61,009 nt of DNA, taken from assembly GCA_016280445.1 (NCBI GenBank), contig JAEEGS010000083.1, positions 1 through 61,009 of the forward strand. The letters are read 5' to 3'. The notes under the pieces are model-generated. The model saw nothing but the letters and a program-made list of their open reading frames with translations, did no database searches and was not told the origin of the DNA. Positions 1-61,009 of this stretch are shown here, in pieces. Position 1 is the first letter of the stretch. Every line of letters starts with the position of its first letter. The translations under genes and the position numbers were made by a program. This stretch comes from Bacteroidaceae bacterium. Its GTDB lineage: Bacteria; Bacteroidota; Bacteroidia; Bacteroidales; Bacteroidaceae.

Positions 1-521
1 AAGAAGAATACATCGGACAGATGAAGATGTACTTCCCTCAACTGAAACGTTGGCGTAAGACACTTACTGTTAACGATGATGAGGCTATGAAGGCCAATCC
101 TGCTTTGGCTGGGGTTAAAGAACTTATCGCCCAGATGGCCGACTCGCTGCCTATTGCCTTCATATCATCAGTAGATAATGAGGGCTATCCCTGTACCAAG
201 GCCATGTTGGCACCACGTAAACGCGAGGGCATCAAAGTCTTTTATTTTACCACAAACACCTTCTCTTTGCGTGTAGCCCACTATAAGGCCAATCCCAAGG
301 CCTGCATCTATTTCTGCGATGCTGAGGGTTTCAAGGGTATGATGCTGCACGGAACAATGGAGGTGCTGATGGATTCCAAGAGTAAGGAGATGATCTGGCG
401 CGAGGGCGATATGCAGTACTATCCTGGCGGTGTGACCGATCCTAATTATTGCGTACTGAAGTTCACCGCCACCGATGGTCGTTTCTACAGCGACTTTTAT
501 CCACGTAGTTTTATCCTTTAA
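1..521 (+). CDS. Zinc-ribbon tail fused to pyridoxamine-5'-phosphate-oxidase-like domain (5' partial)
   Basis: The reading frame is open to the left edge: codons before the first ATG (21) read EEYIGQ and run straight into MKMYFPQLKRW. That stretch closely matches the end of the zinc-ribbon domain of the acetyltransferase at 3308-4189 (EEYRQMMQGFFPMLKRW), so the real start lies outside the window and the N-terminal part is probably the same zinc-ribbon domain. The rest, from about residue 25 of the visible part, is a flavin-reductase/PNPOx-like split barrel (SLPIAFISSVDNEGYPCTKAM; the FKGMMLHGTMEVL strand). Such proteins usually bind FMN or another flavin and are often of unknown substrate. 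The isochorismatase gene starts 3 nt after the stop, so the two are probably co-translated. Domain order is inferred from the match inside this window. Confidence 0.8.
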   Translation, partial: EEYIGQMKMYFPQLKRWRKTLTVNDDEAMKANPALAGVKELIAQMADSLPIAFISSVDNEGYPCTKAMLAPRKREGIKVFYFTTNTFSLRVAHYKANPKACIYFCDAEGFKGMMLHGTMEVLMDSKSKEMIWREGDMQYYPGGVTDPNYCVLKFTATDGRFYSDFYPRSFIL

Positions 522-524
522 TGT

Positions 525-1028
525 ATGCAAACAAAAGCACTTGTCGTTATCGACATCCAGAACGACATCACCAAGCACTACCGCGACATCATTGACAATA
601 TAAATGCGGCTATTGACTGGGCAGTATCTGAGGGGATGCACATTGTCTATATCAAGCACAACAACATCACTGCCAGCACCCGTACCTTTAAGCCTGGTAC
701 TCATGGCGAGGAGTTAGTGCCGGAACTGAAGGTTGTATCAGACCATATTTTTGTGAAGACAAAGAGCAATGCATTGACGAGTGAGGCGTTTGCCACGTTC
801 ATTGCGGAAAACGGAATCAAGGAGTTCTATATCGTTGGTGCCGATGCTACCGCCTGCGTGAAATCCACCTGCTTCAATATGCGGAAAGCAGGTTATAAAG
901 TACACGTTTATGCTGATTGTGTTACCAGCTACGACTTGAAGAAGTTGCCAGAGATGCTCGCCTACTACGAAAAACAAGGTTGCGAACTAATAACTCTAAA
1001 TACTTCTTCTTTGTTAAACAAAAGTTAA
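525..1028 (+). CDS. Isochorismatase-family cysteine hydrolase
   Basis: This is a 167-residue alpha/beta hydrolase of the isochorismatase/nicotinamidase superfamily. The Asp-Lys-Cys triad is visible: Asp10 in ALVVIDIQND, Lys78 in IFVKTKSNAL and Cys111 in VGADATACVKST. The family hydrolyses amides or vinyl ethers (nicotinamide, isochorismate, N-carbamoyl compounds) in the cytosol; the substrate cannot be read from sequence. The length is normal for a single-domain member. It follows the PNPOx-like gene by 3 nt, and its stop lies about 15 nt before the MerR promoter, so it ends the first transcription unit. Confidence 0.88.
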   Translation: MQTKALVVIDIQNDITKHYRDIIDNINAAIDWAVSEGMHIVYIKHNNITASTRTFKPGTHGEELVPELKVVSDHIFVKTKSNALTSEAFATFIAENGIKEFYIVGADATACVKSTCFNMRKAGYKVHVYADCVTSYDLKKLPEMLAYYEKQGCELITLNTSSLLNKS

Positions 1029-1041
1029 AATCAAGAAAACG

Positions 1042-1075
1042 TTTGACTCGTCCCTTAGGTCAACCTCTATCTTTG
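1042..1075 (+). promoter_or_regulatory. Promoter and possible MerR operator upstream of the merR-type gene
   Basis: TTTG at 1042-1045 and TATCTTTG at 1068-1075, spaced 22 nt, match the Bacteroidota -33/-7 pattern with a slightly long spacer. The spacer holds the inverted pair TTGAC (1043-1047) and GTCAA (1059-1063). MerR-family activators typically bind a dyad inside an overlong spacer, so autoregulation of the following operon is a reasonable inference. Confidence 0.6.
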
Positions 1076-1103
1076 CAATCGCTTAGCAAAACATCGCGCG
1101 ATT

Positions 1104-1910
1104 ATGAGTAAAATGAAATTAAAAATCGGAGAGTTTTCACAGATGATGCAGGTTACCATAAAGACCTTGCGTCACTATGAGCAGAAGGGACTCTTGTTGC
1201 CTGACGAGGTGGACGAGTGGACGGGCTATCGCTACTATAGCATTGATCAGATGCAGAAGCTGCAATCCATCCGCGACCTGCAACGACTCGGCTTCTCGCT
1301 TGACGAGATTAAGGATCTGTATGATGACGTTTCTCATACACCTAATGTTCGACAGCTGACGGAGAAGATCAAGGAAACGGAACAACAACTAAAGCAACTG
1401 ATAGTCCGCAGGAACCGACTGCTTGACTGGAGAGACTCTCGCAAAAAAATGAAGACAATGGAAAAATACAGCATTCAATCTTTGCCCGAGATCATCGTGG
1501 CAAGTCATCGTGAAGTCATCCCCAATTACGAAGCCCTTGGCCCTCTGTGCTACGAAAAGATTGGCCCTGAGATGCAGCGCTTAGGTTGCAAGTGTCCGCT
1601 TCCAGGATACTGCTTTACAATAGAGCATAACAAGGAGTATACGCCAACGAACATCGACATCGAGTATTGCGAACAGGTAGAGGAGATAGGCACCGATAGC
1701 GCTATCATCCAGTTCAAGCGTCTGCCAGCAGTACCAAAGGCACTCTGCATGAAGCACGTTGGCCCTTACGAACGTTTTTACGATTCGTTCATTGAGGCAT
1801 TCCGTTATATGGAGGAGCAGGGCTACAAGATTGCCGGCCAGCCTCGTACTAGCTACATCGACGGTGCATGGAACCAGAACAACCCAGAGAAATGGCTCTC
1901 GGTTATTTAG
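1104..1910 (+). CDS. MerR-family regulator with GyrI-like effector domain, C-terminus cut by an amber codon
   Basis: Residues 4-75 form a MerR winged helix (LKIGEFSQMMQVTIKTLRHY, then WTGYRYYSIDQMQKLQSIRDL), followed by a coiled-coil linker and a GyrI/BmrR-like effector-binding domain from about residue 120. Such regulators sense small, often cationic or hydrophobic ligands and twist an overlong promoter spacer. The protein stops at NPEKWLSVI. Reading through the TAG at 1908-1910 would add IPIE before TAA at 1923-1925; GyrI-domain proteins commonly end WxxxIQIPIE, so the TAG probably replaces CAG (Gln). Five residues are lost. The start at 1104 lies 28 nt after the -7 box; Met4 (1113) is an alternative. 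It heads an operon of closely spaced genes to 4697. Confidence 0.88.
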   Translation: MSKMKLKIGEFSQMMQVTIKTLRHYEQKGLLLPDEVDEWTGYRYYSIDQMQKLQSIRDLQRLGFSLDEIKDLYDDVSHTPNVRQLTEKIKETEQQLKQLIVRRNRLLDWRDSRKKMKTMEKYSIQSLPEIIVASHREVIPNYEALGPLCYEKIGPEMQRLGCKCPLPGYCFTIEHNKEYTPTNIDIEYCEQVEEIGTDSAIIQFKRLPAVPKALCMKHVGPYERFYDSFIEAFRYMEEQGYKIAGQPRTSYIDGAWNQNNPEKWLSVI

Positions 1911-1926
1911 ATACCAATCGAATAAA

Positions 1927-2445
1927 ATGATAACTGAAGAGAGACTTAGACAAACATTCAGCGAGGGCGGTGCACTGGAAATCTACCAGGAAGTAAAGGA
2001 AAGTGGCGATTTCCAGGGCTTCGCCCATCGTTATGTATTCAGTGAAGACTATCGCGTGGCAAGGAGTGCCTTGTGGGGACTTACCAAGGCTCGCAAAGAG
2101 GAATTGTCGCAACTGCAGGTAATACTCAATGAACTTATTGACCAAGCCATGCAGACAGATAACTCATCCGTTAGGCGACTGTCCCTGAACATCATCGAAC
2201 GACTAGAGATGAGCGAGGACGACCTGCGTACAGATTTCCTTGATTTCTGTTTAGATCACATGATGGATGTCGAGGAGTTCCCTGGCGTTCAAGCTGTCTG
2301 TATGAAACTCGCTTACAGGATGTGCAAATTCTATTCAGAACTGATGGAAGAACTGAAACGCACCCTCGAAGCGATGGAGATAGACTATTACAAACCCGCC
2401 GTAAAATGTGCCAGAAACCGGATTTTGAATGGCAAACTAAAGTAA
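1927..2445 (+). CDS. HEAT-like helical protein of unknown function
   Basis: The 172-residue all-helical protein begins at ATG 1927, 16 nt after the MerR stop. I prefer this start over in-frame starts inside merR because it would otherwise overlap that gene by about 150 nt. Repeated helical pairs such as FSEDYRVARSALWGL, SVRRLSLNIIERL and VQAVCMKLAYRMCKFY resemble HEAT/ARM-type repeats. No catalytic motif, signal peptide or membrane segment is seen. Similar Bacteroidota proteins appear beside small accessory enzymes, with unknown role; a protein-binding scaffold is possible. It sits inside the MerR-led operon, 11 nt before the VOC gene. Confidence 0.75.
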   Translation: MITEERLRQTFSEGGALEIYQEVKESGDFQGFAHRYVFSEDYRVARSALWGLTKARKEELSQLQVILNELIDQAMQTDNSSVRRLSLNIIERLEMSEDDLRTDFLDFCLDHMMDVEEFPGVQAVCMKLAYRMCKFYSELMEELKRTLEAMEIDYYKPAVKCARNRILNGKLK

Positions 2446-2456
2446 AAGATACAAAT

Positions 2457-2879
2457 ATGGAGAAAGAAATAACTTCCCAACCTCGATTTACGTTCAACAC
2501 CGTTGGACTGTTTACTAACGACAACAAGGCTACCGTTGAGTTCTATACGAAAGCCTTTGGCTTTACCACTTCATGGGATGGTGTGCAGCCAAATGTGGAG
2601 ATGTTCCTTGGCAACAACAGAATCATTCTCTTCCCACGTAGCGCATTTGAGCAGATGGTCTCACAAAAGTTCCGGTATCCTCAAGGGCTAAACGGCACTA
2701 TGGAGTTGAGTTTCGATGTGCCGACTTTCGCCGATGTTGACAAAGAGTATCAGAATGCCCTTAACAATGGCGCAAAGTCCGTGCTTCCTCCGACTACTGA
2801 ACCATGGGGACAGCGCACATGCTACGTTGCCGACCCTGATGGGAACCTCATAGAAATAGGCTCGTTTGTTAAACAATAA
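2457..2879 (+). CDS. VOC-family (glyoxalase/bleomycin-resistance-like) protein
   Basis: This 140-residue protein has the paired beta-alpha-beta-beta-beta modules of the vicinal oxygen chelate fold: FNTVGLFTNDNKATVEFYTKAF in the first half and a C-terminal GQRTCYVADPDGNLIEIG signature. Members bind a metal or ligand and include glyoxalases, dioxygenases and antibiotic-binding proteins; the specific role is not visible. I chose the start at 2457 because it follows the preceding stop by 11 nt, the gene spacing used throughout this operon. The next gene starts 4 nt after the stop. Confidence 0.85.
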   Translation: MEKEITSQPRFTFNTVGLFTNDNKATVEFYTKAFGFTTSWDGVQPNVEMFLGNNRIILFPRSAFEQMVSQKFRYPQGLNGTMELSFDVPTFADVDKEYQNALNNGAKSVLPPTTEPWGQRTCYVADPDGNLIEIGSFVKQ

Positions 2880-2883
2880 AACA

Positions 2884-3294
2884 ATGAAAAGATTACGACT
2901 CGGAGCAGCACTCCAATTCATCATAGCCATTGGGCATCTTGGCTGTCTCCTTGCTTTGGATGAAGCCTTCGATGCTTATGGCATCAAAGACGTGATGCAC
3001 AACATGGTGTTTGGTGATGTTTGGATACTTTATGTGCTGACCATCGGCCTTGCCCTCGCCTTCACTCTGGCAGGATTCTATGCCCTCTCAGCTACAGGCG
3101 ACATTCGAAGGCTCCCGTTGACTCGGACAGCCATGATCGTCATCACCGTGCTCTACAGCCTTCGCACCTTGGCAGGAGTCTGGGCTTGTGTGGTGGATTT
3201 CAATTGGTTGCGATTTGTTTCATCCGTCATTCCTGCCTTTCTCGCATGGTGCTATTATCCTGGGGTAAAAATTGATGGTCATGGGATGAACTAA
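2884..3294 (+). CDS. Small integral membrane protein, function unknown
   Basis: The 136-residue protein has four clear hydrophobic segments, around residues 6-25, 45-70, 82-104 and 108-124, and ends in the cytoplasmic-looking tail VKIDGHGMN. The start at 2884 (MKRLRLGAALQF) lies 4 nt after the VOC stop and gives a positively charged N-terminus; an upstream in-frame start at 2866 would overlap the VOC gene. No transport or enzymatic motif is recognised. Its place between a VOC protein and a GNAT enzyme under a MerR regulator suggests a role in a stress or drug response, which is inference only. Confidence 0.75.
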   Translation: MKRLRLGAALQFIIAIGHLGCLLALDEAFDAYGIKDVMHNMVFGDVWILYVLTIGLALAFTLAGFYALSATGDIRRLPLTRTAMIVITVLYSLRTLAGVWACVVDFNWLRFVSSVIPAFLAWCYYPGVKIDGHGMN

Positions 3295-3307
3295 AACATG
3301 AGAAGAG

Positions 3308-4189
3308 ATGAATATAAGATTAGAAAAAACAGAAGATTATCGTGAGGTGGAGAACCTGACGCGTGAAGCGTTCTGGAACGTTTATCGTCCAGGATGCACA
3401 GAGCATTACGTGCTTAACCAGTATAGAAACAATCCCGACTTCATCCCAGAGTTGGATTTCGTGATGGGGGAGGATGATAAAATCATCGGACATGTGATGT
3501 TCTCTAAAGCGGAAATTATGCTTGACGATGGCAGCAGTTTCCCGTCATGGACTTTCGGTCCTATCAGCATTCATCCAGATTACAAGCGGAAAGGATACGG
3601 CCTTCAGTTGCTCCAATATGCGATAGAGAAAGCCAAAGAGATGGGGATAGGCCTTTTGCAGATGGAGGGAAACTTAGAGTTCTACAAGCATGCAGGTTTC
3701 GACCTTGCCAGCAAGATGAAGATTCACTATCATGCAGAGCCGAGAGAGTCGGAAGTGCCATATTTCCTCGCTCAAGAATTGATTCCGGGCTATTGGGGCA
3801 ACCGCGAGGGGACTTATTGCCCTCCCAAGGGTTACTTTGTGGCTGATGAGAACTCAGAGGCATTTGAGGCTTACGAGGCATCTTTTCCAACGAAAGAAAA
3901 GGCATTTCAGGAGGGACAACTGCCTCAGTTCTGTCAGAGTTGTGGCATGCCGCTCACCAAGAATGAAGACTGTGGAACGAATGCTGATGGCAGCACGAAC
4001 TTCGACTATTGCCAGTATTGCTATGCCGATGGTAAGTTCCTGCAGGAATGTACGATGGACGAGATGATAGAGCATTGTACGCAGTTCTTGGATGAAGTCA
4101 ATAAGAACATGCCGAAACCGATGACGAAAGAGGAATACAGACAGATGATGCAAGGCTTCTTCCCGATGCTTAAGAGGTGGAAGAAATAA
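3308..4189 (+). CDS. GNAT N-acetyltransferase with C-terminal zinc-ribbon domain
   Basis: Residues 1-150 form a GNAT fold with the acetyl-CoA pyrophosphate loop RKGYGLQLLQ near residue 95 and the FYKHAGFDL motif. Residues 205-293 form a putative zinc ribbon: CQSCGMPL, then CGTNADGSTNFDYCQYC, a helical segment and the terminal EEYRQMMQGFFPMLKRWKK. The zinc ribbon is also found alone or fused in other bacteria and its role is unknown; binding of metal by the Cys pairs is expected. The same domain ends the visible start of the first gene in this window, so the module has been combined with two different enzymes here. It lies 13 nt after the membrane-protein gene. Confidence 0.88.
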   Translation: MNIRLEKTEDYREVENLTREAFWNVYRPGCTEHYVLNQYRNNPDFIPELDFVMGEDDKIIGHVMFSKAEIMLDDGSSFPSWTFGPISIHPDYKRKGYGLQLLQYAIEKAKEMGIGLLQMEGNLEFYKHAGFDLASKMKIHYHAEPRESEVPYFLAQELIPGYWGNREGTYCPPKGYFVADENSEAFEAYEASFPTKEKAFQEGQLPQFCQSCGMPLTKNEDCGTNADGSTNFDYCQYCYADGKFLQECTMDEMIEHCTQFLDEVNKNMPKPMTKEEYRQMMQGFFPMLKRWKK

Positions 4190-4211
4190 GTATGTCAAAA
4201 AGATTCCAAGG

Positions 4212-4697
4212 ATGACATTAAGACCATTCACCTTCGATGATGCTCCTATTATCCTATCATGGATAAAGGATAAGACTGCATTCCGCAAGTGGAGTGCAGA
4301 CAGATATCCTGCTTATCCTCCAAAGCCAGAGGATATGGCTGCACAATATGCAGCAGATAATATATTCCCCTATACTGCTATTGACGATGAAGGAAAAGTT
4401 GTGGGGCATATCATGCTCCGTTATCCAGACTCTTCGAAGACTGTCATTCGTTTCGGATTCGTGATTGTAGATGACCAGTTGAGAGGTAAAGGTTACGGAA
4501 AACAGATGCTGCAACTTGCCATCCGGAAAGCGAAACAGGAGTATGGAGCAGCAAAGGTTACACTCGGAGTGTTTGACAATAATCCTTTAGCTTTATTCTG
4601 TTATAAGTCGGCTGGTTTCAATGTGATAGGTGCTGATTCCTATACCATTGATGGAGAAGAATGGGCAGGCAAAGAGATGGAATGTAGCCTGTCGTGA
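4212..4697 (+). CDS. GNAT-family N-acetyltransferase
   Basis: The protein has 161 residues and a typical single-domain GNAT layout: N-terminal LRPFTFDDAPIILSWI, central strand VVGHIMLRYP, the acetyl-CoA loop LRGKGYGKQML and the C-terminal ALFCYKSAGF motif. The short form with FDDA and a shared GFVIVDDQLRGKGYG core resembles RimJ/RimL-like enzymes, but the acceptor is unknown. It is the last gene of the MerR-led run, 22 nt after the previous stop. No terminator hairpin is seen; repeat DNA starts within 30 nt of the stop. Confidence 0.85.
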   Translation: MTLRPFTFDDAPIILSWIKDKTAFRKWSADRYPAYPPKPEDMAAQYAADNIFPYTAIDDEGKVVGHIMLRYPDSSKTVIRFGFVIVDDQLRGKGYGKQMLQLAIRKAKQEYGAAKVTLGVFDNNPLALFCYKSAGFNVIGADSYTIDGEEWAGKEMECSLS

Positions 4698-4722
4698 ATC
4701 TCTGTTTCCATTTTTTTCTCTT

Positions 4723-5098
4723 GAAGGTTCGGGCGTTTATTTCAACACGAATTTCACGAATTAGACAAATTTTGCCATGCGGACAGAATATTTATTCCCC
4801 GAAGCCGTGGACGGCTGCAAATTTCACGAACCATCCGGACGGCATTAGTGAAATTCGTAGCACAGAAGGTGCTTTGTGTAATACATTCTCGCTGCATAGT
4901 TTTGTGTAAATTCGTGTAATTCGTGTTAAAATGAACAATTGTCCCCTTCAATTTTCTCTCTCCATTCTTTCTGTGATTTCTGTGTGATATAAATCTTTCT
5001 TTCTGCGAGAGCCCGCATGGCTCTCTTTCTAATCTCACACAGAAAACACGGAAATTCACAGAAATCACAGAAATTTTCAATTTCCATTTTTTCCTCAT
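4723..5098 (+). repeat. Long tandem repeat, copy R1 (376 nt), with 184-nt palindromic-ended core at 4744-4927
   Basis: This copy and the next are near-identical direct repeats with a 376-nt period. The core starts AACACGAATTTCACGAATT (4744) and ends with the near-reverse-complement TAAATTCGTGTAATTCGTGT, so it carries terminal inverted repeats of about 27 nt. Inside are smaller hairpins, for example AATTTCAC paired with GTGAAATT around CCATCCGGACGG. The 3' part holds a long palindrome with apex GAGAGCC...GGCTCTC at 5007-5025. Open frames through it have no protein character. Confidence 0.85.
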
Positions 5099-5474
5099 GA
5101 AGGTTCGGACGTTTATTTCAACACGAATTTCACGAATTAGACAAATTTTGCCATGCGGACAGAATATTTATTCCCCGAAGCCGTGGACGGCTGCAAATAT
5201 CACGAACCATCCGGACGGCATTAGTGAAATTCGTAGCACAGAAGGTGCTTTGTGTAATACATTCTCGCTGCATAGTTTTGTGTAAATTCGTGTAATTCGT
5301 GTTAAAATGAGCAATTGTGCCCCTTCAACTTTCTCTCTCTTTTTTCTGTGTTTTCCGTGTTTTCTGTGTGAAATAATCTTTCTTTCTGCGAGAGCCCGCA
5401 TGGCTCTCTTTCTAATCTCACACAGAAATCACGGAAATTCACAGAAATCACAGAAATTTTCAATTTCCATTTCT
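5099..5474 (+). repeat. Long tandem repeat, copy R2, with core at 5120-5303
   Basis: Second direct copy of R1, beginning at the same GAAGGTTCGG(G/A)CGTTTATTTC boundary and differing at only a few positions. A third, inverted copy of the same family begins at 60697 and runs off the right edge. Apex hairpin at about 5390-5408. Confidence 0.85.
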
Positions 5475-5790
5475 CTCTCTTCTTTCTGTGATTTCCGTGA
5501 TTTCTGTGTGAAATAATATTCTCTTTCTGCGAGAGCCCGCTTGGCTCTCTTTTCATCTCACACAGAAAGCACAGAAATTCACAGAAATTTTCAATTGTCG
5601 ATTTCTTCTCTCTCTTCTTTCCGTGATTTCCGTGCTTTCTGTGTGAAATAATATTATCTTTCCGCGAGAGCCGCGCAAGGCTCTCTTTCATCTCACACAG
5701 AAAGCACAGAAAGCACAGAAATTTTCAATTGCCATTTCTCTCTCTCTTCTTTCTGTGATTTCCGTGATTTCTGTGTGAAATAATCTTTAT
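5475..5790 (+). repeat. Further copies of the long palindromic unit (apexes near 5531 and 5666)
   Basis: Units of roughly 130 nt built as imperfect palindromes: a left arm made of TTTCTGTGATTTCCGTG-type steps, a central GAGAGCC/GGCTCTC hairpin, and a right arm of CACAGAAAGCACAGAAATT-type steps. Copies occur at about 5477-5604 and 5605-5740, with a left-arm remnant at 5747-5785. The same unit is also the 3' part of R1 and R2. Confidence 0.8.
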
Positions 5791-6158
5791 TCAACTTTCG
5801 GAAGTTACCGGTTCTTTGCGAGCAAAGCGCTACGCGATAAGCGAACCTTTAGCTCGACGAAGTCAAACTTAAGTTGCATTATTTTATAGTGAGTCAAAAC
5901 CCGTCTTAAAAAATGAAAATGACCGATTTTGACTTTGACATCATGACATCCTACGATGTAATTCACTTTGCCATAAAAGCTGCTTGCTTTGAACTCCAAG
6001 TGTCTCTATTCTTGCCATGAAAAAATAAAAAATAGGGAAAAATAACAAAAAAAATGGGGGGGTAATAATATGATTTGGAAAAAATGAATATATTTGCACA
6101 CAAAATTACGAAACAAATACAAAATAGTTTTTAGTATTAATTCTTAAATCAAATCAAA
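5791..6158. other. Gene-free leader before the small-peptide/lipoprotein operon
   Basis: No credible gene. It holds one copy (minus strand, 5843-5863) of a 21-nt sequence reading ACTTCGTCGAGCTAAAGGTT, also seen at 28694-28714 and 55283-55303. Further on is an A8 run followed by seven G (6056-6062), about 27 nt upstream of the -7 box. A short minus-strand frame at 5805-5999 has no protein-family character. Confidence 0.6.
6089..6096 (+). promoter_or_regulatory. Probable -7 promoter box (TATATTTG)
   Basis: TATATTTG fits the TAnnTTTG consensus and lies 62 nt before the small-peptide gene. No TTTG box sits at the usual 19-22 nt distance upstream; the G7 tract is in the region where it would be expected to start. 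Confidence 0.45.
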
Positions 6159-6371
6159 ATGAAAAGAAAAGAGTATCAGAAACCGACAATTGAGGTTCTC
6201 GAGTTTCAACAGTGTCACGAGATGCTTGTGGAAAGTCAACTTGGTGTGCAGAACTATGGAATGAATAGAGTAGGAGAGTTTAAGGATCCTAATTCTACTT
6301 CTTCTTCTCTTCCAAATTATCTGGACAATGACTATCGTGTAGTGAATCCAGAGGCTTTATTCGCAGAGTAA
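6159..6371 (+). CDS. Small conserved-type Bacteroidales peptide, function unknown
   Basis: The 70-residue product begins MKRKEYQKPTIEVLEFQQ. A short basic start followed by YxKPxxxVLxFQ is a pattern seen in many small Bacteroidales proteins encoded next to surface lipoprotein genes, but no function is established. It has a single Cys (CHEML) and an acidic tail, with no signal peptide or membrane segment. It starts 62 nt after a -7 box, and the lipoprotein gene follows 13 nt after its stop, so they form one transcription unit. It may be a regulator, a chaperone-like partner or a secreted peptide; the sequence does not decide. Confidence 0.6.
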   Translation: MKRKEYQKPTIEVLEFQQCHEMLVESQLGVQNYGMNRVGEFKDPNSTSSSLPNYLDNDYRVVNPEALFAE

Positions 6372-6384
6372 CAAACACATTAAA

Positions 6385-8016
6385 ATGAAGAAAACAATGA
6401 AATATCTCAGCATGATCGCCCTTGCATTGGTGGGCGCAGTAATGATCGGATGCTCCAGCGACGACGATAACATCGACACTCCGAAGCAACCCGAAAACAA
6501 AGACAATAATGTAGTAACCCTGACCACGACCATTGGTCGCGAAAACAGTGACGGTGCAAAAACCCGCGCTCTCGCACCCACTGGCGAGAAAACCTTTGCC
6601 GTTGGCGAGAAAATAGCCATCGTCTATACGAATACTAGCAATCAGATCGTGAAAGGAGAGAGTGAAGCGCTGACCGAAAGCGACATTCTCGAATCAGGTA
6701 AGGAGGCCAATTTCACCTTTACGCTCGAGAGCCCCGACAGAACAAAGGATGTGACCTATATCTATCCCGCTGCGATGGCAGATGCCAACGGTTCTGTGAA
6801 CACCGGCAATCTGGCTACGCAAAATGGTACATTGGCGTATATTTCCAGCGACTTAGACTTGGCTACTTATTCTGGTGCATGGGTCGATAAAAAATCGCTG
6901 CCTGTAGGTCTTCTTACTAACCAACTCGCTATCCTTTGCCTCGCGCTGAAGGACAATCTTGACGTCAACTCACTCACCAGCAGCATCACTGGTCTCACCC
7001 TGAGCGATGGCACTCATACATACAACATTACTCGTACAGCGGGGGAAGGTCCCATCTACGTGGCTATGCTTCCAACGTCAAATGCCACTATTGAGGTTAC
7101 AGCCACCGATGGCACCAAAACCTATGCGAAGTACCTGACCAACAAAACCTATGCGGCAAGCAATGGCTATACCCTTGCCTGGAAGATGGCAGAAGTCATC
7201 AAGGGCAAGTTCTCTGTCAGCAGCACCAAGCAGGTGTATTTCTCTACGGGTAACCTGCAGGCAACGACAAGCAACCTGGGTTCAACTTGGACATGGGCAT
7301 TTGCCGCAAACCAGTGGGATAAGGTAGGTGAAGCTGCCGCCAACACCAGCATCAGTGGTACCTACGACTCCGAAAAAGGAAAAACCTTACCCACCACAAG
7401 TACAAATGGCACTGTCGACCTCTTCGGTTGGAGCACAAGCAAGACATATCTTGGGATAAGTTATGATAATGACAATACCAATTATGAAGGTGATTTTGTT
7501 GATTGGGCTTCACACGCAGATGTGAAAGCTGCCATCGGTGATGGCTGGCGTACACTGGCTGGTGCAGAATGGTATCATTTGTTTTTCAACCGTAATACAT
7601 CCTCGGGCCATCGTTATTGCAAGGCAAAGGTGAACGGTGTTTTTGGCGTCATCTTGCTGCCTGACGATTGGCAAACCAGCTATCATAGCCTGACTCAATG
7701 CGATGTGGCGTCATTAACCTTTTCTGACGGTGCTATAGATCCATCTGGCAAGATTTCCCTTGAAGAGTGGAATAGTGACTTTGTTCCTCACGGTGCAGTT
7801 TTCCTACCTACAACTGGACAGCGTCGTTTGGATAAGCATTCAGTTGATGCTCCTGATGGTAGACTATATTACTGGTCTTCTACGAAAGGCGATACTGAGA
7901 CTGGTAGTGGTGCCAATGCTAATCGTGTGTACATCGATGCTAATGGAGTGGCACCTAATGCTGGCGGTGGAAGAAAATGGGGCTACGCCGTCCGCCTTGT
8001 TCGCAACGTCCAGTAA
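6385..8016 (+). CDS. Surface lipoprotein: fimbrillin-like N-terminus with FISUMP-like C-terminal domain
   Basis: The protein has 543 residues. A signal peptide ends in the lipobox VMIGC (Cys23), followed at once by SSDDD, which fits the Bacteroidota lipoprotein export signal for surface exposure. Residues 40-270 resemble fimbrillin-like proteins (EKTFAVGEKIAIVYTN, then TYIYPAAM, and ISS...AILCLALKD). From about residue 275 (GKFSVSSTKQVYFSTGNLQ) to the terminal WGYAVRLVRNVQ it resembles the FISUMP/major-paralogous domain common in Bacteroidales surface proteins. It is probably attached to the outer face of the outer membrane, as an adhesin or fimbria-like subunit. It follows the small-peptide gene by 13 nt and is followed by a hairpin. 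Confidence 0.78.
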   Translation: MKKTMKYLSMIALALVGAVMIGCSSDDDNIDTPKQPENKDNNVVTLTTTIGRENSDGAKTRALAPTGEKTFAVGEKIAIVYTNTSNQIVKGESEALTESDILESGKEANFTFTLESPDRTKDVTYIYPAAMADANGSVNTGNLATQNGTLAYISSDLDLATYSGAWVDKKSLPVGLLTNQLAILCLALKDNLDVNSLTSSITGLTLSDGTHTYNITRTAGEGPIYVAMLPTSNATIEVTATDGTKTYAKYLTNKTYAASNGYTLAWKMAEVIKGKFSVSSTKQVYFSTGNLQATTSNLGSTWTWAFAANQWDKVGEAAANTSISGTYDSEKGKTLPTTSTNGTVDLFGWSTSKTYLGISYDNDNTNYEGDFVDWASHADVKAAIGDGWRTLAGAEWYHLFFNRNTSSGHRYCKAKVNGVFGVILLPDDWQTSYHSLTQCDVASLTFSDGAIDPSGKISLEEWNSDFVPHGAVFLPTTGQRRLDKHSVDAPDGRLYYWSSTKGDTETGSGANANRVYIDANGVAPNAGGGRKWGYAVRLVRNVQ

Positions 8017-8060
8017 ACCGATACGCAGAACATACGAATTATTTCTTGTTAAAAAATTGA

Positions 8061-8090
8061 ATGAGGGTGCGTCAAATGACGCACCCTCAT
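8061..8090 (+). terminator. Perfect 13-bp hairpin after the lipoprotein gene
   Basis: ATGAGGGTGCGTC (8061-8073) pairs exactly with 8078-8090 around the loop AAAT, 44 nt after the stop. There is no U-run behind it, so it may act as an RNA-stabilising 3' end rather than a classic intrinsic terminator. Confidence 0.65.
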
Positions 8091-8277
8091 TGATATGAGT
8101 ACCCTATACGTGATTCTTATCTGTTGGACACTTTGCGGATGTCAGTCGTCTTCAAGGGAACACGTTTTTTAGAAGATGCCTGTCGATTGGGAGAATCACT
8201 TTGAAAAGATAGGCTGGAACAGATAGTTGAATCCCCATCATACTTCCTTCATCGAAATGACGGTGAGCCCTGCAGGG

Positions 8278-8346
8278 TAATTACGGTAGTGAGTGCGACG
8301 TGTTTACGGTAGTGAGTGTGACGTAATTACGGTTGCGGGCTTCCAT
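8278..8346 (+). repeat. Short tandem array, 23-nt period, three units
   Basis: Units start at 8278, 8301 and 8324. The shared core is TTACGGTAGTGAGTGNGACG in units one and two; the third keeps TAATTACGGT and then diverges. Read on the opposite strand the core is ACTACCGTAATTACG, which also occurs in the array at 45929-45997. Period and motif link the two loci. Confidence 0.75.
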
Positions 8347-8897
8347 CAACAGCCCCAATTGACCCATGTTGCCTTCGTTTTCAGCAACGAGATTGGCCAT
8401 TTGACCATAAAGTTCCTTCCAACTGAGGTCTGAGTGCTGAATTTCCGAACAACTCATATATGCGCCAAGTGCAGGAAAAACATCAGAACAAGGGGGTGTA
8501 CATACCTTTTGAGGACTGTGAGAACCGGATTTAGATGCATTATGTGCCTTTTGTAGGCTTTGGCATCGCGGGAGCGACGCTGTCAGACATGTCGTAATTC
8601 ATTGCTTTTTAGATGATTAAACAACACACTTTACTCTTGACAGTCTCAGTCTCAGAGTCTCAGTTAGTTTAAATGTCATATCCGCAGTCTCTTATTTTAT
8701 ATTTATATAATTGATTATTAATTAGTTATAAGTGTAATAAAAGAGGGCTTGTAGTTGAATTGTGTCTTTTTTTCGAACTGAGACTGAGACTCTGAGATTG
8801 TTAGTGATGGATAAACTATCTCTCTACAAGGCCTGTGAGCTGACAGAGCAGGACAAAAAGAAATGCTGTAAGGCTATTATACAAAATGCCCCAGAAA
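8347..8897. other. Gene-free stretch with a 14-nt inverted repeat; possible decayed gene
   Basis: CTCAGAGTCTCAGT (8651-8664) and its reverse complement (8783-8796) flank an AT-rich 118-nt segment. On the minus strand a frame without start codon is open from about 8600 down to 8287 and could be a decayed 3' end of a gene, but I recognise no family. No credible gene was found. Confidence 0.45.
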
Positions 8898-8929
8898 ATT
8901 GGTGGTATCAACAAGTATTCATACCTTTG
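8898..8929 (+). promoter_or_regulatory. Promoter of the CAT-like gene
   Basis: ATTG (8898-8901) and TACCTTTG (8922-8929) spaced 20 nt. The start codon at 8934 is only 4 nt after the -7 box, so transcription would begin at or very near the ATG. Confidence 0.6.
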
Positions 8930-8933
8930 TGGC

Positions 8934-9557
8934 ATGAAGATAGAAATACAACCTCAAGAGAGCAATCGTGCGGAGGCATTCAAGATGTGGATGTCGTCGC
9001 CTCAACCTATGGTGACGCTTGTGAAGACGCTGGATGTCAGCCGTTTGGTGAAGGTCGGCAAGCGGACGGGCATGAAGTTCAATATGCTGCTGTGCTGGTG
9101 CATCGGCAAGGCGGCAAGCGAGATGGAAGCATTCTACCTGTTGCCAGAGGAAGGAAAACTGTTCCGTTACGACAGGCTGGCTGTCAATGTGATTGTAGAT
9201 AACTGCAAGGGTGGTATCAGCACCTGTGATGTGCCTTTCACGGACGATTTGTCTCAATTCAACCAGCAATATCTGCAACTCACGCAGCAGGTGGCTGAGA
9301 GTTGCGAGAACATGGAACGGAAGGACTGCATGATTGTCGGCACGTCTGCCATGCCACAGACGGAACTTGACGGCATCGTGAATCAATACTGCGGCATTTT
9401 CAACAACCCGTTTCTGGCATGGGGAAAATATCGTCAAAGCTGGTTCAAGACCATGTTGCCGGTGTCGTTTCAGTTCCATCATGTGCAGATGGACGGAGGG
9501 CATGCGGCACGTTTCTTGGAAGGGGTGCAACAAACAATCAATCAATTGAAAGGTTGA
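8934..9557 (+). CDS. Chloramphenicol-acetyltransferase-like protein (CatA-type fold)
   Basis: The 207-residue protein has the CAT signature near its end: FHHVQMDGGHAARFL, with His183 and Asp187 in the HHxxxDG catalytic motif. N-terminal MWMSSPQPMVTLVKTLDVSRL and the central TKGI-like strand region also fit. CAT enzymes move acetyl from acetyl-CoA to a hydroxyl; many Bacteroidota homologues of this length have not been shown to act on chloramphenicol, so resistance should not be assumed. The start at 8934 gives the standard domain length; an upstream in-frame start at 8886 lies before the promoter box. It converges with pyrG with an 18-nt gap. Confidence 0.82.
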   Translation: MKIEIQPQESNRAEAFKMWMSSPQPMVTLVKTLDVSRLVKVGKRTGMKFNMLLCWCIGKAASEMEAFYLLPEEGKLFRYDRLAVNVIVDNCKGGISTCDVPFTDDLSQFNQQYLQLTQQVAESCENMERKDCMIVGTSAMPQTELDGIVNQYCGIFNNPFLAWGKYRQSWFKTMLPVSFQFHHVQMDGGHAARFLEGVQQTINQLKG

Positions 9558-9575
9558 GAGCCCTCTCCGAATAGA

Positions 9576-11255
9576 CTATGCGATACTTGCCTTGATGAAG
9601 TCCATGAAGAGCGGGTGGGGATGGAGGACGGTGGAGGCGTATTCGGGATGGAACTGGGTGCCGATGAACCAGCGGAGTTCGGGAATCTCGACTATCTCCA
9701 CGAGGTGGGAGTTCGGGTTGATGCCCACGCACTGCATGCCGTGCTGCTCAAATTCTTCTTGGTATTGGTTATTGAACTCGTAGCGGTGACGGTGGCGCTC
9801 CTGGATGAGTTGCTTCTTGCCATAGGCCTGCCATGTGCGGCTGCCGCTGGCGAGTTCGCAGTCATAGGCTCCGAGACGCATCGTGCCGCCCATCTCGGTG
9901 ACGGTCTTCTGCTCTTCCATGAGGTCGATGACATTGTGCTGGGTCGAAGTGTTCATCTCCATGCTGTGGGCATCGGTGTAGCCAAGCACGTGGCGGGCAA
10001 ACTCGATGACCATCATCTGCATGCCGAGACAGATGCCGAAGGTGGGGATATCGTGGGTGCGGGTGTATTCGACAGCGGTGATTTTGCCTTCGATGCCACG
10101 CTGTCCGAAGCCCGGACAGATGACGGCTCCTGCCATCCCTTTGAGTTTTTCTTCTACATTGTCGGGAGTGATGTCTTCACTGTTGATGAAGTGAAGGCGC
10201 ACTTTCACATTGTTGTAGATGCCCGCGAGATTCAGGCTCTCACGAATGGATTTATAGGCATCTTGCAGGTCGTATTTGCCCACGAGTCCGATGTGGACTT
10301 CACGAGTGGCATTGCGTTGCTTGTCGAGGAAGTCGTGCCATGATTTCATGGAAGGTGTCTCACCCACAGGGATGCCAATCTTGCGCATGATGGCGGCATC
10401 GAGTCCTTGTCGCTGCATGCTGACGGGCACTTCGTAGATGCTGGGCATGTCCTCGCTCTGCACCACACATTCGAGGTCAACATTGCAGAAGGAGGCAACT
10501 TTCATGCGCAGGGCATCGTCGAGATGGCGCTCGGTTCTGAGCACAAGGATGTCGGGCTGGATGCCCATGCCCTGCAGTTCCTTGACGGAGTGCTGGGTGG
10601 GTTTTGTCTTCAGTTCTTCGGCTGCTTTCAGATAAGGTACGTAAGTGAGATGGACACACACGGCATCGCGACCCAGTTGCCAGCGCAGTTGTCGGATGGC
10701 CTCCATGAAGGGGGCACTCTCGATGTCGCCAATGGTGCCTCCCACTTCGGTGATGACGAAGTCGAAAGACCCTCTCCCCAGCCCTCCCCCGTAATGGGGA
10801 GGGAGACCGTCCGGATGGCTCTCCCCATTATGGGGGAGATGTCCGTTAGGACAGAGGGGGTCTTCCTCTCTCAACATTCTCCGTTTGATTTCATCAGTGA
10901 TGTGAGGCACGACTTGAATGGTCTTGCCGAGGTAGTCACCATGACGTTCGCGATCGATGACGGTCTTGTAGATGCGTCCAGTGGTGATGGAGTTGTTGCG
11001 TGTGGTGTGTATGCCCGTGAACCGCTCGTAGTGGCCAAGGTCGAGGTCGGTCTCCATGCCATCGACGGTGACGTAGCACTCGCCGTGTTCGTAGGGGTTG
11101 AGTGTGCCTGGGTCGATGTTGATGTAAGGGTCGAACTTCTGGATGGTGACTTTGTAGCCGCGTGCTTGCAGCAATTTGCCGATGCTGGCGGAGATGATGC
11201 CTTTGCCCAGAGAGGATACCACGCCGCCTGTGACGAAGATGTATTTTGTGTTCAT
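9576..11255 (-). CDS. pyrG: CTP synthase with in-frame palindromic-element insertion
   Basis: PyrG makes CTP from UTP, ATP and glutamine. The amidoligase half starts with the P-loop TGGVVSSLGKGI, and the GATase half has the nucleophile motif GICLGMQMM and the catalytic GTQFHPE. At residues 131-163 the usual short loop before FDFVITEVGGTIGDIES is replaced by a Pro/Gly/His-rich stretch (DPLCPNGHLPHNGES, then PPHYGGGLGRGS) encoded by the 97-nt palindromic element at 10767-10863. This explains the length of 559 residues against about 535-545 usually. The catalytic residues are intact, so the enzyme is probably active. It is the last gene of the gltB-gltD-dapL-purF-pyrG operon, 3 nt after purF. 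Confidence 0.96.
   Translation of the reverse strand: MNTKYIFVTGGVVSSLGKGIISASIGKLLQARGYKVTIQKFDPYINIDPGTLNPYEHGECYVTVDGMETDLDLGHYERFTGIHTTRNNSITTGRIYKTVIDRERHGDYLGKTIQVVPHITDEIKRRMLREEDPLCPNGHLPHNGESHPDGLPPHYGGGLGRGSFDFVITEVGGTIGDIESAPFMEAIRQLRWQLGRDAVCVHLTYVPYLKAAEELKTKPTQHSVKELQGMGIQPDILVLRTERHLDDALRMKVASFCNVDLECVVQSEDMPSIYEVPVSMQRQGLDAAIMRKIGIPVGETPSMKSWHDFLDKQRNATREVHIGLVGKYDLQDAYKSIRESLNLAGIYNNVKVRLHFINSEDITPDNVEEKLKGMAGAVICPGFGQRGIEGKITAVEYTRTHDIPTFGICLGMQMMVIEFARHVLGYTDAHSMEMNTSTQHNVIDLMEEQKTVTEMGGTMRLGAYDCELASGSRTWQAYGKKQLIQERHRHRYEFNNQYQEEFEQHGMQCVGINPNSHLVEIVEIPELRWFIGTQFHPEYASTVLHPHPLFMDFIKASIA
10767..10863 (-). repeat. Two-lobed palindromic element, copy 1, inside pyrG (97 nt)
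   Basis: Ends AGACCCTCT (10767) and AGAGGGGGTCT (10863) are inverted repeats. Lobe one is CCCTCCCC-CGTAAT-GGGGAGGG, lobe two CTCCCC-ATTAT-GGGGGAG, separated by CGTCCGGATGG. Relative to pyrG it lies in the opposite orientation from the copies in the GH2 and trmB genes, and it is translated without a stop in the frame used. Confidence 0.9.
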
Positions 11256-11258
11256 AGG

Positions 11259-13091
11259 TTATTTGTAGTTTTGTTCGTACCAGTTGATGTATGCCTGATT
11301 GACGAGTCGTACACCGCCTGTCGTGGGGTAGTTGCCGCTAAAGTACCAATCGCCAGGGTGGTGCGGACAGGCGTTGTGAAGTCCTTCGAGCGACTGGAAA
11401 ACGAGTTGCATGGGTGTCGTCATGCCGTCAGGTCGGAGAAGGTCGAGCATCTTCTCCGAAATCTCGTCGGTGCTGAAGGGCTTGTAGATTTCCTTGACGT
11501 AGTTGTGCATCTCTTCGGCTGGAAGGGATTGCTGTTTCATGCACTTCAGGTAGATGTCGTGAAGCGTCTGCCAGTTGCCGTGCTCGATGTGGAGTTGCAC
11601 GGCTGCACGGAAGGCGATGAACTCGTCGAGGTGTGACATGTCGATGCCGTAGTAGTCGGGATAGCGCACTTGCGGACATGAACTGACGAGCACCATCTTC
11701 TTGGGGTGTAACCGGTCGAGGATGCGGATGATACTCTCGCGGAGGGTGGTGCCACGCACGATGGAGTCGTCGATGATGACGAGATTGTCCACCTGTGGTT
11801 CCAGCGCTCCGTAGGTGATATCATAAACGTGGGCGGCAAGGTCGTTGCGTTGATTCCCCTCGGTGATGAAGGTGCGGAGTTTGATGTCCTTGATGGCTAC
11901 TTTCTCGCTACGGATGTAGTTGTGGAGGATGGCACGCAGTTCCTCCCTCGTGGGACGATGCTGCTGTGTCAGCCGGAACAGTTGCTCCACCTTTTGTTCG
12001 TTCAGTTGTTTCTTGAATCCGTCCATCATGCCGTAGAAGGCCACTTCGGCAGTGTTGGGCACATAACTGAACACCGTGTGCTCTAAGTCTCCATCAATGG
12101 CCTTGTCTATCTGTGGTGTGAGTTGTTCGCCCAATGCCTTGCGCTCGCGGTAGATGTCACGGTCGCTGCCTCGACTGAAATAAATGCGTTCGAACGAGCA
12201 GGCGTGGTTGCCCTTCGGAGGAAGAACTTGGGTGAGGGCGACATTGCCGTTCTTATGTACGGTGAGTGCCTGTCCAGGAAGAAGTTCGTGAATGCTGTCG
12301 GTGGCCAAATCAAAAGTGGTCTGAATAACGGGACGTTCGGATGCCACCACCAGCACCTCATCGTCCCGATACCAGAAAGCGGGACGGATGCCCCAAGGGT
12401 CACGCATGGAGAACATCTCGCCACTGCCCGTGAATCCGCACAGCACATAGCCGCCATCGAACAACGGGGTGGACTTGCGCAGAATGTTCGTGATGTCAAT
12501 ATTGTCTTCGATGTATTGGGTCAGGTTGGTGCCTGTGAGACCCTGCATGTTGGCGATGTTGTAGAGACGTTCACTCTCTCGGTCCAGTCGATGCCCTATC
12601 AGTTCCAGCATGATGTAGGTGTCGTTGTAGATGCGTGGGTGCTGTCCCTTGGCAGTGATTTCGTCGAACACCTCATCCACGTTCGTGAGGTTGAAGTTGC
12701 CGCACAGACACAGGTTCTTGGCTCTCCAGTTGTTGCGGCGCATGAACGGGTGCACATGGGCGAGACCGCTCTTTCCTGTGGTGGAATAGCGGAGGTGTCC
12801 CATGAGGATTTGTGCCTCGTTCCATCCGTTGTTTCCCACCTGACTGAATATCTCGGTGATGGCACCACTGCCCAGCGCACGTTCGCGGAACATGTATTCC
12901 TCACCAGGCTTGGCTTCGAGATTGGTGCAGGCAATACCCGCACCCTCCTGACCTCTGTTGTGCTGCTTCTCCATCAGGAGATAGAGTTTGTTCAGCCCGT
13001 AGGTTGATGTTCCGTACTTCTCTTTGTAGTAACTGAGGGGCTTGAGCAGGCGAATCATTGCCACGCCACATTCGTGCTTGAGAGGTTCCAC
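11259..13091 (-). CDS. purF: Amidophosphoribosyltransferase-type class II glutamine amidotransferase
   Basis: The 610-residue protein catalyses, by family, formation of phosphoribosylamine from PRPP and glutamine, the first step of purine synthesis. Cys8 (MEPLKHECGVAM) is the likely nucleophile after N-terminal processing; RYSTTGKS (101-108) and GNFN (131-134) shape the glutaminase site. The PRPP loop is at 437-449 (LVIIDDSIVRGTT). The protein is longer than the classic 470-500 residue enzyme, with an extra segment at about 360-430 and a long tail; Bacteroidota carry such a long form, sometimes beside a short paralogue. It lies 36 nt after dapL and 3 nt before pyrG, consistent with an operon of glutamine-using enzymes. 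Confidence 0.88.
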   Translation of the reverse strand: MEPLKHECGVAMIRLLKPLSYYKEKYGTSTYGLNKLYLLMEKQHNRGQEGAGIACTNLEAKPGEEYMFRERALGSGAITEIFSQVGNNGWNEAQILMGHLRYSTTGKSGLAHVHPFMRRNNWRAKNLCLCGNFNLTNVDEVFDEITAKGQHPRIYNDTYIMLELIGHRLDRESERLYNIANMQGLTGTNLTQYIEDNIDITNILRKSTPLFDGGYVLCGFTGSGEMFSMRDPWGIRPAFWYRDDEVLVVASERPVIQTTFDLATDSIHELLPGQALTVHKNGNVALTQVLPPKGNHACSFERIYFSRGSDRDIYRERKALGEQLTPQIDKAIDGDLEHTVFSYVPNTAEVAFYGMMDGFKKQLNEQKVEQLFRLTQQHRPTREELRAILHNYIRSEKVAIKDIKLRTFITEGNQRNDLAAHVYDITYGALEPQVDNLVIIDDSIVRGTTLRESIIRILDRLHPKKMVLVSSCPQVRYPDYYGIDMSHLDEFIAFRAAVQLHIEHGNWQTLHDIYLKCMKQQSLPAEEMHNYVKEIYKPFSTDEISEKMLDLLRPDGMTTPMQLVFQSLEGLHNACPHHPGDWYFSGNYPTTGGVRLVNQAYINWYEQNYK

Positions 13092-13127
13092 TTTGAGAAT
13101 TGAAAATTGACAATTGATAATTAAAAA

Positions 13128-14312
13128 TTACAGTATCTTCTTGATGCGTTCCATCGCTTCAAGACTGTTCTCCCATGTGCCAAAGGCTGTGATGCGCACA
13201 TATCCTTCGCCGTTCGTTCCGAACCCTTCGCCAGGGGTGACGACCACGTGGGCATCGGTCAGCAAGCGGTGGAAGAAGTGCCAAGAGTCTTCGCCATCAG
13301 GTGTGGACACCCAAATGTATGGGGAATGTTCACCACCAAAAACCGTCAATCCGTAGAAGGCAAGGCTTTCGCGGATGAATTGTGCATTCTTCATGTAGTG
13401 CTGGATGGTGCGACGCACTTGCTGCTGACCTTCTGGTGTAAAAATGGCTTCAGCACCTCGCTGGGAGATATAAGATGCGCCGTTGAACTTGCTGCATTGG
13501 CGACGGTTCCAAAGGGAGTTGAGGCTTGTTCCGTCGGCGCTCTTCAACTCCTTCGGAATAATGGTATAGCCACAGCGGACGCCTGTGAATCCGGCAGTCT
13601 TCGAGAAACTGCGGAACTCGATGGCACATTCCTTCGCTCCCTCAATCTCGTAGATGGAGTGGGGCAGCGTGTCGTCCTGGATAAATGCCTCGTAGGCAGA
13701 ATCGTAGAGGATGAGTGCGTTTTCCCGAAGGGCGTAGTTGACCCATTCTGCCAACTTCTCCTTGGTGATGACAGCACCCGTCGGATTGTTGGGGTAACAG
13801 AGATAGATGATATCCAGATGTTCTGTCGGAATGTCGCCTGTAAAGCCGTTGCCCGCATGGCAAGGGATATACTTGATGTTGCGTCCTGCCATGATGTTGG
13901 TGTCCACATAGACAGGATAGACAGGGTCGGTGATGCCCACGAGGTTGTCGGTCGAGAGAATGTCGCCAATGTTTCCCGTGTCGCTCTTGGCGCCGTCGCT
14001 GATGAACACCTCTTCACGGTCGAGTTGGATGCCGCGAGGGGTGAAGTCGTGGGCGATGATGGCATCGATGAGGAAGTCGTAGCCGTGTTCAGGGCCATAT
14101 CCACGAAAGGTCTTGCCGTCGGCACATTCATCCACAGCACGATGCATGGCCTGGATGGCTGCATCGGGCAGGGGACGGGTCACGTCGCCAATACCAAGAC
14201 GGATGATGTCAGCCTCTGGGTGTTCTGCCTTGTAGGCATTCACTTGCTGGGCAATCTCGGCGAAGAGGTAGCGGTGGGAGAGTTGCAGGTAGTTTGTATT
14301 GATGCGAATCAT
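13128..14312 (-). CDS. dapL: LL-diaminopimelate aminotransferase
   Basis: The 394-residue fold-type I PLP enzyme converts tetrahydrodipicolinate plus glutamate directly to LL-diaminopimelate, for lysine and peptidoglycan. Hallmarks are RLGIGDVTRPLP near residue 38-50, FRGYGPEHGY, VFISDGAKSDTGNIGD, the NNPTGA motif at 175-180, and the PLP lysine Lys238 in SFSKTAGFTGVRCGYT. Length is just under the family norm of about 410. It sits 36 nt downstream of gltD and would receive its glutamate from the GltBD enzyme of the same operon. The dapL/purF spacer is made of simple AATTGAAAATTGACAATTG-type repeats. Confidence 0.95.
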   Translation of the reverse strand: MIRINTNYLQLSHRYLFAEIAQQVNAYKAEHPEADIIRLGIGDVTRPLPDAAIQAMHRAVDECADGKTFRGYGPEHGYDFLIDAIIAHDFTPRGIQLDREEVFISDGAKSDTGNIGDILSTDNLVGITDPVYPVYVDTNIMAGRNIKYIPCHAGNGFTGDIPTEHLDIIYLCYPNNPTGAVITKEKLAEWVNYALRENALILYDSAYEAFIQDDTLPHSIYEIEGAKECAIEFRSFSKTAGFTGVRCGYTIIPKELKSADGTSLNSLWNRRQCSKFNGASYISQRGAEAIFTPEGQQQVRRTIQHYMKNAQFIRESLAFYGLTVFGGEHSPYIWVSTPDGEDSWHFFHRLLTDAHVVVTPGEGFGTNGEGYVRITAFGTWENSLEAMERIKKIL

Positions 14313-14348
14313 GAAATCATTTACAATTTACAAATTACAATTTATGGC

Positions 14349-15695
14349 TTACAATTTCTTGAGGTAGGCATCCACGGCTTCGGCAGTTTTCTTGCCCGAT
14401 GCGATGGCTCTCACCACAAGGCTGGCACCGCTGGCGGCATCGCCACAGATGAATACATTCTCTGGATATTCAGGATGTTCTGGCTTGAGGAATCCCATGG
14501 CCAAGAGCACGAGTTCGGCCTGGATGATTTCGGGTTCTCCGGCTTCCACCATGATGGGACGACCACCTTCTGGGTTGGGCTTCCAATCGATGGGCTGCAC
14601 ACGAACACCCGTCACATGACCGTCTTCGCCAAGGAATTCCAACGTGTTGATGTTCCAGCGACGAGTGCAACCTTCCTCGTGCGAAGAAGTTGTTTTGAGG
14701 ATGACAGGCCAGTTGGGCCAAGGTGTGTTGGGATTATGTCCCACAGGAGGCTTCGGCATGATTTCAATCTGGGTCACACTCTTGCAACCCTGACGATGTG
14801 CCGTGCCGATGCAGTCGGAACCAGTGTCGCCACCACCGATGACGAGCACGTTCTTTCCTTTGGCAGTCACACGCTCCTCCTTCGAAAAATCCTTGCCTGC
14901 CAGCACACGGTTCTGCTGCGATAGTAGTTCGAGAGCCAGATGAATGCCCTTTAATTCACGTCCTGGGGCTTTAAGGTCGCGGGCGGTAGGAGTTCCAGTG
15001 GCCACGACGATGGCATCGAAGTCTTTCAAGGCTTCATCGGTGGCTGTCAAAGCCGAACCATATACAAACTTCACCCCTTCTTGTTCCATCACATCGATTC
15101 TGCGGTCGATAATTTTCTTGTTCAACTTGAAGTTGGGGATGCCATATCTCAACAAACCACCGGCAGCTTCGTTCTTCTCGAATACGGTCACTTCGTAGCC
15201 CATGTAGTTGAGGGCGTTGGCAGTGGAGAGTCCTGCAGGACCAGCACCGATGACCGCCACCTTCTTACCGTTCCTCTCGGGATGCTCGATGGTGACGTAT
15301 CCCTCCAGAAAGGCTCTTTCAGCAATGGCGCATTCGTTCTCGCGGTTCGTCACGGCATCGCCCGTGGTGAGATAGAGCACACAGGCTTTCTCGCAGAGAG
15401 CGGGACAGATGCGGCCAGTGAATTCGGGGAACGGATTGGTCTTCTTCAGAATCTTGTAGGCGTTTTCCCACTCGCCACGATAGAGTGCGTCGTTCCATTC
15501 AGGATCTTTGTTGCCGAGCGGACAAGCCCAGTGGCAGAAGGGCACACCGCAATCCATGCAGCGGCTTGCCTGTTCCTGTCGGTCTTTTGTGTTTAGTGTC
15601 TGTTCCACCTCACCAAAATCGTGAATACGGTCGTGAACAGGACGATATCCAGCCTCTTTGCGAGGCACTGTTAGAAATGCTTTAGGATTTCCCAT
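14349..15695 (-). CDS. gltD: Glutamate synthase small subunit (NADPH)
   Basis: The 448-residue protein has the N-terminal Cys-rich region CMDCGVPFCHWACPLGN (Cys46, 49, 54, 58) and GRICPALCEKAC, which binds 4Fe-4S clusters. It then has an FAD-binding GAGPAGLSTA motif and an NADPH-binding GGGDTGSDCIG motif. It passes electrons from NADPH to GltB. I place the start at the ATG at 15695 (MGNPKAFLTVPR), which matches the usual N-terminus; an in-frame TTG at 15710 would lie inside the palindromic element. The upstream 133-nt gap to gltB is filled by that element (15701-15830). Confidence 0.95.
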   Translation of the reverse strand: MGNPKAFLTVPRKEAGYRPVHDRIHDFGEVEQTLNTKDRQEQASRCMDCGVPFCHWACPLGNKDPEWNDALYRGEWENAYKILKKTNPFPEFTGRICPALCEKACVLYLTTGDAVTNRENECAIAERAFLEGYVTIEHPERNGKKVAVIGAGPAGLSTANALNYMGYEVTVFEKNEAAGGLLRYGIPNFKLNKKIIDRRIDVMEQEGVKFVYGSALTATDEALKDFDAIVVATGTPTARDLKAPGRELKGIHLALELLSQQNRVLAGKDFSKEERVTAKGKNVLVIGGGDTGSDCIGTAHRQGCKSVTQIEIMPKPPVGHNPNTPWPNWPVILKTTSSHEEGCTRRWNINTLEFLGEDGHVTGVRVQPIDWKPNPEGGRPIMVEAGEPEIIQAELVLLAMGFLKPEHPEYPENVFICGDAASGASLVVRAIASGKKTAEAVDAYLKKL

Positions 15696-15700
15696 TTTGA

Positions 15701-15830
15701 AGCCCCCCAACCCCCAAAGGGGGAGGCCATTCAGATAGGGGGGGATGGCCTTAATTTATTATTAAAAAAGATATATTCACTATGAGATGGCTACATTGCG
15801 TTAGCCCTCCCCCTTTGGGGGTGGGGGGCT
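15701..15830. repeat. Palindromic element of a second family between gltB and gltD
   Basis: 28-nt terminal inverted repeats, AGCCCCCCAACCCCCAAAGG at 15701 and its near-complement ending at 15830, each itself a small hairpin (CCCCCAAAGGGGG or CCCCCTTTGGGGG). The middle has GGCCATTC/GGATGGCC. The outer AG of the right end supplies the last two bases of the gltB stop codon (TAG at 15831-15829). Total 130 nt. The left end stops 5 nt before the gltD start codon. Confidence 0.85.
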
Positions 15831-18800
15831 AATAGTCGCGTTGCATGTCCGCAATCTTCTGTTGAAGTTTCGCCATTTGCTCTTCCTGTAGCACACGCTT
15901 GTATTCAATTGGAACAACCTGAATGAAGTCTTCCACGTAGCGATTCCAATCGTCGAGCATCCTTCCTGCAAGCGCACTGCCTGTGTGGAGATAGTGCTGG
16001 CGGATGAGTTCGAGGAGTTCTTTGCGGCTCACCGTATCCTCCACGAGTCCCAGTTCCACCATGTCCATGTTGCAGAAGTAGTCGAACGTGTGGTCGGGGT
16101 CATAGACGTATGCCACACCGCCTGACATACCTGCGGCGAAATTGCGGCCAGTTTTGCCGAGCACCACCACGCGGCCACCTGTCATATACTCGCAACAGTG
16201 GTCGCCTGCACCCTCAACGACGGCGATGGCGCCAGAGTTACGAACAGCAAAGCGTTCGCCCACGCGGCCATTCACGTAGAGTTCGCCACTGGTGGCTCCA
16301 TACAGACCTGTGTTGCCGGCGATGATATTGTCCTCAGCCACGAATTCGGCACTGCGTCTGACAGGTGGCAAGATACTGATGCGGCCGCCGGAGAGACCCT
16401 TGCCAAAGTAGTCGTTGGTCTCGCCTTCGAGACGCATTTCCACGCCCTTCACAGCGAAGGCACCGAACGACTGGCCTGCCGAGCCTTTGAACTTCAGACG
16501 GATGGTGCCGTCGGGGAGTCCCTCTTCGCCATATTTCTTGGCAATCACACCTGAGAGCATCGTACCAACAGCGCGGTCGGTGTTGCGGATGGTATAGTCG
16601 AGGCTCACTTCTTCCTTCTGCTCGATGGCAGGAGTTGCAGACTGGATGATGTCCTCATCCTTCACGCCGCTGACCTTCGTGAACTGGCCACGATCCCAGT
16701 AGAGAGGCTTGTCTGTGTCGGGTTTGTGGAGCAATCTTGCGAAGTCGATGGTCTTCTGCTTGTCGGTGGCATGATCGGTATGCACCTCGATGAGTTCGGT
16801 ATGGCCGATAATGTCCTTCAGGCCATGTACACCAATCTCTGAAAGATATTCGCGCACCTGCTCCGCGAGGAAGGTGAAGAAGTTGACCACGTAGTCAGAC
16901 TTGCCTCTGAATCGCTGACGCAGGGTTTCGTCTTGGGTAGCCACACCTACGGGGCAGGTGTTCGTGTTGCACTTGCGCATCATCACACAACCGAGGACGA
17001 TGAGCGGCAGCGTTCCGAACGAGAACTCGTCAGCACCGAGCATGGCCATCAGAATCACGTCCTTGGCAGTCTTCAATTGTCCGTCGGTTTGGAGGCGCAC
17101 CTGATTTCTCAATCCGTTCAGCACGAGTGTCTGCTGGGTCTCAGCCAAACCAATCTCAGGACTGATGCCGGCGAAGCGCATACTGCTGGCAGGGCTGGCA
17201 CCCGTACCACCTTCAGAACCACTGATGACGATGAGGTCGGCCTTTGCTTTTGCCACACCTGCAGCAATGGTGCCAACACCGCTTTCTGCTACCAATTTGA
17301 CTGATACAGCGGCAGTTGGGTTGATGTTCTTTAAGTCGAAGATTAACTGAGCCAAGTCCTCGATACTATAGATATCATGATGAGGTGGGGGAGAAATGAG
17401 GCTGATGCCAGGAATGGCGTTACGCGTCTTGGCGATGATTTTGTTCACCTTGAAACCGGGCAACTGACCACCCTCACCAGGCTTGGCTCCCTGTGCCACC
17501 TTGATTTGTATTTCTTCGGCGTTCACCAGATATTCTGCCGTCACGCCAAAGCGTCCAGATGCAATCTGCTTCGTTTTGCTGGAGAGCGACACGCCGTCCA
17601 CGTCTGTATGGTAACGGACATTGTCCTCACCACCTTCACCCGTGTTACTTCTTGCACCCAATTTGTTCATTGCCAGTGCCAATGCCTCGTGTGCTTCGAT
17701 GCTCAAGGCTCCGAACGACATGGCACCTGTGACGAAATGCTTCACGATGCTTTCCACCGGCTCCACTTCCTCAAGAGGTGTAGGCTTTGCAGCCTTCTTC
17801 CATCCGAAGAAGTCGCGGATGAAGATGGGCTTTTCTTTCTCATCCACCATCTTCTCCCACTCTTGGAACTTTTTGTAAGAACCGAGACGTGTGGCAATCT
17901 GGAGGTTGGCAATCGTATCAGGGTTCCAAGCATGCAAGATGCCGTCTTTTCTGTATGAGAACTGTCCGTTGTTGGGCAGGAACTCGTTGATTTCTGTTGG
18001 TTTGAATGCCTCGTCGTGCAGGCGGATGGCATCTCTGGCGATGTCTTTCAGACCGATGCCGCCGATGGTGCTCACCTCTGTACCGAAATATCTTCTCAGC
18101 AAGTCTTCGCTCAATCCGATGCTCTCGAATATCTTCGCGCCGCGATACGAACGAATCGTGCTGATACCCATCTTCGACATGATTTTCTTCAAGCCCTTAT
18201 CGACCGCCTTGATGTAGTGTGCCTCGGCCGTCGTGTAATCTTCCTGAATCTTATGCTTCTTCACGAGATCGTCCAACACGGCAAATGTCATGTATGGACA
18301 AATGGCGCTCGCTCCATAACCCAACAGCAAAGCGGCATGCATCACCTCGCGAATCTCACCGCTCTCTACAATCAGTGCCGTCTGCACGCGCTTCTGTACG
18401 CTGATCAAATAATGATGCACAGCGCTCACTGCCAACAGGCTGGGGATGGCTGCACGCTTTTCGTCAATGTCTCTATCTGAAAGGATGATATAGTTCACGC
18501 CCTCATCCACACTTGCCTCCGCCTCCTTGCAGAGATCCTCGATGGCTTGGCGAAGTCCGCTGGCACCCTTCTCAATATCGAAAAGCATCGCGAGTTTCTT
18601 CGTCTTGAAGCCCTTATAACGAATGTTGCAGAGGATGTCCAACTGCGTGTTCGTCAGCACAGGCTGTGGCAGACGCACCATCTTGCAGTTCGAAGCATCA
18701 GGGGTGAGGATGTTTGTTCCCACCGCACCGATATACTCTGTCAACGACATCACCAACTCCTCACGAATCGGGTCAATGGCGGGGTTCGTCACCTGTGCGA

Positions 18801-20319
18801 ACTGCTGACGGAAGTAGTTGAAGAAAATCTGTGGACGGTCACTGATGACTGCCAGAGGCGTGTCATTACCCATCGCTGCTACAGGCTCCTGACCTGCTGT
18901 CGCCATTGGCACCACCGTCTTGTCGATGTCTTCCTGTCCGAAGCCAAAGTTGATGAGCTTGCGTTCGTAGTTCTCCACGCTGTTCTCCACATGGCGACCA
19001 CTCTTCAGTTTCTCCAACTGGATGCGGTTCGTCGAGAGCCATTCGCGGTAAGGATGTGCCTTGGCGAGTTTCTCCTTGATTTCTCCATCATAATAAATCT
19101 TGCCCTCCTGTGTGTCGATGAGCAGAATCTTGCCCGGCTGCAAACGTCCCTTGCTGACCACATCGTTAGGCTCGAAGTCCATCACACCCACTTCAGAGGC
19201 CACAACCATCATACCACCCTTCGTGATGGTGTAACGGCTGGGGCGCAGACCGTTTCTGTCGAGCATACCACCCGCATAACGACCGTCAGAGAAAAGCAGG
19301 GCGGCAGGACCGTCCCATGGCTCCATCAAGATGGAGTGATATTCGTAGAACGCCTTCAGGTCTTCGCTGATTGGGTTCTTGTCGTTGAAACTCTCTGGCA
19401 CGAGAATCGCCATCGCTTGCGGCAGACTCAGTCCGCTCATGATGAGGAACTCAAACACGTTGTCGAGGCTGGCAGAGTCGCTCATGCCCTCCTGCACGAT
19501 AGGACGGATGTCCTTGATGTCGCCCAGCGCCTCGCTGCTCAACACACTCTCACGCGCCTTCATCCAGCCGCGGTTACCACGAATCGTGTTGATCTCGCCG
19601 TTGTGCGCCAACAAGCGGAACGGCTGTGCCAGACTCCATGTGGGGAAGGTGTTCGTGCTGAAACGTGAGTGCACCAGCGCCAGTCCGCTCGTGAAGTATG
19701 GACTCGACAGGTCGGGGAAGTACCTCCTCAACTGCCCGCTTGTCAACATACCTTTATAGATGATGTTCTTGCTGTTCAACGAACAAATGTAGAAATCCTC
19801 GTTGGTGATGCGGTTCTCAATCCTTTTGCGTACCTTATATAATATACGGTCGAAAGTCTCCACCTGCTCCTCTGCCACACCTGTTACGAACACCTGCTTG
19901 ATGTCAGGCTCCACTTCTCTTGCGCCCACACCCAGCACCTCTGGACAGGTCGGCACTGTGCGCATGTGCATCAGCGTCAATCCTTCACGTTCTATCTCTT
20001 CAATCATCACGCTCAGAATAGCCTCCTGAGCCTTGGCCTCCTTCGGCAAAAACACCAGTCCCGTACCATACTTTCCCTTTTCAGGCACAGGAATGCCCTG
20101 CAGAAGGATGAACTCGTGCGGAATCTGCACCATGATGCCCGCGCCGTCGCCAGTCTTGTCGCGCGTTTCCGCCCCACGGTGCTCCATGTTCTCCAGCACC
20201 TTCAGCGCATTGTCCACCAACTCATGGCTTTTGCCCCCATGAATGTTGACCACCATGCCCACACCACAAGCGTCATGCTCGTAGGCCTTGCTGTACAAAC
20301 CCAAATTACTCTTTTTCAT
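15829..20319 (-). CDS. gltB: Glutamate synthase large subunit
   Basis: The protein has 1496 residues, the normal length. The N-terminal glutaminase begins MKKSNLGLYSKAYEHDACGVG, where Cys18 becomes the catalytic N-terminus after propeptide removal. The synthase barrel, the 3Fe-4S cysteines in MRKCNTNTCPVGVATQ and the C-terminal GXGXG beta-helix (GVEMRLEGETNDYFGKGLSGG) follow. It makes two glutamates from glutamine and 2-oxoglutarate. I chose 20319 over the upstream in-frame 20397 because the promoter -7 box lies at 20365-20372 and this start gives the family N-terminus. The stop codon overlaps the palindromic element at 15701-15830. First gene of the operon. Confidence 0.96.
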   Translation of the reverse strand: MKKSNLGLYSKAYEHDACGVGMVVNIHGGKSHELVDNALKVLENMEHRGAETRDKTGDGAGIMVQIPHEFILLQGIPVPEKGKYGTGLVFLPKEAKAQEAILSVMIEEIEREGLTLMHMRTVPTCPEVLGVGAREVEPDIKQVFVTGVAEEQVETFDRILYKVRKRIENRITNEDFYICSLNSKNIIYKGMLTSGQLRRYFPDLSSPYFTSGLALVHSRFSTNTFPTWSLAQPFRLLAHNGEINTIRGNRGWMKARESVLSSEALGDIKDIRPIVQEGMSDSASLDNVFEFLIMSGLSLPQAMAILVPESFNDKNPISEDLKAFYEYHSILMEPWDGPAALLFSDGRYAGGMLDRNGLRPSRYTITKGGMMVVASEVGVMDFEPNDVVSKGRLQPGKILLIDTQEGKIYYDGEIKEKLAKAHPYREWLSTNRIQLEKLKSGRHVENSVENYERKLINFGFGQEDIDKTVVPMATAGQEPVAAMGNDTPLAVISDRPQIFFNYFRQQFAQVTNPAIDPIREELVMSLTEYIGAVGTNILTPDASNCKMVRLPQPVLTNTQLDILCNIRYKGFKTKKLAMLFDIEKGASGLRQAIEDLCKEAEASVDEGVNYIILSDRDIDEKRAAIPSLLAVSAVHHYLISVQKRVQTALIVESGEIREVMHAALLLGYGASAICPYMTFAVLDDLVKKHKIQEDYTTAEAHYIKAVDKGLKKIMSKMGISTIRSYRGAKIFESIGLSEDLLRRYFGTEVSTIGGIGLKDIARDAIRLHDEAFKPTEINEFLPNNGQFSYRKDGILHAWNPDTIANLQIATRLGSYKKFQEWEKMVDEKEKPIFIRDFFGWKKAAKPTPLEEVEPVESIVKHFVTGAMSFGALSIEAHEALALAMNKLGARSNTGEGGEDNVRYHTDVDGVSLSSKTKQIASGRFGVTAEYLVNAEEIQIKVAQGAKPGEGGQLPGFKVNKIIAKTRNAIPGISLISPPPHHDIYSIEDLAQLIFDLKNINPTAAVSVKLVAESGVGTIAAGVAKAKADLIVISGSEGGTGASPASSMRFAGISPEIGLAETQQTLVLNGLRNQVRLQTDGQLKTAKDVILMAMLGADEFSFGTLPLIVLGCVMMRKCNTNTCPVGVATQDETLRQRFRGKSDYVVNFFTFLAEQVREYLSEIGVHGLKDIIGHTELIEVHTDHATDKQKTIDFARLLHKPDTDKPLYWDRGQFTKVSGVKDEDIIQSATPAIEQKEEVSLDYTIRNTDRAVGTMLSGVIAKKYGEEGLPDGTIRLKFKGSAGQSFGAFAVKGVEMRLEGETNDYFGKGLSGGRISILPPVRRSAEFVAEDNIIAGNTGLYGATSGELYVNGRVGERFAVRNSGAIAVVEGAGDHCCEYMTGGRVVVLGKTGRNFAAGMSGGVAYVYDPDHTFDYFCNMDMVELGLVEDTVSRKELLELIRQHYLHTGSALAGRMLDDWNRYVEDFIQVVPIEYKRVLQEEQMAKLQQKIADMQRDY

Positions 20320-20364
20320 GTCTTTTTGTACGATTATTTTGTTTGTGTTATGTGATTTCGGGTG

Positions 20365-20398
20365 CAAAGGTATGAAATGTATTTCATTTTGTTGCAAA
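20365..20398 (-). promoter_or_regulatory. Promoter of the gltB-gltD-dapL-purF-pyrG operon
   Basis: On the minus strand TTTG (20398-20395) and TACCTTTG (20372-20365) are spaced 22 nt, 46 nt before the gltB start codon. Confidence 0.75.
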
Positions 20399-20496
20399 AT
20401 AATTTAAAAAACTTTCAATTTGTCTTGAAAATAATTGGAAATAGTAGAAAAAAGAAAGTGTTTATGTAAAATTAGTGGTAAAAAGATTGGGGAAAA

Positions 20497-20545
20497 ATCG
20501 TTCCCCCATCGGACTTGATGATACAAGGCCCAATGGGGGAACGAT
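20497..20545 (-). terminator. Terminator of the DUF362 gene
   Basis: Perfect 13-nt arms ATCGTTCCCCCAT (20497-20509) and complement (20533-20545). On the minus strand the hairpin is followed by TTTTTCCCC, and it lies 42 nt after the DUF362 stop. Confidence 0.75.
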
Positions 20546-20586
20546 GGTGAATGTATGTGATGATTTTGTATGGTTCCTGCTGATAC

Positions 20587-21540
20587 TCAACGGTCGAGGT
20601 TCACCAACTTGTAATTGGTGGTGCCCATGCCGATTTTCTCGCCCCATTCCACGATATGGATGCCGTGCTGTCTTTCGATGCGCTGTTTCAGCGGGTCGGG
20701 ATTGTTCTTGTCGTCTTTCTTCACCTGATAGATGAGGTCGTAGGCAGCACGGTCGCAAGCAACGGGGTCGGTGGAGGCGACGATGCCGATGTCCTGTATC
20801 TCTGGAGCATGAGGGTGAGCATCGCAGTCACAGTCGATGGAGATGTTGTTGAGCACATTGATATAAACGATGTTACCCTTGCCAAACCAGTCGGCAACTG
20901 CTTGTGCGGCGGCAGCCATACTTTCGAGGAAGGCATCCTGTGGTTGTGTGTACCGCCAACAGTCGGGAGTCTTGCTGGTCACACCATGTGAGTGGATGTA
21001 GGCCTTTCCAGCCGTGGAGGCAAATCCGATGGATTGGTTCTTGAGCACACCACCGAAGCCGCCCATCACGTGCCCCTTGAAGTGGGCGAGATTGATGCAG
21101 AAGTCGTAGTTGCCGAGATGCTCCCCCACGATGTCATATTTAATCCAAGTCTTGTCCTTCACGGGGATGCGCAGGTCGCCGTGCTCGTCCATGATGTCGA
21201 CGGCAAAGATGCTGTCGAAACCATGCTCGTGGATAGTCTCCCAATGCTTGCTCACATCCTGGCGGCTCCCACCATAGGCGGTGCAGCACTCCACAATGGT
21301 GCCGTTCACCTGCTCCACGAGGTTGCGGATGAGTGGGGGCTTGAGATAGTTGTTGCCACCGCTTTCGCCTGTGCTGATTTTCACGGCCACACGTCCGTGT
21401 TCCTTCACACCGAGTGCCTCATAGATTTTCACCAACGACTCAGGTGTGATTTCTTTGGTGAAATACACTTTTGCCTGTTGTGCCTGCGCACCCACAAGGG
21501 TGACAGCACAAAGCAAAATGGATGTCAGTAGTTTCTTCAT
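20587..21540 (-). CDS. Exported DUF362-domain protein
   Basis: The 317-residue protein has a type I signal peptide (MKKLLTSILLCAVTLVGAQA-QQA) followed by a DUF362 domain: VAVKISTGESGGNNYLKPPL, the INLAHFKGHVMGGFGGVLKN core and DPVACDRAAYDLIYQ. DUF362 proteins are often fused to ferredoxin-type clusters and called Fe-S centre proteins; no CxxCxxCxxxC ferredoxin tail is present here, though CCTAYGG and the CDCDAHPHAP stretch supply Cys residues. It is probably periplasmic; the reaction is unknown. It stands alone, with a terminator after it. Confidence 0.8.
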   Translation of the reverse strand: MKKLLTSILLCAVTLVGAQAQQAKVYFTKEITPESLVKIYEALGVKEHGRVAVKISTGESGGNNYLKPPLIRNLVEQVNGTIVECCTAYGGSRQDVSKHWETIHEHGFDSIFAVDIMDEHGDLRIPVKDKTWIKYDIVGEHLGNYDFCINLAHFKGHVMGGFGGVLKNQSIGFASTAGKAYIHSHGVTSKTPDCWRYTQPQDAFLESMAAAAQAVADWFGKGNIVYINVLNNISIDCDCDAHPHAPEIQDIGIVASTDPVACDRAAYDLIYQVKKDDKNNPDPLKQRIERQHGIHIVEWGEKIGMGTTNYKLVNLDR

Positions 21541-21568
21541 ACTTGTTCTTTTTTTGGGGGGGCGTCCC

Positions 21569-21967
21569 TTAATCTGTCAGGGCAATAAACTGCGCTGGAG
21601 TTATCACACGAGGTGAGATGGGATAATGTTTCAGGTTTCCTGTCACGAGAAAAGAATCCTCATTGCTCAGAGATATTTCATAGAACACTCTATCATCTTC
21701 ATCTGGCATCACCTCTGTATAATTTACCCTTGATGCCTCAACACCATGCTCGATGATGTGAGATATAAGAGCATCAGCTACTTCAGGAAGAATCTTGAGC
21801 TTTGCTCGGTGAAGCACCTCGTTATATTCATCAATGATGTAGGCATCGTACATGGGCACAAAAGCATCATCCAACAAACGCCTCACCACCTTGACTGTTG
21901 CGGCGTCAGGATTCTTAGTGATAAGAGCCGACACAAGGACGTTGGTGTCAATCACTGCATACATCAT
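21569..21967 (-). CDS. PIN-domain toxin of a toxin-antitoxin pair
   Basis: The 132-residue protein is a PIN-domain ribonuclease-like protein of the 'putative toxin-antitoxin system toxin component, PIN family' type. Acidic residues expected to bind Mg are Asp7 (YAVIDTNVLVSAL), Glu47 (IIDEYNEVL) and Asp91/Asp92 (PDEDDRVFYE), with the closing SFLVTGNLKHYP motif. PIN toxins cut RNA. The start codon overlaps the antitoxin stop by 4 nt, the usual coupling in such pairs. The partner antitoxin is of RelB/DinJ type instead of the VapB/AbrB or Phd types usually paired with VapC. Confidence 0.9.
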   Translation of the reverse strand: MMYAVIDTNVLVSALITKNPDAATVKVVRRLLDDAFVPMYDAYIIDEYNEVLHRAKLKILPEVADALISHIIEHGVEASRVNYTEVMPDEDDRVFYEISLSNEDSFLVTGNLKHYPISPRVITPAQFIALTD

Positions 21968-22272
21968 GCGGTCTGTTGCTTTTTACGATGTTCTTCTCTG
22001 GCGGCACGAATCTCCGCATTGATTTCATCCAATGTGAGTTCTGGCTCCTGGCTGGCCTCTGCAAACCTGCGTTGTTGCATATACAAGTCAAGGGCACTGG
22101 GCGTTTCCGTCCTGTCTCCTCTGATTGTGAATGGAATGCTGCGACTCCTGATTACAGCATTCACAAAGATGTTGAAAGCCGTGTTAGCACTCATGCCAAA
22201 CTGTGCACAAAGTTCATCAAACTGCGACTTCATGCCAGATTCTAATCTCACTGTAACTGCCGATTGTGCCAT
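21964..22272 (-). CDS. RelB/DinJ-family antitoxin
   Basis: The 102-residue protein has an N-terminal ribbon-helix-helix typical of RelB/DinJ (AVTVRLESGMKSQFDELCAQFG, then SANTAFNIFVNAVI). It should bind operator DNA as a dimer. The C-terminal acidic-basic helix (LTLDEINAEIRAAREEHRKK) is likely to wrap and block the toxin. It is encoded first, with a 4-nt overlap into the PIN toxin gene. A 17-nt palindrome at 22302-22318 close to the predicted transcription start is a candidate site for autorepression. Confidence 0.9.
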   Translation of the reverse strand: MAQSAVTVRLESGMKSQFDELCAQFGMSANTAFNIFVNAVIRSRSIPFTIRGDRTETPSALDLYMQQRRFAEASQEPELTLDEINAEIRAAREEHRKKQQTA

Positions 22273-22301
22273 AATCTATCGTTATCTATTTTTTTTGTTA
22301 C

Positions 22302-22318
22302 GGTGGCATTATGCCGCC
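22302..22318. promoter_or_regulatory. Palindromic operator candidate of the RelB-PIN operon
   Basis: GGTGGCATTATGCCGCC is a near-perfect dyad (GGyGGCAT-T-ATGCCrCC), 30 nt upstream of the antitoxin start and just downstream of the predicted transcription start. RelB-type antitoxins commonly autorepress through such sites. Confidence 0.6.
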
Positions 22319-22328
22319 AATTTGATGG

Positions 22329-22360
22329 CAAAATTACACCAATCTTTTGATACGAACAAA
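22329..22360 (-). promoter_or_regulatory. Promoter of the RelB-PIN operon
   Basis: On the minus strand TTTG (22360-22357) and TAATTTTG (22336-22329), 20-nt spacer. Confidence 0.65.
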
Positions 22361-22471
22361 TTTTCACAAGCTTTTTTCTATTTCCCTTCAAAATTTTTGT
22401 AAAGAAAGTATCTGTACCTCTGGCATTTGACTTGAACGGAAAAAGCTTTATTATCTTTCTATTGTTTCATG

Positions 22472-22570
22472 TTACTTGTTGAGTAATTTTGTTTTTTGTT
22501 CCTGAAATTCTTCTTCTGATAAGATACCTGCATTTTTTAGTTTTGCCAGTTTCTCCAATTTGTTTTTGCC
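22472..22570 (-). pseudogene. 3' remnant of a SHOCT-domain gene
   Basis: The minus strand encodes NKLEKLAKLKNAGILSEEEF followed by QEQKTKLLNK and a stop at 22472. This is a near-complete SHOCT domain, a short C-terminal helix pair found on many bacterial proteins. The frame upstream runs directly into the antisense of the dipeptidase fragment at 22581, so the 5' part of the gene is missing and the junction looks like a recombination breakpoint. Confidence 0.7.
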
Positions 22571-22580
22571 ACATCGGCGG

Positions 22581-22955
22581 TGGCCTGCACCAATATCATT
22601 GTAGGTAAGGGCGCGAGTGTTGATGGTAGTGTGATGGTCAGTTACAATGCTGACTCGTATGGGATGTTTGGGAACATCTATCACCATGTGGGTGGCTCGC
22701 ATGCGAAGGGGGAAATGCGGAGGGTGTACGATTGGGACACGAACAAGTTTCTGGGCGAGATTCCACAGGCGCGGGTGACTTACACGGTGAATGCTCAGAT
22801 GAACGAGAAGCAGGTGAGCATCACGGAGACCACGTTTGGCGGACGTGAGGAACTGTGGAAAACCGGAGACTCGGGGCAAAGCACCCAGGAGGTTTGTTCT
22901 GGGATTGATTACGGTTCGCTGATGTACATTGCATTGGAACGGGCTGCTTCGGCTC
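22581..22955 (+). pseudogene. Truncated duplicate of the C69 dipeptidase gene
   Basis: These 375 nt match 26989-27363 without a gap and with only about a dozen mismatches. They encode the mature N-terminus (ACTNIIVGKGASVDGSVMV) up to YIALERAASA. Signal peptide and start are missing at the left junction, and about 400 C-terminal residues are missing at the right one. After 22955 the frame runs into unrelated sequence and stops at 23041. Fragment of a dead gene copy; the low divergence suggests a recent event. Confidence 0.88.
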
Positions 22956-23392
22956 ATCCGGCCACTCAGGTGATGATTGACACTTATATGGCAGCACTTG
23001 GTTTCAAAAAAAACTGCCACAGAAGGACGCTACTCCAATAATACCTATGAAGTGTGGGATCTTGTTCCTCGTAATGTCCTCGTTGACGCTGAGGGTGACA
23101 TCTTTGTAGTCGATGCAGAGATGAAGCATATTTAGACTTATGCTCTGCGGACTTACTGTAACTTCCTCGACGGGGAACATTTTCTTTCTCGTTTGTTTGA
23201 TTTTTCTGTAACATTCTTGCATATCTCAAGAATGTTTCGGAACTTTGCAATGAAGGTGCGTATATGTATGATATAGTGCCTCATGGTTTTGTTAACGCTA
23301 AGATACTAATAATCTGCGATATGTGAAACTTTTCAACCTATATGATTACTAAACTTAATTCAACCAACGATTTCTAATATCCATTTTTTACT
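22956..23392. other. Gene-free spacer with one repeat unit shared with the array at 26539
   Basis: No credible gene. TGCTCTGCGGACTTACTGTA at 23141 repeats, with one change, the TGCTCTACGGACTTACTGTA of the 23-nt array near 26603. Minus-strand frames here (23004-23222, 22984-23250) show no family resemblance. Confidence 0.5.
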
Positions 23393-24730
23393 ATGGTACA
23401 GGATTTATATGTTTTGATGATTACGGCCGCACTGGTCAGTCTTTTGTTTAAGTGGATAAAACAGCCTGTGGTGCTGGGTTATATCGTTGCAGGTGTCTTG
23501 GTGGGCCCGCATCTGTATGGCGAGACCATTGTGAATGCGGATAATGTCAAGTCATGGGGCGACATTGGCGTGCTGTTTGTGTTGTTCTGCATTGGCCTGG
23601 AATTCCGCCTCAAGAACCTCATCAGTAGCGGCAAAGTGGCAGCGATAGGCGCATTGACAATCATCTTGGGCATGATGGTCTTTGGCTATGGTGTGGGACA
23701 ACTTGCCGAATTGGATATGATCAACTCCCTTTTCCTGGCGGGCATGCTTTGTATGTCGAGCACCACTATCGTGATGAAGGCAATTGATGAGGCTGGCTTG
23801 AGGAAGGAGCGTTTCGTCAAGGGTGCGACCAGTATTCTTATCGTGGAGGATGTGGTGGCAGTGGTGCTGATGGTGTTGCTCTCCAGTATCGCCATCCGTC
23901 ATCAGTTCGAAGGTGCCGAACTGGCCAACAAGGTCATCTATCTGGCCATTACGCTCGTGGTATGGTTCATCAGCGGAATACTGATTATCCCGACAATCAT
24001 ACGCAAAGTGAAGAAACACTTGAATGACGAGTTGCTGATCATCTTCGCCTTAGGTCTGTGCTTAGGTATGGTGCTGACGGCAGAGGAAGCAGGGTTCAGT
24101 AGTGCCCTCGGTGCTTTCGTCATGGGTTCTATCCTTGCCGAGACGGTGGAGGCGCATCGTATCGAAAAGTTGATGACACCGCTGAAGAATGTCTTTGCAT
24201 CCATTTTCTTCATCTCCGTGGGTATGATGATTGACCCGACTTCATTGGTGGAATTTTGGCCAAGTATCGTGTTGGTCTGCTTGGTGATTATCATCGGAAT
24301 GATTCTCTTTGGCACCTTGGGTTGCTGGTGGGGTGGTCAGACGATGCGCGACTCCATGCTGACCAGTTTCTCGTTTGTGCAGATAGGTGAGTTCTCGTTC
24401 ATCATCGCTGCACTGGGTACCAGTTTGGGCGTTCTCGATCCTGTCATCTATCCTATCATCGTGGCATCGAGTGTGGTGACCACCTTCCTCACACCTTATA
24501 TTATGAAGGCCACTGTGCCTTGCTATACGTTCTTTTATAATCACGCTTCAGCGCGCTTGCGTAATAGAATTGATAAGCGAGAGCAGAAAGTTGCAGCAGC
24601 AGAGGCGGCTGCACCATCCGACGACTCGAACGCAGTTGCAGAAAAGGTTCGTCATGCCGTCAGAAAAACGTACGTCACGAAGTATCTTGTCAATCTGTTC
24701 ATCAAGAACATGAGCGCTCATGATGAATAA
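23393..24730 (+). CDS. CPA2-type cation:proton antiporter
   Basis: The 445-residue polytopic protein of the monovalent cation:proton antiporter-2/KefB-like family has about 12 hydrophobic segments. Family signatures are QPVVLGYIVAGVLVGPH at the start, VLFVLFCIGLEFRLKNL, the STTIVMKAIDEAG segment and the IVEDVVAVVLMVLL helix with its acidic pair. It ends in a short Ala-rich tail and lacks the TrkA-N/RCK nucleotide-binding domain that gates KefB/KefC. It probably exchanges Na+ or K+ for protons across the inner membrane; the ion is not visible. The amidohydrolase gene follows after 46 nt. The two genes lie between the broken and intact dipeptidase copies. Confidence 0.88.
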   Translation: MVQDLYVLMITAALVSLLFKWIKQPVVLGYIVAGVLVGPHLYGETIVNADNVKSWGDIGVLFVLFCIGLEFRLKNLISSGKVAAIGALTIILGMMVFGYGVGQLAELDMINSLFLAGMLCMSSTTIVMKAIDEAGLRKERFVKGATSILIVEDVVAVVLMVLLSSIAIRHQFEGAELANKVIYLAITLVVWFISGILIIPTIIRKVKKHLNDELLIIFALGLCLGMVLTAEEAGFSSALGAFVMGSILAETVEAHRIEKLMTPLKNVFASIFFISVGMMIDPTSLVEFWPSIVLVCLVIIIGMILFGTLGCWWGGQTMRDSMLTSFSFVQIGEFSFIIAALGTSLGVLDPVIYPIIVASSVVTTFLTPYIMKATVPCYTFFYNHASARLRNRIDKREQKVAAAEAAAPSDDSNAVAEKVRHAVRKTYVTKYLVNLFIKNMSAHDE

Positions 24731-24776
24731 GCGGAATAAGCGAAGATACGTAACGAATCCTAAAACCTAAATAACT

Positions 24777-26453
24777 ATGAGTCAAGATTTTGTAAAGACC
24801 AGTGCAGACCTCGTGGTCTATGGTAAGATTTTTACTGCCGAAAACAATCAGATTGTCGAAGCCTTTGCGGTGAAGGATGGTAAGTATGTCTATGTAGGCG
24901 ACAGGAAAGGAGCCGAAGCATTTGTTGAAACAGGCAAGACTGAAGTGGTGGATTATTCGGATAAGGGCCTTGTGATGCCCAGTTGCGGCAACGGTCACGC
25001 GCATTATTCAATAGGTGTTGCCCTGCCGATAGTCGGAACGGTGGCCATTGGGCAGACTCCTGACAAGTTCTTGGCTGAAGTCGTTCCCGCTGCCGTCAAG
25101 AAGGCTCGGGAAACAAAGGCGACAGCCATCTTCGGCTTCGGTTGGAATTACATCACCTTCATGGAGCAGATTCCTACCCGCCAACAACTGGATGCCATCT
25201 GTGACGATATTCCCATTTACTTTGCGGATGATGAGGGACACAAGGCCGTGGCGAATACCCTGATGTTGGTCAATGCAGGCATTATGAAGGCCGACGGCAC
25301 AGTGCTGAAAAAGGATCAGGACATCCGTGGCGGCGAGATTGTGATGGGTGCCGACGGTACTCCTACCGGTTTCCTGAAAGAACAGGCGGGCACTTACACC
25401 CGTTCCTTCCTTGATAATGAAAGACTCTATCCCGTTGATGTGGCAAAAATAGTCATCCCCAAAATCCAGGAACACTTGGTGGCAGAGGGTTACACCATGT
25501 ATATTGATGGCTGGGGAAACTATTTCTACAACGACAATTTCTTCAAGGCTGCACAGCAGTTGGATCAGGCAGGCGAGATGAACTTCGTGCTGGGCTTGAC
25601 CTACGAGGTGGAAAGTTGGATGAATGTGGATGAGGCTTTGAAGAAAGCCGCTGACGTTCAGAAATACGCCAGCACCCATGTGAAGACGAACTGGCTCAAA
25701 CTCTTCATGGACGGTACGGTGGAAGGTGGCACCGGCTATGTGGAGCCGCTCTATCCTGACGGACATCAGGGCCTCGCCAACTGGACCGAGGAGGAGTTGA
25801 CGGACATCACGCGCAAGACGAATGCAAAGGGTGTCAGCATGCATATCCATACGATGGGTAACAAGGCCGTCAATAGCGTGGTCAGCGCCTATGTGAAAGG
25901 CGGAAAGGATGAGTTGCGCAACACGTTGGTGCACGTGCGTAACGTCAATGCCGAGGATTATCAGCGGATGGCAGACCATAACATATATGTTGCCTCAGGT
26001 ATGCTCTGGCACCATTGCCCCTCTTTTGCTGCCGACTATATCCGCGAACACGGCTTGGCACCCGTAGGTCAGGAAGCCAAGTCCTATCCGATGAAGTCCT
26101 ATTTCGACAACGGTATCCACATGACCTCTCACTCAGACTTCCCTGCAACGAGCGGCAGCCCTGACGACCCGTTCGGCATCATCGAGGTTGCTGTGACGGG
26201 TGTTCTTCACGGCGAGAACGGCACCCCCTGGTGGCCCGAAGAACTCGTGACCCGCGAGCAGGCAATCGAATCCCTGACCATCAACATTGCCAAGCAGATG
26301 CTCATCGAGAAGGAGAGAGGCAGCATCAGCAAAGGCAAGTATGCTGACTTCCTGCTGGTCAACAAAGATGTGCTGTCGTGTCCGGTGACTGAGATTCACG
26401 AAGCCAGACCCGCAGCAACCTACTTCGAGGGAAAGAAGGTCTTTTCTTTGTGA
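24777..26453 (+). CDS. YtcJ-like metal-dependent amidohydrolase
   Basis: The 558-residue protein belongs to the amidohydrolase-3 group (YtcJ/N-substituted formamide deformylase-like). The metal-binding HxH is His74/His76 in CGNGHAHYSIG. Further hallmarks are the TVEGGTGYVEPLY segment, HIHTMGNKAVNSVV, the late HSDFPATSGSPDDPFGIIEVAV motif and the closing GSISKGKYADFLLVNKDVLS. Such enzymes hydrolyse C-N bonds in small amides; the substrate is unknown. There is no signal peptide, so it acts in the cytosol. It is probably co-transcribed with the antiporter and is followed by a strong terminator. Confidence 0.9.
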   Translation: MSQDFVKTSADLVVYGKIFTAENNQIVEAFAVKDGKYVYVGDRKGAEAFVETGKTEVVDYSDKGLVMPSCGNGHAHYSIGVALPIVGTVAIGQTPDKFLAEVVPAAVKKARETKATAIFGFGWNYITFMEQIPTRQQLDAICDDIPIYFADDEGHKAVANTLMLVNAGIMKADGTVLKKDQDIRGGEIVMGADGTPTGFLKEQAGTYTRSFLDNERLYPVDVAKIVIPKIQEHLVAEGYTMYIDGWGNYFYNDNFFKAAQQLDQAGEMNFVLGLTYEVESWMNVDEALKKAADVQKYASTHVKTNWLKLFMDGTVEGGTGYVEPLYPDGHQGLANWTEEELTDITRKTNAKGVSMHIHTMGNKAVNSVVSAYVKGGKDELRNTLVHVRNVNAEDYQRMADHNIYVASGMLWHHCPSFAADYIREHGLAPVGQEAKSYPMKSYFDNGIHMTSHSDFPATSGSPDDPFGIIEVAVTGVLHGENGTPWWPEELVTREQAIESLTINIAKQMLIEKERGSISKGKYADFLLVNKDVLSCPVTEIHEARPAATYFEGKKVFSL

Positions 26454-26477
26454 CAAAAGGGATCAGTTTTACACAAC

Positions 26478-26503
26478 AAAAAAAGGTGAGCCTCACCTTT
26501 TTT
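26478..26503 (+). terminator. Intrinsic terminator after the amidohydrolase gene
   Basis: AAAAAAAGGTGAG pairs with CTCACCTTTTTTT; short GC-rich top, A-run before and U-run behind, about 25 nt after the stop. It can work in both directions. Confidence 0.88.
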
Positions 26504-26538
26504 TGTATGGCATCAGAGAACCTTGTTGTCACGGTCTC

Positions 26539-26699
26539 TGTAGGGTTGGTGTAATATGCTCTGTAGTGTTAGTGTAATATGCTCTGTAGTGTTAGTGTAA
26601 TATGCTCTACGGACTTACTGTAACATCTTCAACAGGGGCAGTGTAAGAACCTCCACTGACTCAGTGTAACATCCTCCATGATGGTAGTGTAAGTGATAA
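26539..26699 (+). repeat. Tandem array, 23-nt period, seven units
   Basis: Units start at 26539, 26562, 26585, 26608, 26631, 26654 and 26677. Units two and three are identical (TGTAGTGTTAGTGTAATATG plus CTC); later ones keep (A/C)GTGTAA...(C/T)TC and drift elsewhere. There are no spacers, so it is not a CRISPR array. Confidence 0.88.
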
Positions 26700-26715
26700 A
26701 TTCGATTCCTTGTTG

Positions 26716-26799
26716 GAATTGATCAATTCGTAGAAGGAATTGATGAATAAGTAGAAGGAATTGATCAATTCTAAGAAGGAATTGATGAAGAGAATTTGG
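26716..26799 (+). repeat. Second tandem array, 21-nt period, four units
   Basis: Units start at 26716, 26737, 26758 and 26779, with the core GAATTGAT(C/G)AAT and ending TAGAAG; the fourth unit decays. It directly follows the 23-nt array and its last unit supplies the TTTG box of the dipeptidase promoter. Confidence 0.85.
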
Positions 26800-26826
26800 A
26801 AGTGAATTGAAAAAATGCTACCTTTG
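26795..26826 (+). promoter_or_regulatory. Promoter of the C69 dipeptidase gene
   Basis: TTTG (26795-26798) and TACCTTTG (26819-26826), spacer 20 nt. The leader to the start codon is about 90 nt and holds an imperfect repeat of the promoter region (GGAAGTG / GGACTTCC). Confidence 0.72.
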
Positions 26827-26918
26827 CAGTGAAAGGGAGGCCTGCCAAAAGGACTTCCAAATTGTTACTGCAAAGATACGTTTTTTTTTCGACTTTGTCA
26901 AGTGTTTTTATACGGATT

Positions 26919-28622
26919 ATGATGAAAACAGTGAAATTTGTGATATCGGTGATGGTGTGGGTCTTGTCGGCTCTGGCTGTCACGGTGATGGCCTGCACCA
27001 ACATCATAGTAGGTAAGGGCGCGAGTGTTGATGGTAGCGTGATGGTCAGTTACAATGCTGACTCGTATGGGATGTTTGGGAACATCTATCACCATGTGGG
27101 TGGCACGCATGCGAAGGGGGAAATGCGGAAGGTGTACGATTGGGACACGAACAAGTTTCTGGGCGAGATTCCACAGGCGCCGGTGACTTACACGGTGAAT
27201 GCTCAGATGAACGAGAAGCAGGTGAGCATCACGGAGACTACGTTTGGCGGACGTGAGGAATTGTGGAAAACCGGAGACTCGGGGCAAAGCTCTCAGGAAC
27301 TTTGTTCTGGGATTGATTACGGTTCGCTGATGTACATTGCATTGGAACGGGCTGCTTCGGCTCGTGAGGCCATCAGGGTGATGACGTCGTTGGTGGAACA
27401 GTATGGCTATTGCTCGGAGGGTGAGTCTTTCTCCATCTGCGACAAGCAGGAGGCGTGGATTCTGGAGATGATAGGGAAGGGTGCTGGCGAGAAAGGTGCT
27501 GTGTGGGTGGCTGTGCGTATTCCCGATGACTGTGTGTCGGCTCATGCCAATCAGAGCCGCATCACGCGCTTGAGTCAGTATGACAAGAAGCAGGTGATGC
27601 GCTCGAAGGATGTGATTGCGTTTGCCCGCAAAAAGGGCTACTTCACGGGCAAGGATGCGGACTTCTCGTTCCGCGATGCTTATGCGCCCAACGATTTCGG
27701 TACCGTCCGCTATTGCGAGGCACGTGTGTGGAGCATCTTCAACCGTTTCTGTGACGGGATGGAGCGCTATGTGGAATATGCCAAGGGAAATGAATTGAAG
27801 GGCGAGATGCCGCTCTACATGAAGCCCGACAGGAAGATTTCTGTGCAGGATGTGATGAACGCCATGCGTGACCACTATGAGGACACGCCTTTCGATATTC
27901 GGAACGGAGTGGGGGCTGGTGCCTACAATATGCCTTACCGTCCCACGCCGTTGGAGTGGGAGAGTGAGGGCAAGACATACTTTAACGAAAGACCTGTTTC
28001 GACACAGCAGACAGCCTTCTCGTATGTGGGGCAGATGCGTGCTCAATATCCCGATGCCATCGGAGGTGTGGCGTGGGTGACAAACGATGACCCCAACATG
28101 GCTCCTTACGTGCCGCTCTATTGTGCCATCACGGAGATGCCCAAGTGTTTCCGGCGGATAGAAGGTGTGCAGGACGATGTCACTTTTTCTTGGGAGAGTG
28201 CCTTCTGGGTGCAGAATGCCGTGAGCAACATGGTCTATCCCTACTATGAGAAGATGTTCCCCGATGTGCTGAAGGAACGTGAGCGGATGGAGAAAAACGT
28301 GGCGGGTGAACCCCAGTTCGCCCAAGCGATGCTGACGCTCCTCCGCAACGAGGGTGAGGAGGCGCTGACTCGTCACCTCACGGATGCCGCCACCATTCAG
28401 GCGAACATGATGCTTGCTGCTTGGGTGCATCTCTACGAATACCTGATGGTGAAGCACCTCGATATGGCGGTGAAGAAGGTGGATGCCGATGACCCGTTGC
28501 TGCAGAACTTCAAGAAAACAGAGAACGGATTGGCAGAACCGCCAACCCGTCCAGGTTATCCCGAGTCGTTCCGCAAAAGAATTGTGGAAGAGGAGGGAGA
28601 AAGATGCTTGATGAAGAATTGA
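26919..28622 (+). CDS. C69-family dipeptidase (intact copy)
   Basis: The 567-residue protein starts with a signal peptide (MMKTVKFVISVMVWVLSALAVTVMA) directly followed by Cys26-Thr-Asn. In this N-terminal-nucleophile family the Cys is exposed by processing and is catalytic. The body has NADSYGMFG, DWDTNKFLGEIPQ, the conserved YGSLMYIALERAASAREAI and EAWILEMIGKG. The family cleaves dipeptides, and exported Bacteroidales members probably act in the periplasm on peptides. I start at 26919 because upstream in-frame codons precede the promoter's expected leader and the signal peptide begins here. The last codons merge into AATTGAAGAATTGAAG repeats. A broken copy lies at 22581. Confidence 0.9.
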   Translation: MMKTVKFVISVMVWVLSALAVTVMACTNIIVGKGASVDGSVMVSYNADSYGMFGNIYHHVGGTHAKGEMRKVYDWDTNKFLGEIPQAPVTYTVNAQMNEKQVSITETTFGGREELWKTGDSGQSSQELCSGIDYGSLMYIALERAASAREAIRVMTSLVEQYGYCSEGESFSICDKQEAWILEMIGKGAGEKGAVWVAVRIPDDCVSAHANQSRITRLSQYDKKQVMRSKDVIAFARKKGYFTGKDADFSFRDAYAPNDFGTVRYCEARVWSIFNRFCDGMERYVEYAKGNELKGEMPLYMKPDRKISVQDVMNAMRDHYEDTPFDIRNGVGAGAYNMPYRPTPLEWESEGKTYFNERPVSTQQTAFSYVGQMRAQYPDAIGGVAWVTNDDPNMAPYVPLYCAITEMPKCFRRIEGVQDDVTFSWESAFWVQNAVSNMVYPYYEKMFPDVLKERERMEKNVAGEPQFAQAMLTLLRNEGEEALTRHLTDAATIQANMMLAAWVHLYEYLMVKHLDMAVKKVDADDPLLQNFKKTENGLAEPPTRPGYPESFRKRIVEEEGERCLMKN

Positions 28623-28642
28623 AAAATTGCAGAATTGAAGAA

Positions 28643-28693
28643 TTGAAGTTTTGGGCTAACGCGATGCGCACTAACCGAATGGCAACTTCAATT
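28643..28693 (+). repeat. 51-nt dispersed repeat, copy 1
   Basis: TTGAAGTT...AACTTCAA ends form an 8-nt inverted repeat around GGCTAACGCGATGCGCA. It differs at three positions from the direct copy at 30215-30265. The two copies flank the carboxyltransferase gene. Immediately downstream (28694-28714) is the 21-nt GCTTCGCCGAGCTAAAGGTT motif shared with 5843 and 55283. Confidence 0.85.
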
Positions 28694-28741
28694 GGCTTCG
28701 CCGAGCTAAAGGTTCTTCAATTTTTTAATCCTTCAATTTTC

Positions 28742-30181
28742 CTACAGCGGCATATTTCCGTGCTTCTTCGGCGGATTGCTCTGATTCTTGTTGCGCGACA
28801 TCTCGAGCGACTGAATGAGCCGGATGCGTGTGTCGCACGGCTGGATAATCTCGTCGATGTAGCCCAGTTGGGCGGCAGGCATAGGATTGGCGAACTTCTG
28901 TCGATACTCTTCAATCTTTTCGGCGCGCTCTTCTGGAGTGGCTTTGCGATAGAGAATGTTGCACGCGCCTTCTGCTCCCATCACAGCGATTTCGGCAGTT
29001 GGGTAGGCGAGGTTCACGTCGGCTCCGATGCACTTTGAGTTCATCACGATGTAGGCTCCACCGTAAGCTTTGCGGGTGATGAGTGTGATTTTGGGCACAG
29101 TGGCCTCGGCGAAAGCATAGACAATCTTGGCTCCGTGACGAATGATGCCGTTGTGCTCTTGCTGCACGCCTGGCAGGAAGCCTGGCACATCTTCCACCGC
29201 GATGAGTGGGATGTTGAAACAGTCGCAGAAGCGAATGAAGCGGGCAGCCTTGTCGGAGGCGTCGATATCGAGCGCACCTGCAAGGAAGTTGGGCTGATTG
29301 GCCACAAAACCCACCGTTCGTCCAGCCATGCGTCCGAAGCCGATGACGATGTTCTTGGCGAACTCAGGTTGAATCTCGAAAAAGTATTGCTGGTCGCACA
29401 CGGGTTCGATGATGTGTCGGATGTCGTAAGGGACGTTCGGGTCGGCGGGCACCACGTTGTCGAGTTCGTGGCAGATGCGAGTCACTTCGTCGGTGACGGG
29501 GTGGATGGGCGCATCTTCCATATTGTTGGAAGGGATGAAGCCGATGAGTTCGCGGATGGTCATGAGGGTCTCTTCGTCGCTGTTGCAGATGAAGTGGCTC
29601 ACGCCGCTCACGCTGTTGTGGGTCATCGCTCCACCAAGCGTTTCCTTATCCACATCCTCGTTGGTGACGGCTTTCACCACGTTGGGGCCTGTGACAAACA
29701 TCTGGCTCTGTTCCTTCACCATGAGGATGAAGTCGGTGAGGGCAGGCGAGTAACACGAACCACCTGCACAGGGACCAAGGATGGCGCTGATTTGAGGGAT
29801 GACACCCGATGCCATCACGTTTCTCTTGAAGATGTGGGCAAAGCCTGTGAGCGATTCCACACCTTCCTGAATACGAGCACCGCCCGAGTCGTTCAATCCG
29901 ATGATGGGGGCACCGTTCTTGAGTGCCAAGTCCTGCACCTTAGCGATTTTCTGTGCATTGGCAGCCGACAGCGAACCGCCCAGCACGGCAAAGTCGAAGG
30001 CATAGACAAAGACGATGCGTCCGTCAATTTTGCCGTAGCCTGAAATGACGCCGTCGCCTTCGATGCGCTTCTTCTCCATGCCGAAGTCGTTGCAGCGGTG
30101 CACCACGTGTTTGTCCATCTCGACGAAGGTGCCGCGGTCGAGAAGGGTCTCTATTCTCTCTCTTGCTGTAAGTTTGTTCAT
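28742..30181 (-). CDS. Biotin-dependent acyl-CoA carboxylase, carboxyltransferase subunit
   Basis: The 479-residue protein is a PccB/MmdA-type carboxyltransferase with both crotonase-like halves. Signatures are LNDSGGARIQEGVESLTGF, ISAILGPCAGGSCYSPAL (first oxyanion hole), and the second-half VEDVPGFLPGVQQEHNGIIRHGAK and TRKAYGGAYIVMNSK. It moves CO2 between carboxybiotin and an acyl-CoA, as in propionyl-CoA carboxylase or methylmalonyl-CoA decarboxylase. It begins MNKLTARERIE, so about 35 N-terminal residues present in most MmdA/PccB proteins (before the TARERI motif) are missing. AATTGAAG-type repeat DNA lies directly upstream. It is last in an operon with accC and the biotin carrier. Confidence 0.92.
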   Translation of the reverse strand: MNKLTARERIETLLDRGTFVEMDKHVVHRCNDFGMEKKRIEGDGVISGYGKIDGRIVFVYAFDFAVLGGSLSAANAQKIAKVQDLALKNGAPIIGLNDSGGARIQEGVESLTGFAHIFKRNVMASGVIPQISAILGPCAGGSCYSPALTDFILMVKEQSQMFVTGPNVVKAVTNEDVDKETLGGAMTHNSVSGVSHFICNSDEETLMTIRELIGFIPSNNMEDAPIHPVTDEVTRICHELDNVVPADPNVPYDIRHIIEPVCDQQYFFEIQPEFAKNIVIGFGRMAGRTVGFVANQPNFLAGALDIDASDKAARFIRFCDCFNIPLIAVEDVPGFLPGVQQEHNGIIRHGAKIVYAFAEATVPKITLITRKAYGGAYIVMNSKCIGADVNLAYPTAEIAVMGAEGACNILYRKATPEERAEKIEEYRQKFANPMPAAQLGYIDEIIQPCDTRIRLIQSLEMSRNKNQSNPPKKHGNMPL

Positions 30182-30214
30182 AAATAAAAATTGAAGAGTT
30201 GAAGAATTGAAGAG

Positions 30215-30265
30215 TTGAAGTTTTTGGCTAACGCGATGCGCATCAACCGAATGGCAACTTCAATT
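30215..30265 (+). repeat. 51-nt dispersed repeat, copy 2
   Basis: Direct copy of 28643-28693, in the 94-nt gap between the carboxyltransferase and biotin-carrier genes. Confidence 0.85.
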
Positions 30266-30275
30266 CTTCATTTGT

Positions 30276-30791
30276 TTAATTTTTTAATTCTAATTTAATG
30301 AGCGCCTGTTCCACGCGAACGCTGTCACCCACATTCACTAAGATTTCCTTCACCGTGCAGTCGGCACTCACCTTGTAGTTCGACTGCATCTTCATGGCCT
30401 CCATCGTGAGCACGGTGTCGCCCTCGTGGAGTTCGTCGCCGGGCTTCACGTAGATGTTGACAATCTTGCAGGGCATCGGAGCCGTGATGACATCGGCTTG
30501 GATGACATCATGTGAGCCTCCACGTCGCATCTTCATGTACTTGGCTTGTGAGTCGAGCATGTCAATCTGATAGGTGGAGTAGTTGAGGTTCACGCGGTAG
30601 TGCTTCTCGCTTGCTTCGCGGATGAGTTCGGCATTGTATGAGTTGCCGTCGTAGATGAGGGAGCAGGTGCCGTTTTGCAGCATCGCCACGTCCACATCGT
30701 ACACTTTTCCGTCGATGTCTATCTTCACTTGGTTGCCTTCCTTGCTCAGCAGGGTCACTTCCAAGGTCTTATTTCCTACTTGTATTTCCAC
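30276..30791 (-). CDS. Biotin carboxyl carrier protein
   Basis: The 171-residue protein has a biotinyl domain at residues 100-171, with the biotin attachment site Lys134 in EAMKM and the usual TAPMPCKIVNIYVKPGDELHEGD strand region. The N-terminal 90 residues form a linker/anchor domain like that of propionyl-CoA carboxylase or oxaloacetate-decarboxylase-type carriers. Biotin carries CO2 from AccC to the carboxyltransferase encoded next. It lies 133 nt after accC; that gap is AT-rich with repeated CAAATTGTAAATCGTCAA-type words and no gene. Confidence 0.92.
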   Translation of the reverse strand: MEIQVGNKTLEVTLLSKEGNQVKIDIDGKVYDVDVAMLQNGTCSLIYDGNSYNAELIREASEKHYRVNLNYSTYQIDMLDSQAKYMKMRRGGSHDVIQADVITAPMPCKIVNIYVKPGDELHEGDTVLTMEAMKMQSNYKVSADCTVKEILVNVGDSVRVEQALIKLELKN

Positions 30792-30924
30792 AGTTTAATT
30801 TACTATTTTGCAATTTACAAATTACTATTTATTTGTCAATTTTACGATTTGGCGTCCGCATGGGAAATAGTTCAATTACTCAATGAATCAATCGTCAAAT
30901 TGTAAATCGTCAAATTGTCAATGA

Positions 30925-32439
30925 CTACACTCTCAGCACTCCCTTCTGCAATCCGAAAGCACGCCAACGACTGATGGCTGTGTTCTCCATTGTGAGCGTG
31001 GTTGGTTTGTTCTCTTCGAGGTTCATCAGATAATCGATATAGGCCGCGATGACCGCCATTGGCTCAGAGTCGTTTTTGAAGCCCGGACGCGGACGCAAGC
31101 GGTCTTGGTTGCGCTCGATGAAGTAGGTGTTGTAGTTGCCCTGCTTGAAGTCGGGCACATCGATGATGCGACGCAGATAGCGGATGTTGGTGGTCAATCC
31201 CGTTATCTTGTACTCGTAGAGCACACGGCGCATGCGCTCGATGGCGTATTCGCGGCTGGTTGCCCACACGATGAGTTTACCAATCATCGGGTCGTAATGC
31301 ACGGGAATCTCATAACCTTCATACACATACGAGTCGATGCGCGTGCCGATGCCGTGAGGTTCGGTGAGTTGCTTGATGACGCCCGGAGAGGGCATGAAGT
31401 TGTGTTCTGTATCCTCCGCACAAATACGGCACTCGATGGCGTGACCACGCTGGCGGATGTCTTCTTGACGATAGCGCAAGGGCTGCCCGTCGGCAATGAG
31501 AATTTGCTCCTTCACGAGGTCGATGCCCACCACTTCCTCCGTGATGGGATGTTCCACCTGCAGGCGCGTGTTCATCTCCAAAAAGTAGAACTTATGGTAT
31601 TTGTCCACGAGGAATTCGATGGTTCCTGCACCTTCATATCCCACAGCACGTGCGGCTGCCACCGCTTTGGCACCCATCTCCATGCGCAGGTTGTAGTCGA
31701 TGAAGGGGCTTGGGCTCTCCTCCACAATCTTCTGGTGACGACGCTGCACGGAGCACTCGCGGTCGAAGAGGTGAATCACGTTGCCGTGTTTGTCGCCCAG
31801 AATCTGGAATTCGATGTGGTGTGGCTCTTCCACGAATTTCTCGATGTACACCGTATCATCGCCGAAACCCGACATCGCCTCACTGCGAGCCGCATTGTAC
31901 ATTTCCACCACATCTTCTTCACGTTCGATGAGACGCATGCCTTTGCCGCCACCGCCCATTGAGGCTTTCAGCATGACGGGGAAGCCAATCTTCTTGGCCA
32001 CAGCCACCGCTTCCTCTGCCGATTTGAGCGGTTCTTCTGTACCTGGTACAACAGGCACTCCGGCCTCAATCATCTTGCGGCGGGCGCTGATTTTGTCGCC
32101 CATTTCCTCCATCGTTTCAGGACGAGGACCGATGAAGATGAAGCCTTCCTGCTCGCATCGGCGGGCAAGCTCTGAGTTTTCCGAAAGAAAACCATATCCG
32201 GGATGGATGGCATCCACTTTGTGCTTGTGGGCGGCTTCGAGAATGTGGTCAATATTCAAATAACTGTCGCTGCTGCTTGCTCCACCGATGCATTCAGCCT
32301 CGTTGGCAAAGAGCACGTGACGCGAGAGACGGTCGGCGGTGCTATAGACAGCCACCGAACGGATGCCCATCTCGTAGCAACTGCGCATCACACGGATGGC
32401 AATCTCTCCACGATTTGCTACTAAAATCTTTCTAATCAT
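30925..32439 (-). CDS. accC: Biotin carboxylase subunit
   Basis: The 504-residue ATP-grasp enzyme carboxylates biotin using ATP and bicarbonate. It starts MIRKILVANRGEIAIRVMRSCYE and has the Gly-rich ATP loop KASMGGGGKGMRL, the RDCSVQRRHQKI-type motif (here DRECSVQRRHQKIVEE) and EMNTRLQVEHPITE. It is about 50 residues longer than E. coli AccC, with a C-terminal tail as in propionyl-CoA-carboxylase-type enzymes. The start lies 10 nt after the SLC13 permease stop, so the two genes share a transcript that begins in the cobalamin riboswitch leader. Confidence 0.94.
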   Translation of the reverse strand: MIRKILVANRGEIAIRVMRSCYEMGIRSVAVYSTADRLSRHVLFANEAECIGGASSSDSYLNIDHILEAAHKHKVDAIHPGYGFLSENSELARRCEQEGFIFIGPRPETMEEMGDKISARRKMIEAGVPVVPGTEEPLKSAEEAVAVAKKIGFPVMLKASMGGGGKGMRLIEREEDVVEMYNAARSEAMSGFGDDTVYIEKFVEEPHHIEFQILGDKHGNVIHLFDRECSVQRRHQKIVEESPSPFIDYNLRMEMGAKAVAAARAVGYEGAGTIEFLVDKYHKFYFLEMNTRLQVEHPITEEVVGIDLVKEQILIADGQPLRYRQEDIRQRGHAIECRICAEDTEHNFMPSPGVIKQLTEPHGIGTRIDSYVYEGYEIPVHYDPMIGKLIVWATSREYAIERMRRVLYEYKITGLTTNIRYLRRIIDVPDFKQGNYNTYFIERNQDRLRPRPGFKNDSEPMAVIAAYIDYLMNLEENKPTTLTMENTAISRWRAFGLQKGVLRV

Positions 32440-32449
32440 ATCTTTAGTT

Positions 32450-33955
32450 TTACATAAGTCTCAGTGTGAAATACCCCAGCACCATACCAATGATGCCGAT
32501 GCAGATACCAATTTTCAGCATCTCGCCCTGTTTCACCAATCCTGTAGAATGGGCAATAGCATTGGGAGGTGTACTGATGGGTAAACACATCGACACAGAT
32601 GCCGTGATGGCAATGGCAATGAGCATTGTGGTGACACCGCCGATGCTGTCGAGACGCTCACCCATACCCTTACATACCACAGCGAGGATGGGTACGAGCA
32701 AAGCGGTAGTGGCGGTGTTGCTGATGAAGTTAGACATCGCAAAGCACAATAGCATGGCAATGATGAGAATCATGAGCGGTGACCAACTGCTGAAAGGAAT
32801 GCTCTTGATGGCGTTCTCGGCCAAACCGGACTCGTTGAGGGCAACTCCCAGCGCAAAACCTCCTGCCACCATCCAGAGCACACTCCAGTTGATGGCCTGC
32901 AAGTCCTTTGCTGTGATGACTCCTGTGGCAGCAAACACCGCAATCGGAATCATGGCCACCGTATTGGCATTCACGCCAGTCACCTTGTCCAAAAGCCAGA
33001 AGAGAATGGTCACAATGAAGGTCACAATCACCACCACCGTGCGCCAATTGTGTTGTACGTTCCCTTCGATGTTCAGTTCGATGGTCTTTTTCTTGAACGG
33101 GAAGAAACGCAGCAACAGCCACCAGCCAATCAGCAGAAGGACAAATGTCATAGGAGCCATGTAGGCCATCCACTCGCCGAAACCGATGTTGAGGTTCATT
33201 CCCTCAGGGTCGTTCAGATACTTCAGGGCAATCATGTTAGGTGGAGTGCCGATAGGGGTTCCGATACCACCAATGTTGGCACCCAGAGGAATGGCCAATG
33301 TCAGAGCGATGCGTCCCTTGCCGTCGGCAGGCAAGGCTTTGAACACGGGTGCCAGGAACGTGAGCATCATTGCTGCTGTGGCCGTGTTGCTGATGAACAT
33401 GGAGAACAAACCCGTGATGAGGATGAATCCCAGCAACACCACCTCGCTCTTCGTTCCGAAAGGCTTCAGCAAGAATCGTGCCAACACGACATCCAGTCCG
33501 CTCTTTGTGGTGGCACTTGCCAACACGAAACCGCCCAAAAACAAAATGATAATGGGGTCGGCAAAAGTGGCCATGAGTACTTTGTGACTCAGGAGTTCCG
33601 ACTTTTCCAACCCCGACGTGTAGAAATTCAGCGCGCTGTCCGATGTGGCAAACAGCAGCATGCAGATGAGGCACACCGATGTGGCCCATGAGGGAATGGC
33701 TTCCGTCAGCCACATGAGGGTGGCAAACACAAAGATAGCAATGATGCGCTGTTGCACCACCGTCAGTCCTTCAATGCCGAAACAATCCGTAGGCAACAGC
33801 CATACCACGATTGTGGCCAGTACCGCCACGACTGATGAGATGAACTGTTTGTTGTTAAAACGTGCCGACAATTTGTTGCCAGCCTTCACATCCCCCTTTA
33901 GTTCCAACTTGCCCAATAGGCGCAAGTGGAACAACTTGTTGTTAAAAAGTGACAT
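32450..33955 (-). CDS. SLC13/DASS-family carboxylate permease
   Basis: The 501-residue polytopic membrane protein has both SNT signatures of the divalent anion:Na+ symporter family: ISNTATAAMM and ISNTATTALL. It also has GANIGGIGTPIGTPPN and the second-half PISTPPNAIAHSTG loops. Family members move succinate, fumarate, malate, citrate or sulfate, by Na+ symport or exchange. I chose the ATG at 33955 (MSLFNNK) over the TTG at 33979. The leader on the minus strand carries a cobalamin riboswitch (34087-34295), an unusual regulator for this family. It is followed after 10 nt by accC, then the biotin carrier and carboxyltransferase. Confidence 0.9.
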   Translation of the reverse strand: MSLFNNKLFHLRLLGKLELKGDVKAGNKLSARFNNKQFISSVVAVLATIVVWLLPTDCFGIEGLTVVQQRIIAIFVFATLMWLTEAIPSWATSVCLICMLLFATSDSALNFYTSGLEKSELLSHKVLMATFADPIIILFLGGFVLASATTKSGLDVVLARFLLKPFGTKSEVVLLGFILITGLFSMFISNTATAAMMLTFLAPVFKALPADGKGRIALTLAIPLGANIGGIGTPIGTPPNMIALKYLNDPEGMNLNIGFGEWMAYMAPMTFVLLLIGWWLLLRFFPFKKKTIELNIEGNVQHNWRTVVVIVTFIVTILFWLLDKVTGVNANTVAMIPIAVFAATGVITAKDLQAINWSVLWMVAGGFALGVALNESGLAENAIKSIPFSSWSPLMILIIAMLLCFAMSNFISNTATTALLVPILAVVCKGMGERLDSIGGVTTMLIAIAITASVSMCLPISTPPNAIAHSTGLVKQGEMLKIGICIGIIGMVLGYFTLRLM

Positions 33956-34086
33956 ATATACAATAAATAATTTGCCCAAAAAACGAGCACCCGTGCATCA
34001 CTGCAGAGGCACCCTGCATTTACAACACTTTTTTTAATTGTGACCGTCATGTCCGTTATCCCGCAGACATGCGTATACGTAGGCAA

Positions 34087-34295
34087 ATGGCAGGTCTTCT
34101 GACTGATCCTACAGATGTGCCGTCTTCCCGAAGATACTCAAAATCACGCCCGTAGGGCATAACCTTGACTCCAGTGACTCTGTTCGCACTCCTGTTAAAA
34201 AGGACTCACAGCATCGGGTAATGTCGCAGATTTTCACTGCATTCCCATCTTGGCCCCGTCACCGTCCCAAATGCATGGTTGCATGGGGGGAGGGG
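34087..34295 (-). ncRNA. Cobalamin (B12) riboswitch in the leader of the SLC13-accC operon
   Basis: Read on the minus strand the segment has the conserved blocks in order: GGGACGGTGACGGGGCCAAG, TGGGAATGCAGTGAAAATCT, GCGACATTACCCGATGCTGT, GAGTCACTGGAG, GGGAAGACGGCAC, and the closing TCAGAAGACCTGCC. These match the cobalamin riboswitch core, including the B12 box and the final AGAAGACCTGCC element. Promoter 16-47 nt upstream, SLC13 start codon about 130 nt downstream. Between them a TGCAG-GGTGCCT-CTGCA hairpin and a GCACGGGTGCTCGTTTTTT stretch could form the expression platform. Most members switch genes off when B12 is bound. Confidence 0.9.
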
Positions 34296-34310
34296 AACCA
34301 TTTGCGGCGG

Positions 34311-34342
34311 CAAAGGTAGTGCTTTTTCATTGTTTGTACAAG
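34311..34342 (-). promoter_or_regulatory. Promoter of the riboswitch-SLC13 operon
   Basis: Minus strand CTTG (34342-34339) and TACCTTTG (34318-34311), 20-nt spacer. Confidence 0.65.
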
Positions 34343-34357
34343 AAAAATGACTGAGTT

Positions 34358-34389
34358 TTTGGTTGGAATAGTGTTTTTCATTAACTTTG
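34358..34389 (+). promoter_or_regulatory. Promoter of the GH2 gene
   Basis: TTTG (34358-34361) and TAACTTTG (34382-34389), 20-nt spacer, 23 nt before the start codon. It is divergent from the riboswitch promoter. Confidence 0.75.
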
Positions 34390-34412
34390 GCGGCTAAAAA
34401 TAATGCACAGAC

Positions 34413-36995
34413 ATGAAAAAAATACCACAGATTATCATCACGATGGCGTTCTGCTTCCTCGGGTTCGTTGGACATGCAGATGCGCAGTATATTGAGAAAT
34501 TGGAGGGGAAAGTGGCTGAGAATGCACCCCTGCGTGAGTTTGCGGAGCAGCAGCAGACGCTTTTCAATTTCGGTTGGAAATTTCAACTGGGTAATCCCGA
34601 CAAGGCTGAACGTGCCGACTTCGATGATAGCGGGTGGCGCACGTTGGATGTGCCACACGACTTTCAGTTTGAGCAGCCGTGGAACGAGAAGGAAGATATG
34701 GGGCGAGGGTTCAAGCCGATGTGTGAAGGTTGGTACCGCAAGACTTTCAACATTCCAGAAGCGTTGAAGGGCAAGCGCATCGTGTTGGACTTTGAGGGTG
34801 TGATGTATGTATGCGATGTCTATGTGAACGGCAAGAAGGTGGCGAGCAATGAGTATGGCTACACGGGTTTTGAGGCTGACATCTCGAAGGCGGTGCGTTA
34901 CGGTGGTGAGAACGTGGTGGCGGTCTATTCCAGCACGGGTCCCAAGAACGGTAGCCGTTGGTACACGGGTGGTGGCATCTATCGCAACGTGTGGCTGAAG
35001 GTGAGCAATCAGACACGAATCGCACGGCACGGTCTGTATATACAGACCCTCTCCCCAACCCTCCCCCGTAATGGGGAGGGAGACCCTGCGGGGTCTTTGT
35101 CGTCAGCAAACAAGCCGGATGGTTCTCCCCATTATGGGGGAGATGCCCAAAGGGCAGAGAGGGTCTGGTCTGTGAATGTGCAGGTGCAGGTTCAGAAATG
35201 GCAGAAGCACAATATTCTCATTCGTGCGCGCGTGAAGGATGCCGCTGGCAAGGTCGTGGCAACGGCAGAACAGGGCATGCCCGACCACACCAACCAGAAC
35301 AACACCGAAGTGCAGCTTCCTCCCATGTCCGTACAGAATCCCGCCTTGTGGGATTTGGATTCTCCCAACCTCTACACCGTCGAAGCCCTGCTCGTAGAAG
35401 ATGGCATCGTCATTGACTCTGTAGCCGACCAGTTTGGCTTCCGCACCATTGAGTATGGCACCGATTTCGGTTTCAAACTGAATGGCAAGAAGGTGTTCCT
35501 CACGGGTATTGCCAACCATCACGACCTCGGTGCCGTTGGTGTGGCAGCATTCCCAACTGCCGTTGAACGTCAACTCCGCCAACTGAAAGCCTTTGGCTAC
35601 AATGCCATCCGCTGTTCGCACAATCCCTATTCGGAGGACTTCTACGGCATCGCCGACCGCATCGGTCTGTTGGTGGTGGACGAACTCATCGACAAGTGGT
35701 CGGATAAGGACTATTGGGGTGGTCGCAAGCCCTTCATGCAGATATGGCCAGAACTGATGCAGGAGTGGGTGAAACGTGACCGCAACCATCCTTCAGTCGT
35801 GCTGTGGAGCCTCGGCAACGAACTCCAGACACGTTCCGACTGGAGCGGTTATCAGACCAATGACTGGGGCATCACGACTTACCGCATCTTTGACCAGATG
35901 GTGAAGCGATACGACAAGACGCGTCCCACCACTGTGGCGATGTTTCCTGCACGGGCAGGAGCACAGAGGGGCACTCCCGACTTCAAGACCTACCTCGTGC
36001 CGCCCGAACTGGCGTGTGTGACCGAGGTGGCATCATTCAATTACCAGTGGGATGCCTATCACGGCTACTACGAGCATGCGCCCCATCTCATCCTCTTCCA
36101 GAGCGAGGCGGTGACCAATCAGTTGCAGCAACCTTTCTACGGCATGAATCGTCAGCGTGGTGTGGGACTCTGCTGGTGGGGTGCCATCGAATATTGGGGC
36201 GAATCGAACGCATGGCCGAAGAAAGGGTGGAACTACTCGTTTTTCAGTCACACCTTGCAGCCCTATCCGCAGGCCTATCTCATCAAGTCGTGCATCCAAC
36301 CCGATGAGCCAGTGGTGTGCATCGGTGTGGTGGACGGCGAGGGTGAAAGCCTCGAATGGAACGACATCAAGGTGGGACAGCAGCGCATCAACCGAAATTG
36401 GAACCAAAAGGTGGGTTCACATCCCAATGTGTTCACTTACACTAATGCCGATGAGGTGGAACTCCTCTATAATGGAAAATCGTTGGGTGTACAGAAAAAT
36501 GACACCGCCGACATCGTGAAGCGCAACATCATCCTGTGGTCGGGCATCGACTATGGAACGGGCGGCAAACTTGTTGCCGTGGCCCGAACGAAAGGCAAGG
36601 AAGTGGCTCGTGACGAGATGGAGACAACTGGCAAGGCCGTCGCACTCCGCATAGAGGAAGAAACCCTTCCGATGGTTCATTGGGCAGCCGACGGCATGAC
36701 CCTCAAATATCTCAACATCTACGCCATCGACAGCAAGGGCAGGGTGGTGCCGAACGCAACAGACGGACTCACGGTGAAAGTGGAAGGTGCCGCTACCTTC
36801 GTTGCCCTCGACAATGGCGACCACTACACCGACGACCTTTTCCACGATGTGACCACCAAACAGATGCAGACAGGCTACATGCAGTGCATTCTCCGTAGCA
36901 CACGCACCGCAGGGAAGGTGACCCTCACCGTCACATCTCCCACCTTGAAAGGGGTGAAAACGGTGTTCAAGACCGAGAAAGTGCAGCAGTTCTGA
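34413..36995 (+). CDS. Exported GH2 beta-galactosidase-like glycoside hydrolase with in-frame palindromic insertion
   Basis: The 860-residue protein has a signal peptide ending near AHADA-QYIEK and is probably periplasmic. It has the N-terminal jelly roll (GWKFQLGNPDKAERADFDDSGW...DVPHDF), an immunoglobulin-like domain, and a TIM barrel with FLTGIANHHDLGAVG, the acid/base Glu in VLWSLGNELQT, and EAVTN near the nucleophile position. A DUF4982-like and C-terminal domain follow (TNADEVELLYNGKSLG). Residues 211-252, between LYI and VWSVNVQVQV, come from the 123-nt palindromic element at 35044-35166 ([13 protein letters not shown]...KPDGSPHYGGDAQRAER). It lies in the immunoglobulin-like domain, where a surface loop could accept it. 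Probably cleaves terminal beta-galactosides from plant or host glycans. Confidence 0.93.
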   Translation: MKKIPQIIITMAFCFLGFVGHADAQYIEKLEGKVAENAPLREFAEQQQTLFNFGWKFQLGNPDKAERADFDDSGWRTLDVPHDFQFEQPWNEKEDMGRGFKPMCEGWYRKTFNIPEALKGKRIVLDFEGVMYVCDVYVNGKKVASNEYGYTGFEADISKAVRYGGENVVAVYSSTGPKNGSRWYTGGGIYRNVWLKVSNQTRIARHGLYIQTLSPTLPRNGEGDPAGSLSSANKPDGSPHYGGDAQRAERVWSVNVQVQVQKWQKHNILIRARVKDAAGKVVATAEQGMPDHTNQNNTEVQLPPMSVQNPALWDLDSPNLYTVEALLVEDGIVIDSVADQFGFRTIEYGTDFGFKLNGKKVFLTGIANHHDLGAVGVAAFPTAVERQLRQLKAFGYNAIRCSHNPYSEDFYGIADRIGLLVVDELIDKWSDKDYWGGRKPFMQIWPELMQEWVKRDRNHPSVVLWSLGNELQTRSDWSGYQTNDWGITTYRIFDQMVKRYDKTRPTTVAMFPARAGAQRGTPDFKTYLVPPELACVTEVASFNYQWDAYHGYYEHAPHLILFQSEAVTNQLQQPFYGMNRQRGVGLCWWGAIEYWGESNAWPKKGWNYSFFSHTLQPYPQAYLIKSCIQPDEPVVCIGVVDGEGESLEWNDIKVGQQRINRNWNQKVGSHPNVFTYTNADEVELLYNGKSLGVQKNDTADIVKRNIILWSGIDYGTGGKLVAVARTKGKEVARDEMETTGKAVALRIEEETLPMVHWAADGMTLKYLNIYAIDSKGRVVPNATDGLTVKVEGAATFVALDNGDHYTDDLFHDVTTKQMQTGYMQCILRSTRTAGKVTLTVTSPTLKGVKTVFKTEKVQQF
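35044..35166 (+). repeat. Two-lobed palindromic element, copy 2, inside the GH2 gene (123 nt)
   Basis: AGACCCTCTCC at the left end, AGAGAGGGTCT at the right. Lobes are CCCTCCCC-CGTAAT-GGGGAGGG and CTCCCC-ATTAT-GGGGGAG; the middle holds GCCGGATGG as in the other copies. The length is exactly 41 codons. Confidence 0.92.
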
Positions 36996-37043
36996 TGATG
37001 GAGGGGAGTGAACTCCTCAAAAAATAAAATATGAATGAAGTTT

Positions 37044-37075
37044 TTTGGTTTTTATCTCACTAAATCGTAACTTTG
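37044..37075 (+). promoter_or_regulatory. Promoter of the phosphosugar mutase gene
   Basis: TTTG (37044-37047) and TAACTTTG (37068-37075), 20-nt spacer, leader of 66 nt. Confidence 0.72.
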
Positions 37076-37141
37076 TGGGCGATTTCTTTTGACAACCATT
37101 AATTCATTTAAAATAAACGTATCAACTAACGATTTAACACT

Positions 37142-38878
37142 ATGGATCAAGAACTTATCAAGCAGTGCACGGCTGAGGCTCAGAAGTGGCTCTCGCCTGC
37201 GTTCGATGCCGAGACTCAGGCTGAGGTGAAGGCGATGCTCGATGCAGAGGACAAAACGGCGCTCATTGACGCATTTTATCAGAATCTGGAGTTTGGTACC
37301 GGCGGTCTGCGCGGTATCATGGGTGCGGGCACGAACCGCATGAACAAGTACATCGTGGGTATGGCCACGCAGGGCTTTGCCAACTATATCAATAAGGCGT
37401 TTGCGGGCAAGAAGGACATCAGCGTAGTGGTGGGTCACGACTGCCGCAACAACTCCCGCCTGTTTGCTGAGACGGTGGCTGACATCTTCTCTGCCAACGG
37501 CATCAAGGCGTATCTCTTCGAGAGCCTGCGTCCTACTCCCGAGATTTCTTTCGCCATCCGTCAGTTGGGTGCTCAGGCAGGTGTGAACATCACGGCCAGC
37601 CACAACCCACGCGAGTATAACGGCTACAAGGCTTACTGGGATGACGGTGCACAGGTGCTGGCTCCGCACGACACAGGCATCATCGACGAGGTGAACAAGG
37701 TGACGATTGACCAGGTGAAGTTCACGCCTAACAACGACCTCATTCAGATTATCGGTGGCGAAATGGACATCGACTACCTGAATGCGGTGCATGAGGCATT
37801 GGTGGATCAAGAGGTGATTAACCGTCAGAAGGACCTCTGCATCGTTTACTCTCCACTGCATGGAACAGGCCGCGTGATTATCCCTGCTGCCCTGCGTACT
37901 TGGGGCTTCCAGAATATCAACGTGGTGAAGGAGCAGATGGTGATTGACGGAAACTTCCCAACCGTCGTGTCGCCTAACCCTGAGAACTCTGAGGCCATGA
38001 CCCTCGGTATGCAACTCGGTACGAAGCTGAATGCTGACCTCGTGCTGGCTTCTGATCCTGATGCTGACCGTCTGGCTGTGGTATGCCGTGATCCTAAGGG
38101 CGAGTGGTGCATCCTGAATGGTAACCAGACAGCGCTGATGCTCTCTTACTATATTATTGAGAACAAGAAGAAGCTGGGTCAGTTGAAGGGCAACGAGTTC
38201 ATGGTGAAGACCATTGTGACCACAGAGACCATTGCTGAGATTGCCAAGAGAAACAACGTGGAGATTCGTGACGTTTATACTGGCTTCAAGTGGATTGCTC
38301 GTGAAATCAAGCTCTCCGAGGGCGTGAAGAAGTACATTGGCGGTGGTGAGGAATCGTTCGGTTACCTGCCATTCGACAAGGTGCGCGACAAGGACAGTCC
38401 TGCCTCCATCTGTCTCCTCTGCGAGATTGCTGCTTGGGCAAAGGACAACGGCATGACTCTCTATGACCTGCTCATGAAGATTTACCTCGACTATGGTTTC
38501 GCTTATCAGAACGCCATTTCCGTGACGAAGCCAGGCAAGTCGGGTGCTGACGAAATCAAGCAGATGATGGAAGACTTCCGCAAGACTCCTCCAACATCGC
38601 TGGGTGGCAGCCTTGTGGTGTGCGTGAAGGACTACAAGACCCTCAAGCAAGTGTGCGACGGCAAGGAAACGGCCATCGACATGCCAGCCACCAGCAACGT
38701 GCTCCAGTGGTTCACGGCCGACGGCACCAAGATTTCCGTGCGTCCATCAGGCACCGAACCCAAGATTAAGTTCTACGTGGAGGTGAAGGGCGAGATGGGA
38801 TGCGCCAAGTGCTACCCGTCTGCCACTGCCGAGGCGAAGGCCAAGGTGGATGCCATCAAGCAGGACTTGGGACTGTGA
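37142..38878 (+). CDS. Phosphoglucomutase/phosphomannomutase-family enzyme
   Basis: The 578-residue alpha-D-phosphohexomutase has all four domains: EFGTGGLRGIMGAGTNRMN near residue 50, the phosphoserine loop GVNITASHNPREYNG, the Mg-binding DPDADRLAV, the sugar-binding GGGEESFGY and the C-terminal phosphate site RPSGTEPKIKFY. It interconverts glucose-1-phosphate and glucose-6-phosphate, or other 1- and 6-phosphosugars, in the cytosol. Codon use is strongly biased, as in highly expressed genes. It stands alone, with its own promoter and a bidirectional terminator. Long-form Bacteroidota enzymes of this length usually act on glucose phosphates, but exact specificity is not visible. Confidence 0.93.
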   Translation: MDQELIKQCTAEAQKWLSPAFDAETQAEVKAMLDAEDKTALIDAFYQNLEFGTGGLRGIMGAGTNRMNKYIVGMATQGFANYINKAFAGKKDISVVVGHDCRNNSRLFAETVADIFSANGIKAYLFESLRPTPEISFAIRQLGAQAGVNITASHNPREYNGYKAYWDDGAQVLAPHDTGIIDEVNKVTIDQVKFTPNNDLIQIIGGEMDIDYLNAVHEALVDQEVINRQKDLCIVYSPLHGTGRVIIPAALRTWGFQNINVVKEQMVIDGNFPTVVSPNPENSEAMTLGMQLGTKLNADLVLASDPDADRLAVVCRDPKGEWCILNGNQTALMLSYYIIENKKKLGQLKGNEFMVKTIVTTETIAEIAKRNNVEIRDVYTGFKWIAREIKLSEGVKKYIGGGEESFGYLPFDKVRDKDSPASICLLCEIAAWAKDNGMTLYDLLMKIYLDYGFAYQNAISVTKPGKSGADEIKQMMEDFRKTPPTSLGGSLVVCVKDYKTLKQVCDGKETAIDMPATSNVLQWFTADGTKISVRPSGTEPKIKFYVEVKGEMGCAKCYPSATAEAKAKVDAIKQDLGL

Positions 38879-38900
38879 GTAAAGGGAAAAAGTAAAAGTG

Positions 38901-38975
38901 AAAAGTGAAAAATTTGCTACCGCATGAGTACGTCACCTGTTGGCCTACTACTGCGGTAGCAAATTTTTCACTTTT
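38901..38975. terminator. 24-bp perfect inverted repeat between convergent genes
   Basis: AAAAGTGAAAAATTTGCTAC plus CGCA (38901-38924) pairs exactly with 38952-38975 across a 27-nt loop. It lies 22 nt after the mutase stop and 18 nt after the pseudouridine synthase stop on the other strand, so it can end both transcripts. Confidence 0.8.
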
Positions 38976-38993
38976 CCTTTTTCACTTTTCCTT

Positions 38994-40664
38994 TCAAATG
39001 GCTTTGTCCTCGAAGTGCAGCCACTTGCCTGTGAGTGGATGGCAGAAAGAGAGGCTTTCAGCGTGAAGGTAGAGGCGGTCGGAGGCTGTGCCGTAGAGGA
39101 TGTCGCCTTTGATGGGGCGGCCAAGTCCTTCGGGATGGGCGCAATGGATGCGGAGTTGGTGGGTGCGTCCGCTTTCGGGATAGAGTTCGATGCGGCGGGG
39201 CGAGGTGAACTCGTAGTAAGTGAAGGCGGGTTTGCCGAAACGGTGGTCGACCACTTGGCGCGGAGCGTCGAAGGGGTTCCGTGAGAGAGGCAGGGAGATG
39301 GTGCCATGGGAGAGTCCATCGACGGTGCGGAGTTCGGTGACGCCTGAGTGGGGCTCATGGTATAGATTGGAAGTTGAAAGTTGAGAGTCGGAAGTTGAAA
39401 GTAGCCGTTCCACCTGCTTGGCTTTGAGCAGCACCTTCTCGGGCATGGGAGAGGGTTCGTCGAGGATGGCGACATACTTCTTCATCATCTTGTGCTCCAT
39501 GAAGAGTTGCTGAATCCATTGGCAGGCCTCACGGGTCTTGGCGGCTATCATCACACCCGAGGTGTCTTGGTCAAGACGGTGCATGAGGACGTAGTTGGGA
39601 TTGAGGCTGAAGAGGTAATCCATGAGGGAGGGTTCGCCGTGATTGCGGCTGGGCACAGAAAGCAGCCCCGAAGGTTTATAGACAATCAGGAAATCGTCGG
39701 ATTCGTGGATGATGCGCACTCGCTTGAGCAGCAGTCGGGCACGGTGGAAGAGGGGATTCTCTTCGACGTTGAGCCCTTTGAGCATGAAGGTGAGGATGGG
39801 CACGCACTTGTGCTGGCATGCAGGATAGAAGTTCTTCTCGATGCGCATTTCGTTGCCCTTCGAAGGACCTATCCAGAACTCTTCCATGCAGATGGGTTTG
39901 AGTCCATGCTGATAGGCGTACTGGAGGAGTTTGGGAGCGCAACATTCGCCTGCTCCACCAGGGGGAACGCCGTACCTGCCTTTGGGCTTGGTGGCGATGC
40001 GTCCTTCCTTGTAAGCGATGTATTCCTCTTCGGGAAAGGGGGATTTGTAGTCTTTGAATATGTCGATGAGGTCGGCTTCTTCACCCTCGGCATTGCGCAT
40101 ACGGAACTGGCGGAATGTCCACATCTGCAGTTCTTGCGACATCTCTTTGCGGAGGGCTTTGAGACGGGCGATTTCTTCTCTTTTCTGTTGTTGCTCTGGG
40201 GTCTCTTCTGCAGGGTCGGGCTGTTTGCCGGGCAGGTCGCAGTAGAGGTTGTTGATGCGTTGGGTCAAGGCCATTATCTCCAGTTCCTTCTTACGAAAAT
40301 GTCCCTTGGGGTCTTGCAAATCGACCACAGGAGGCACGAAGCCCTTATGATGGTAGGAGCCGTTGTAGATGCCGGAAAAGGCGCGGAGGTAGTAGCGTTT
40401 CCCTTTGTGTTCGACGATGAGCACTCCAAACATCTTTCCTTCCTTCGGCACCATCTCGGGGGTGTTGTAGCAATACGCCACCACCTCGTCCACCACCGCA
40501 CGGCACAGTTTGTGCGGACGATAGCAGAAGGGGAAGGTGAATTCCTTGGGCGATTCGGTCTTCTGCATCTTGGCAGGGAGAGGATGCAGTTGCTGCCTCA
40601 ATCCGTCTCGGCCAAAGGTGTTGCGAAAAAAATGGAAAATGATATGGAATGGGTTGTTGCTCAT
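38994..40664 (-). CDS. RluA-family pseudouridine synthase, long form
   Basis: The 556-residue protein has the catalytic core in its C-terminal half: HESDDFLIVYKPSGLLSVPS, the catalytic Asp in MHRLDQDTSGVMIA, KKYVAILDEP and ELYPESGRTHQLRIHCAHPEG. It isomerises uridine to pseudouridine in rRNA or tRNA. The N-terminal 300 residues include a long charged helix (PGKQPDPAEETPEQQQKREE) and a Cys-rich segment, typical of the long Bacteroidota form. At residues 420-433 the sequence LLSTSDSQLSTSNLY is encoded by GAAGTTGAAAGTTGAGAGTC-type repeat DNA (39367-39405), resembling spacer repeats of this genome. The start overlaps the mrp stop by 4 nt. Confidence 0.88.
   Translation of the reverse strand: MSNNPFHIIFHFFRNTFGRDGLRQQLHPLPAKMQKTESPKEFTFPFCYRPHKLCRAVVDEVVAYCYNTPEMVPKEGKMFGVLIVEHKGKRYYLRAFSGIYNGSYHHKGFVPPVVDLQDPKGHFRKKELEIMALTQRINNLYCDLPGKQPDPAEETPEQQQKREEIARLKALRKEMSQELQMWTFRQFRMRNAEGEEADLIDIFKDYKSPFPEEEYIAYKEGRIATKPKGRYGVPPGGAGECCAPKLLQYAYQHGLKPICMEEFWIGPSKGNEMRIEKNFYPACQHKCVPILTFMLKGLNVEENPLFHRARLLLKRVRIIHESDDFLIVYKPSGLLSVPSRNHGEPSLMDYLFSLNPNYVLMHRLDQDTSGVMIAAKTREACQWIQQLFMEHKMMKKYVAILDEPSPMPEKVLLKAKQVERLLSTSDSQLSTSNLYHEPHSGVTELRTVDGLSHGTISLPLSRNPFDAPRQVVDHRFGKPAFTYYEFTSPRRIELYPESGRTHQLRIHCAHPEGLGRPIKGDILYGTASDRLYLHAESLSFCHPLTGKWLHFEDKAI
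39367..39405 (-). repeat. Simple GAAGTTGAAAGT repeat inside the pseudouridine synthase gene
   Basis: TTGGAAGTTGAAAGTTGAGA then GTCGGAAGTTGAAAGTAG. Similar AATTGAAG/GTTGAAG strings occur in the gene spacers at 28620, 30190 and 41765. In frame, translated as STSDSQLSTSN. Confidence 0.65.
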
Positions 40665-41761
40665 TGGCTGACTTCAACGCGCTGAGTGGGTGCCATCTCC
40701 ACATTTCGCTTGTCCACCTGTGTGACCACTTTGGCGGCAAGACTCATGAAGGCGATACCTTCAGGAGAGGCGGGATGGAGCACGGCTGGTTCACCGCTGT
40801 CGCCTGTCTCGCAGACGGATTGGATGAGCGGAATCTGTGCCAAAAGTGGCACTCCCAGTTCCTCGGCGAGTTGCTTGCAACCTTCTTTGCCGAAGATGTA
40901 GTATTTGTTCTCCGGAAGTTCGGCAGGCGTGAACCAAGCCATATTCTCGACGAGACCGAGGATGGGCACATTCACCTTGTCGTTCATGTACATGTTGATG
41001 CCTTTCCGGGCATCAGCCAATGCAACCTGCTGAGGGGTGGAAACGATGATGGCGCCCGTGATGCCGAGAGTTTGCAGGAGGGTCAGGTGGATGTCACTCG
41101 TGCCTGGAGGGGTGTCGAGAATGAAGTAGTCGAGGTCGCCCCATTGAGCCTCGGTGATGAGTTGCTTGAGCGCATTCGAAGCCATTCCTCCTCGCCAAAG
41201 GGTGGCTTGGTCGGGATTGACGAAGAAGCCGATGGAGAGCAACTTCACACCGTATTTCTCCACAGGCACGATGAGGTCACGTCCTTCCACCTGTACGGCA
41301 TAAGGACGCTCTTCCTCCACCCCAAACATCTTGGGCATCGAAGGACCGAAGATGTCGGTGTCGAGCAATCCCACCCGATAACCGAGTTTCGCTAATCCGA
41401 TGGCGAGGTTGGCGGTGACAGTCGATTTGCCCACACCGCCTTTGCCAGAACTGACTGCAATGATGTTCTTTACGCCTGGCAGCAACTTGTCGGGTTCAGG
41501 GGGTAGGGCGGTCTTGGCTTTCGTGCCGATGGTCACTTCCACATCGGGATGCACGAAGGTCTTGATGGCAGCCTCAGCCGCTTTCACAACAGATTTCTTG
41601 AAGGGGTCGGTCTCCTTCTCGAAGATGAGTGAGAAGGACACTTTCATGCCGTCGATGCGGAGATCATCCTCCAGCATCTCGTTTTCCATGATGCTCTTGC
41701 CATTGCCTGGATAACGCACGGTGGCGAGGGCATCGTGTATGAGTTTAGGATATATGGTCAT
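40661..41761 (-). CDS. mrp: Mrp/NBP35-family P-loop ATPase
   Basis: The 366-residue protein has an N-terminal MIP18/DUF59-type domain (residues 1-85), then a deviant Walker A SSGKGGVGKSTVTANLA, the DTDIFGPSMPKMFG switch and DTPPGTSDIHLTLLQ. Mrp proteins act as carriers for iron-sulfur clusters. In the position where many homologues carry a CxxC pair that holds the bridging cluster (after VENM), this protein reads AWFTPAELPENKYYIFG, with no Cys pair. This seems to be the Bacteroidota type. The gene overlaps the following pseudouridine synthase by 4 nt and follows trmB after a 39-nt gap of AATTGAAG repeats. Confidence 0.9.
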   Translation of the reverse strand: MTIYPKLIHDALATVRYPGNGKSIMENEMLEDDLRIDGMKVSFSLIFEKETDPFKKSVVKAAEAAIKTFVHPDVEVTIGTKAKTALPPEPDKLLPGVKNIIAVSSGKGGVGKSTVTANLAIGLAKLGYRVGLLDTDIFGPSMPKMFGVEEERPYAVQVEGRDLIVPVEKYGVKLLSIGFFVNPDQATLWRGGMASNALKQLITEAQWGDLDYFILDTPPGTSDIHLTLLQTLGITGAIIVSTPQQVALADARKGINMYMNDKVNVPILGLVENMAWFTPAELPENKYYIFGKEGCKQLAEELGVPLLAQIPLIQSVCETGDSGEPAVLHPASPEGIAFMSLAAKVVTQVDKRNVEMAPTQRVEVSQ

Positions 41762-41800
41762 GAAGAATTGAAGAATTGAAAAGTTGAAAAAATAGAAGTT

Positions 41801-42667
41801 TCACTTTCCTGTTTTCCGTGTGCTCACCACTTGGTGATTGTAAGAGCGATAACCGTCCACAGGAATCTCAATGTCGGGCTCTTCGAGGCTTCCTTCTTGA
41901 GGCAAGCGGAATTGCAGGTACTTGATGGGGATGCCACGTTCGAGCCACATGTTTTCGTAATAGGTGCGGATGTCGGTGAGAGAAGACCCTCTCTGTCCTA
42001 CGGACATCTCCCCCGTAATGGGGAGACCATCCGGCTTGTAGGTCGTTGGGGAACTTGCCGCAAGGTCTCCCTCCCCATTACGGGGGAGGGTCGGGGAGAG
42101 GGTCTCCCCATATAGGTCAAACGTACATTTCTCCATCTTCAACCCGTTCTTTTCCACCATATATTTAGTATAGGTGGCGAGGAAGTTGGAGTCGGTCTTC
42201 ACGTGAATGAGTCCTCCATCCACCAAGAACTTTCTGTAACGCGCCATGAAGTAGGTGGAGGTGAGCCGCTTGGTGGCTTTCTTCATCTGAGGGTCGGAGA
42301 AGGTGAGCCACAGTTCCGCCACCTCGTTGGGGGCGAAGAATGCGTCGATGATTTCGATGTTGGTGCGCAGAAAAGCCACGTTCTTCAAGCCTTCCTCGAG
42401 GGCAGTCTTGGCTCCGTGCCACATGCGGGCACCTTTGATGTCGACACCGATGAAGTTTTTATCGGGAAAACGACGTGCCAGCCCGATGGTGTATTCTCCA
42501 CGTCCACATCCTAGTTCGAGCACAATGGGATTGTCGTTCTTGAAGAACTCTTCATGCCATCTACCCTTCATGGGAAAACCTTCCTTCTGCAGTAGCCAGA
42601 AGGGGCACTCCACAACCAATGGATTCTCTGCCATTTCGGCGAATTTCGCGAGTTTTCCTTTTCCCAT
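41801..42667 (-). CDS. trmB: tRNA (guanine-N7)-methyltransferase with in-frame palindromic insertion
   Basis: The 288-residue protein has the SAM motif [29 protein letters not shown] and the substrate motif [17 protein letters not shown] (the PDPW-like region of TrmB). It methylates G46 in the tRNA variable loop. TrmB is usually 210-250 residues; here residues 188-228, between FDLYG and LTDIRTYYE, are encoded by the 122-nt palindromic element at 41984-42105 ([13 protein letters not shown]...[19 protein letters not shown]). The insertion is downstream of the active-site motifs, in a region that varies in family length. Start overlaps the dnaX stop (TAATG), so translation is coupled. Confidence 0.93.
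41984..42105 (-). repeat. Two-lobed palindromic element, copy 3, inside trmB (122 nt)
   Basis: Ends AGACCCTCTCTG (41984) and GGAGAGGGTCT (42105) are inverted. Lobes ATCTCCCC-CGTAAT-GGGGAGA and CCCTCCCC-ATTAC-GGGGGAGGG. Read along trmB it has the same orientation and frame as copy 2 in the GH2 gene, so both proteins carry [13 protein letters not shown]. Confidence 0.92.
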
Positions 42668-44439
42668 TATGCAAGTTCTAATTCAAATAACTCTGTCAGT
42701 TTCCGCAGTCCTTCACTCTGCTGGAGCATCATGCCGTAAATCTCTTTGCGGCTGTAGATGCGGCGTTTGTCTGTTATTTCACGCAGACGGGTTGTCATCT
42801 TGAGAGAGGAGTTCTGCAGACGTTGTTGCAGATACTTCTCGATGCGTGGCTGCATCTTCACCAGTTCCGCCTGAATGGAAGGGTTGTCGGCAATCACGAG
42901 GAAGGTGCTTCCATCTTCCTGCAGGGCGGGTTCCATGTTGTCCATTCGGCGTGACATGGCCGTATCTTCTTGTGGCAGTTGCTGGGCAAATTCCCTCCAT
43001 GCCACAATCAGGTTCATGTTGTCCACCGGCTTGTTCTCTCCGATGAACGTGTCCTTCTGGATGACCGCATCATTCTCTTGCTGCTGTTTTCTCGCTTGCA
43101 CTTCTTGTGCGGTTTTTCGGAGGGAGAAGCCTCGAACTCCTCCAACGCCAGCAGGAGAAAGTGTCCCTGTTCGCAAAGGAGCAGGGTTGACATGATGTTG
43201 AGGTTCCACCTTCCCTGAAGGAGGGGGAGGAGCCGCAACGGTCTGAACAGCCTCCACTTTGGGTTGTTGTGGGGCTAAGGCTTTCAGACGGTTGAATATG
43301 GGTTTGAGCATCTTCGTAGGGCCAAGCCCCGAAGCCTCCCCGTCATCGGAGGAGAGTTGTGCCATCTCGATGAGGGTGAGTTCGATGAACAGCCGTTTGT
43401 TCTGGCTCTGCTTATAGTTGAGGTCGCAGTTGTTGGCCAGTTTCATGGCTTGGAAGAGGAACTTGGGCTTACATTTCTGCGCCTGTTCGTGGTAGTGTTT
43501 CCTCACCTCTTCGCTGGCCTCGATGAGCCCTACGGTCTGTTTGTCTTGTGCCACCAGCAGGTTGCGGAAGTGGCTCGAAAGTCCGGTGATGAAGTATTGC
43601 CCTTCGAACCCTTTCGAGAGAATCTCGTTCAGGGTCAGCATGCACTCCGTGATTTTTCCTTCGAGGAAGTAGTCGGTCAGCCTGAAGTAGTAGTCGTAGT
43701 CGAGCACATTCAGGTTGGCGATGGTCTGCTGGTAAGTGATGTTTCCGCCGCAGAAGGAGGCCACTTGGTCGAAGATGCTGAGTGCATCTCGCATGCCGCC
43801 GTCTGCTTTTTGGGCAATCACGTTGAGTGCAGCATCCTCGGCCGTCATGCCTTCTTTCTCCGCGACATTCTTCAGGTGTCCCACGATGTCGTCCACCCCC
43901 ATGCGCTTGAAGTCGTAAATCTGACAACGGCTCATGATGGTGGGCAGTATCTTATGCTTTTCCGTTGTGGCCAGGATGAAGATGGCATGATGAGGTGGCT
44001 CCTCCAACGTCTTCAGGAAGGCGTTGAAGGCTGCCTGTGAGAGCATATGCACCTCGTCGATGATGAATACTTTGTATTTGCCAATCTGAGGGGGTATCCT
44101 CACCTGCTCAATCAGCAGGCGGATGTCCTCCACCGAGTTGTTGGAGGCAGCATCCAGTTCGTGGATGTTGTACGAGCGTCCCTCGTTGAATGCCTTGCAC
44201 GATTCACATTCGCCGCAAGCCTCTCCGTCCTGACGGGGAGTCAAGCAGTTGATGGTCTTGGCAAAGATGCGGGCGCATGTTGTCTTTCCCACGCCACGCG
44301 GACCGCAGAACAGGTAGGCATGTGCCAGTCGTCCGCTCTGTATGGCATTCTTCAGCGTTGTGGTCAGCGCACCTTGCCCCACCACTGTATCGAAGGTCAT
44401 GGGGCGGTACTTTCTGGCCGAAACAATGTAATTATTCAT
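42667..44439 (-). CDS. dnaX: DNA polymerase III subunits gamma/tau
   Basis: The 590-residue clamp-loader ATPase has Walker [17 protein letters not shown], the zinc-binding Cys set [39 protein letters not shown] and the SRC motif MSRCQIYDF. It loads the sliding clamp and bridges the replisome. The linker after residue 380 is rich in Pro and Ala. Within it, [20 protein letters not shown] (about 417-442) is encoded by GC-rich sequence with the look of an inserted palindromic repeat (43121-43186), which this unstructured linker would tolerate. No slippery A-run for making a short gamma form was noticed. Followed by trmB with a 1-nt overlap. Confidence 0.94.
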
Positions 44440-44479
44440 GTGTTATCTTCTATTCTCCTGTCTTCTGACGTCAAACGCA

Positions 44480-45772
44480 TCAAAGTCTCACGCCCACTGA
44501 TGCATTGATGTACCAGTCGTTCAGGTGGCCATGCATGGCTCTGTGCTTGTAGTTGAAATTGTTGAATTGTCCGTTGGCATTGATGAAATAGCGATTCCAG
44601 TTGTAGGTGACGGAAAGGCGTGTGGTGAAGTTGAGGGCAAGGCGGTTATTGCGCGAGTGTACACCTGTGCTCCGTGTCTCGAGATCGTCTGTGAAGTCAA
44701 GAATTTCATCGGCAGGAATGTCGATTCCTAATTCTTCTTTCATTCCCTCCAAGAGAACATAGTATAACATGTTTTCTTTTGCAAGTTCCTTGAAATTGCT
44801 CTCGTAGGTGTTGATGCGGGTGCGGTTCACCACCGTCACCATCGGCATCGCCATTGCGTTGATGAGCCAGCCCTTAGCGGGTACGAAGTTGTAGGAATAG
44901 CCGGCACCCAGACTCAGTTGATATTGGCGCAAACGTCCAATGCCGTCCATCAGATAGATAAGGTCAGCGTTACGTCTGTCATTGTAGTTGAAATCAGCAT
45001 AGTAGCCCATCAAGCCAACGATGGGGGAGCCTGCCGAACGAACTTGAATGGTCTTCTGGTTGTAGGCGGCACCATAGGAGAATTTCTTGTGGTTGAAGAT
45101 ATAGAAACCGTCGAAGATCAAGGTCTGGATAGACATTGACGAAGCTAAATCTTCCTTTTCAGTGTCTTCCCATCCGTAGGGTTCTGACCAATCTTCGAAA
45201 ACCATCGTCTCGGTCTGCGGGTCAAGGTCAAGAATACCTCTGCCTCTTACCGCTCCTGAATAGTGTGTTTCCACATTCTTTTTCTTGAACTTATGCCAGC
45301 GCAGGTTCACGGCATACCAACTGCCCGCGCTTTTGAACGAGAGGTTCTGCCCCTTGTCTCCTCCTATCGGGAAAGAGTAACTGGCGCTCAAGCCCCTGTA
45401 TCCCACTTTCACACCTAACGAGGTCGATGGCTTGGTGATGATGCGAGGGTCGGTAGCCATGTTGCCCTCACCCTTGATAAAGGGCATCATGCCCTCACCG
45501 TCGAATAATTCAGCACCGTCGACGGTGGAGTGCATCTTCAAGTCCGTCTGTGCCACACGGCTGGTTATGCTGACCTGCCAAGGTCGTTCGGGTGTCTTGA
45601 TGTAGTTGGTGTCCACACCGTTCACCACACTTTTTTCAGCAAAATCCTTCACCTTGTGAAAGATGTCCTTCTTCCCCGTTGTCGATGGAGATAAGTCAAA
45701 GGATTGTGCATGCCCCGTCAAAGGCATCAGCATCAGGCAGAGGCCTGTCAGCATCAATTTTGTCTTGTTCAT
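44480..45772 (-). CDS. DUF4421 outer-membrane beta-barrel-like protein
   Basis: The 430-residue protein has a signal peptide (MNKTKLMLTGLCLMLMPLTGHAQ-SFD). The mature part is rich in alternating, aromatic-ended strands: SLGVKVGYRGLSASYSFPIG, KFSYGAAYNQ, YQLSLGAGYSYNFVPAKGW, and the C-terminal NDWYINASVGVRL. The DTNYIKTPERPWQV start is typical of DUF4421 proteins in Bacteroidales. The function is unknown; location in the outer membrane is inferred from strand pattern and the terminal hydrophobic strand. It is divergent from the FAD protein gene at 46140. Confidence 0.82.
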   Translation of the reverse strand: MNKTKLMLTGLCLMLMPLTGHAQSFDLSPSTTGKKDIFHKVKDFAEKSVVNGVDTNYIKTPERPWQVSITSRVAQTDLKMHSTVDGAELFDGEGMMPFIKGEGNMATDPRIITKPSTSLGVKVGYRGLSASYSFPIGGDKGQNLSFKSAGSWYAVNLRWHKFKKKNVETHYSGAVRGRGILDLDPQTETMVFEDWSEPYGWEDTEKEDLASSMSIQTLIFDGFYIFNHKKFSYGAAYNQKTIQVRSAGSPIVGLMGYYADFNYNDRRNADLIYLMDGIGRLRQYQLSLGAGYSYNFVPAKGWLINAMAMPMVTVVNRTRINTYESNFKELAKENMLYYVLLEGMKEELGIDIPADEILDFTDDLETRSTGVHSRNNRLALNFTTRLSVTYNWNRYFINANGQFNNFNYKHRAMHGHLNDWYINASVGVRL

Positions 45773-46091
45773 GTTTTTTAGTGATTAGAATTTAGTTGTT
45801 GTTGTATGATATACTTTCTTTCAATTGACAAAGGTCGAAAAAAAAACTGGCTTGACCAACGATGAAACGGAAAAAATGAAGGAAAGGCTCAAAAAAACTT
45901 CATTACCGCCTCAAACGCCCCTTCCGTTACCGTAATTACGTTAGCGTCGTTGCCGTAATTACGTTAGCGTCGTTGCCGTAATTACGACACTGACACTACC
46001 GTTTGACACCCTTTTCAACCATGTTGGCGATGCCTGCAGAATCTTGGCTGATAGTCTTTCGTGTACAACATGGGGTAAAAGGACACGAATT
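45773..46091. other. Divergent intergenic region with a 23-nt tandem array (45929-45997)
   Basis: Units at 45929, 45952 and 45975: CCGTAATTACGTTAGCGTCG in the first two, CCGTAATTACGACACTGACA in the third. CGTAATTACG is a perfect 10-bp palindrome. The third unit and following ACTACCG match the reverse strand of the array at 8278-8346. No gene seen. Confidence 0.75.
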
Positions 46092-46123
46092 TTTGTGCAG
46101 GTGAAAAAATAGTGCTACATTTG
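46092..46123 (+). promoter_or_regulatory. Promoter of the FAD protein gene
   Basis: TTTG (46092-46095) and TACATTTG (46116-46123), 20-nt spacer, leader of 16 nt. Confidence 0.72.
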
Positions 46124-46139
46124 CAAAAAAATACGGACG

Positions 46140-47732
46140 ATGATAACAGAATACCAGATAAGGGTGCTGCCCGAGGTGGCGGCAAGCGAGCAGGGCATCA
46201 AGCGCTTTTTGCAGGAAGAGAAGGGACTCTCGCCCCTCGAGATGACAGCGGTGAGGGTGCTGAAAAGGAGCATCGACGCACGTCAACGGACGATTTATGT
46301 GAATCTGAAGGTGCGCGTGTATCTGAACGAACTTCCGCAAGATGACGGGTTCGTGAGGACGGATTATCCGAACGTGGAGGGCAAGCCGCAAGCCGTTGTG
46401 GTGGGTGCTGGCCCTGGTGGTTTGTTTGCAGCGTTGCGGCTCATCGAACTGGGTGTGCGCCCCATCGTGGTGGAGCGAGGAAAAAGTGTGCACGAACGCC
46501 GGAAGGATATAGCGCAAATCTCACGCACTCAGCAGGTTGACCCCGAATCGAACTATTCGTTTGGAGAGGGAGGCGCAGGGGCTTTCTCGGATGGAAAACT
46601 CTACACCCGCAGCAAGAAACGGGGCAATGTGGAGAAAATCCTGAACGTGTTCTGTCAGCACGGGGCGAGCACAAGCATCTTGGCCGACGCGCATCCTCAT
46701 CTCGGCACAGACAAGTTGCCCGGCATCATCGAGGCGATGCGCAACACCATCATCCGCTGTGGAGGCGAGGTGCACTTCGAAACGAAGATGGATGCCATCG
46801 TGGTGGAGAAGAACAGGGTGGTGGGCATCCGCTGCGGCGAACAGGCATTCATGGGACCAGTCATCTTGGCTACAGGACATAGTGCCCGCGATGTCTATCG
46901 CTATCTGCACACTCAAGGCATCGAGATTGAGGCGAAGGACATCGCGGTGGGCGTGCGTCTGGAGCATCCTTCAGAACTCATCGACAAGATACAATATCAC
47001 AACAAGGAGGGGCGTGGGAAATATCTCCCTGCTGCCGAGTATTCGTTTGTGACTCAGGTGGATGGACGCGGCGTCTATTCCTTCTGCATGTGTCCGGGTG
47101 GTACGGTCGTTCCTGCTGCCAGCGGACCGAATCAGTTGGTCGTGAATGGCATGAGCAACTCTCTGAGAAACAGCCCCTGGAGCAATTCGGGTATGGTGGT
47201 GGAACTGCATGTGGACGACCTGCAGGAACGCTCTTTGATGGAGTTGCCTCCTGTGCCTGATGTGGAAACAAAGGGTGGGGCATTGGCGATGATGGAGTTT
47301 CAGGAACGGCTCGAATATACGGCTTGGATGCAGGGCAACCGCTCGCAGACAGCACCTGCACAATGTATGGCTCACTTCGTGAACAACAAGGGTAGTTTCG
47401 ACTTGCCGAAGTCTTCCTACACCCCGGGATTGATTAGCACACCCATGCACTTCTGGATGCCTGGTTTTGTGTCGAAACGCTTGCAACAGGGTTTCAAGAA
47501 CTTCGGCAAGATGTGTCACGGTTTCCTGACCAACGAGGCGGTGATGATAGGCGTCGAGACGCGCACGTCGGCTCCTGTTCGCATCTTGCGCGACAGAGAA
47601 ACGTTGCAGCATGTGCGTGTGCAGGGATTGTTCCCATGCGGAGAAGGAGCAGGCTATGCGGGAGGCATCGTGAGTGCGGGAGTGGATGGGGAACGGTGTG
47701 CGGAAATGCTGGCCGAGTATTTGAACAGTTAA
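46140..47732 (+). CDS. FAD-dependent dehydrogenase-like protein
   Basis: The 530-residue protein of the 'uncharacterised FAD-dependent dehydrogenase' type has an N-terminal domain of about 80 residues followed by the dinucleotide motif AVVVGAGPGGLFAALRLIELG. It then has VVERGKSVHERRKDI, NYSFGEGGAGAFSDGKLYTR, a second Gly-rich ILATGHSARDVY motif and a C-terminal LFPCGEGAGYAGGIVSAGVDG that closes the FAD site. It is cytosolic, with an unknown substrate. Length and order are normal for the family. The MATE gene starts 44 nt after its stop and may share the transcript. Confidence 0.9.
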   Translation: MITEYQIRVLPEVAASEQGIKRFLQEEKGLSPLEMTAVRVLKRSIDARQRTIYVNLKVRVYLNELPQDDGFVRTDYPNVEGKPQAVVVGAGPGGLFAALRLIELGVRPIVVERGKSVHERRKDIAQISRTQQVDPESNYSFGEGGAGAFSDGKLYTRSKKRGNVEKILNVFCQHGASTSILADAHPHLGTDKLPGIIEAMRNTIIRCGGEVHFETKMDAIVVEKNRVVGIRCGEQAFMGPVILATGHSARDVYRYLHTQGIEIEAKDIAVGVRLEHPSELIDKIQYHNKEGRGKYLPAAEYSFVTQVDGRGVYSFCMCPGGTVVPAASGPNQLVVNGMSNSLRNSPWSNSGMVVELHVDDLQERSLMELPPVPDVETKGGALAMMEFQERLEYTAWMQGNRSQTAPAQCMAHFVNNKGSFDLPKSSYTPGLISTPMHFWMPGFVSKRLQQGFKNFGKMCHGFLTNEAVMIGVETRTSAPVRILRDRETLQHVRVQGLFPCGEGAGYAGGIVSAGVDGERCAEMLAEYLNS

Positions 47733-47776
47733 AAGATTGAGGATGCTGCATACTTGTAGCCTTTATTGATAAAGGA

Positions 47777-49078
47777 ATGGTCATTGGTCTGAGAGACAGA
47801 AAGATATTGCGAATTGCATTGCCGAGCATCGTGTCAAACATCACGGTGCCGCTGTTGGGGTTAGTGGATGTTGCCATCACGGGGCATCTGGGCTCTGCGG
47901 CCTATATCGGTGCGATTGCTGTGGGTGGTATGCTGTTCAACATTATCTACTGGATGTTTGCTTTTCTGCGCATGGGCACGAGTGGTATGACCTCACAGGC
48001 ATTGGGGGCGAGGAATCTGACGGAAGTGGTGGCGGTGATGCAACGGGCCTTGTTGGTGGCCATCTTGATTTCGGCCGTGATGCTGTGTCTGCAAGTGCCT
48101 CTCAGGGAAGGTGCATTGTCGATTATTCGTCCGTCAGCCGAAGTGGTGTCTTTGACGTGCACCTATTTTAATATATGTATATGGGGTGCTCCTGCCGCCT
48201 TGATGCTTTTTGTCTTGACGGGTTGGTTTGTGGGCATGCAGAACTCGAAGGCGCCGATGGCGGTGGCGGTGATTCAGAATGTGGCGAACATTGTGCTGAG
48301 TTTCGCGCTGGTGTATGGGCTTGGCATGAAGATGGAGGGCGTGGCGTTAGGCACCGTGCTGGCACAATACATCGGACTTGTATCTGCAGGTTTGTTCTGC
48401 ATCCCTTACTACCTGAAAATCAAGAAATACTATCGTAAGGAAGCCGTGTTGGAGACATCTGCTCTGATGAAGTTCTTTTCCCTGAACAAAGATATCTTTC
48501 TGCGTACTTGCTGCCTCATTCTGGTGCACTTCTTTTTCATTGCGGCTGGAGCCAGACAGGGAGATACGGAACTGGCGGTCAACACGATGCTCATGCAACT
48601 CTTCACCCTCTACAGTTACATCATGGATGGCTTCGCCTTTGCGGGCGAGGCAATGGTGGGGAAGGCTATTGGCGGCCGTATGCGGAGCATCTACGACGAC
48701 ACCATCCGCCACATCTTCCGCTGGGGATGGGCGGTGGCAGCCCTCTTCACGCTTGCCTACCTTGCTTTGGGCAATCGTTTTCTGGCCTTGCTCACCGACG
48801 ATGCCGCCGTGATGGAGGTCGCTGTGGAGTATCAGCCGTGGACGCTGTTGTTCCCTCTGTGCGGGCTCGCGGCCTTCATTTGGGACGGGGTGTACATCGG
48901 TGCGACGGCTACCAAAGGAATGCTGCTTTCGACGGCCACCGCCATGCTTGTTTTCTTCCTCCTGTATTTCACCCTTGTGCCGTTGTGGGGCAATCACGGC
49001 CTATGGCTGGCATTCGTGACATATTTGGCAGTTCGAGGCATTGTTCTGACGCTGATGCGGCGAAAAGTTTGGGCTTGA
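47777..49078 (+). CDS. MATE-family efflux transporter
   Basis: The 433-residue protein has 12 hydrophobic segments in the two-lobed MATE layout. The first half has IALPSIVSNITVPLLGLVDVAITGHLG; the second repeat has LMQLFTLYSYIMDGFAFAGEAMVGKAIG and AFIWDGVYIGATATKGM, typical of the DinF-like branch. It exports drugs or metabolites using Na+ or H+. The start at 47777 (MVIGLRDRKILRIALP) places the first transmembrane helix normally. No terminator hairpin stands out; an A7/T8-rich stretch follows before the kinase promoter. Confidence 0.92.
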   Translation: MVIGLRDRKILRIALPSIVSNITVPLLGLVDVAITGHLGSAAYIGAIAVGGMLFNIIYWMFAFLRMGTSGMTSQALGARNLTEVVAVMQRALLVAILISAVMLCLQVPLREGALSIIRPSAEVVSLTCTYFNICIWGAPAALMLFVLTGWFVGMQNSKAPMAVAVIQNVANIVLSFALVYGLGMKMEGVALGTVLAQYIGLVSAGLFCIPYYLKIKKYYRKEAVLETSALMKFFSLNKDIFLRTCCLILVHFFFIAAGARQGDTELAVNTMLMQLFTLYSYIMDGFAFAGEAMVGKAIGGRMRSIYDDTIRHIFRWGWAVAALFTLAYLALGNRFLALLTDDAAVMEVAVEYQPWTLLFPLCGLAAFIWDGVYIGATATKGMLLSTATAMLVFFLLYFTLVPLWGNHGLWLAFVTYLAVRGIVLTLMRRKVWA

Positions 49079-49119
49079 TAAAAAAATGTGCTTTTTTTTG
49101 TACGTTTTTCCCTTTTTAT

Positions 49120-49150
49120 TTTGATTGTTTGAAAATTTTTTTCACCTTTG
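49120..49150 (+). promoter_or_regulatory. Probable promoter of the kinase-symporter operon
   Basis: TTTG (49120-49123) and CACCTTTG (49143-49150; one base off TAnnTTTG), 19-nt spacer, 26 nt before the start codon. Confidence 0.5.
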
Positions 49151-49176
49151 CAAAGATAATCTTTTACGAAGACCTT

Positions 49177-52100
49177 ATGAAAAAGACCTTACCTTATAAA
49201 ATCATGCTTGTAGTGGCTGTGTTGGCCACTGTGTTGATTGTTTCGTGCAGCAAGGTTCCCACCTTGCGTGACATGGGTCCACGACATCGTATTGTTGTTG
49301 TGCATTCATGGGATAGTATAGGGGAGGAAAAGGAACTGTTCTCCAAGACGATGGAGAAGGCATTCAAGGAGAGAAATCTGAATGTGGATATCCATCATAT
49401 TTATGCACGTATGGTGCGGCGTCCGGTGGATGTGTTTGAAACCTACGATGCCCAGTGGACAATCGAGGAAATCAAACGTTTCAAGCCTGAAATCATTCTG
49501 TTGAACGACGACCCCATTCTGGAATGGTTGCTCACCCGTGAAAATCCTGACTCCATTTTCCTGAACACACCGATTGTCTTTGCGGGTGTGAACACCCTGC
49601 TACGCGATTCGCTATATCGATTCCCGCTGATGACGGGCTTTGAGGCACGTATCGATTTGGGGCGTAACCTCGAGGAACTGATGCGTCTGGGTGGCAGCCA
49701 GAATGTGGTGATAGAACTGGATTATAGTGATGTGGATAACCGTCTGCGTGCACAGTTTGATGATGAACTGGCGGATTCGACCCGCTTCGTGAACAACAGT
49801 AAGTTCTATCTTCGCGATTTGGATGAGAAGAATCTCCAGCAGCATTTCCCGGGATTGGTGGTGGTGAACTTCGTGTCATGTGCTCAGCCTTATATGAATC
49901 ATAGCCCTGCCGAATCGGATGCGGAGGGAAAGCACCTGACGGGACAGTTCTATCAGGATGCAGCGACCATGTGGCACATGCAGGTGAAATATGACATTTT
50001 CAGCAACAGTTTAATCAATCACACAGGAAAACCACAGCTCACGTGCATCCGCGAGCAGTTCGGCAATCCCGACAAGCCGATGTTCCTGGCTGGTTACTTC
50101 ACGGGTACAGAAACGCAGGTGGAAGACCAGGTGAGATATGCTGCCCGCATTCTGGGAGGCGACACACCCAAGTCATTGCCCATCGGTATTCATGCCTGCG
50201 ACTATTATATGGATTGGGCTGCGATGCGGAAGGTGTTCCCGCACGTTCCCTACAGCGCTTACACTTCCAAGTTCAAGATTGTCAATGTTCCTTATTATCT
50301 GGCAAATCCTGGCACTTTCGCCATCTGGGTGATTGCGCTGACTCTGCTCGTGTCGGGATTGATTTATCTGCTGGTATATTTGATGCTCCGCTGGAAAGAA
50401 AGAGGACAGGCTCTCTTGATGGAAGAGTTGCAATATGAGGAGAAGGTGCATGACCTGATGTTCTCCAATCCGAAGGACACATTGTGGGAGTACAGCGACG
50501 GCGTGTTCACCTTCAGCCAGCAGTTCGCGGACTATTTCGCCCTTCCTACCAATAAGTTGACTGAAGAACAGATGGATTCGGTGGTGCATGAAGACAGCCG
50601 CCCCTCCTACGAGTTCCTCAAGAATTTCCGTCAACAGCGTGGTAAGAAAACCATCCGCCTGCATATGACTCCCGATTTTGGGAAACATTGGTACTGGGGA
50701 GAGATTACCTACACCGCTACCGATGAGTCGGCCAAAACGGGCAAGTTGTATGGATTGTTGCTGAACATCGACCAGAAGAAGGCGACGGAGGAGCAACTGG
50801 AAAAGGCACAATTGCTGGCGAGCCAGGTGGCTTTGAAGGAGAACTTCTTGGCCAACATCAGCCACGATTTGCGCACGCCGCTGAATGCTGTGACTGGTTT
50901 CTCGGCACTGCTGACAACACCGGGCATGGTGTTTGAGGAGGGTGAGCGTGAGCAGTATGGTGAGATTATCCACCAGAACACGGACATGATTCTGAACATG
51001 ATTGACAGTGTGATGCAGAAGGCACAGATTGAAACGGGTGACATCGAGATTATCCAGAAACCTGTGTCGATGTACAAACTGATAAATGACTGCTACAACA
51101 CGAACCACATCATCGCGCCGACCCACTTGGATTTCAAACTGGAAATGGCAGAACCCGATGTGACCATCAATATCGATATGACACGTACCAAGCAGGTGGT
51201 GAACAACTTCTTGAGCAATGCCTTCAAGTTCACGACCGAAGGTAGCGTGACGCTGGGATGGAGATATATGCCTGATGACCCCGACAAGGTGGAGGTCTAT
51301 GTGAAAGATACGGGTATTGGTGTGGCATCGGAGAAACAGGCTATGTTGTTCGAGCGTTATCAGAAGGTGAACGAGACCGACAAGGGAACAGGATTGGGCT
51401 TGAACATCAGCAAAACCATCATGGAGAAGCAAGACGGAACCATCGGTGTGGAGAGCGAATTGGGCAAGGGCAGCAAGTTCTTCTTCCGCCTTTCACGCTA
51501 CGTGCAGTGTCTGGTGCTCTTCTTGTCAATCTGCGCAGGTTTGATGCTGCCTTCATCCTGTATGCGAAATGAAGCCCAGGATATCCGTCGTGCCAAGGTG
51601 CTGTTGTTCCACAGTTACGGGAGGAACTACTCTTCCTACAGGGAATTCAACGACTGTATTCAGGAGACATTCCGCGAACACAATATCAATGCCGACATAC
51701 GTCACGTGTATTTGGACTTGGATAATCCTGCCGAAGACACAGCACCCAAGCATTGGGCAACTCGGGACTCGCTCAAGGATAAAGGATGGAGACCCGATAT
51801 CATCATGACGGAAGGTGACCGCGCGGCATCGGACTTCATTGCATGGAGGGAGAAAGGACACATTCCGGAACTGGACGATGTGCCGGTGGTGTGTGCCGGT
51901 ATGCACCACCCGGAATGGGACAAGATTCGAAAATATAATAACATTGTGGTGATTAGCGACCCCATCGATTATTGTGCGAACATTAACCTGGCGGTCGAGA
52001 TGATGGGCAAGAACTGTGTAGAGATTGAATTGGACTATTTCGCGCAAGACTCTCTCATCAGGAAGGAGTTGCGCACAGCGATTGCACGTCCTCCCTACAT

Positions 52101-53847
52101 CGACAATTCAGATTTCCATATCGACAGCATTACGGATGAACGTTTTTCGACCGATTGGAAAGACAGCGTGATGGTGCTGGTGTATTCAACCGAATCGCCT
52201 GAGAGAAACACGAATCAGTTATATGACCGTGAAGAGGGTGACCGCAATTTGTGGAGAATCTATACCCACTCATGGCTGTATCCTTCTGTGGCAGTTAAGA
52301 AAGACATCTACAGTTCTTCGATTGTCGACAAAACGGGACGTCCGCAATTCACGGCAGTGAAGGCTGGTTTTGCCGCAGGTGACGGGAAGTACCTTTGTGG
52401 CTACTTCGCGAGTTATTCGGTCGTCGGCTCAGATTTGGCACGTGTATCCTCCGAAATATTGAATGGCGCGGATTTGTCTGTTTTTGTAGGACTTATGCAT
52501 GAGAAGCACTACTACATGGATTATGATGCGATGAAACTGCTGGGCATGGAGTATGAGGATTACAAGGATCGTTTCATCATTGTAGGTGCTCCGGCGGAGG
52601 TGAAGATGCCTTTGATGACCTATGCTACATGGATTGGCATCATGCTGGTCTTCTTGGTCGCACTCTTTGCAATTCTCATGGTGGTCATGGAGTGGAGAAC
52701 CCGAACAGCCAAGAATCTGATGGCTGGTGTGAAGCGTCGCGCGGAAATCCGAACGATGGCCTTGCATGGTGCCGATAGCCATAATGTGCATACGGAGCAG
52801 GATGTGAGGGACATCTTGATGTGCATGCATCCTGATCAGGCGAACGAGGTGCCGCTCATTACACAGGCATTGGACATTGAGGGTGCTCATAGTTATGAAA
52901 TCAATGCCGATGTGGAAAAGGACGGAAACTACCGCTGGTGGCAGTTGCGTTTTGTCGTGATATTTGACAGACATAAGGGGCAGAAGAATGTGGAGGGTAT
53001 CATGATTAACATCGATGAGACGAAGAAGTATGAGGAGGATTTGCGCAAGGCGATGAACTTTGCGGAGGAGGCGCGCCAGAAGGAGGACTTCCTGATGACT
53101 ATCAGCCACGAGATTCGTACCCCGCTGAATGCGGTGGTGGGCTTCAGCGATGTGATATGCAGCATGCCGGCCGATTCCTTCACACCAGAGGAAATGGAGG
53201 AGTATGCCAAGATTATCAAGGCCAACAACACCAGTCTTGCGGCCATGATCGAGGATATCCTGATGTTCTCTCGCATCGAAAGTGGACGTATCCAATATGT
53301 GAAGGAGGAGTTCGAGGCGTCGGCTTTGATTCGCGAGGTGGCCAACGACTGGATGGATATGTTGCCGGACGGCATCGAAATGCAGGTGATTGCCGAAAGA
53401 CCGGACATCATGATTGTCAATGACCGCACACGCTTGAAGTATATCCTGAACCAGATGGTCAGCAATTCGGTGAAGTTCACCAAGCAAGGCTCTATCGTCA
53501 TTGGTGTTACATATCATCTCAACACCGATAGGGCTGAGTTCTTCATCGGCGATACAGGCTGCGGTCTTCCTCAGGAGAAACAGCACTTGGCCTTTGGACT
53601 CTTCTGGAAGGACGATGGCTTCGTGCCGGGCTTGGGTCTTGGCTTGCATGTGGCGAAGAAGTTGGCCGACGGTATGGGATTCGATATTGAGGTGGAGAGT
53701 AAGGTTGATTATGGTTCAAGATTCTCTGTCATTTCTGAGGCCTTCCTGAAACAGAAGGAGCCTGCTCCTGGCGAGGAGAGTGATGCTTCAGAGACGACAG
53801 ATTCATCCTCAGAAACTCCTGCTGGCACTGAACCGTCACAAGCCTGA
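49177..53847 (+). CDS. Double sensor histidine kinase: two complete kinases fused head to tail
   Basis: The 1556-residue protein carries two copies of the same architecture. Copy one: lipobox IVSC (Cys24), periplasmic ABC-binding-like sensor, membrane helix near 382-402, a PAS-like segment, H box NISHDLRTPLNAV (His563), N box NNFLSNAFKF, DTGIGV and GTGLGLNIS. Copy two begins at about codon 776 with its own signal-like helix and second lipobox PSSC (Cys795), sensor (VLLFHSYGRNYSS), membrane helix near 1147-1172, H box TISHEIRTPLNAV (His1311), N box NQMVSNSVKF, DTGCGLP and GLGLGLHVA. No receiver domain is present and no response regulator lies nearby. A GTG at 51502 could start the second half alone. 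The symporter gene overlaps the stop by 1 nt. Confidence 0.9.
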   Translation: MKKTLPYKIMLVVAVLATVLIVSCSKVPTLRDMGPRHRIVVVHSWDSIGEEKELFSKTMEKAFKERNLNVDIHHIYARMVRRPVDVFETYDAQWTIEEIKRFKPEIILLNDDPILEWLLTRENPDSIFLNTPIVFAGVNTLLRDSLYRFPLMTGFEARIDLGRNLEELMRLGGSQNVVIELDYSDVDNRLRAQFDDELADSTRFVNNSKFYLRDLDEKNLQQHFPGLVVVNFVSCAQPYMNHSPAESDAEGKHLTGQFYQDAATMWHMQVKYDIFSNSLINHTGKPQLTCIREQFGNPDKPMFLAGYFTGTETQVEDQVRYAARILGGDTPKSLPIGIHACDYYMDWAAMRKVFPHVPYSAYTSKFKIVNVPYYLANPGTFAIWVIALTLLVSGLIYLLVYLMLRWKERGQALLMEELQYEEKVHDLMFSNPKDTLWEYSDGVFTFSQQFADYFALPTNKLTEEQMDSVVHEDSRPSYEFLKNFRQQRGKKTIRLHMTPDFGKHWYWGEITYTATDESAKTGKLYGLLLNIDQKKATEEQLEKAQLLASQVALKENFLANISHDLRTPLNAVTGFSALLTTPGMVFEEGEREQYGEIIHQNTDMILNMIDSVMQKAQIETGDIEIIQKPVSMYKLINDCYNTNHIIAPTHLDFKLEMAEPDVTINIDMTRTKQVVNNFLSNAFKFTTEGSVTLGWRYMPDDPDKVEVYVKDTGIGVASEKQAMLFERYQKVNETDKGTGLGLNISKTIMEKQDGTIGVESELGKGSKFFFRLSRYVQCLVLFLSICAGLMLPSSCMRNEAQDIRRAKVLLFHSYGRNYSSYREFNDCIQETFREHNINADIRHVYLDLDNPAEDTAPKHWATRDSLKDKGWRPDIIMTEGDRAASDFIAWREKGHIPELDDVPVVCAGMHHPEWDKIRKYNNIVVISDPIDYCANINLAVEMMGKNCVEIELDYFAQDSLIRKELRTAIARPPYIDNSDFHIDSITDERFSTDWKDSVMVLVYSTESPERNTNQLYDREEGDRNLWRIYTHSWLYPSVAVKKDIYSSSIVDKTGRPQFTAVKAGFAAGDGKYLCGYFASYSVVGSDLARVSSEILNGADLSVFVGLMHEKHYYMDYDAMKLLGMEYEDYKDRFIIVGAPAEVKMPLMTYATWIGIMLVFLVALFAILMVVMEWRTRTAKNLMAGVKRRAEIRTMALHGADSHNVHTEQDVRDILMCMHPDQANEVPLITQALDIEGAHSYEINADVEKDGNYRWWQLRFVVIFDRHKGQKNVEGIMINIDETKKYEEDLRKAMNFAEEARQKEDFLMTISHEIRTPLNAVVGFSDVICSMPADSFTPEEMEEYAKIIKANNTSLAAMIEDILMFSRIESGRIQYVKEEFEASALIREVANDWMDMLPDGIEMQVIAERPDIMIVNDRTRLKYILNQMVSNSVKFTKQGSIVIGVTYHLNTDRAEFFIGDTGCGLPQEKQHLAFGLFWKDDGFVPGLGLGLHVAKKLADGMGFDIEVESKVDYGSRFSVISEAFLKQKEPAPGEESDASETTDSSSETPAGTEPSQA

Positions 53848-55283
53848 TGCTCGTGCTCATCACCGTCATATTATATTTAGGCGCTTTGCTGCTTCTCTCC
53901 CATGTGGTGGGAAAGAGAGGTGGCAATGCCGCTTTTTTTTCGGGCAACCGTCAGTCACCTTGGCCGCTGGTTGCCTTTGGCATGATTGGTGCCAGCATCT
54001 CGGGGCTGACCTTTATCGGAGTGCCGGGATGGGTGATGAGTATCGACATGACCTACTTGCAGATGTGCCTTGGCTTCATCGTGGGCTATGTGATTGTGGC
54101 CTTTGTCTTGCTTCCGCTGTATTATAAGCAACGGCTCACTTCCATCTACAGCCTGTTGGACAGCCGTATGGGACGGACGAGTTATAAGACGGGCGCATCT
54201 TTTTTCATCCTCAGCAAGTTGTTGGGTGCGGCAGCCAAGTTCTATGTGGTGTGCCGCATTTTGCAGGCCTGTCTGCTTCCCACCCTGGAGGTGCCCTATG
54301 CGCTGGTGGTGATTGTGGCATTGCTGCTGATTTGGCTCTACACCCGGCGTGGGGGCATCCGTACCCTTGTCTGGACAGATGTGCTTCAGACACTTTGCCT
54401 CTTGTTGGCGCTGGTGCTCATCTTGTGCAAGGTCATCTCCATGCTGCACATGGGAGTGGGGGAGGCGATGACGGCTGTATGGCAGGATTCCCATTCTCGG
54501 ATTTTTGAATTTGATGATTGGGCGTCGAAGCAGAACTTCTGGAAACAGTTCTTGTCTGGTGTCTTCATTGTCATTGTGATGACGGGGCTTGACCAGGACA
54601 TGATGCAGAAAAACCTGACGTGCAAGGATCTCCGTTCCGCACAGAAGGATATGTGTTCTTATGGCGTCCTCTTTCTTCCGGTCAATTTTCTGTTCCTTTC
54701 CTTGGGCATTCTGCTCATGATGCTCTATCAGCAGCAAGGACTTCCGCTGCCCGCTAAAAGCGATGACTTGTTGGCGGCCATCGTGCTCGACGGAACCATG
54801 GGTACTGCTTGTCTGGTCTTGTTCACCATTGGCGTGATTGCCAGCGCCTTTTCTTCTGCCGATTCGGCGATGACGGCACTGACTACGAGTTTCTGTGTGG
54901 ACATCTTGGGCAAGGAACAGGACGAGCAGACACGCAAGAGGGTTCACCTGGCCATGTTGCTTGCTTTTGTCATTGTCACCTTGGCCTTTAACGCGATTGG
55001 CTCAGGCAGTGTGATGGATTTGATCTACACCTTGGTGTCCTACACCTATGGTCCGCTCCTGGGACTCTTCGCCTATGGCATCTTCATTCATCGTCCCCTG
55101 CGTGAGTCATGGGTGCCTTACATCGCTGTCGCATCACCCGTCATCTGCTATGTCATCGACTGCCTTGTGCTGCAACTGACGGGTTATCAGGTGGGGTATG
55201 AAATGCTCATGTTCAATGGGCTTCTCACCTTCCTCGGTTTGTGGCTCAGTTCTTATAGTAATAAACGCTTTTCTGTGATTTGA
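53847..55283 (+). CDS. Sodium:solute symporter-family protein
   Basis: The 478-residue polytopic protein (about 13 hydrophobic segments) belongs to the SSS/SLC5 family. It has SHVVGKRGGNAAFFSGNRQSPW, FGMIGASISGLTFIGVPGWV, the RRGGIRTLVWTDVLQ signature and ASAFSSADSAMTALTTSF near the Na+ site. The substrate is not visible. The start codon overlaps the kinase stop (TGATG), so the two proteins are made together; in CbrA-type systems an SSS domain is itself the sensor of a histidine kinase, so a transport-sensing partnership is plausible. The last codons (SNKRFSVI) run into CTGTGATT-type repeat DNA, so the native C-terminus may have been altered. Confidence 0.9.
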   Translation: MLVLITVILYLGALLLLSHVVGKRGGNAAFFSGNRQSPWPLVAFGMIGASISGLTFIGVPGWVMSIDMTYLQMCLGFIVGYVIVAFVLLPLYYKQRLTSIYSLLDSRMGRTSYKTGASFFILSKLLGAAAKFYVVCRILQACLLPTLEVPYALVVIVALLLIWLYTRRGGIRTLVWTDVLQTLCLLLALVLILCKVISMLHMGVGEAMTAVWQDSHSRIFEFDDWASKQNFWKQFLSGVFIVIVMTGLDQDMMQKNLTCKDLRSAQKDMCSYGVLFLPVNFLFLSLGILLMMLYQQQGLPLPAKSDDLLAAIVLDGTMGTACLVLFTIGVIASAFSSADSAMTALTTSFCVDILGKEQDEQTRKRVHLAMLLAFVIVTLAFNAIGSGSVMDLIYTLVSYTYGPLLGLFAYGIFIHRPLRESWVPYIAVASPVICYVIDCLVLQLTGYQVGYEMLMFNGLLTFLGLWLSSYSNKRFSVI

Positions 55284-55339
55284 CTTCGTCGAGCTAAAGG
55301 TTCTGTGTGAAATACATACATGTCTTTTCTGTGTGATAT
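55284..55339. repeat. Short spacer made of dispersed repeat fragments
   Basis: Contains the 21-nt motif ACTTCGTCGAGCTAAAGGTT (55283-55303) and TTCTGTGTGAAATA / TTTTCTGTGTGATATA strings as in the palindromes at 4962-5790. The methyltransferase start codon lies directly behind. Confidence 0.6.
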
Positions 55340-56707
55340 ATGAGATTTATAGATTTGTTTGCTGGTCTTGGAGGTTTTCACCTCGCGCTGTCCCGTTTGG
55401 GGCATGAATGTGTCTTTGCTTCAGAGATTCGTCCGAATTTGCAGAAACTATACAAAATCAATTTCCCCGATGTACCCATTCATGGCGACATCACCAAGAT
55501 ACGTGAAGAGGACATTCCTTCCCACGACATTCTGTGTGGAGGATTCCCTTGCCAGCCTTTCTCTTTCTCGGGCAAGAAACAGGGGTTTGACGATTATCTG
55601 GGACGTGGCAACCTCTTCGACGAGATCTGCCGCATCCTCCACTACCACCATCCTCCCTACATCTTTCTGGAGAATGTCTCTGCTTTGCCCGGGCATGATG
55701 GAGGACGCACGTGGAAAATCATTCAGCAGAAACTGGATGCACTGGGCTACGACATCCAGGGACGTGTTTATTCACCGCACGAGTTTGGCATCCCTCAGCA
55801 TCGTCCACGTTTCTACATCGTGGGGCGCTTGCGCAATGAACAGGGTGTCAGCGGAATGGAGCACTTCGGGTTCTGGACACCTGATGAATCCATCGTGAGC
55901 GATGTACGCACAATTGTTGACATGACCGACAATGACCGTGTGGTGCCTGTGCGACGTGCCCTTCATCCTGTTTTCGATGCATGGCAGGAGTTTGTCTATC
56001 GTGTGACGGAACGGGATGGCTACATGCCTTCTCATTGCATCTTCACCATGGAGTTTGGAGCCGACTACGAATTTGAAGACACACCGCCAGCGTTTCAGCC
56101 GTTGGAGCGTCTTCGTGGACGTCGAGGTGCCTACGGAAAGGTGCTGAAGGGCGACACGAGGGAGGAACTGGTTGCAGACCTTCCGTTCTATATGCGGAAG
56201 ACCAAATATGAAGATACCTATCCCGAATTCAAGAAGGTGCTGATACGGCAGAATCGTGAGATGTATCAGCGTCACAAGGATTGGATTGACCCTTGGCTGC
56301 AAAAGATCAGGAAGTTCCCGCGTACTCAGCGGATGCTGGAGTGGAGCACGAATCAGGATTGGAACTTCTATCATCATGTGATTCAACTCCGTCCGTCAGG
56401 CATTCGCATACGCTCGATGAACTACATCCCCACCATCACCCTCTGCACCACGGCAACACCCATCTTGCCCTTTGTGCCATATCCTCCCCAAGGGGCGCTC
56501 GATAAGAAAGGACATCCTTACGTGCCAGAGGACTTCCGCTGGGGACGATACATCTCCCACAGCGAAGCCGCTCGCATCCAGTCCATGCAAGAACTGAACT
56601 ACGGAAATCTTTCACGGGTACAGAAATTTAAAGCACTGGGTAATGCGGTCAACGTCGATGTAGTGGAAATGATAGCCCGACGACTCCTCCCCCAAGACCC
56701 ACTCTAA
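55340..56707 (+). CDS. Orphan C5-cytosine DNA methyltransferase
   Basis: The 455-residue protein has the C5-methylase motifs in order: I (IDLFAGLGGFHLAL), IV with the catalytic Cys71 (GGFPCQPFSFSG), VI (FLENVSAL), VIII (QHRPRFYIVG), a target-recognition region at about 190-390 and X (KFKALGNAVNVDVVE). It methylates cytosine at C5 in a DNA sequence that cannot be read from the protein. No restriction endonuclease, Vsr nuclease or specificity subunit is next to it, so it is probably an orphan or regulatory methylase. It may have arrived by transfer: it lies among repeat fragments and is oriented into a convergent neighbour. Confidence 0.93.
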   Translation: MRFIDLFAGLGGFHLALSRLGHECVFASEIRPNLQKLYKINFPDVPIHGDITKIREEDIPSHDILCGGFPCQPFSFSGKKQGFDDYLGRGNLFDEICRILHYHHPPYIFLENVSALPGHDGGRTWKIIQQKLDALGYDIQGRVYSPHEFGIPQHRPRFYIVGRLRNEQGVSGMEHFGFWTPDESIVSDVRTIVDMTDNDRVVPVRRALHPVFDAWQEFVYRVTERDGYMPSHCIFTMEFGADYEFEDTPPAFQPLERLRGRRGAYGKVLKGDTREELVADLPFYMRKTKYEDTYPEFKKVLIRQNREMYQRHKDWIDPWLQKIRKFPRTQRMLEWSTNQDWNFYHHVIQLRPSGIRIRSMNYIPTITLCTTATPILPFVPYPPQGALDKKGHPYVPEDFRWGRYISHSEAARIQSMQELNYGNLSRVQKFKALGNAVNVDVVEMIARRLLPQDPL

Positions 56708-56741
56708 CCTATCCAATCTCAATCCTCAACAGAAAAGGGTC

Positions 56742-57683
56742 TTACCTACAAGTCAAATGGAAACACCCCTGTTTCCGCTCATATTTCACATAACATCTTC
56801 CTTGCATCCGCAAATCGTTCAAGACCTCTGAAAGCACTTGCTTCATGGGCTCATTCCAACGCAGCAATGTGGCTCGGGACTCATAAGTGCCGGTGAGGGG
56901 CATGAACTTGTTGTAGGCAATATCCACCGTCGTGCCGTAACAGTGGCAGGAATTGGTGGTGGCATTGGCGTTGCCACGTTGCAGGTTCGACACATCATCT
57001 GTGGTGCGTAAGACGGAGGTCACGATAGGCAGATGGATGGGCAGACCCTTCACTTGACAAGAATCGATGAAATTGAGGCAGATGGTGTTGAGCAGATGCT
57101 GTGCACGGGGCACCAGATAAGGAATGGAGTGGGTGAGTTCGTCAACAACATAGAACGGCGAATGACAGATGTTGACCAATTTATGCTGCCTCACCAACAC
57201 ATCGGCTTCATCCCTGTTACTCACGGGAGTGATGCCATACTTCTGTGCCGCCACAATCTGTACATCCTGCACATCGGGGAAACAATCCACATAACTCCAT
57301 ACACCTTTGATGCGATGTGCACCCTTCGCAGGAGGATTCACAGGAGCATTCACAGGAACAGTGCCCCATACCGGATTCTCTATCAGCAGATTGTCCTCCG
57401 GTGAGTTCACCACCGTATCGTGATGCGAACTGTCATACGGCAACGAGTCAGGCACCTCCTCATACAACGTCTCATCCTCTGTCGCATACAGGTTCTCCTC
57501 TTCCACAACCACCTCCGCTCTCTCCTCATCGGCTACAGGCTCCATCAATCCCACCACCTCTCTCTTCTCCACATGCAAAGGCACCTCAATGCCAAACAGA
57601 TGACGTATCCCCGCAAACAACCCCATCACCACCAAAAAAGTGGCGACAAACTTCCATTGACTATATTTCTTCTTCTCTTTCAC
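56742..57683 (-). CDS. DUF5715-type membrane-anchored protein with M15 peptidase-like motif
   Basis: The 313-residue protein has an N-terminal membrane anchor (WKFVATFLVVMGLFAGI, residues 10-26), an acidic linker (EEENLYATEDETLYEEVPD) and a C-terminal globular domain. The domain contains PIVTSVLRTTDDVSNLQRGN followed by CHCYGTTVDIAYNKF. The spaced His...Gly...Asp is like the SxHxxGxAxD metal site of M15 D-Ala-D-Ala peptidases, with Cys replacing one flanking position. A role in cell-wall processing in the periplasm is a reasonable guess; family function is not established. It lies 24 nt downstream of malQ on the same strand. Confidence 0.75.
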   Translation of the reverse strand: MKEKKKYSQWKFVATFLVVMGLFAGIRHLFGIEVPLHVEKREVVGLMEPVADEERAEVVVEEENLYATEDETLYEEVPDSLPYDSSHHDTVVNSPEDNLLIENPVWGTVPVNAPVNPPAKGAHRIKGVWSYVDCFPDVQDVQIVAAQKYGITPVSNRDEADVLVRQHKLVNICHSPFYVVDELTHSIPYLVPRAQHLLNTICLNFIDSCQVKGLPIHLPIVTSVLRTTDDVSNLQRGNANATTNSCHCYGTTVDIAYNKFMPLTGTYESRATLLRWNEPMKQVLSEVLNDLRMQGRCYVKYERKQGCFHLTCR

Positions 57684-57707
57684 CTTTCGATTTTCACCTT
57701 TCGATTT

Positions 57708-60443
57708 TCACTTCTTCTTCCCCCTAAACAGGGGGATTGAGGGGGCTCTTCCCGAATTTTCCACCATTCCTCTCACTTTCCCATTGAACGCATCAGCACT
57801 CATCAGTTGCTCAATGGTCAGGTGCATGCGCCATCGCCAGTAGTGGCGGGGATGCATCGGAATATTGATGCGTTCAGCATTCGGATCAGGCAACCGTAAG
57901 TTCTCATCCATCGACAGCCAGTCCTGGAGTGATAACAGCGTTAAGGCCGATGGACAGAACAGGTGTGCCGACACAATCTCCTCACAGAGCCAGCCTGGTG
58001 CGGGGTGGGGAGCCGTGCCGTCCTTGTAGAGAGCGGTGTTATAATAGAGTTGTGCACGCTCAAGGTCTTCATCCCACCATTGACGGAGGGGTGGCATATC
58101 GTGGGTGGAAATCGTGGCCACCGAACGGTATGGGTTTTCCCACAGACGCCCGAATGCCAACCACGGCGACTTGGGCATGGATTGAATCTCCAGCGAGAGA
58201 ATCCTCAGGTCGTTCATCACCCATCCCACACTCTCTGGCACCATACCAAGGTCTTCCGCACACACCAACATACGGGTCGATTGGGTCAGTGTGGGCAGTT
58301 TCCGCATCGCCTCGTCATACCAGAATTTATTGTGCCTCTTGTAATAATAGTCCTCATACAGACGGTCGAACGCCTTCTGCTCATGCTGCAGCAACGACTC
58401 ATAGATGAAGTCCTTCTGCGCCGCAATGCGTGGATGGAAAAGGTCCGGACGCTTGCGGTCGGGAACGAAGAGCACACAGGAGGCCAAATCATACAGTCCA
58501 TCCCTCAGCGAGAGACTGTCTTCGTCAGTTTTTCCTGCAAAGGCCGCCTCAATCTTGCGCTGGCTGGCATACTCGTCTTTCAGGTCATACCGACCATCCG
58601 AACGCGGTTTCAGATAGATGCTCTTGACGAGGTCGGCACGATAACCGAAAATGCGCTCCAACGTCCAGTCAGCAATATAGGGACGTGTCATCAGTTCAGC
58701 ATTGAACCGCATACCGTAACTCTCAATCTCGTCCACGGTCATGGGCAGAGAGGGAGAGAATTGACCTAACAGTCCGTGTACAGAATACAAAGGAATGTCC
58801 CAGATGCGGAAGAAACCCAGCACATGGTCAATGCGGTAAGCATCGAAATACTCGGCCATCTTCTGGAAACGTCTCACCCACCACTGGTAACCATCTTCAG
58901 CCATCGCTTCCCAGTTGTAAGTGGGGAAACCCCAGTTCTGACCGTTCTTCGAGAAGTCGTCAGGTGGAGCGCCTGCCTGTCCGTCCAGATTGAACAGATG
59001 AGGCTCCGACCATGCCTCCACACTGGTGCGTGAAATGCCGATGGGGATGTCACCCTTCACGATGACACCATTCCGTCTGGCCTCATTCCTCACCTCCGTC
59101 AGTTGCAGGTGCAGTTGATACTGCACATAATAGAAGAAAGCCACGCTCTCCCACGCATCACTCTCCTGGGCCACGAGTGCCTCTATCTCTTTCCGGTTGA
59201 AAGTGCTGTACTTCGGCCAGTTATAGAACTCAGGAGTTTGGTACAAATCCCTCAGATATGAGAAGGCCGCATACGGAATCAGCCAGTCCTTGTTATGCTC
59301 GAAGAACGTGTTGAACTCGCCGCTCTCCATCGTCTGCTTCCCTTCCTGGGCATAGACACGGTGCAGATAATCCATCTTCAGCGCCATCACCTTCTCATAA
59401 TCCATCTCCTTCAGTGCATTCACTTTCTGCTGCTTCATCATGAACTTCTCCATCGCCAGCCGGTCATTGAGTCGTGGCAACGCGTTGAGGTCGCAATAGA
59501 GAGGGTGAAGGGCAAACACCGAAATGGCATTGTAGGGATAGGAGTCTTGCCATCCTCCCATCGTGGTTGTGTCGTTGATGGGCAGAATCTGGATAGCATG
59601 CATCTTCGTTTTCACTGCCCATCCGATGAATGCCTTCAGGTCACCGAAGTCGCCCACACCATAACTGCGGCTCGAACGGAGCGAGAACACAGGAATCACC
59701 ACACCGGCCACCTTCCAACTGTCACCACTGAGCAGCATCTGCTCATCCGTCCTGATCCACATCTGTTTCGGAGGCAGTTTCGGACAACTCAATCGGCGGT
59801 TCTCACCGTCCTCCCAACGCAGAATGTTGTTCTGGGCATCCACCACCACATATTTATATTCAGCCTCGTCAAACAGCATGTCGGCATCAATGTTCAAGGC
59901 CCACTCCTGCAGGTTGATGAGTGCCATTCGTTTAGCCCGTTGCCATTCGCCCAACTGGGGAGTGCTGCCACACACAGCTAACCATTCCCCCTTCCGCAAT
60001 CGGGGTTCCACGATGCGCAGTTGCAGGGTGGATGAATAAAGCGTGTCGATGGCGGCATTGCCGTCGGGTAGGGCACCCACACATTCCGTGTATGCCGACG
60101 AGAACAGCGGTAAATCCTCAGGAATAGGACGCCACTTGTCGCTGAGCACGTAGGACGAAGTCACACCATCCAGCGCAACACGGTGAGGAGCCACCTCCCA
60201 TTCCGTCCACACCAGTTCCCCATCGCGGTACATGGCGTATTGATACTCGAAGGCCACCACATCACCCTTCGGAGGTTGCTGAATATCCAGATCCATCTCG
60301 CCCGTCCACATCACACCATCCTCTGTCCCCAGCATCAATGCATCCATAGCAGTCTTCCCACCGTCTCTGCCGATGGTCCACAACTGCATCCGCAAATCCT
60401 CGCCCCATTGGGTGCGGTATTCCACTTCAAAACGAATGTTCAT
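57708..60443 (-). CDS. malQ: 4-alpha-glucanotransferase with two starch-binding domains
   Basis: The 911-residue protein has two CBM20-like domains (about residues 1-100 and 130-225) and then a GH77 catalytic domain, the layout of plant DPE2 and its bacterial relatives. Catalytic regions are FDAYRIDHVLGFFRIW (nucleophile Asp), CAEDLGMVPESVGWV (acid/base Glu) and ISTHDMPPLRQWW. It transfers glucan chains between maltooligosaccharides in the cytosol. The end, SGRAPSIPLFRGKKK, is unusual: the last 12 codons coincide with a hairpin repeat (57717-57749) related to the element at 60790-60825 upstream of the gene. The native C-terminus was probably near NSGR. Confidence 0.94.
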   Translation of the reverse strand: MNIRFEVEYRTQWGEDLRMQLWTIGRDGGKTAMDALMLGTEDGVMWTGEMDLDIQQPPKGDVVAFEYQYAMYRDGELVWTEWEVAPHRVALDGVTSSYVLSDKWRPIPEDLPLFSSAYTECVGALPDGNAAIDTLYSSTLQLRIVEPRLRKGEWLAVCGSTPQLGEWQRAKRMALINLQEWALNIDADMLFDEAEYKYVVVDAQNNILRWEDGENRRLSCPKLPPKQMWIRTDEQMLLSGDSWKVAGVVIPVFSLRSSRSYGVGDFGDLKAFIGWAVKTKMHAIQILPINDTTTMGGWQDSYPYNAISVFALHPLYCDLNALPRLNDRLAMEKFMMKQQKVNALKEMDYEKVMALKMDYLHRVYAQEGKQTMESGEFNTFFEHNKDWLIPYAAFSYLRDLYQTPEFYNWPKYSTFNRKEIEALVAQESDAWESVAFFYYVQYQLHLQLTEVRNEARRNGVIVKGDIPIGISRTSVEAWSEPHLFNLDGQAGAPPDDFSKNGQNWGFPTYNWEAMAEDGYQWWVRRFQKMAEYFDAYRIDHVLGFFRIWDIPLYSVHGLLGQFSPSLPMTVDEIESYGMRFNAELMTRPYIADWTLERIFGYRADLVKSIYLKPRSDGRYDLKDEYASQRKIEAAFAGKTDEDSLSLRDGLYDLASCVLFVPDRKRPDLFHPRIAAQKDFIYESLLQHEQKAFDRLYEDYYYKRHNKFWYDEAMRKLPTLTQSTRMLVCAEDLGMVPESVGWVMNDLRILSLEIQSMPKSPWLAFGRLWENPYRSVATISTHDMPPLRQWWDEDLERAQLYYNTALYKDGTAPHPAPGWLCEEIVSAHLFCPSALTLLSLQDWLSMDENLRLPDPNAERINIPMHPRHYWRWRMHLTIEQLMSADAFNGKVRGMVENSGRAPSIPLFRGKKK
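57717..57749 (-). repeat. Hairpin repeat forming the 3' end of malQ
   Basis: CCCCC-TAAACA-GGGGG hairpin followed by ATTGAGGGGGCTCT. On the malQ strand it starts AGAGCCCCCTCAATCCCCC; same plan as 60790-60825. Confidence 0.75.
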
Positions 60444-60476
60444 ATTCTTCTAAGTTTGTATAGATTTAATGGTTTG

Positions 60477-60506
60477 CAAAGATAACACAAAAAAATCACT
60501 CACAAA
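60477..60506 (-). promoter_or_regulatory. Probable promoter of malQ
   Basis: Minus strand TTTG (60506-60503) and TATCTTTG (60484-60477), 18-nt spacer, 33 nt before the start codon. Confidence 0.5.
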
Positions 60507-60696
60507 AAGAAAACACCCCACAAATTTCTCTTTCCCCACAATATTTTCTCAAAACACCCCCAAAAAACTTCCCCCTAACTCCTCTAACTCCCCTAACTCC
60601 CCCCCCTCACTCCAGTTCGTCTAATTCGTTGTGCAGAAAGCACACTCTACGAAATCCTCACCAATGAACTGTTCGTGTTCCTCGTGTTCTTCGTGT
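60507..60696. other. Gene-free AT/C-rich spacer upstream of malQ
   Basis: C-rich strings such as CCCCCTAACTCCTCTAACTC with four near-copies of CTCCNCTAA at 60580-60600, then TTCGTGTTC words that lead into the inverted R repeat. No gene seen. Confidence 0.5.
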
Positions 60697-61009
60697 TGAA
60701 ATAAACGTCCGAACCTTCATGAGGAAAAAATGGAAATTGAAAATTTCTGTGATTTCTGTGAATTTCCGTGATTTCTGTGTGATCTTTTTCCCCTCTCCCT
60801 AAACAGGGAGAGTCGGAGAGGGTCTTTCATTTTAACACGAATTACACTAATTTACACAAAACTATGCAGCGAGAATGTATTACACAAAGCACCTTCTGTG
60901 CTACTAATTTCACTAATGCCATCCGGATGGTTCGTGAAATTTGCAGCCGTCCACGGCTTCGGGGAATAATTATCCTGTCCGCATGGCAAATTTGTCTAAT
61001 TCGTGTAAT
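60697..61009 (-). repeat. Inverted, partial copy R3 of the long repeat (core from 60834), cut by the window edge
   Basis: From 60834 the sequence is the reverse complement of the R1/R2 core (4744-4927, 5120-5303) with scattered changes; the last few core bases lie outside the window. The part before it (60697-60780) matches the reverse of the R1/R2 junction, so this is also part of a tandem arrangement. The palindrome apex is replaced by the hairpin at 60790-60825. Confidence 0.85.
60790..60825 (-). repeat. Hairpin repeat (half-element) inserted in R3
   Basis: CTCTCCC-TAAACA-GGGAGAG stem loop followed by TCGGAGAGGGTCT. On the minus strand it begins AGACCCTCTCC, as do the elements in the GH2 gene and trmB, but it has only one lobe. 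Confidence 0.78.

Follow-up and report, generated by a model that had tools for sequence, protein, structure and literature searches.

The pyrG gene of a Prevotella-like bacterium, encoding CTP synthase, carries a 97-nt palindrome inside its open reading frame, which raises the questions of where such a sequence comes from, what moves it and how its host genes accommodate it. The window analysed here is a stretch of 61,009 nt, contig C18 of a draft genome (G000) that totals 3.07 Mb over 84 contigs. Among named records, PyrG is most similar in Prevotella, Prevotellaceae and uncultured Bacteroidales, several of these records being from sheep or RUG-named, and very near records may be absent from this set.

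The palindrome in pyrG is read in frame and is not a chance feature

The initial annotation placed a 97-nt palindrome in frame inside pyrG, and this is borne out: two inverted lobes, which we assign to family A, lie in a 559-aa reading frame that stays open through them (Table 1). The ends of the element are AGACCCTCT and AGAGGGGGTCT, and it is read as approximately residues 131-163 of PyrG. The rest of the enzyme is intact, as had been claimed, with both Pfam domains near full length (CTP_synth_N, profile positions 1-264 of 265; GATase, 2-189 of 190). The insert had also been said to add about 33 residues; the insertion itself stands, but the segment between the flanking helix and strand measures 57 residues here versus 27-30 in relatives with an empty site, so that the net gain is 27-30 residues.

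Chance does not account for the element. Hairpins of the CCCCATTATGGGG type, with up to two mismatches, gave 12 strand-wise matches at 6 sites of the window versus 1.06 expected, the RNA fold of the element has a z score of -3.29, and BLAST with the element returned 57 matches in the genome, with E = 2.2e-37 for the second copy. Rfam gave no match at the element, and an Rfam RNA family was discarded as its identity; the sole match in the window is a cobalamin riboswitch (RF00174, 73.1 bits; 34072-34317, minus strand), which adjoins the GH2 gene described below.

In an AlphaFold model of this PyrG (mean pLDDT 84), residues 131-162, which sit between a helix (115-127) and a strand (166-171), have pLDDT values below 50. 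Such very low values fit a predicted disorder of the insert and may partly reflect the few aligned rows that hold it; a conserved stretch of the enzyme (45-58) is also low in the model.

Table 1. Family A elements of the window, their lobes and the genes that contain them
Feature	Position in window	Strand	Basis
Palindromic element, family A, two inverted lobes, 97 nt	10767..10863	-	BLAST, RNA fold, lobe searches
Lobe type 1, about 48 nt	10767..10814	+	Lobe BLAST
Lobe type 2, about 53 nt	10811..10863	+	Lobe BLAST
pyrG, CTP synthase, 559 aa, open through the element	9576..11255	-	ORF, Pfam, structure model
Second family A copy, in frame in GH2 glycosidase	35044..35166	+	BLAST, lobe search, ORF
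GH2 glycosidase ORF (stop to stop) with second copy	34404..36992	+	ORF, Pfam
Third family A copy, in frame in TrmB-like methyltransferase	41984..42105	-	Lobe search, ORF
TrmB-like methyltransferase ORF (stop to stop; Pfam Methyltransf_4) with third copy	41804..42682	-	ORF, Pfam

Copies of the element lie in frame in unrelated genes

The same element recurs, as initially reported, in two other genes of the window (Table 1). The GH2 copy is missing from the orthologues read in G011, G019 and G043, and the TrmB-like copy from those read in G030 and G043, with a heptamer array in its place in G019. Across the genome, lobe searches of fetched stretches yielded 33 places (34 lobe clusters, minus two duplicates, plus one at L002; four weak BLAST places with no lobe match, C47:63240, C42:3327, C19:13076 and C7:83, were left out), 19 of them within ORFs that stay open and the remaining 14 between genes or at gene ends, for example the end of YbeY. 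Eighteen places lie within ORFs that read straight through with at least 60 codons on either side: PyrG, GH2, the TrmB-like protein, Mfd, a MalY-like aminotransferase, topoisomerase III, LeuRS, CobD, an ArsP-type permease, MutS2 (two copies), AroE, a cytidylyltransferase-like protein, CobJ-CbiC, a PcRGLX-type protein (two copies), a TPR-like protein and a primase-like protein. Gene names rest on Pfam, those of Mfd, MalY, AroE and CobJ being our reading of the domains; the TPR-like protein has Pfam matches below the cut-off, and the primase-like protein was named by eye with no Pfam match. The nineteenth genic place is in a helix-hairpin-helix protein (L142), with about 50 codons before the element. 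In the ORF listing, no gene was split in its middle by an element among the other places (a 612-aa ORF over L143:1353 was set aside as spurious). Mfd (L023, 3-2477) holds, besides its family A lobe, a second and different repeat-like segment, SPPAPEGGG...CPPPSGAGG.

By eye, 15 of the 19 genic copies share one orientation and frame (K/E/Q-TLSPTLP or near), for which the binomial p is 1e-6 if four open choices are equally likely. Genic elements vary in length (e.g. 97, 122, 123 and 184 nt), and some genes read the element DNA in a different frame or in the opposite orientation. We regard the element with high confidence as an in-frame mobile palindrome.

The window contains further repeats. A/T-rich short-unit repeats and hairpins, similar in kind, lie at 28611-28693, 30183-30265, 38882-38994 and 41752-41799. 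A 300-nt direct repeat, 97% identical, is found at 22575-22874 and 26983-27282, 4.4 kb apart, and another repeat, at 4705-5322 and 60682-60993, is present both as a direct pair (242 nt, 98%) and, close to the window end, in inverted orientation (up to 168 nt, 96%).

The PyrG loop of relatives is occupied patchily and by different inserts

PyrG was found in 41 of 45 genomes of the genus, and the loop was readable in 105 of 110 fetched loci (29 of 30 from the genus and 76 of 80 from named records; L059, L079, L096, L116 and L139 were unreadable at the site). The helix-strand segment has 27-30 residues in 94 of these 105 proteins and 48-76 in the other 11, in keeping with the clean gap that the initial annotation expected in most relatives. 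The 11 inserts fall by eye into at least five types, one of them nested inside another. Family A occupies the loop in G000, G011 and G029; family B, which has a core in common with A, in G043 and G026; heptamer-repeat arrays in G019 and L067; and three further inserts in L063, L066 and L069. In G030, a family D element lies within a remnant of A, and G029, whose pyrG flanks are 98-99% identical to those of G030, has plain A. In G007 the loop is short, REEQTLDF; its beginning resembles that of a D element, and a deletion may have left it as a scar.

On a pyrG tree built without the loop, the insert needs six changes, four of them forced by supported branches. Between G000 and G029, the pyrG flanks are 86% and 75% identical versus 99% for the element, which argues that family A was not simply inherited. 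Mobility of the element is supported by its patchy occurrence on this tree, by the differing inserts at one loop and by the many in-frame copies elsewhere.

Filled and empty sites in other genes identify the lobe as the unit

Sixteen insertions of the host genome were compared with relatives, 13 of them at the DNA level. G011, which has the most similar PyrG, lacks the insert at the AroE, GH2 and both PcRGLX-type sites and has one at the MalY, Mfd, TopB, CobD, permease and TPR-like sites. The insert often replaces 4-11 host codons, as judged by eye. AroE of G030 has its own A insertion in a different frame, and in G019 (TGTCAAC)n arrays take up the loops of AroE and TrmB that hold the element elsewhere. 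TopB of G000 and G011 has host sequence between two lobes, and that of G019 has the right lobe only, so that the single lobe is the unit; MalY-like, Mfd and CobD each contain a single lobe.

Family D occupies 27 places in G030 among the fetched stretches (31 rows, four of them duplicates). Fifteen of 19 D loci could be placed in G029 (L281, L297, L301 and L302 were not placed on both sides), where several hold another repeat and others a short loop. L292, by eye an RNase H linker, is the sole site with identical flanks: D is inserted exactly at ATGG^CTTCTC, with no target duplication relative to G029, an observation from one site, the comparison species being too diverged elsewhere. G029 has an unrelated hairpin at this spot. 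A target motif AGA/AGAC at the junctions was suggestive at GH2, LeuRS and AroE; we do not claim it because it is inconsistent in the G030/G029 set.

Other species carry heptamer arrays or hairpins, (TGTCAAC)n, (TTTAGGG)n and GGAATTAGGAATGAGG among them, in the same protein loops (L303 in G029, L034, L067, L245, L249, L255 and L321), and one such repeat in G029 is flanked by duplicated CTTC.

A gene for a DUF559 nuclease lies between lobes

Between leuA and leuC of the host genome, inverted A lobes surround a 130-aa ORF in an element of about 533 bp (C44:18935-19467). The ORF encodes a DUF559 protein (PF04480, E = 1.9e-30, 105.4 bits versus a cut-off of 20.6), with a solved homologue in the endonuclease-like protein 3hrl_A (E = 2.6e-18); DUF559 is described as Vsr-like in a passage of PMC12907096. 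In this leu operon (L144, 1556-3016), LeuC may begin with residues encoded by a lobe of the element (MKEYENTNKPDGSLPIMGE...), and its aconitase domain is complete. The initial annotation did not include this DUF559 partner, single-lobe units or the occurrence of several insert families in one loop.

PF04480 has a match in 25 of the 45 genus genomes; 35 near-complete copies were analysed, and seven partial or weak ones among the 42 rows were left out. Residues D43, E54, D56, G57 and H60 are invariant in all 35, and three of the 35 have an internal stop. An inverted repeat in the 330-nt flanks exceeds 60 dinucleotide shuffles for 28 of the 35 genes and is absent at this threshold from seven; in a repeat run, 26 of 35 loci were positive versus 3 of 64 windows shifted by 990 nt. 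Flank similarity reduces the 35 loci to 15 distinct contexts, 13 of which have at least one positive, and a five-member context with B lobes has one only, a marginal one. In the contexts L166/L183/L184/L195 and L170/L174/L189, one spot by flank similarity holds DUF559 genes with differing lobe families across species.

A G/C-rich lobed insert is present in pyrG of six genus genomes, and DUF559 in five of the six, with none found in G043. In each of the five, the insert family is by eye also a lobe family of a DUF559 gene (A in G000 and G011, A-type in G029, B in G026, where the B lobes form no significant inverted repeat, and D in G030), a match made easier in G011 and G030 because each has three DUF559 genes. 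We have good confidence in the partnership between DUF559 and the lobes.

Element numbers follow the nuclease loosely

Family D has at least 39 matches in G030, which has a D-lobed DUF559 gene, versus at least 4 in G029, which does not. Five or more A matches were counted in 16 of 25 genomes with a DUF559 match versus 4 of 20 without (p = 0.006, Fisher test, kinship ignored), and in 15 of 22 versus 5 of 23 if only near-complete DUF559 is considered (p = 0.003, kinship likewise ignored); these counts over 45 genomes, for families D and A, are lower bounds, with up to 19 candidates scored per genome. DUF559 was not found in three element-rich genomes, G041 (99% complete, at least 31 D matches), G036 (98% complete, at least 20 matches) and G021 (65% complete, at least 24 A matches). 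Strict tracking of lobe copy number by a cognate nuclease is rejected for families D and A in these 45 genomes.

Lobed DUF559 genes occur beyond the genus

Family A matches were obtained in at least 30 of the 45 genus genomes and in at least 28 of 301 genomes of the family, 12 of these being in the genus (a lower bound, with up to two candidates scored per genome). At the level of the phylum, PF04480 has a match in 109 of 198 genomes. Among 30 phylum loci taken from the best-scoring rows, bracketing inverted repeats were present in 19, and in 10 DUF559 lies in frame within a large ORF, where translated palindromes were seen by eye to flank it. Six of these ORFs were scanned with Pfam: MetH, LeuRS and HsdR were each found twice, each enclosing DUF559, and none of the six had a splicing domain.

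A PF04480 match was also present in 38 plasmid records. Seven of the 10 that were fetched are bracketed by lobes, namely those of Sphingomonas, Qipengyuania, Pseudanabaena, two Deinococcus and, marginally, Synechocystis and Picosynechococcus; those of Azospirillum, Photobacterium and Sinorhizobium have no lobes. In the two Deinococcus plasmids (L363 and L365), the lobed DUF559 gene is near hpa genes but not at the same place in both, which is suggestive of movement.

Discussion

Our study suggests that the insert in PyrG would be a non-autonomous, REP/MITE-like mobile palindrome. Its unit is the hairpin lobe, of about 45-55 bp, and many copies pair two inverted lobes around a variable middle. 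Lobes around a DUF559 gene of the Vsr/PD-(D/E)XK type form an element of very roughly 430-600 bp, the presumed autonomous partner. This nuclease probably cuts or nicks DNA on recognising the lobes cognate to it, after which the lobed DNA would be copied into new sites, often with the loss of a few host codons and, judging from the one exact site, apparently with no target duplication. Genic copies would survive if they read through in frame and lie in a loop that tolerates them; translation would then yield a segment rich in Pro, Gly and Ser and probably disordered. We consider this explanation as a whole, i.e. a lobed palindrome mobilised by a lobe-bracketed DUF559 nuclease and translated in tolerant loops, to be probable. 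Within it, DUF559 is the likeliest driver of the mobility of lobed elements, and we infer, from the DNA, that the insert peptides are made.

The most serious alternative, which we nevertheless think unlikely, is that another enzyme (a RAYT/HUH or DDE transposase, or host replication and repair) moves the palindromes, and that DUF559 is a homing-type passenger settled inside them. Elements are indeed abundant in some genomes where DUF559 was not found, and the DUF559 elements with differing lobes that share a genomic spot in some contexts fit a nuclease that invades palindromes. On the other side, RAYT was rejected as the engine, since PF01797 has one match in G000, of 21.8 bits and thus under the cut-off of 23, and among the BLAST positions no other gene is bracketed, by eye, by outward family A lobes. 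A lobe family also equals the insert family, by eye, in all five comparable genomes, and we retain mobilisation by DUF559 as the preferred reading.

It is very unlikely that the element is removed from the message like an intron, or skipped by the ribosome, leaving a normal protein. The byp elements of yeast mitochondria are hairpins inside genes, and the hairpins seen here are strong at the RNA level. However, 19 copies keep an open frame despite their varying length, as expected if they are translated, an argument that is weaker than it looks because the copies were picked by open frame. Still less credible is that PyrG has long inherited the insert vertically, under constraint at the protein level. 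Family A does lie at the same loop in three species, but related species hold other inserts or none, the changes forced on the pyrG tree and the near-identity of elements between diverged flanks contradict simple descent, and elsewhere in the genome genes read this DNA in further frames and in the reverse orientation. An assembly or binning artefact can practically be dismissed, even for a draft in 84 contigs, given that three separate genomes share this insert and its position, that eight further loci have other inserts there, and that copies lie inside contigs with orthologous flanks.

If mobilisation by DUF559 is correct, this domain would be the engine of many G/C-rich interspersed palindromes, which gives a widespread domain a testable role. 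Selfish DNA repeatedly remodels the loops of essential-type enzymes such as CTP synthase, LeuRS, MutS2 and MetH, and one loop takes different insert families. Among the matches listed for open-licence PMC papers, preprints excluded, we found no description of DUF559 with palindromes or of this palindrome family. In-frame palindromes first became known with the Rickettsia palindromic elements (RPEs), for which the passages covered name no moving enzyme, and the finding of a lobe-matched nuclease gene makes the mover of in-frame palindromes directly testable here.

The comparison with Rickettsia and Wolbachia made in the initial annotation is apt as to kind: the RPEs and WPEs are palindromes of about 150 bp, of several families, found in frame in unrelated protein genes (passages of PMC10969869 and PMC3733652), and the present elements are likewise in frame in unrelated protein genes and missing from relatives. 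They differ in belonging to another phylum, in having a lobe unit that occurs alone or paired, and in the nuclease gene between lobes. The Caulobacter protein VsrA (CCNA_02930) also has a DUF559 domain, and the DNA-damage response of cells lacking the methyltransferase ScmA reportedly depends on it; unlike the lobed nucleases, it is discussed as a predicted mismatch-repair endonuclease, and the main text has no words in "palindrom-" or "transpos-" (PMC12907096).

Like MITEs with an autonomous IS partner, the elements have terminal inverted repeats, internal variation and longer, gene-carrying relatives with the same ends (the lobe-DUF559-lobe element between leuA and leuC and the 28 of 35 bracketed genes of the genus, whose role in mobility is putative). 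Unlike MITEs, they made no target duplication at the one exact site, and the partner encodes a Vsr-like nuclease rather than a transposase. Homing endonucleases with a Vsr-like fold, of the I-Bth0305I type, are known. As in these and in inteins, a nuclease gene can lie in frame inside essential proteins (MetH, LeuRS); unlike them, the six ORFs scanned contain no intein splicing domain and the elements enter many unrelated sites.

With REP/REPIN sequences and their RAYT (REPtrons), the elements share hairpin units, single or as inverted pairs with a variable spacer, a bracketed gene and intragenic copies (passages of PMC3733652 and PMC8266576). Intragenic REPs are known from other bacteria too, the CGTC repeats from Bacteroidetes among others, and CGTC REPs, including RPE-4 and RPE-6, apparently have no dedicated transposase (as far as the passages of PMC3733652 go). 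In families A and D the ends read AGACCC / GGGTCT by eye, and the REP tags GTAG or CGTC were not seen in them; the bracketed gene is DUF559, whereas that of REPtrons is an HUH tyrosine transposase, and RAYT is only sub-cutoff in G000. On balance, we lean slightly towards a class of element for which the open-licence papers searched gave no description, in effect a REPtron without a transposase, in which a Vsr-type DUF559 endonuclease and its cognate palindromic lobes would seed protein genes with short palindromes, and at times with the entire nuclease gene, that survive as translated in-frame loops. Its range would cover Bacteroidota and, as judged by the flank test used there, Cyanobacteria, Deinococcota and sphingomonads.
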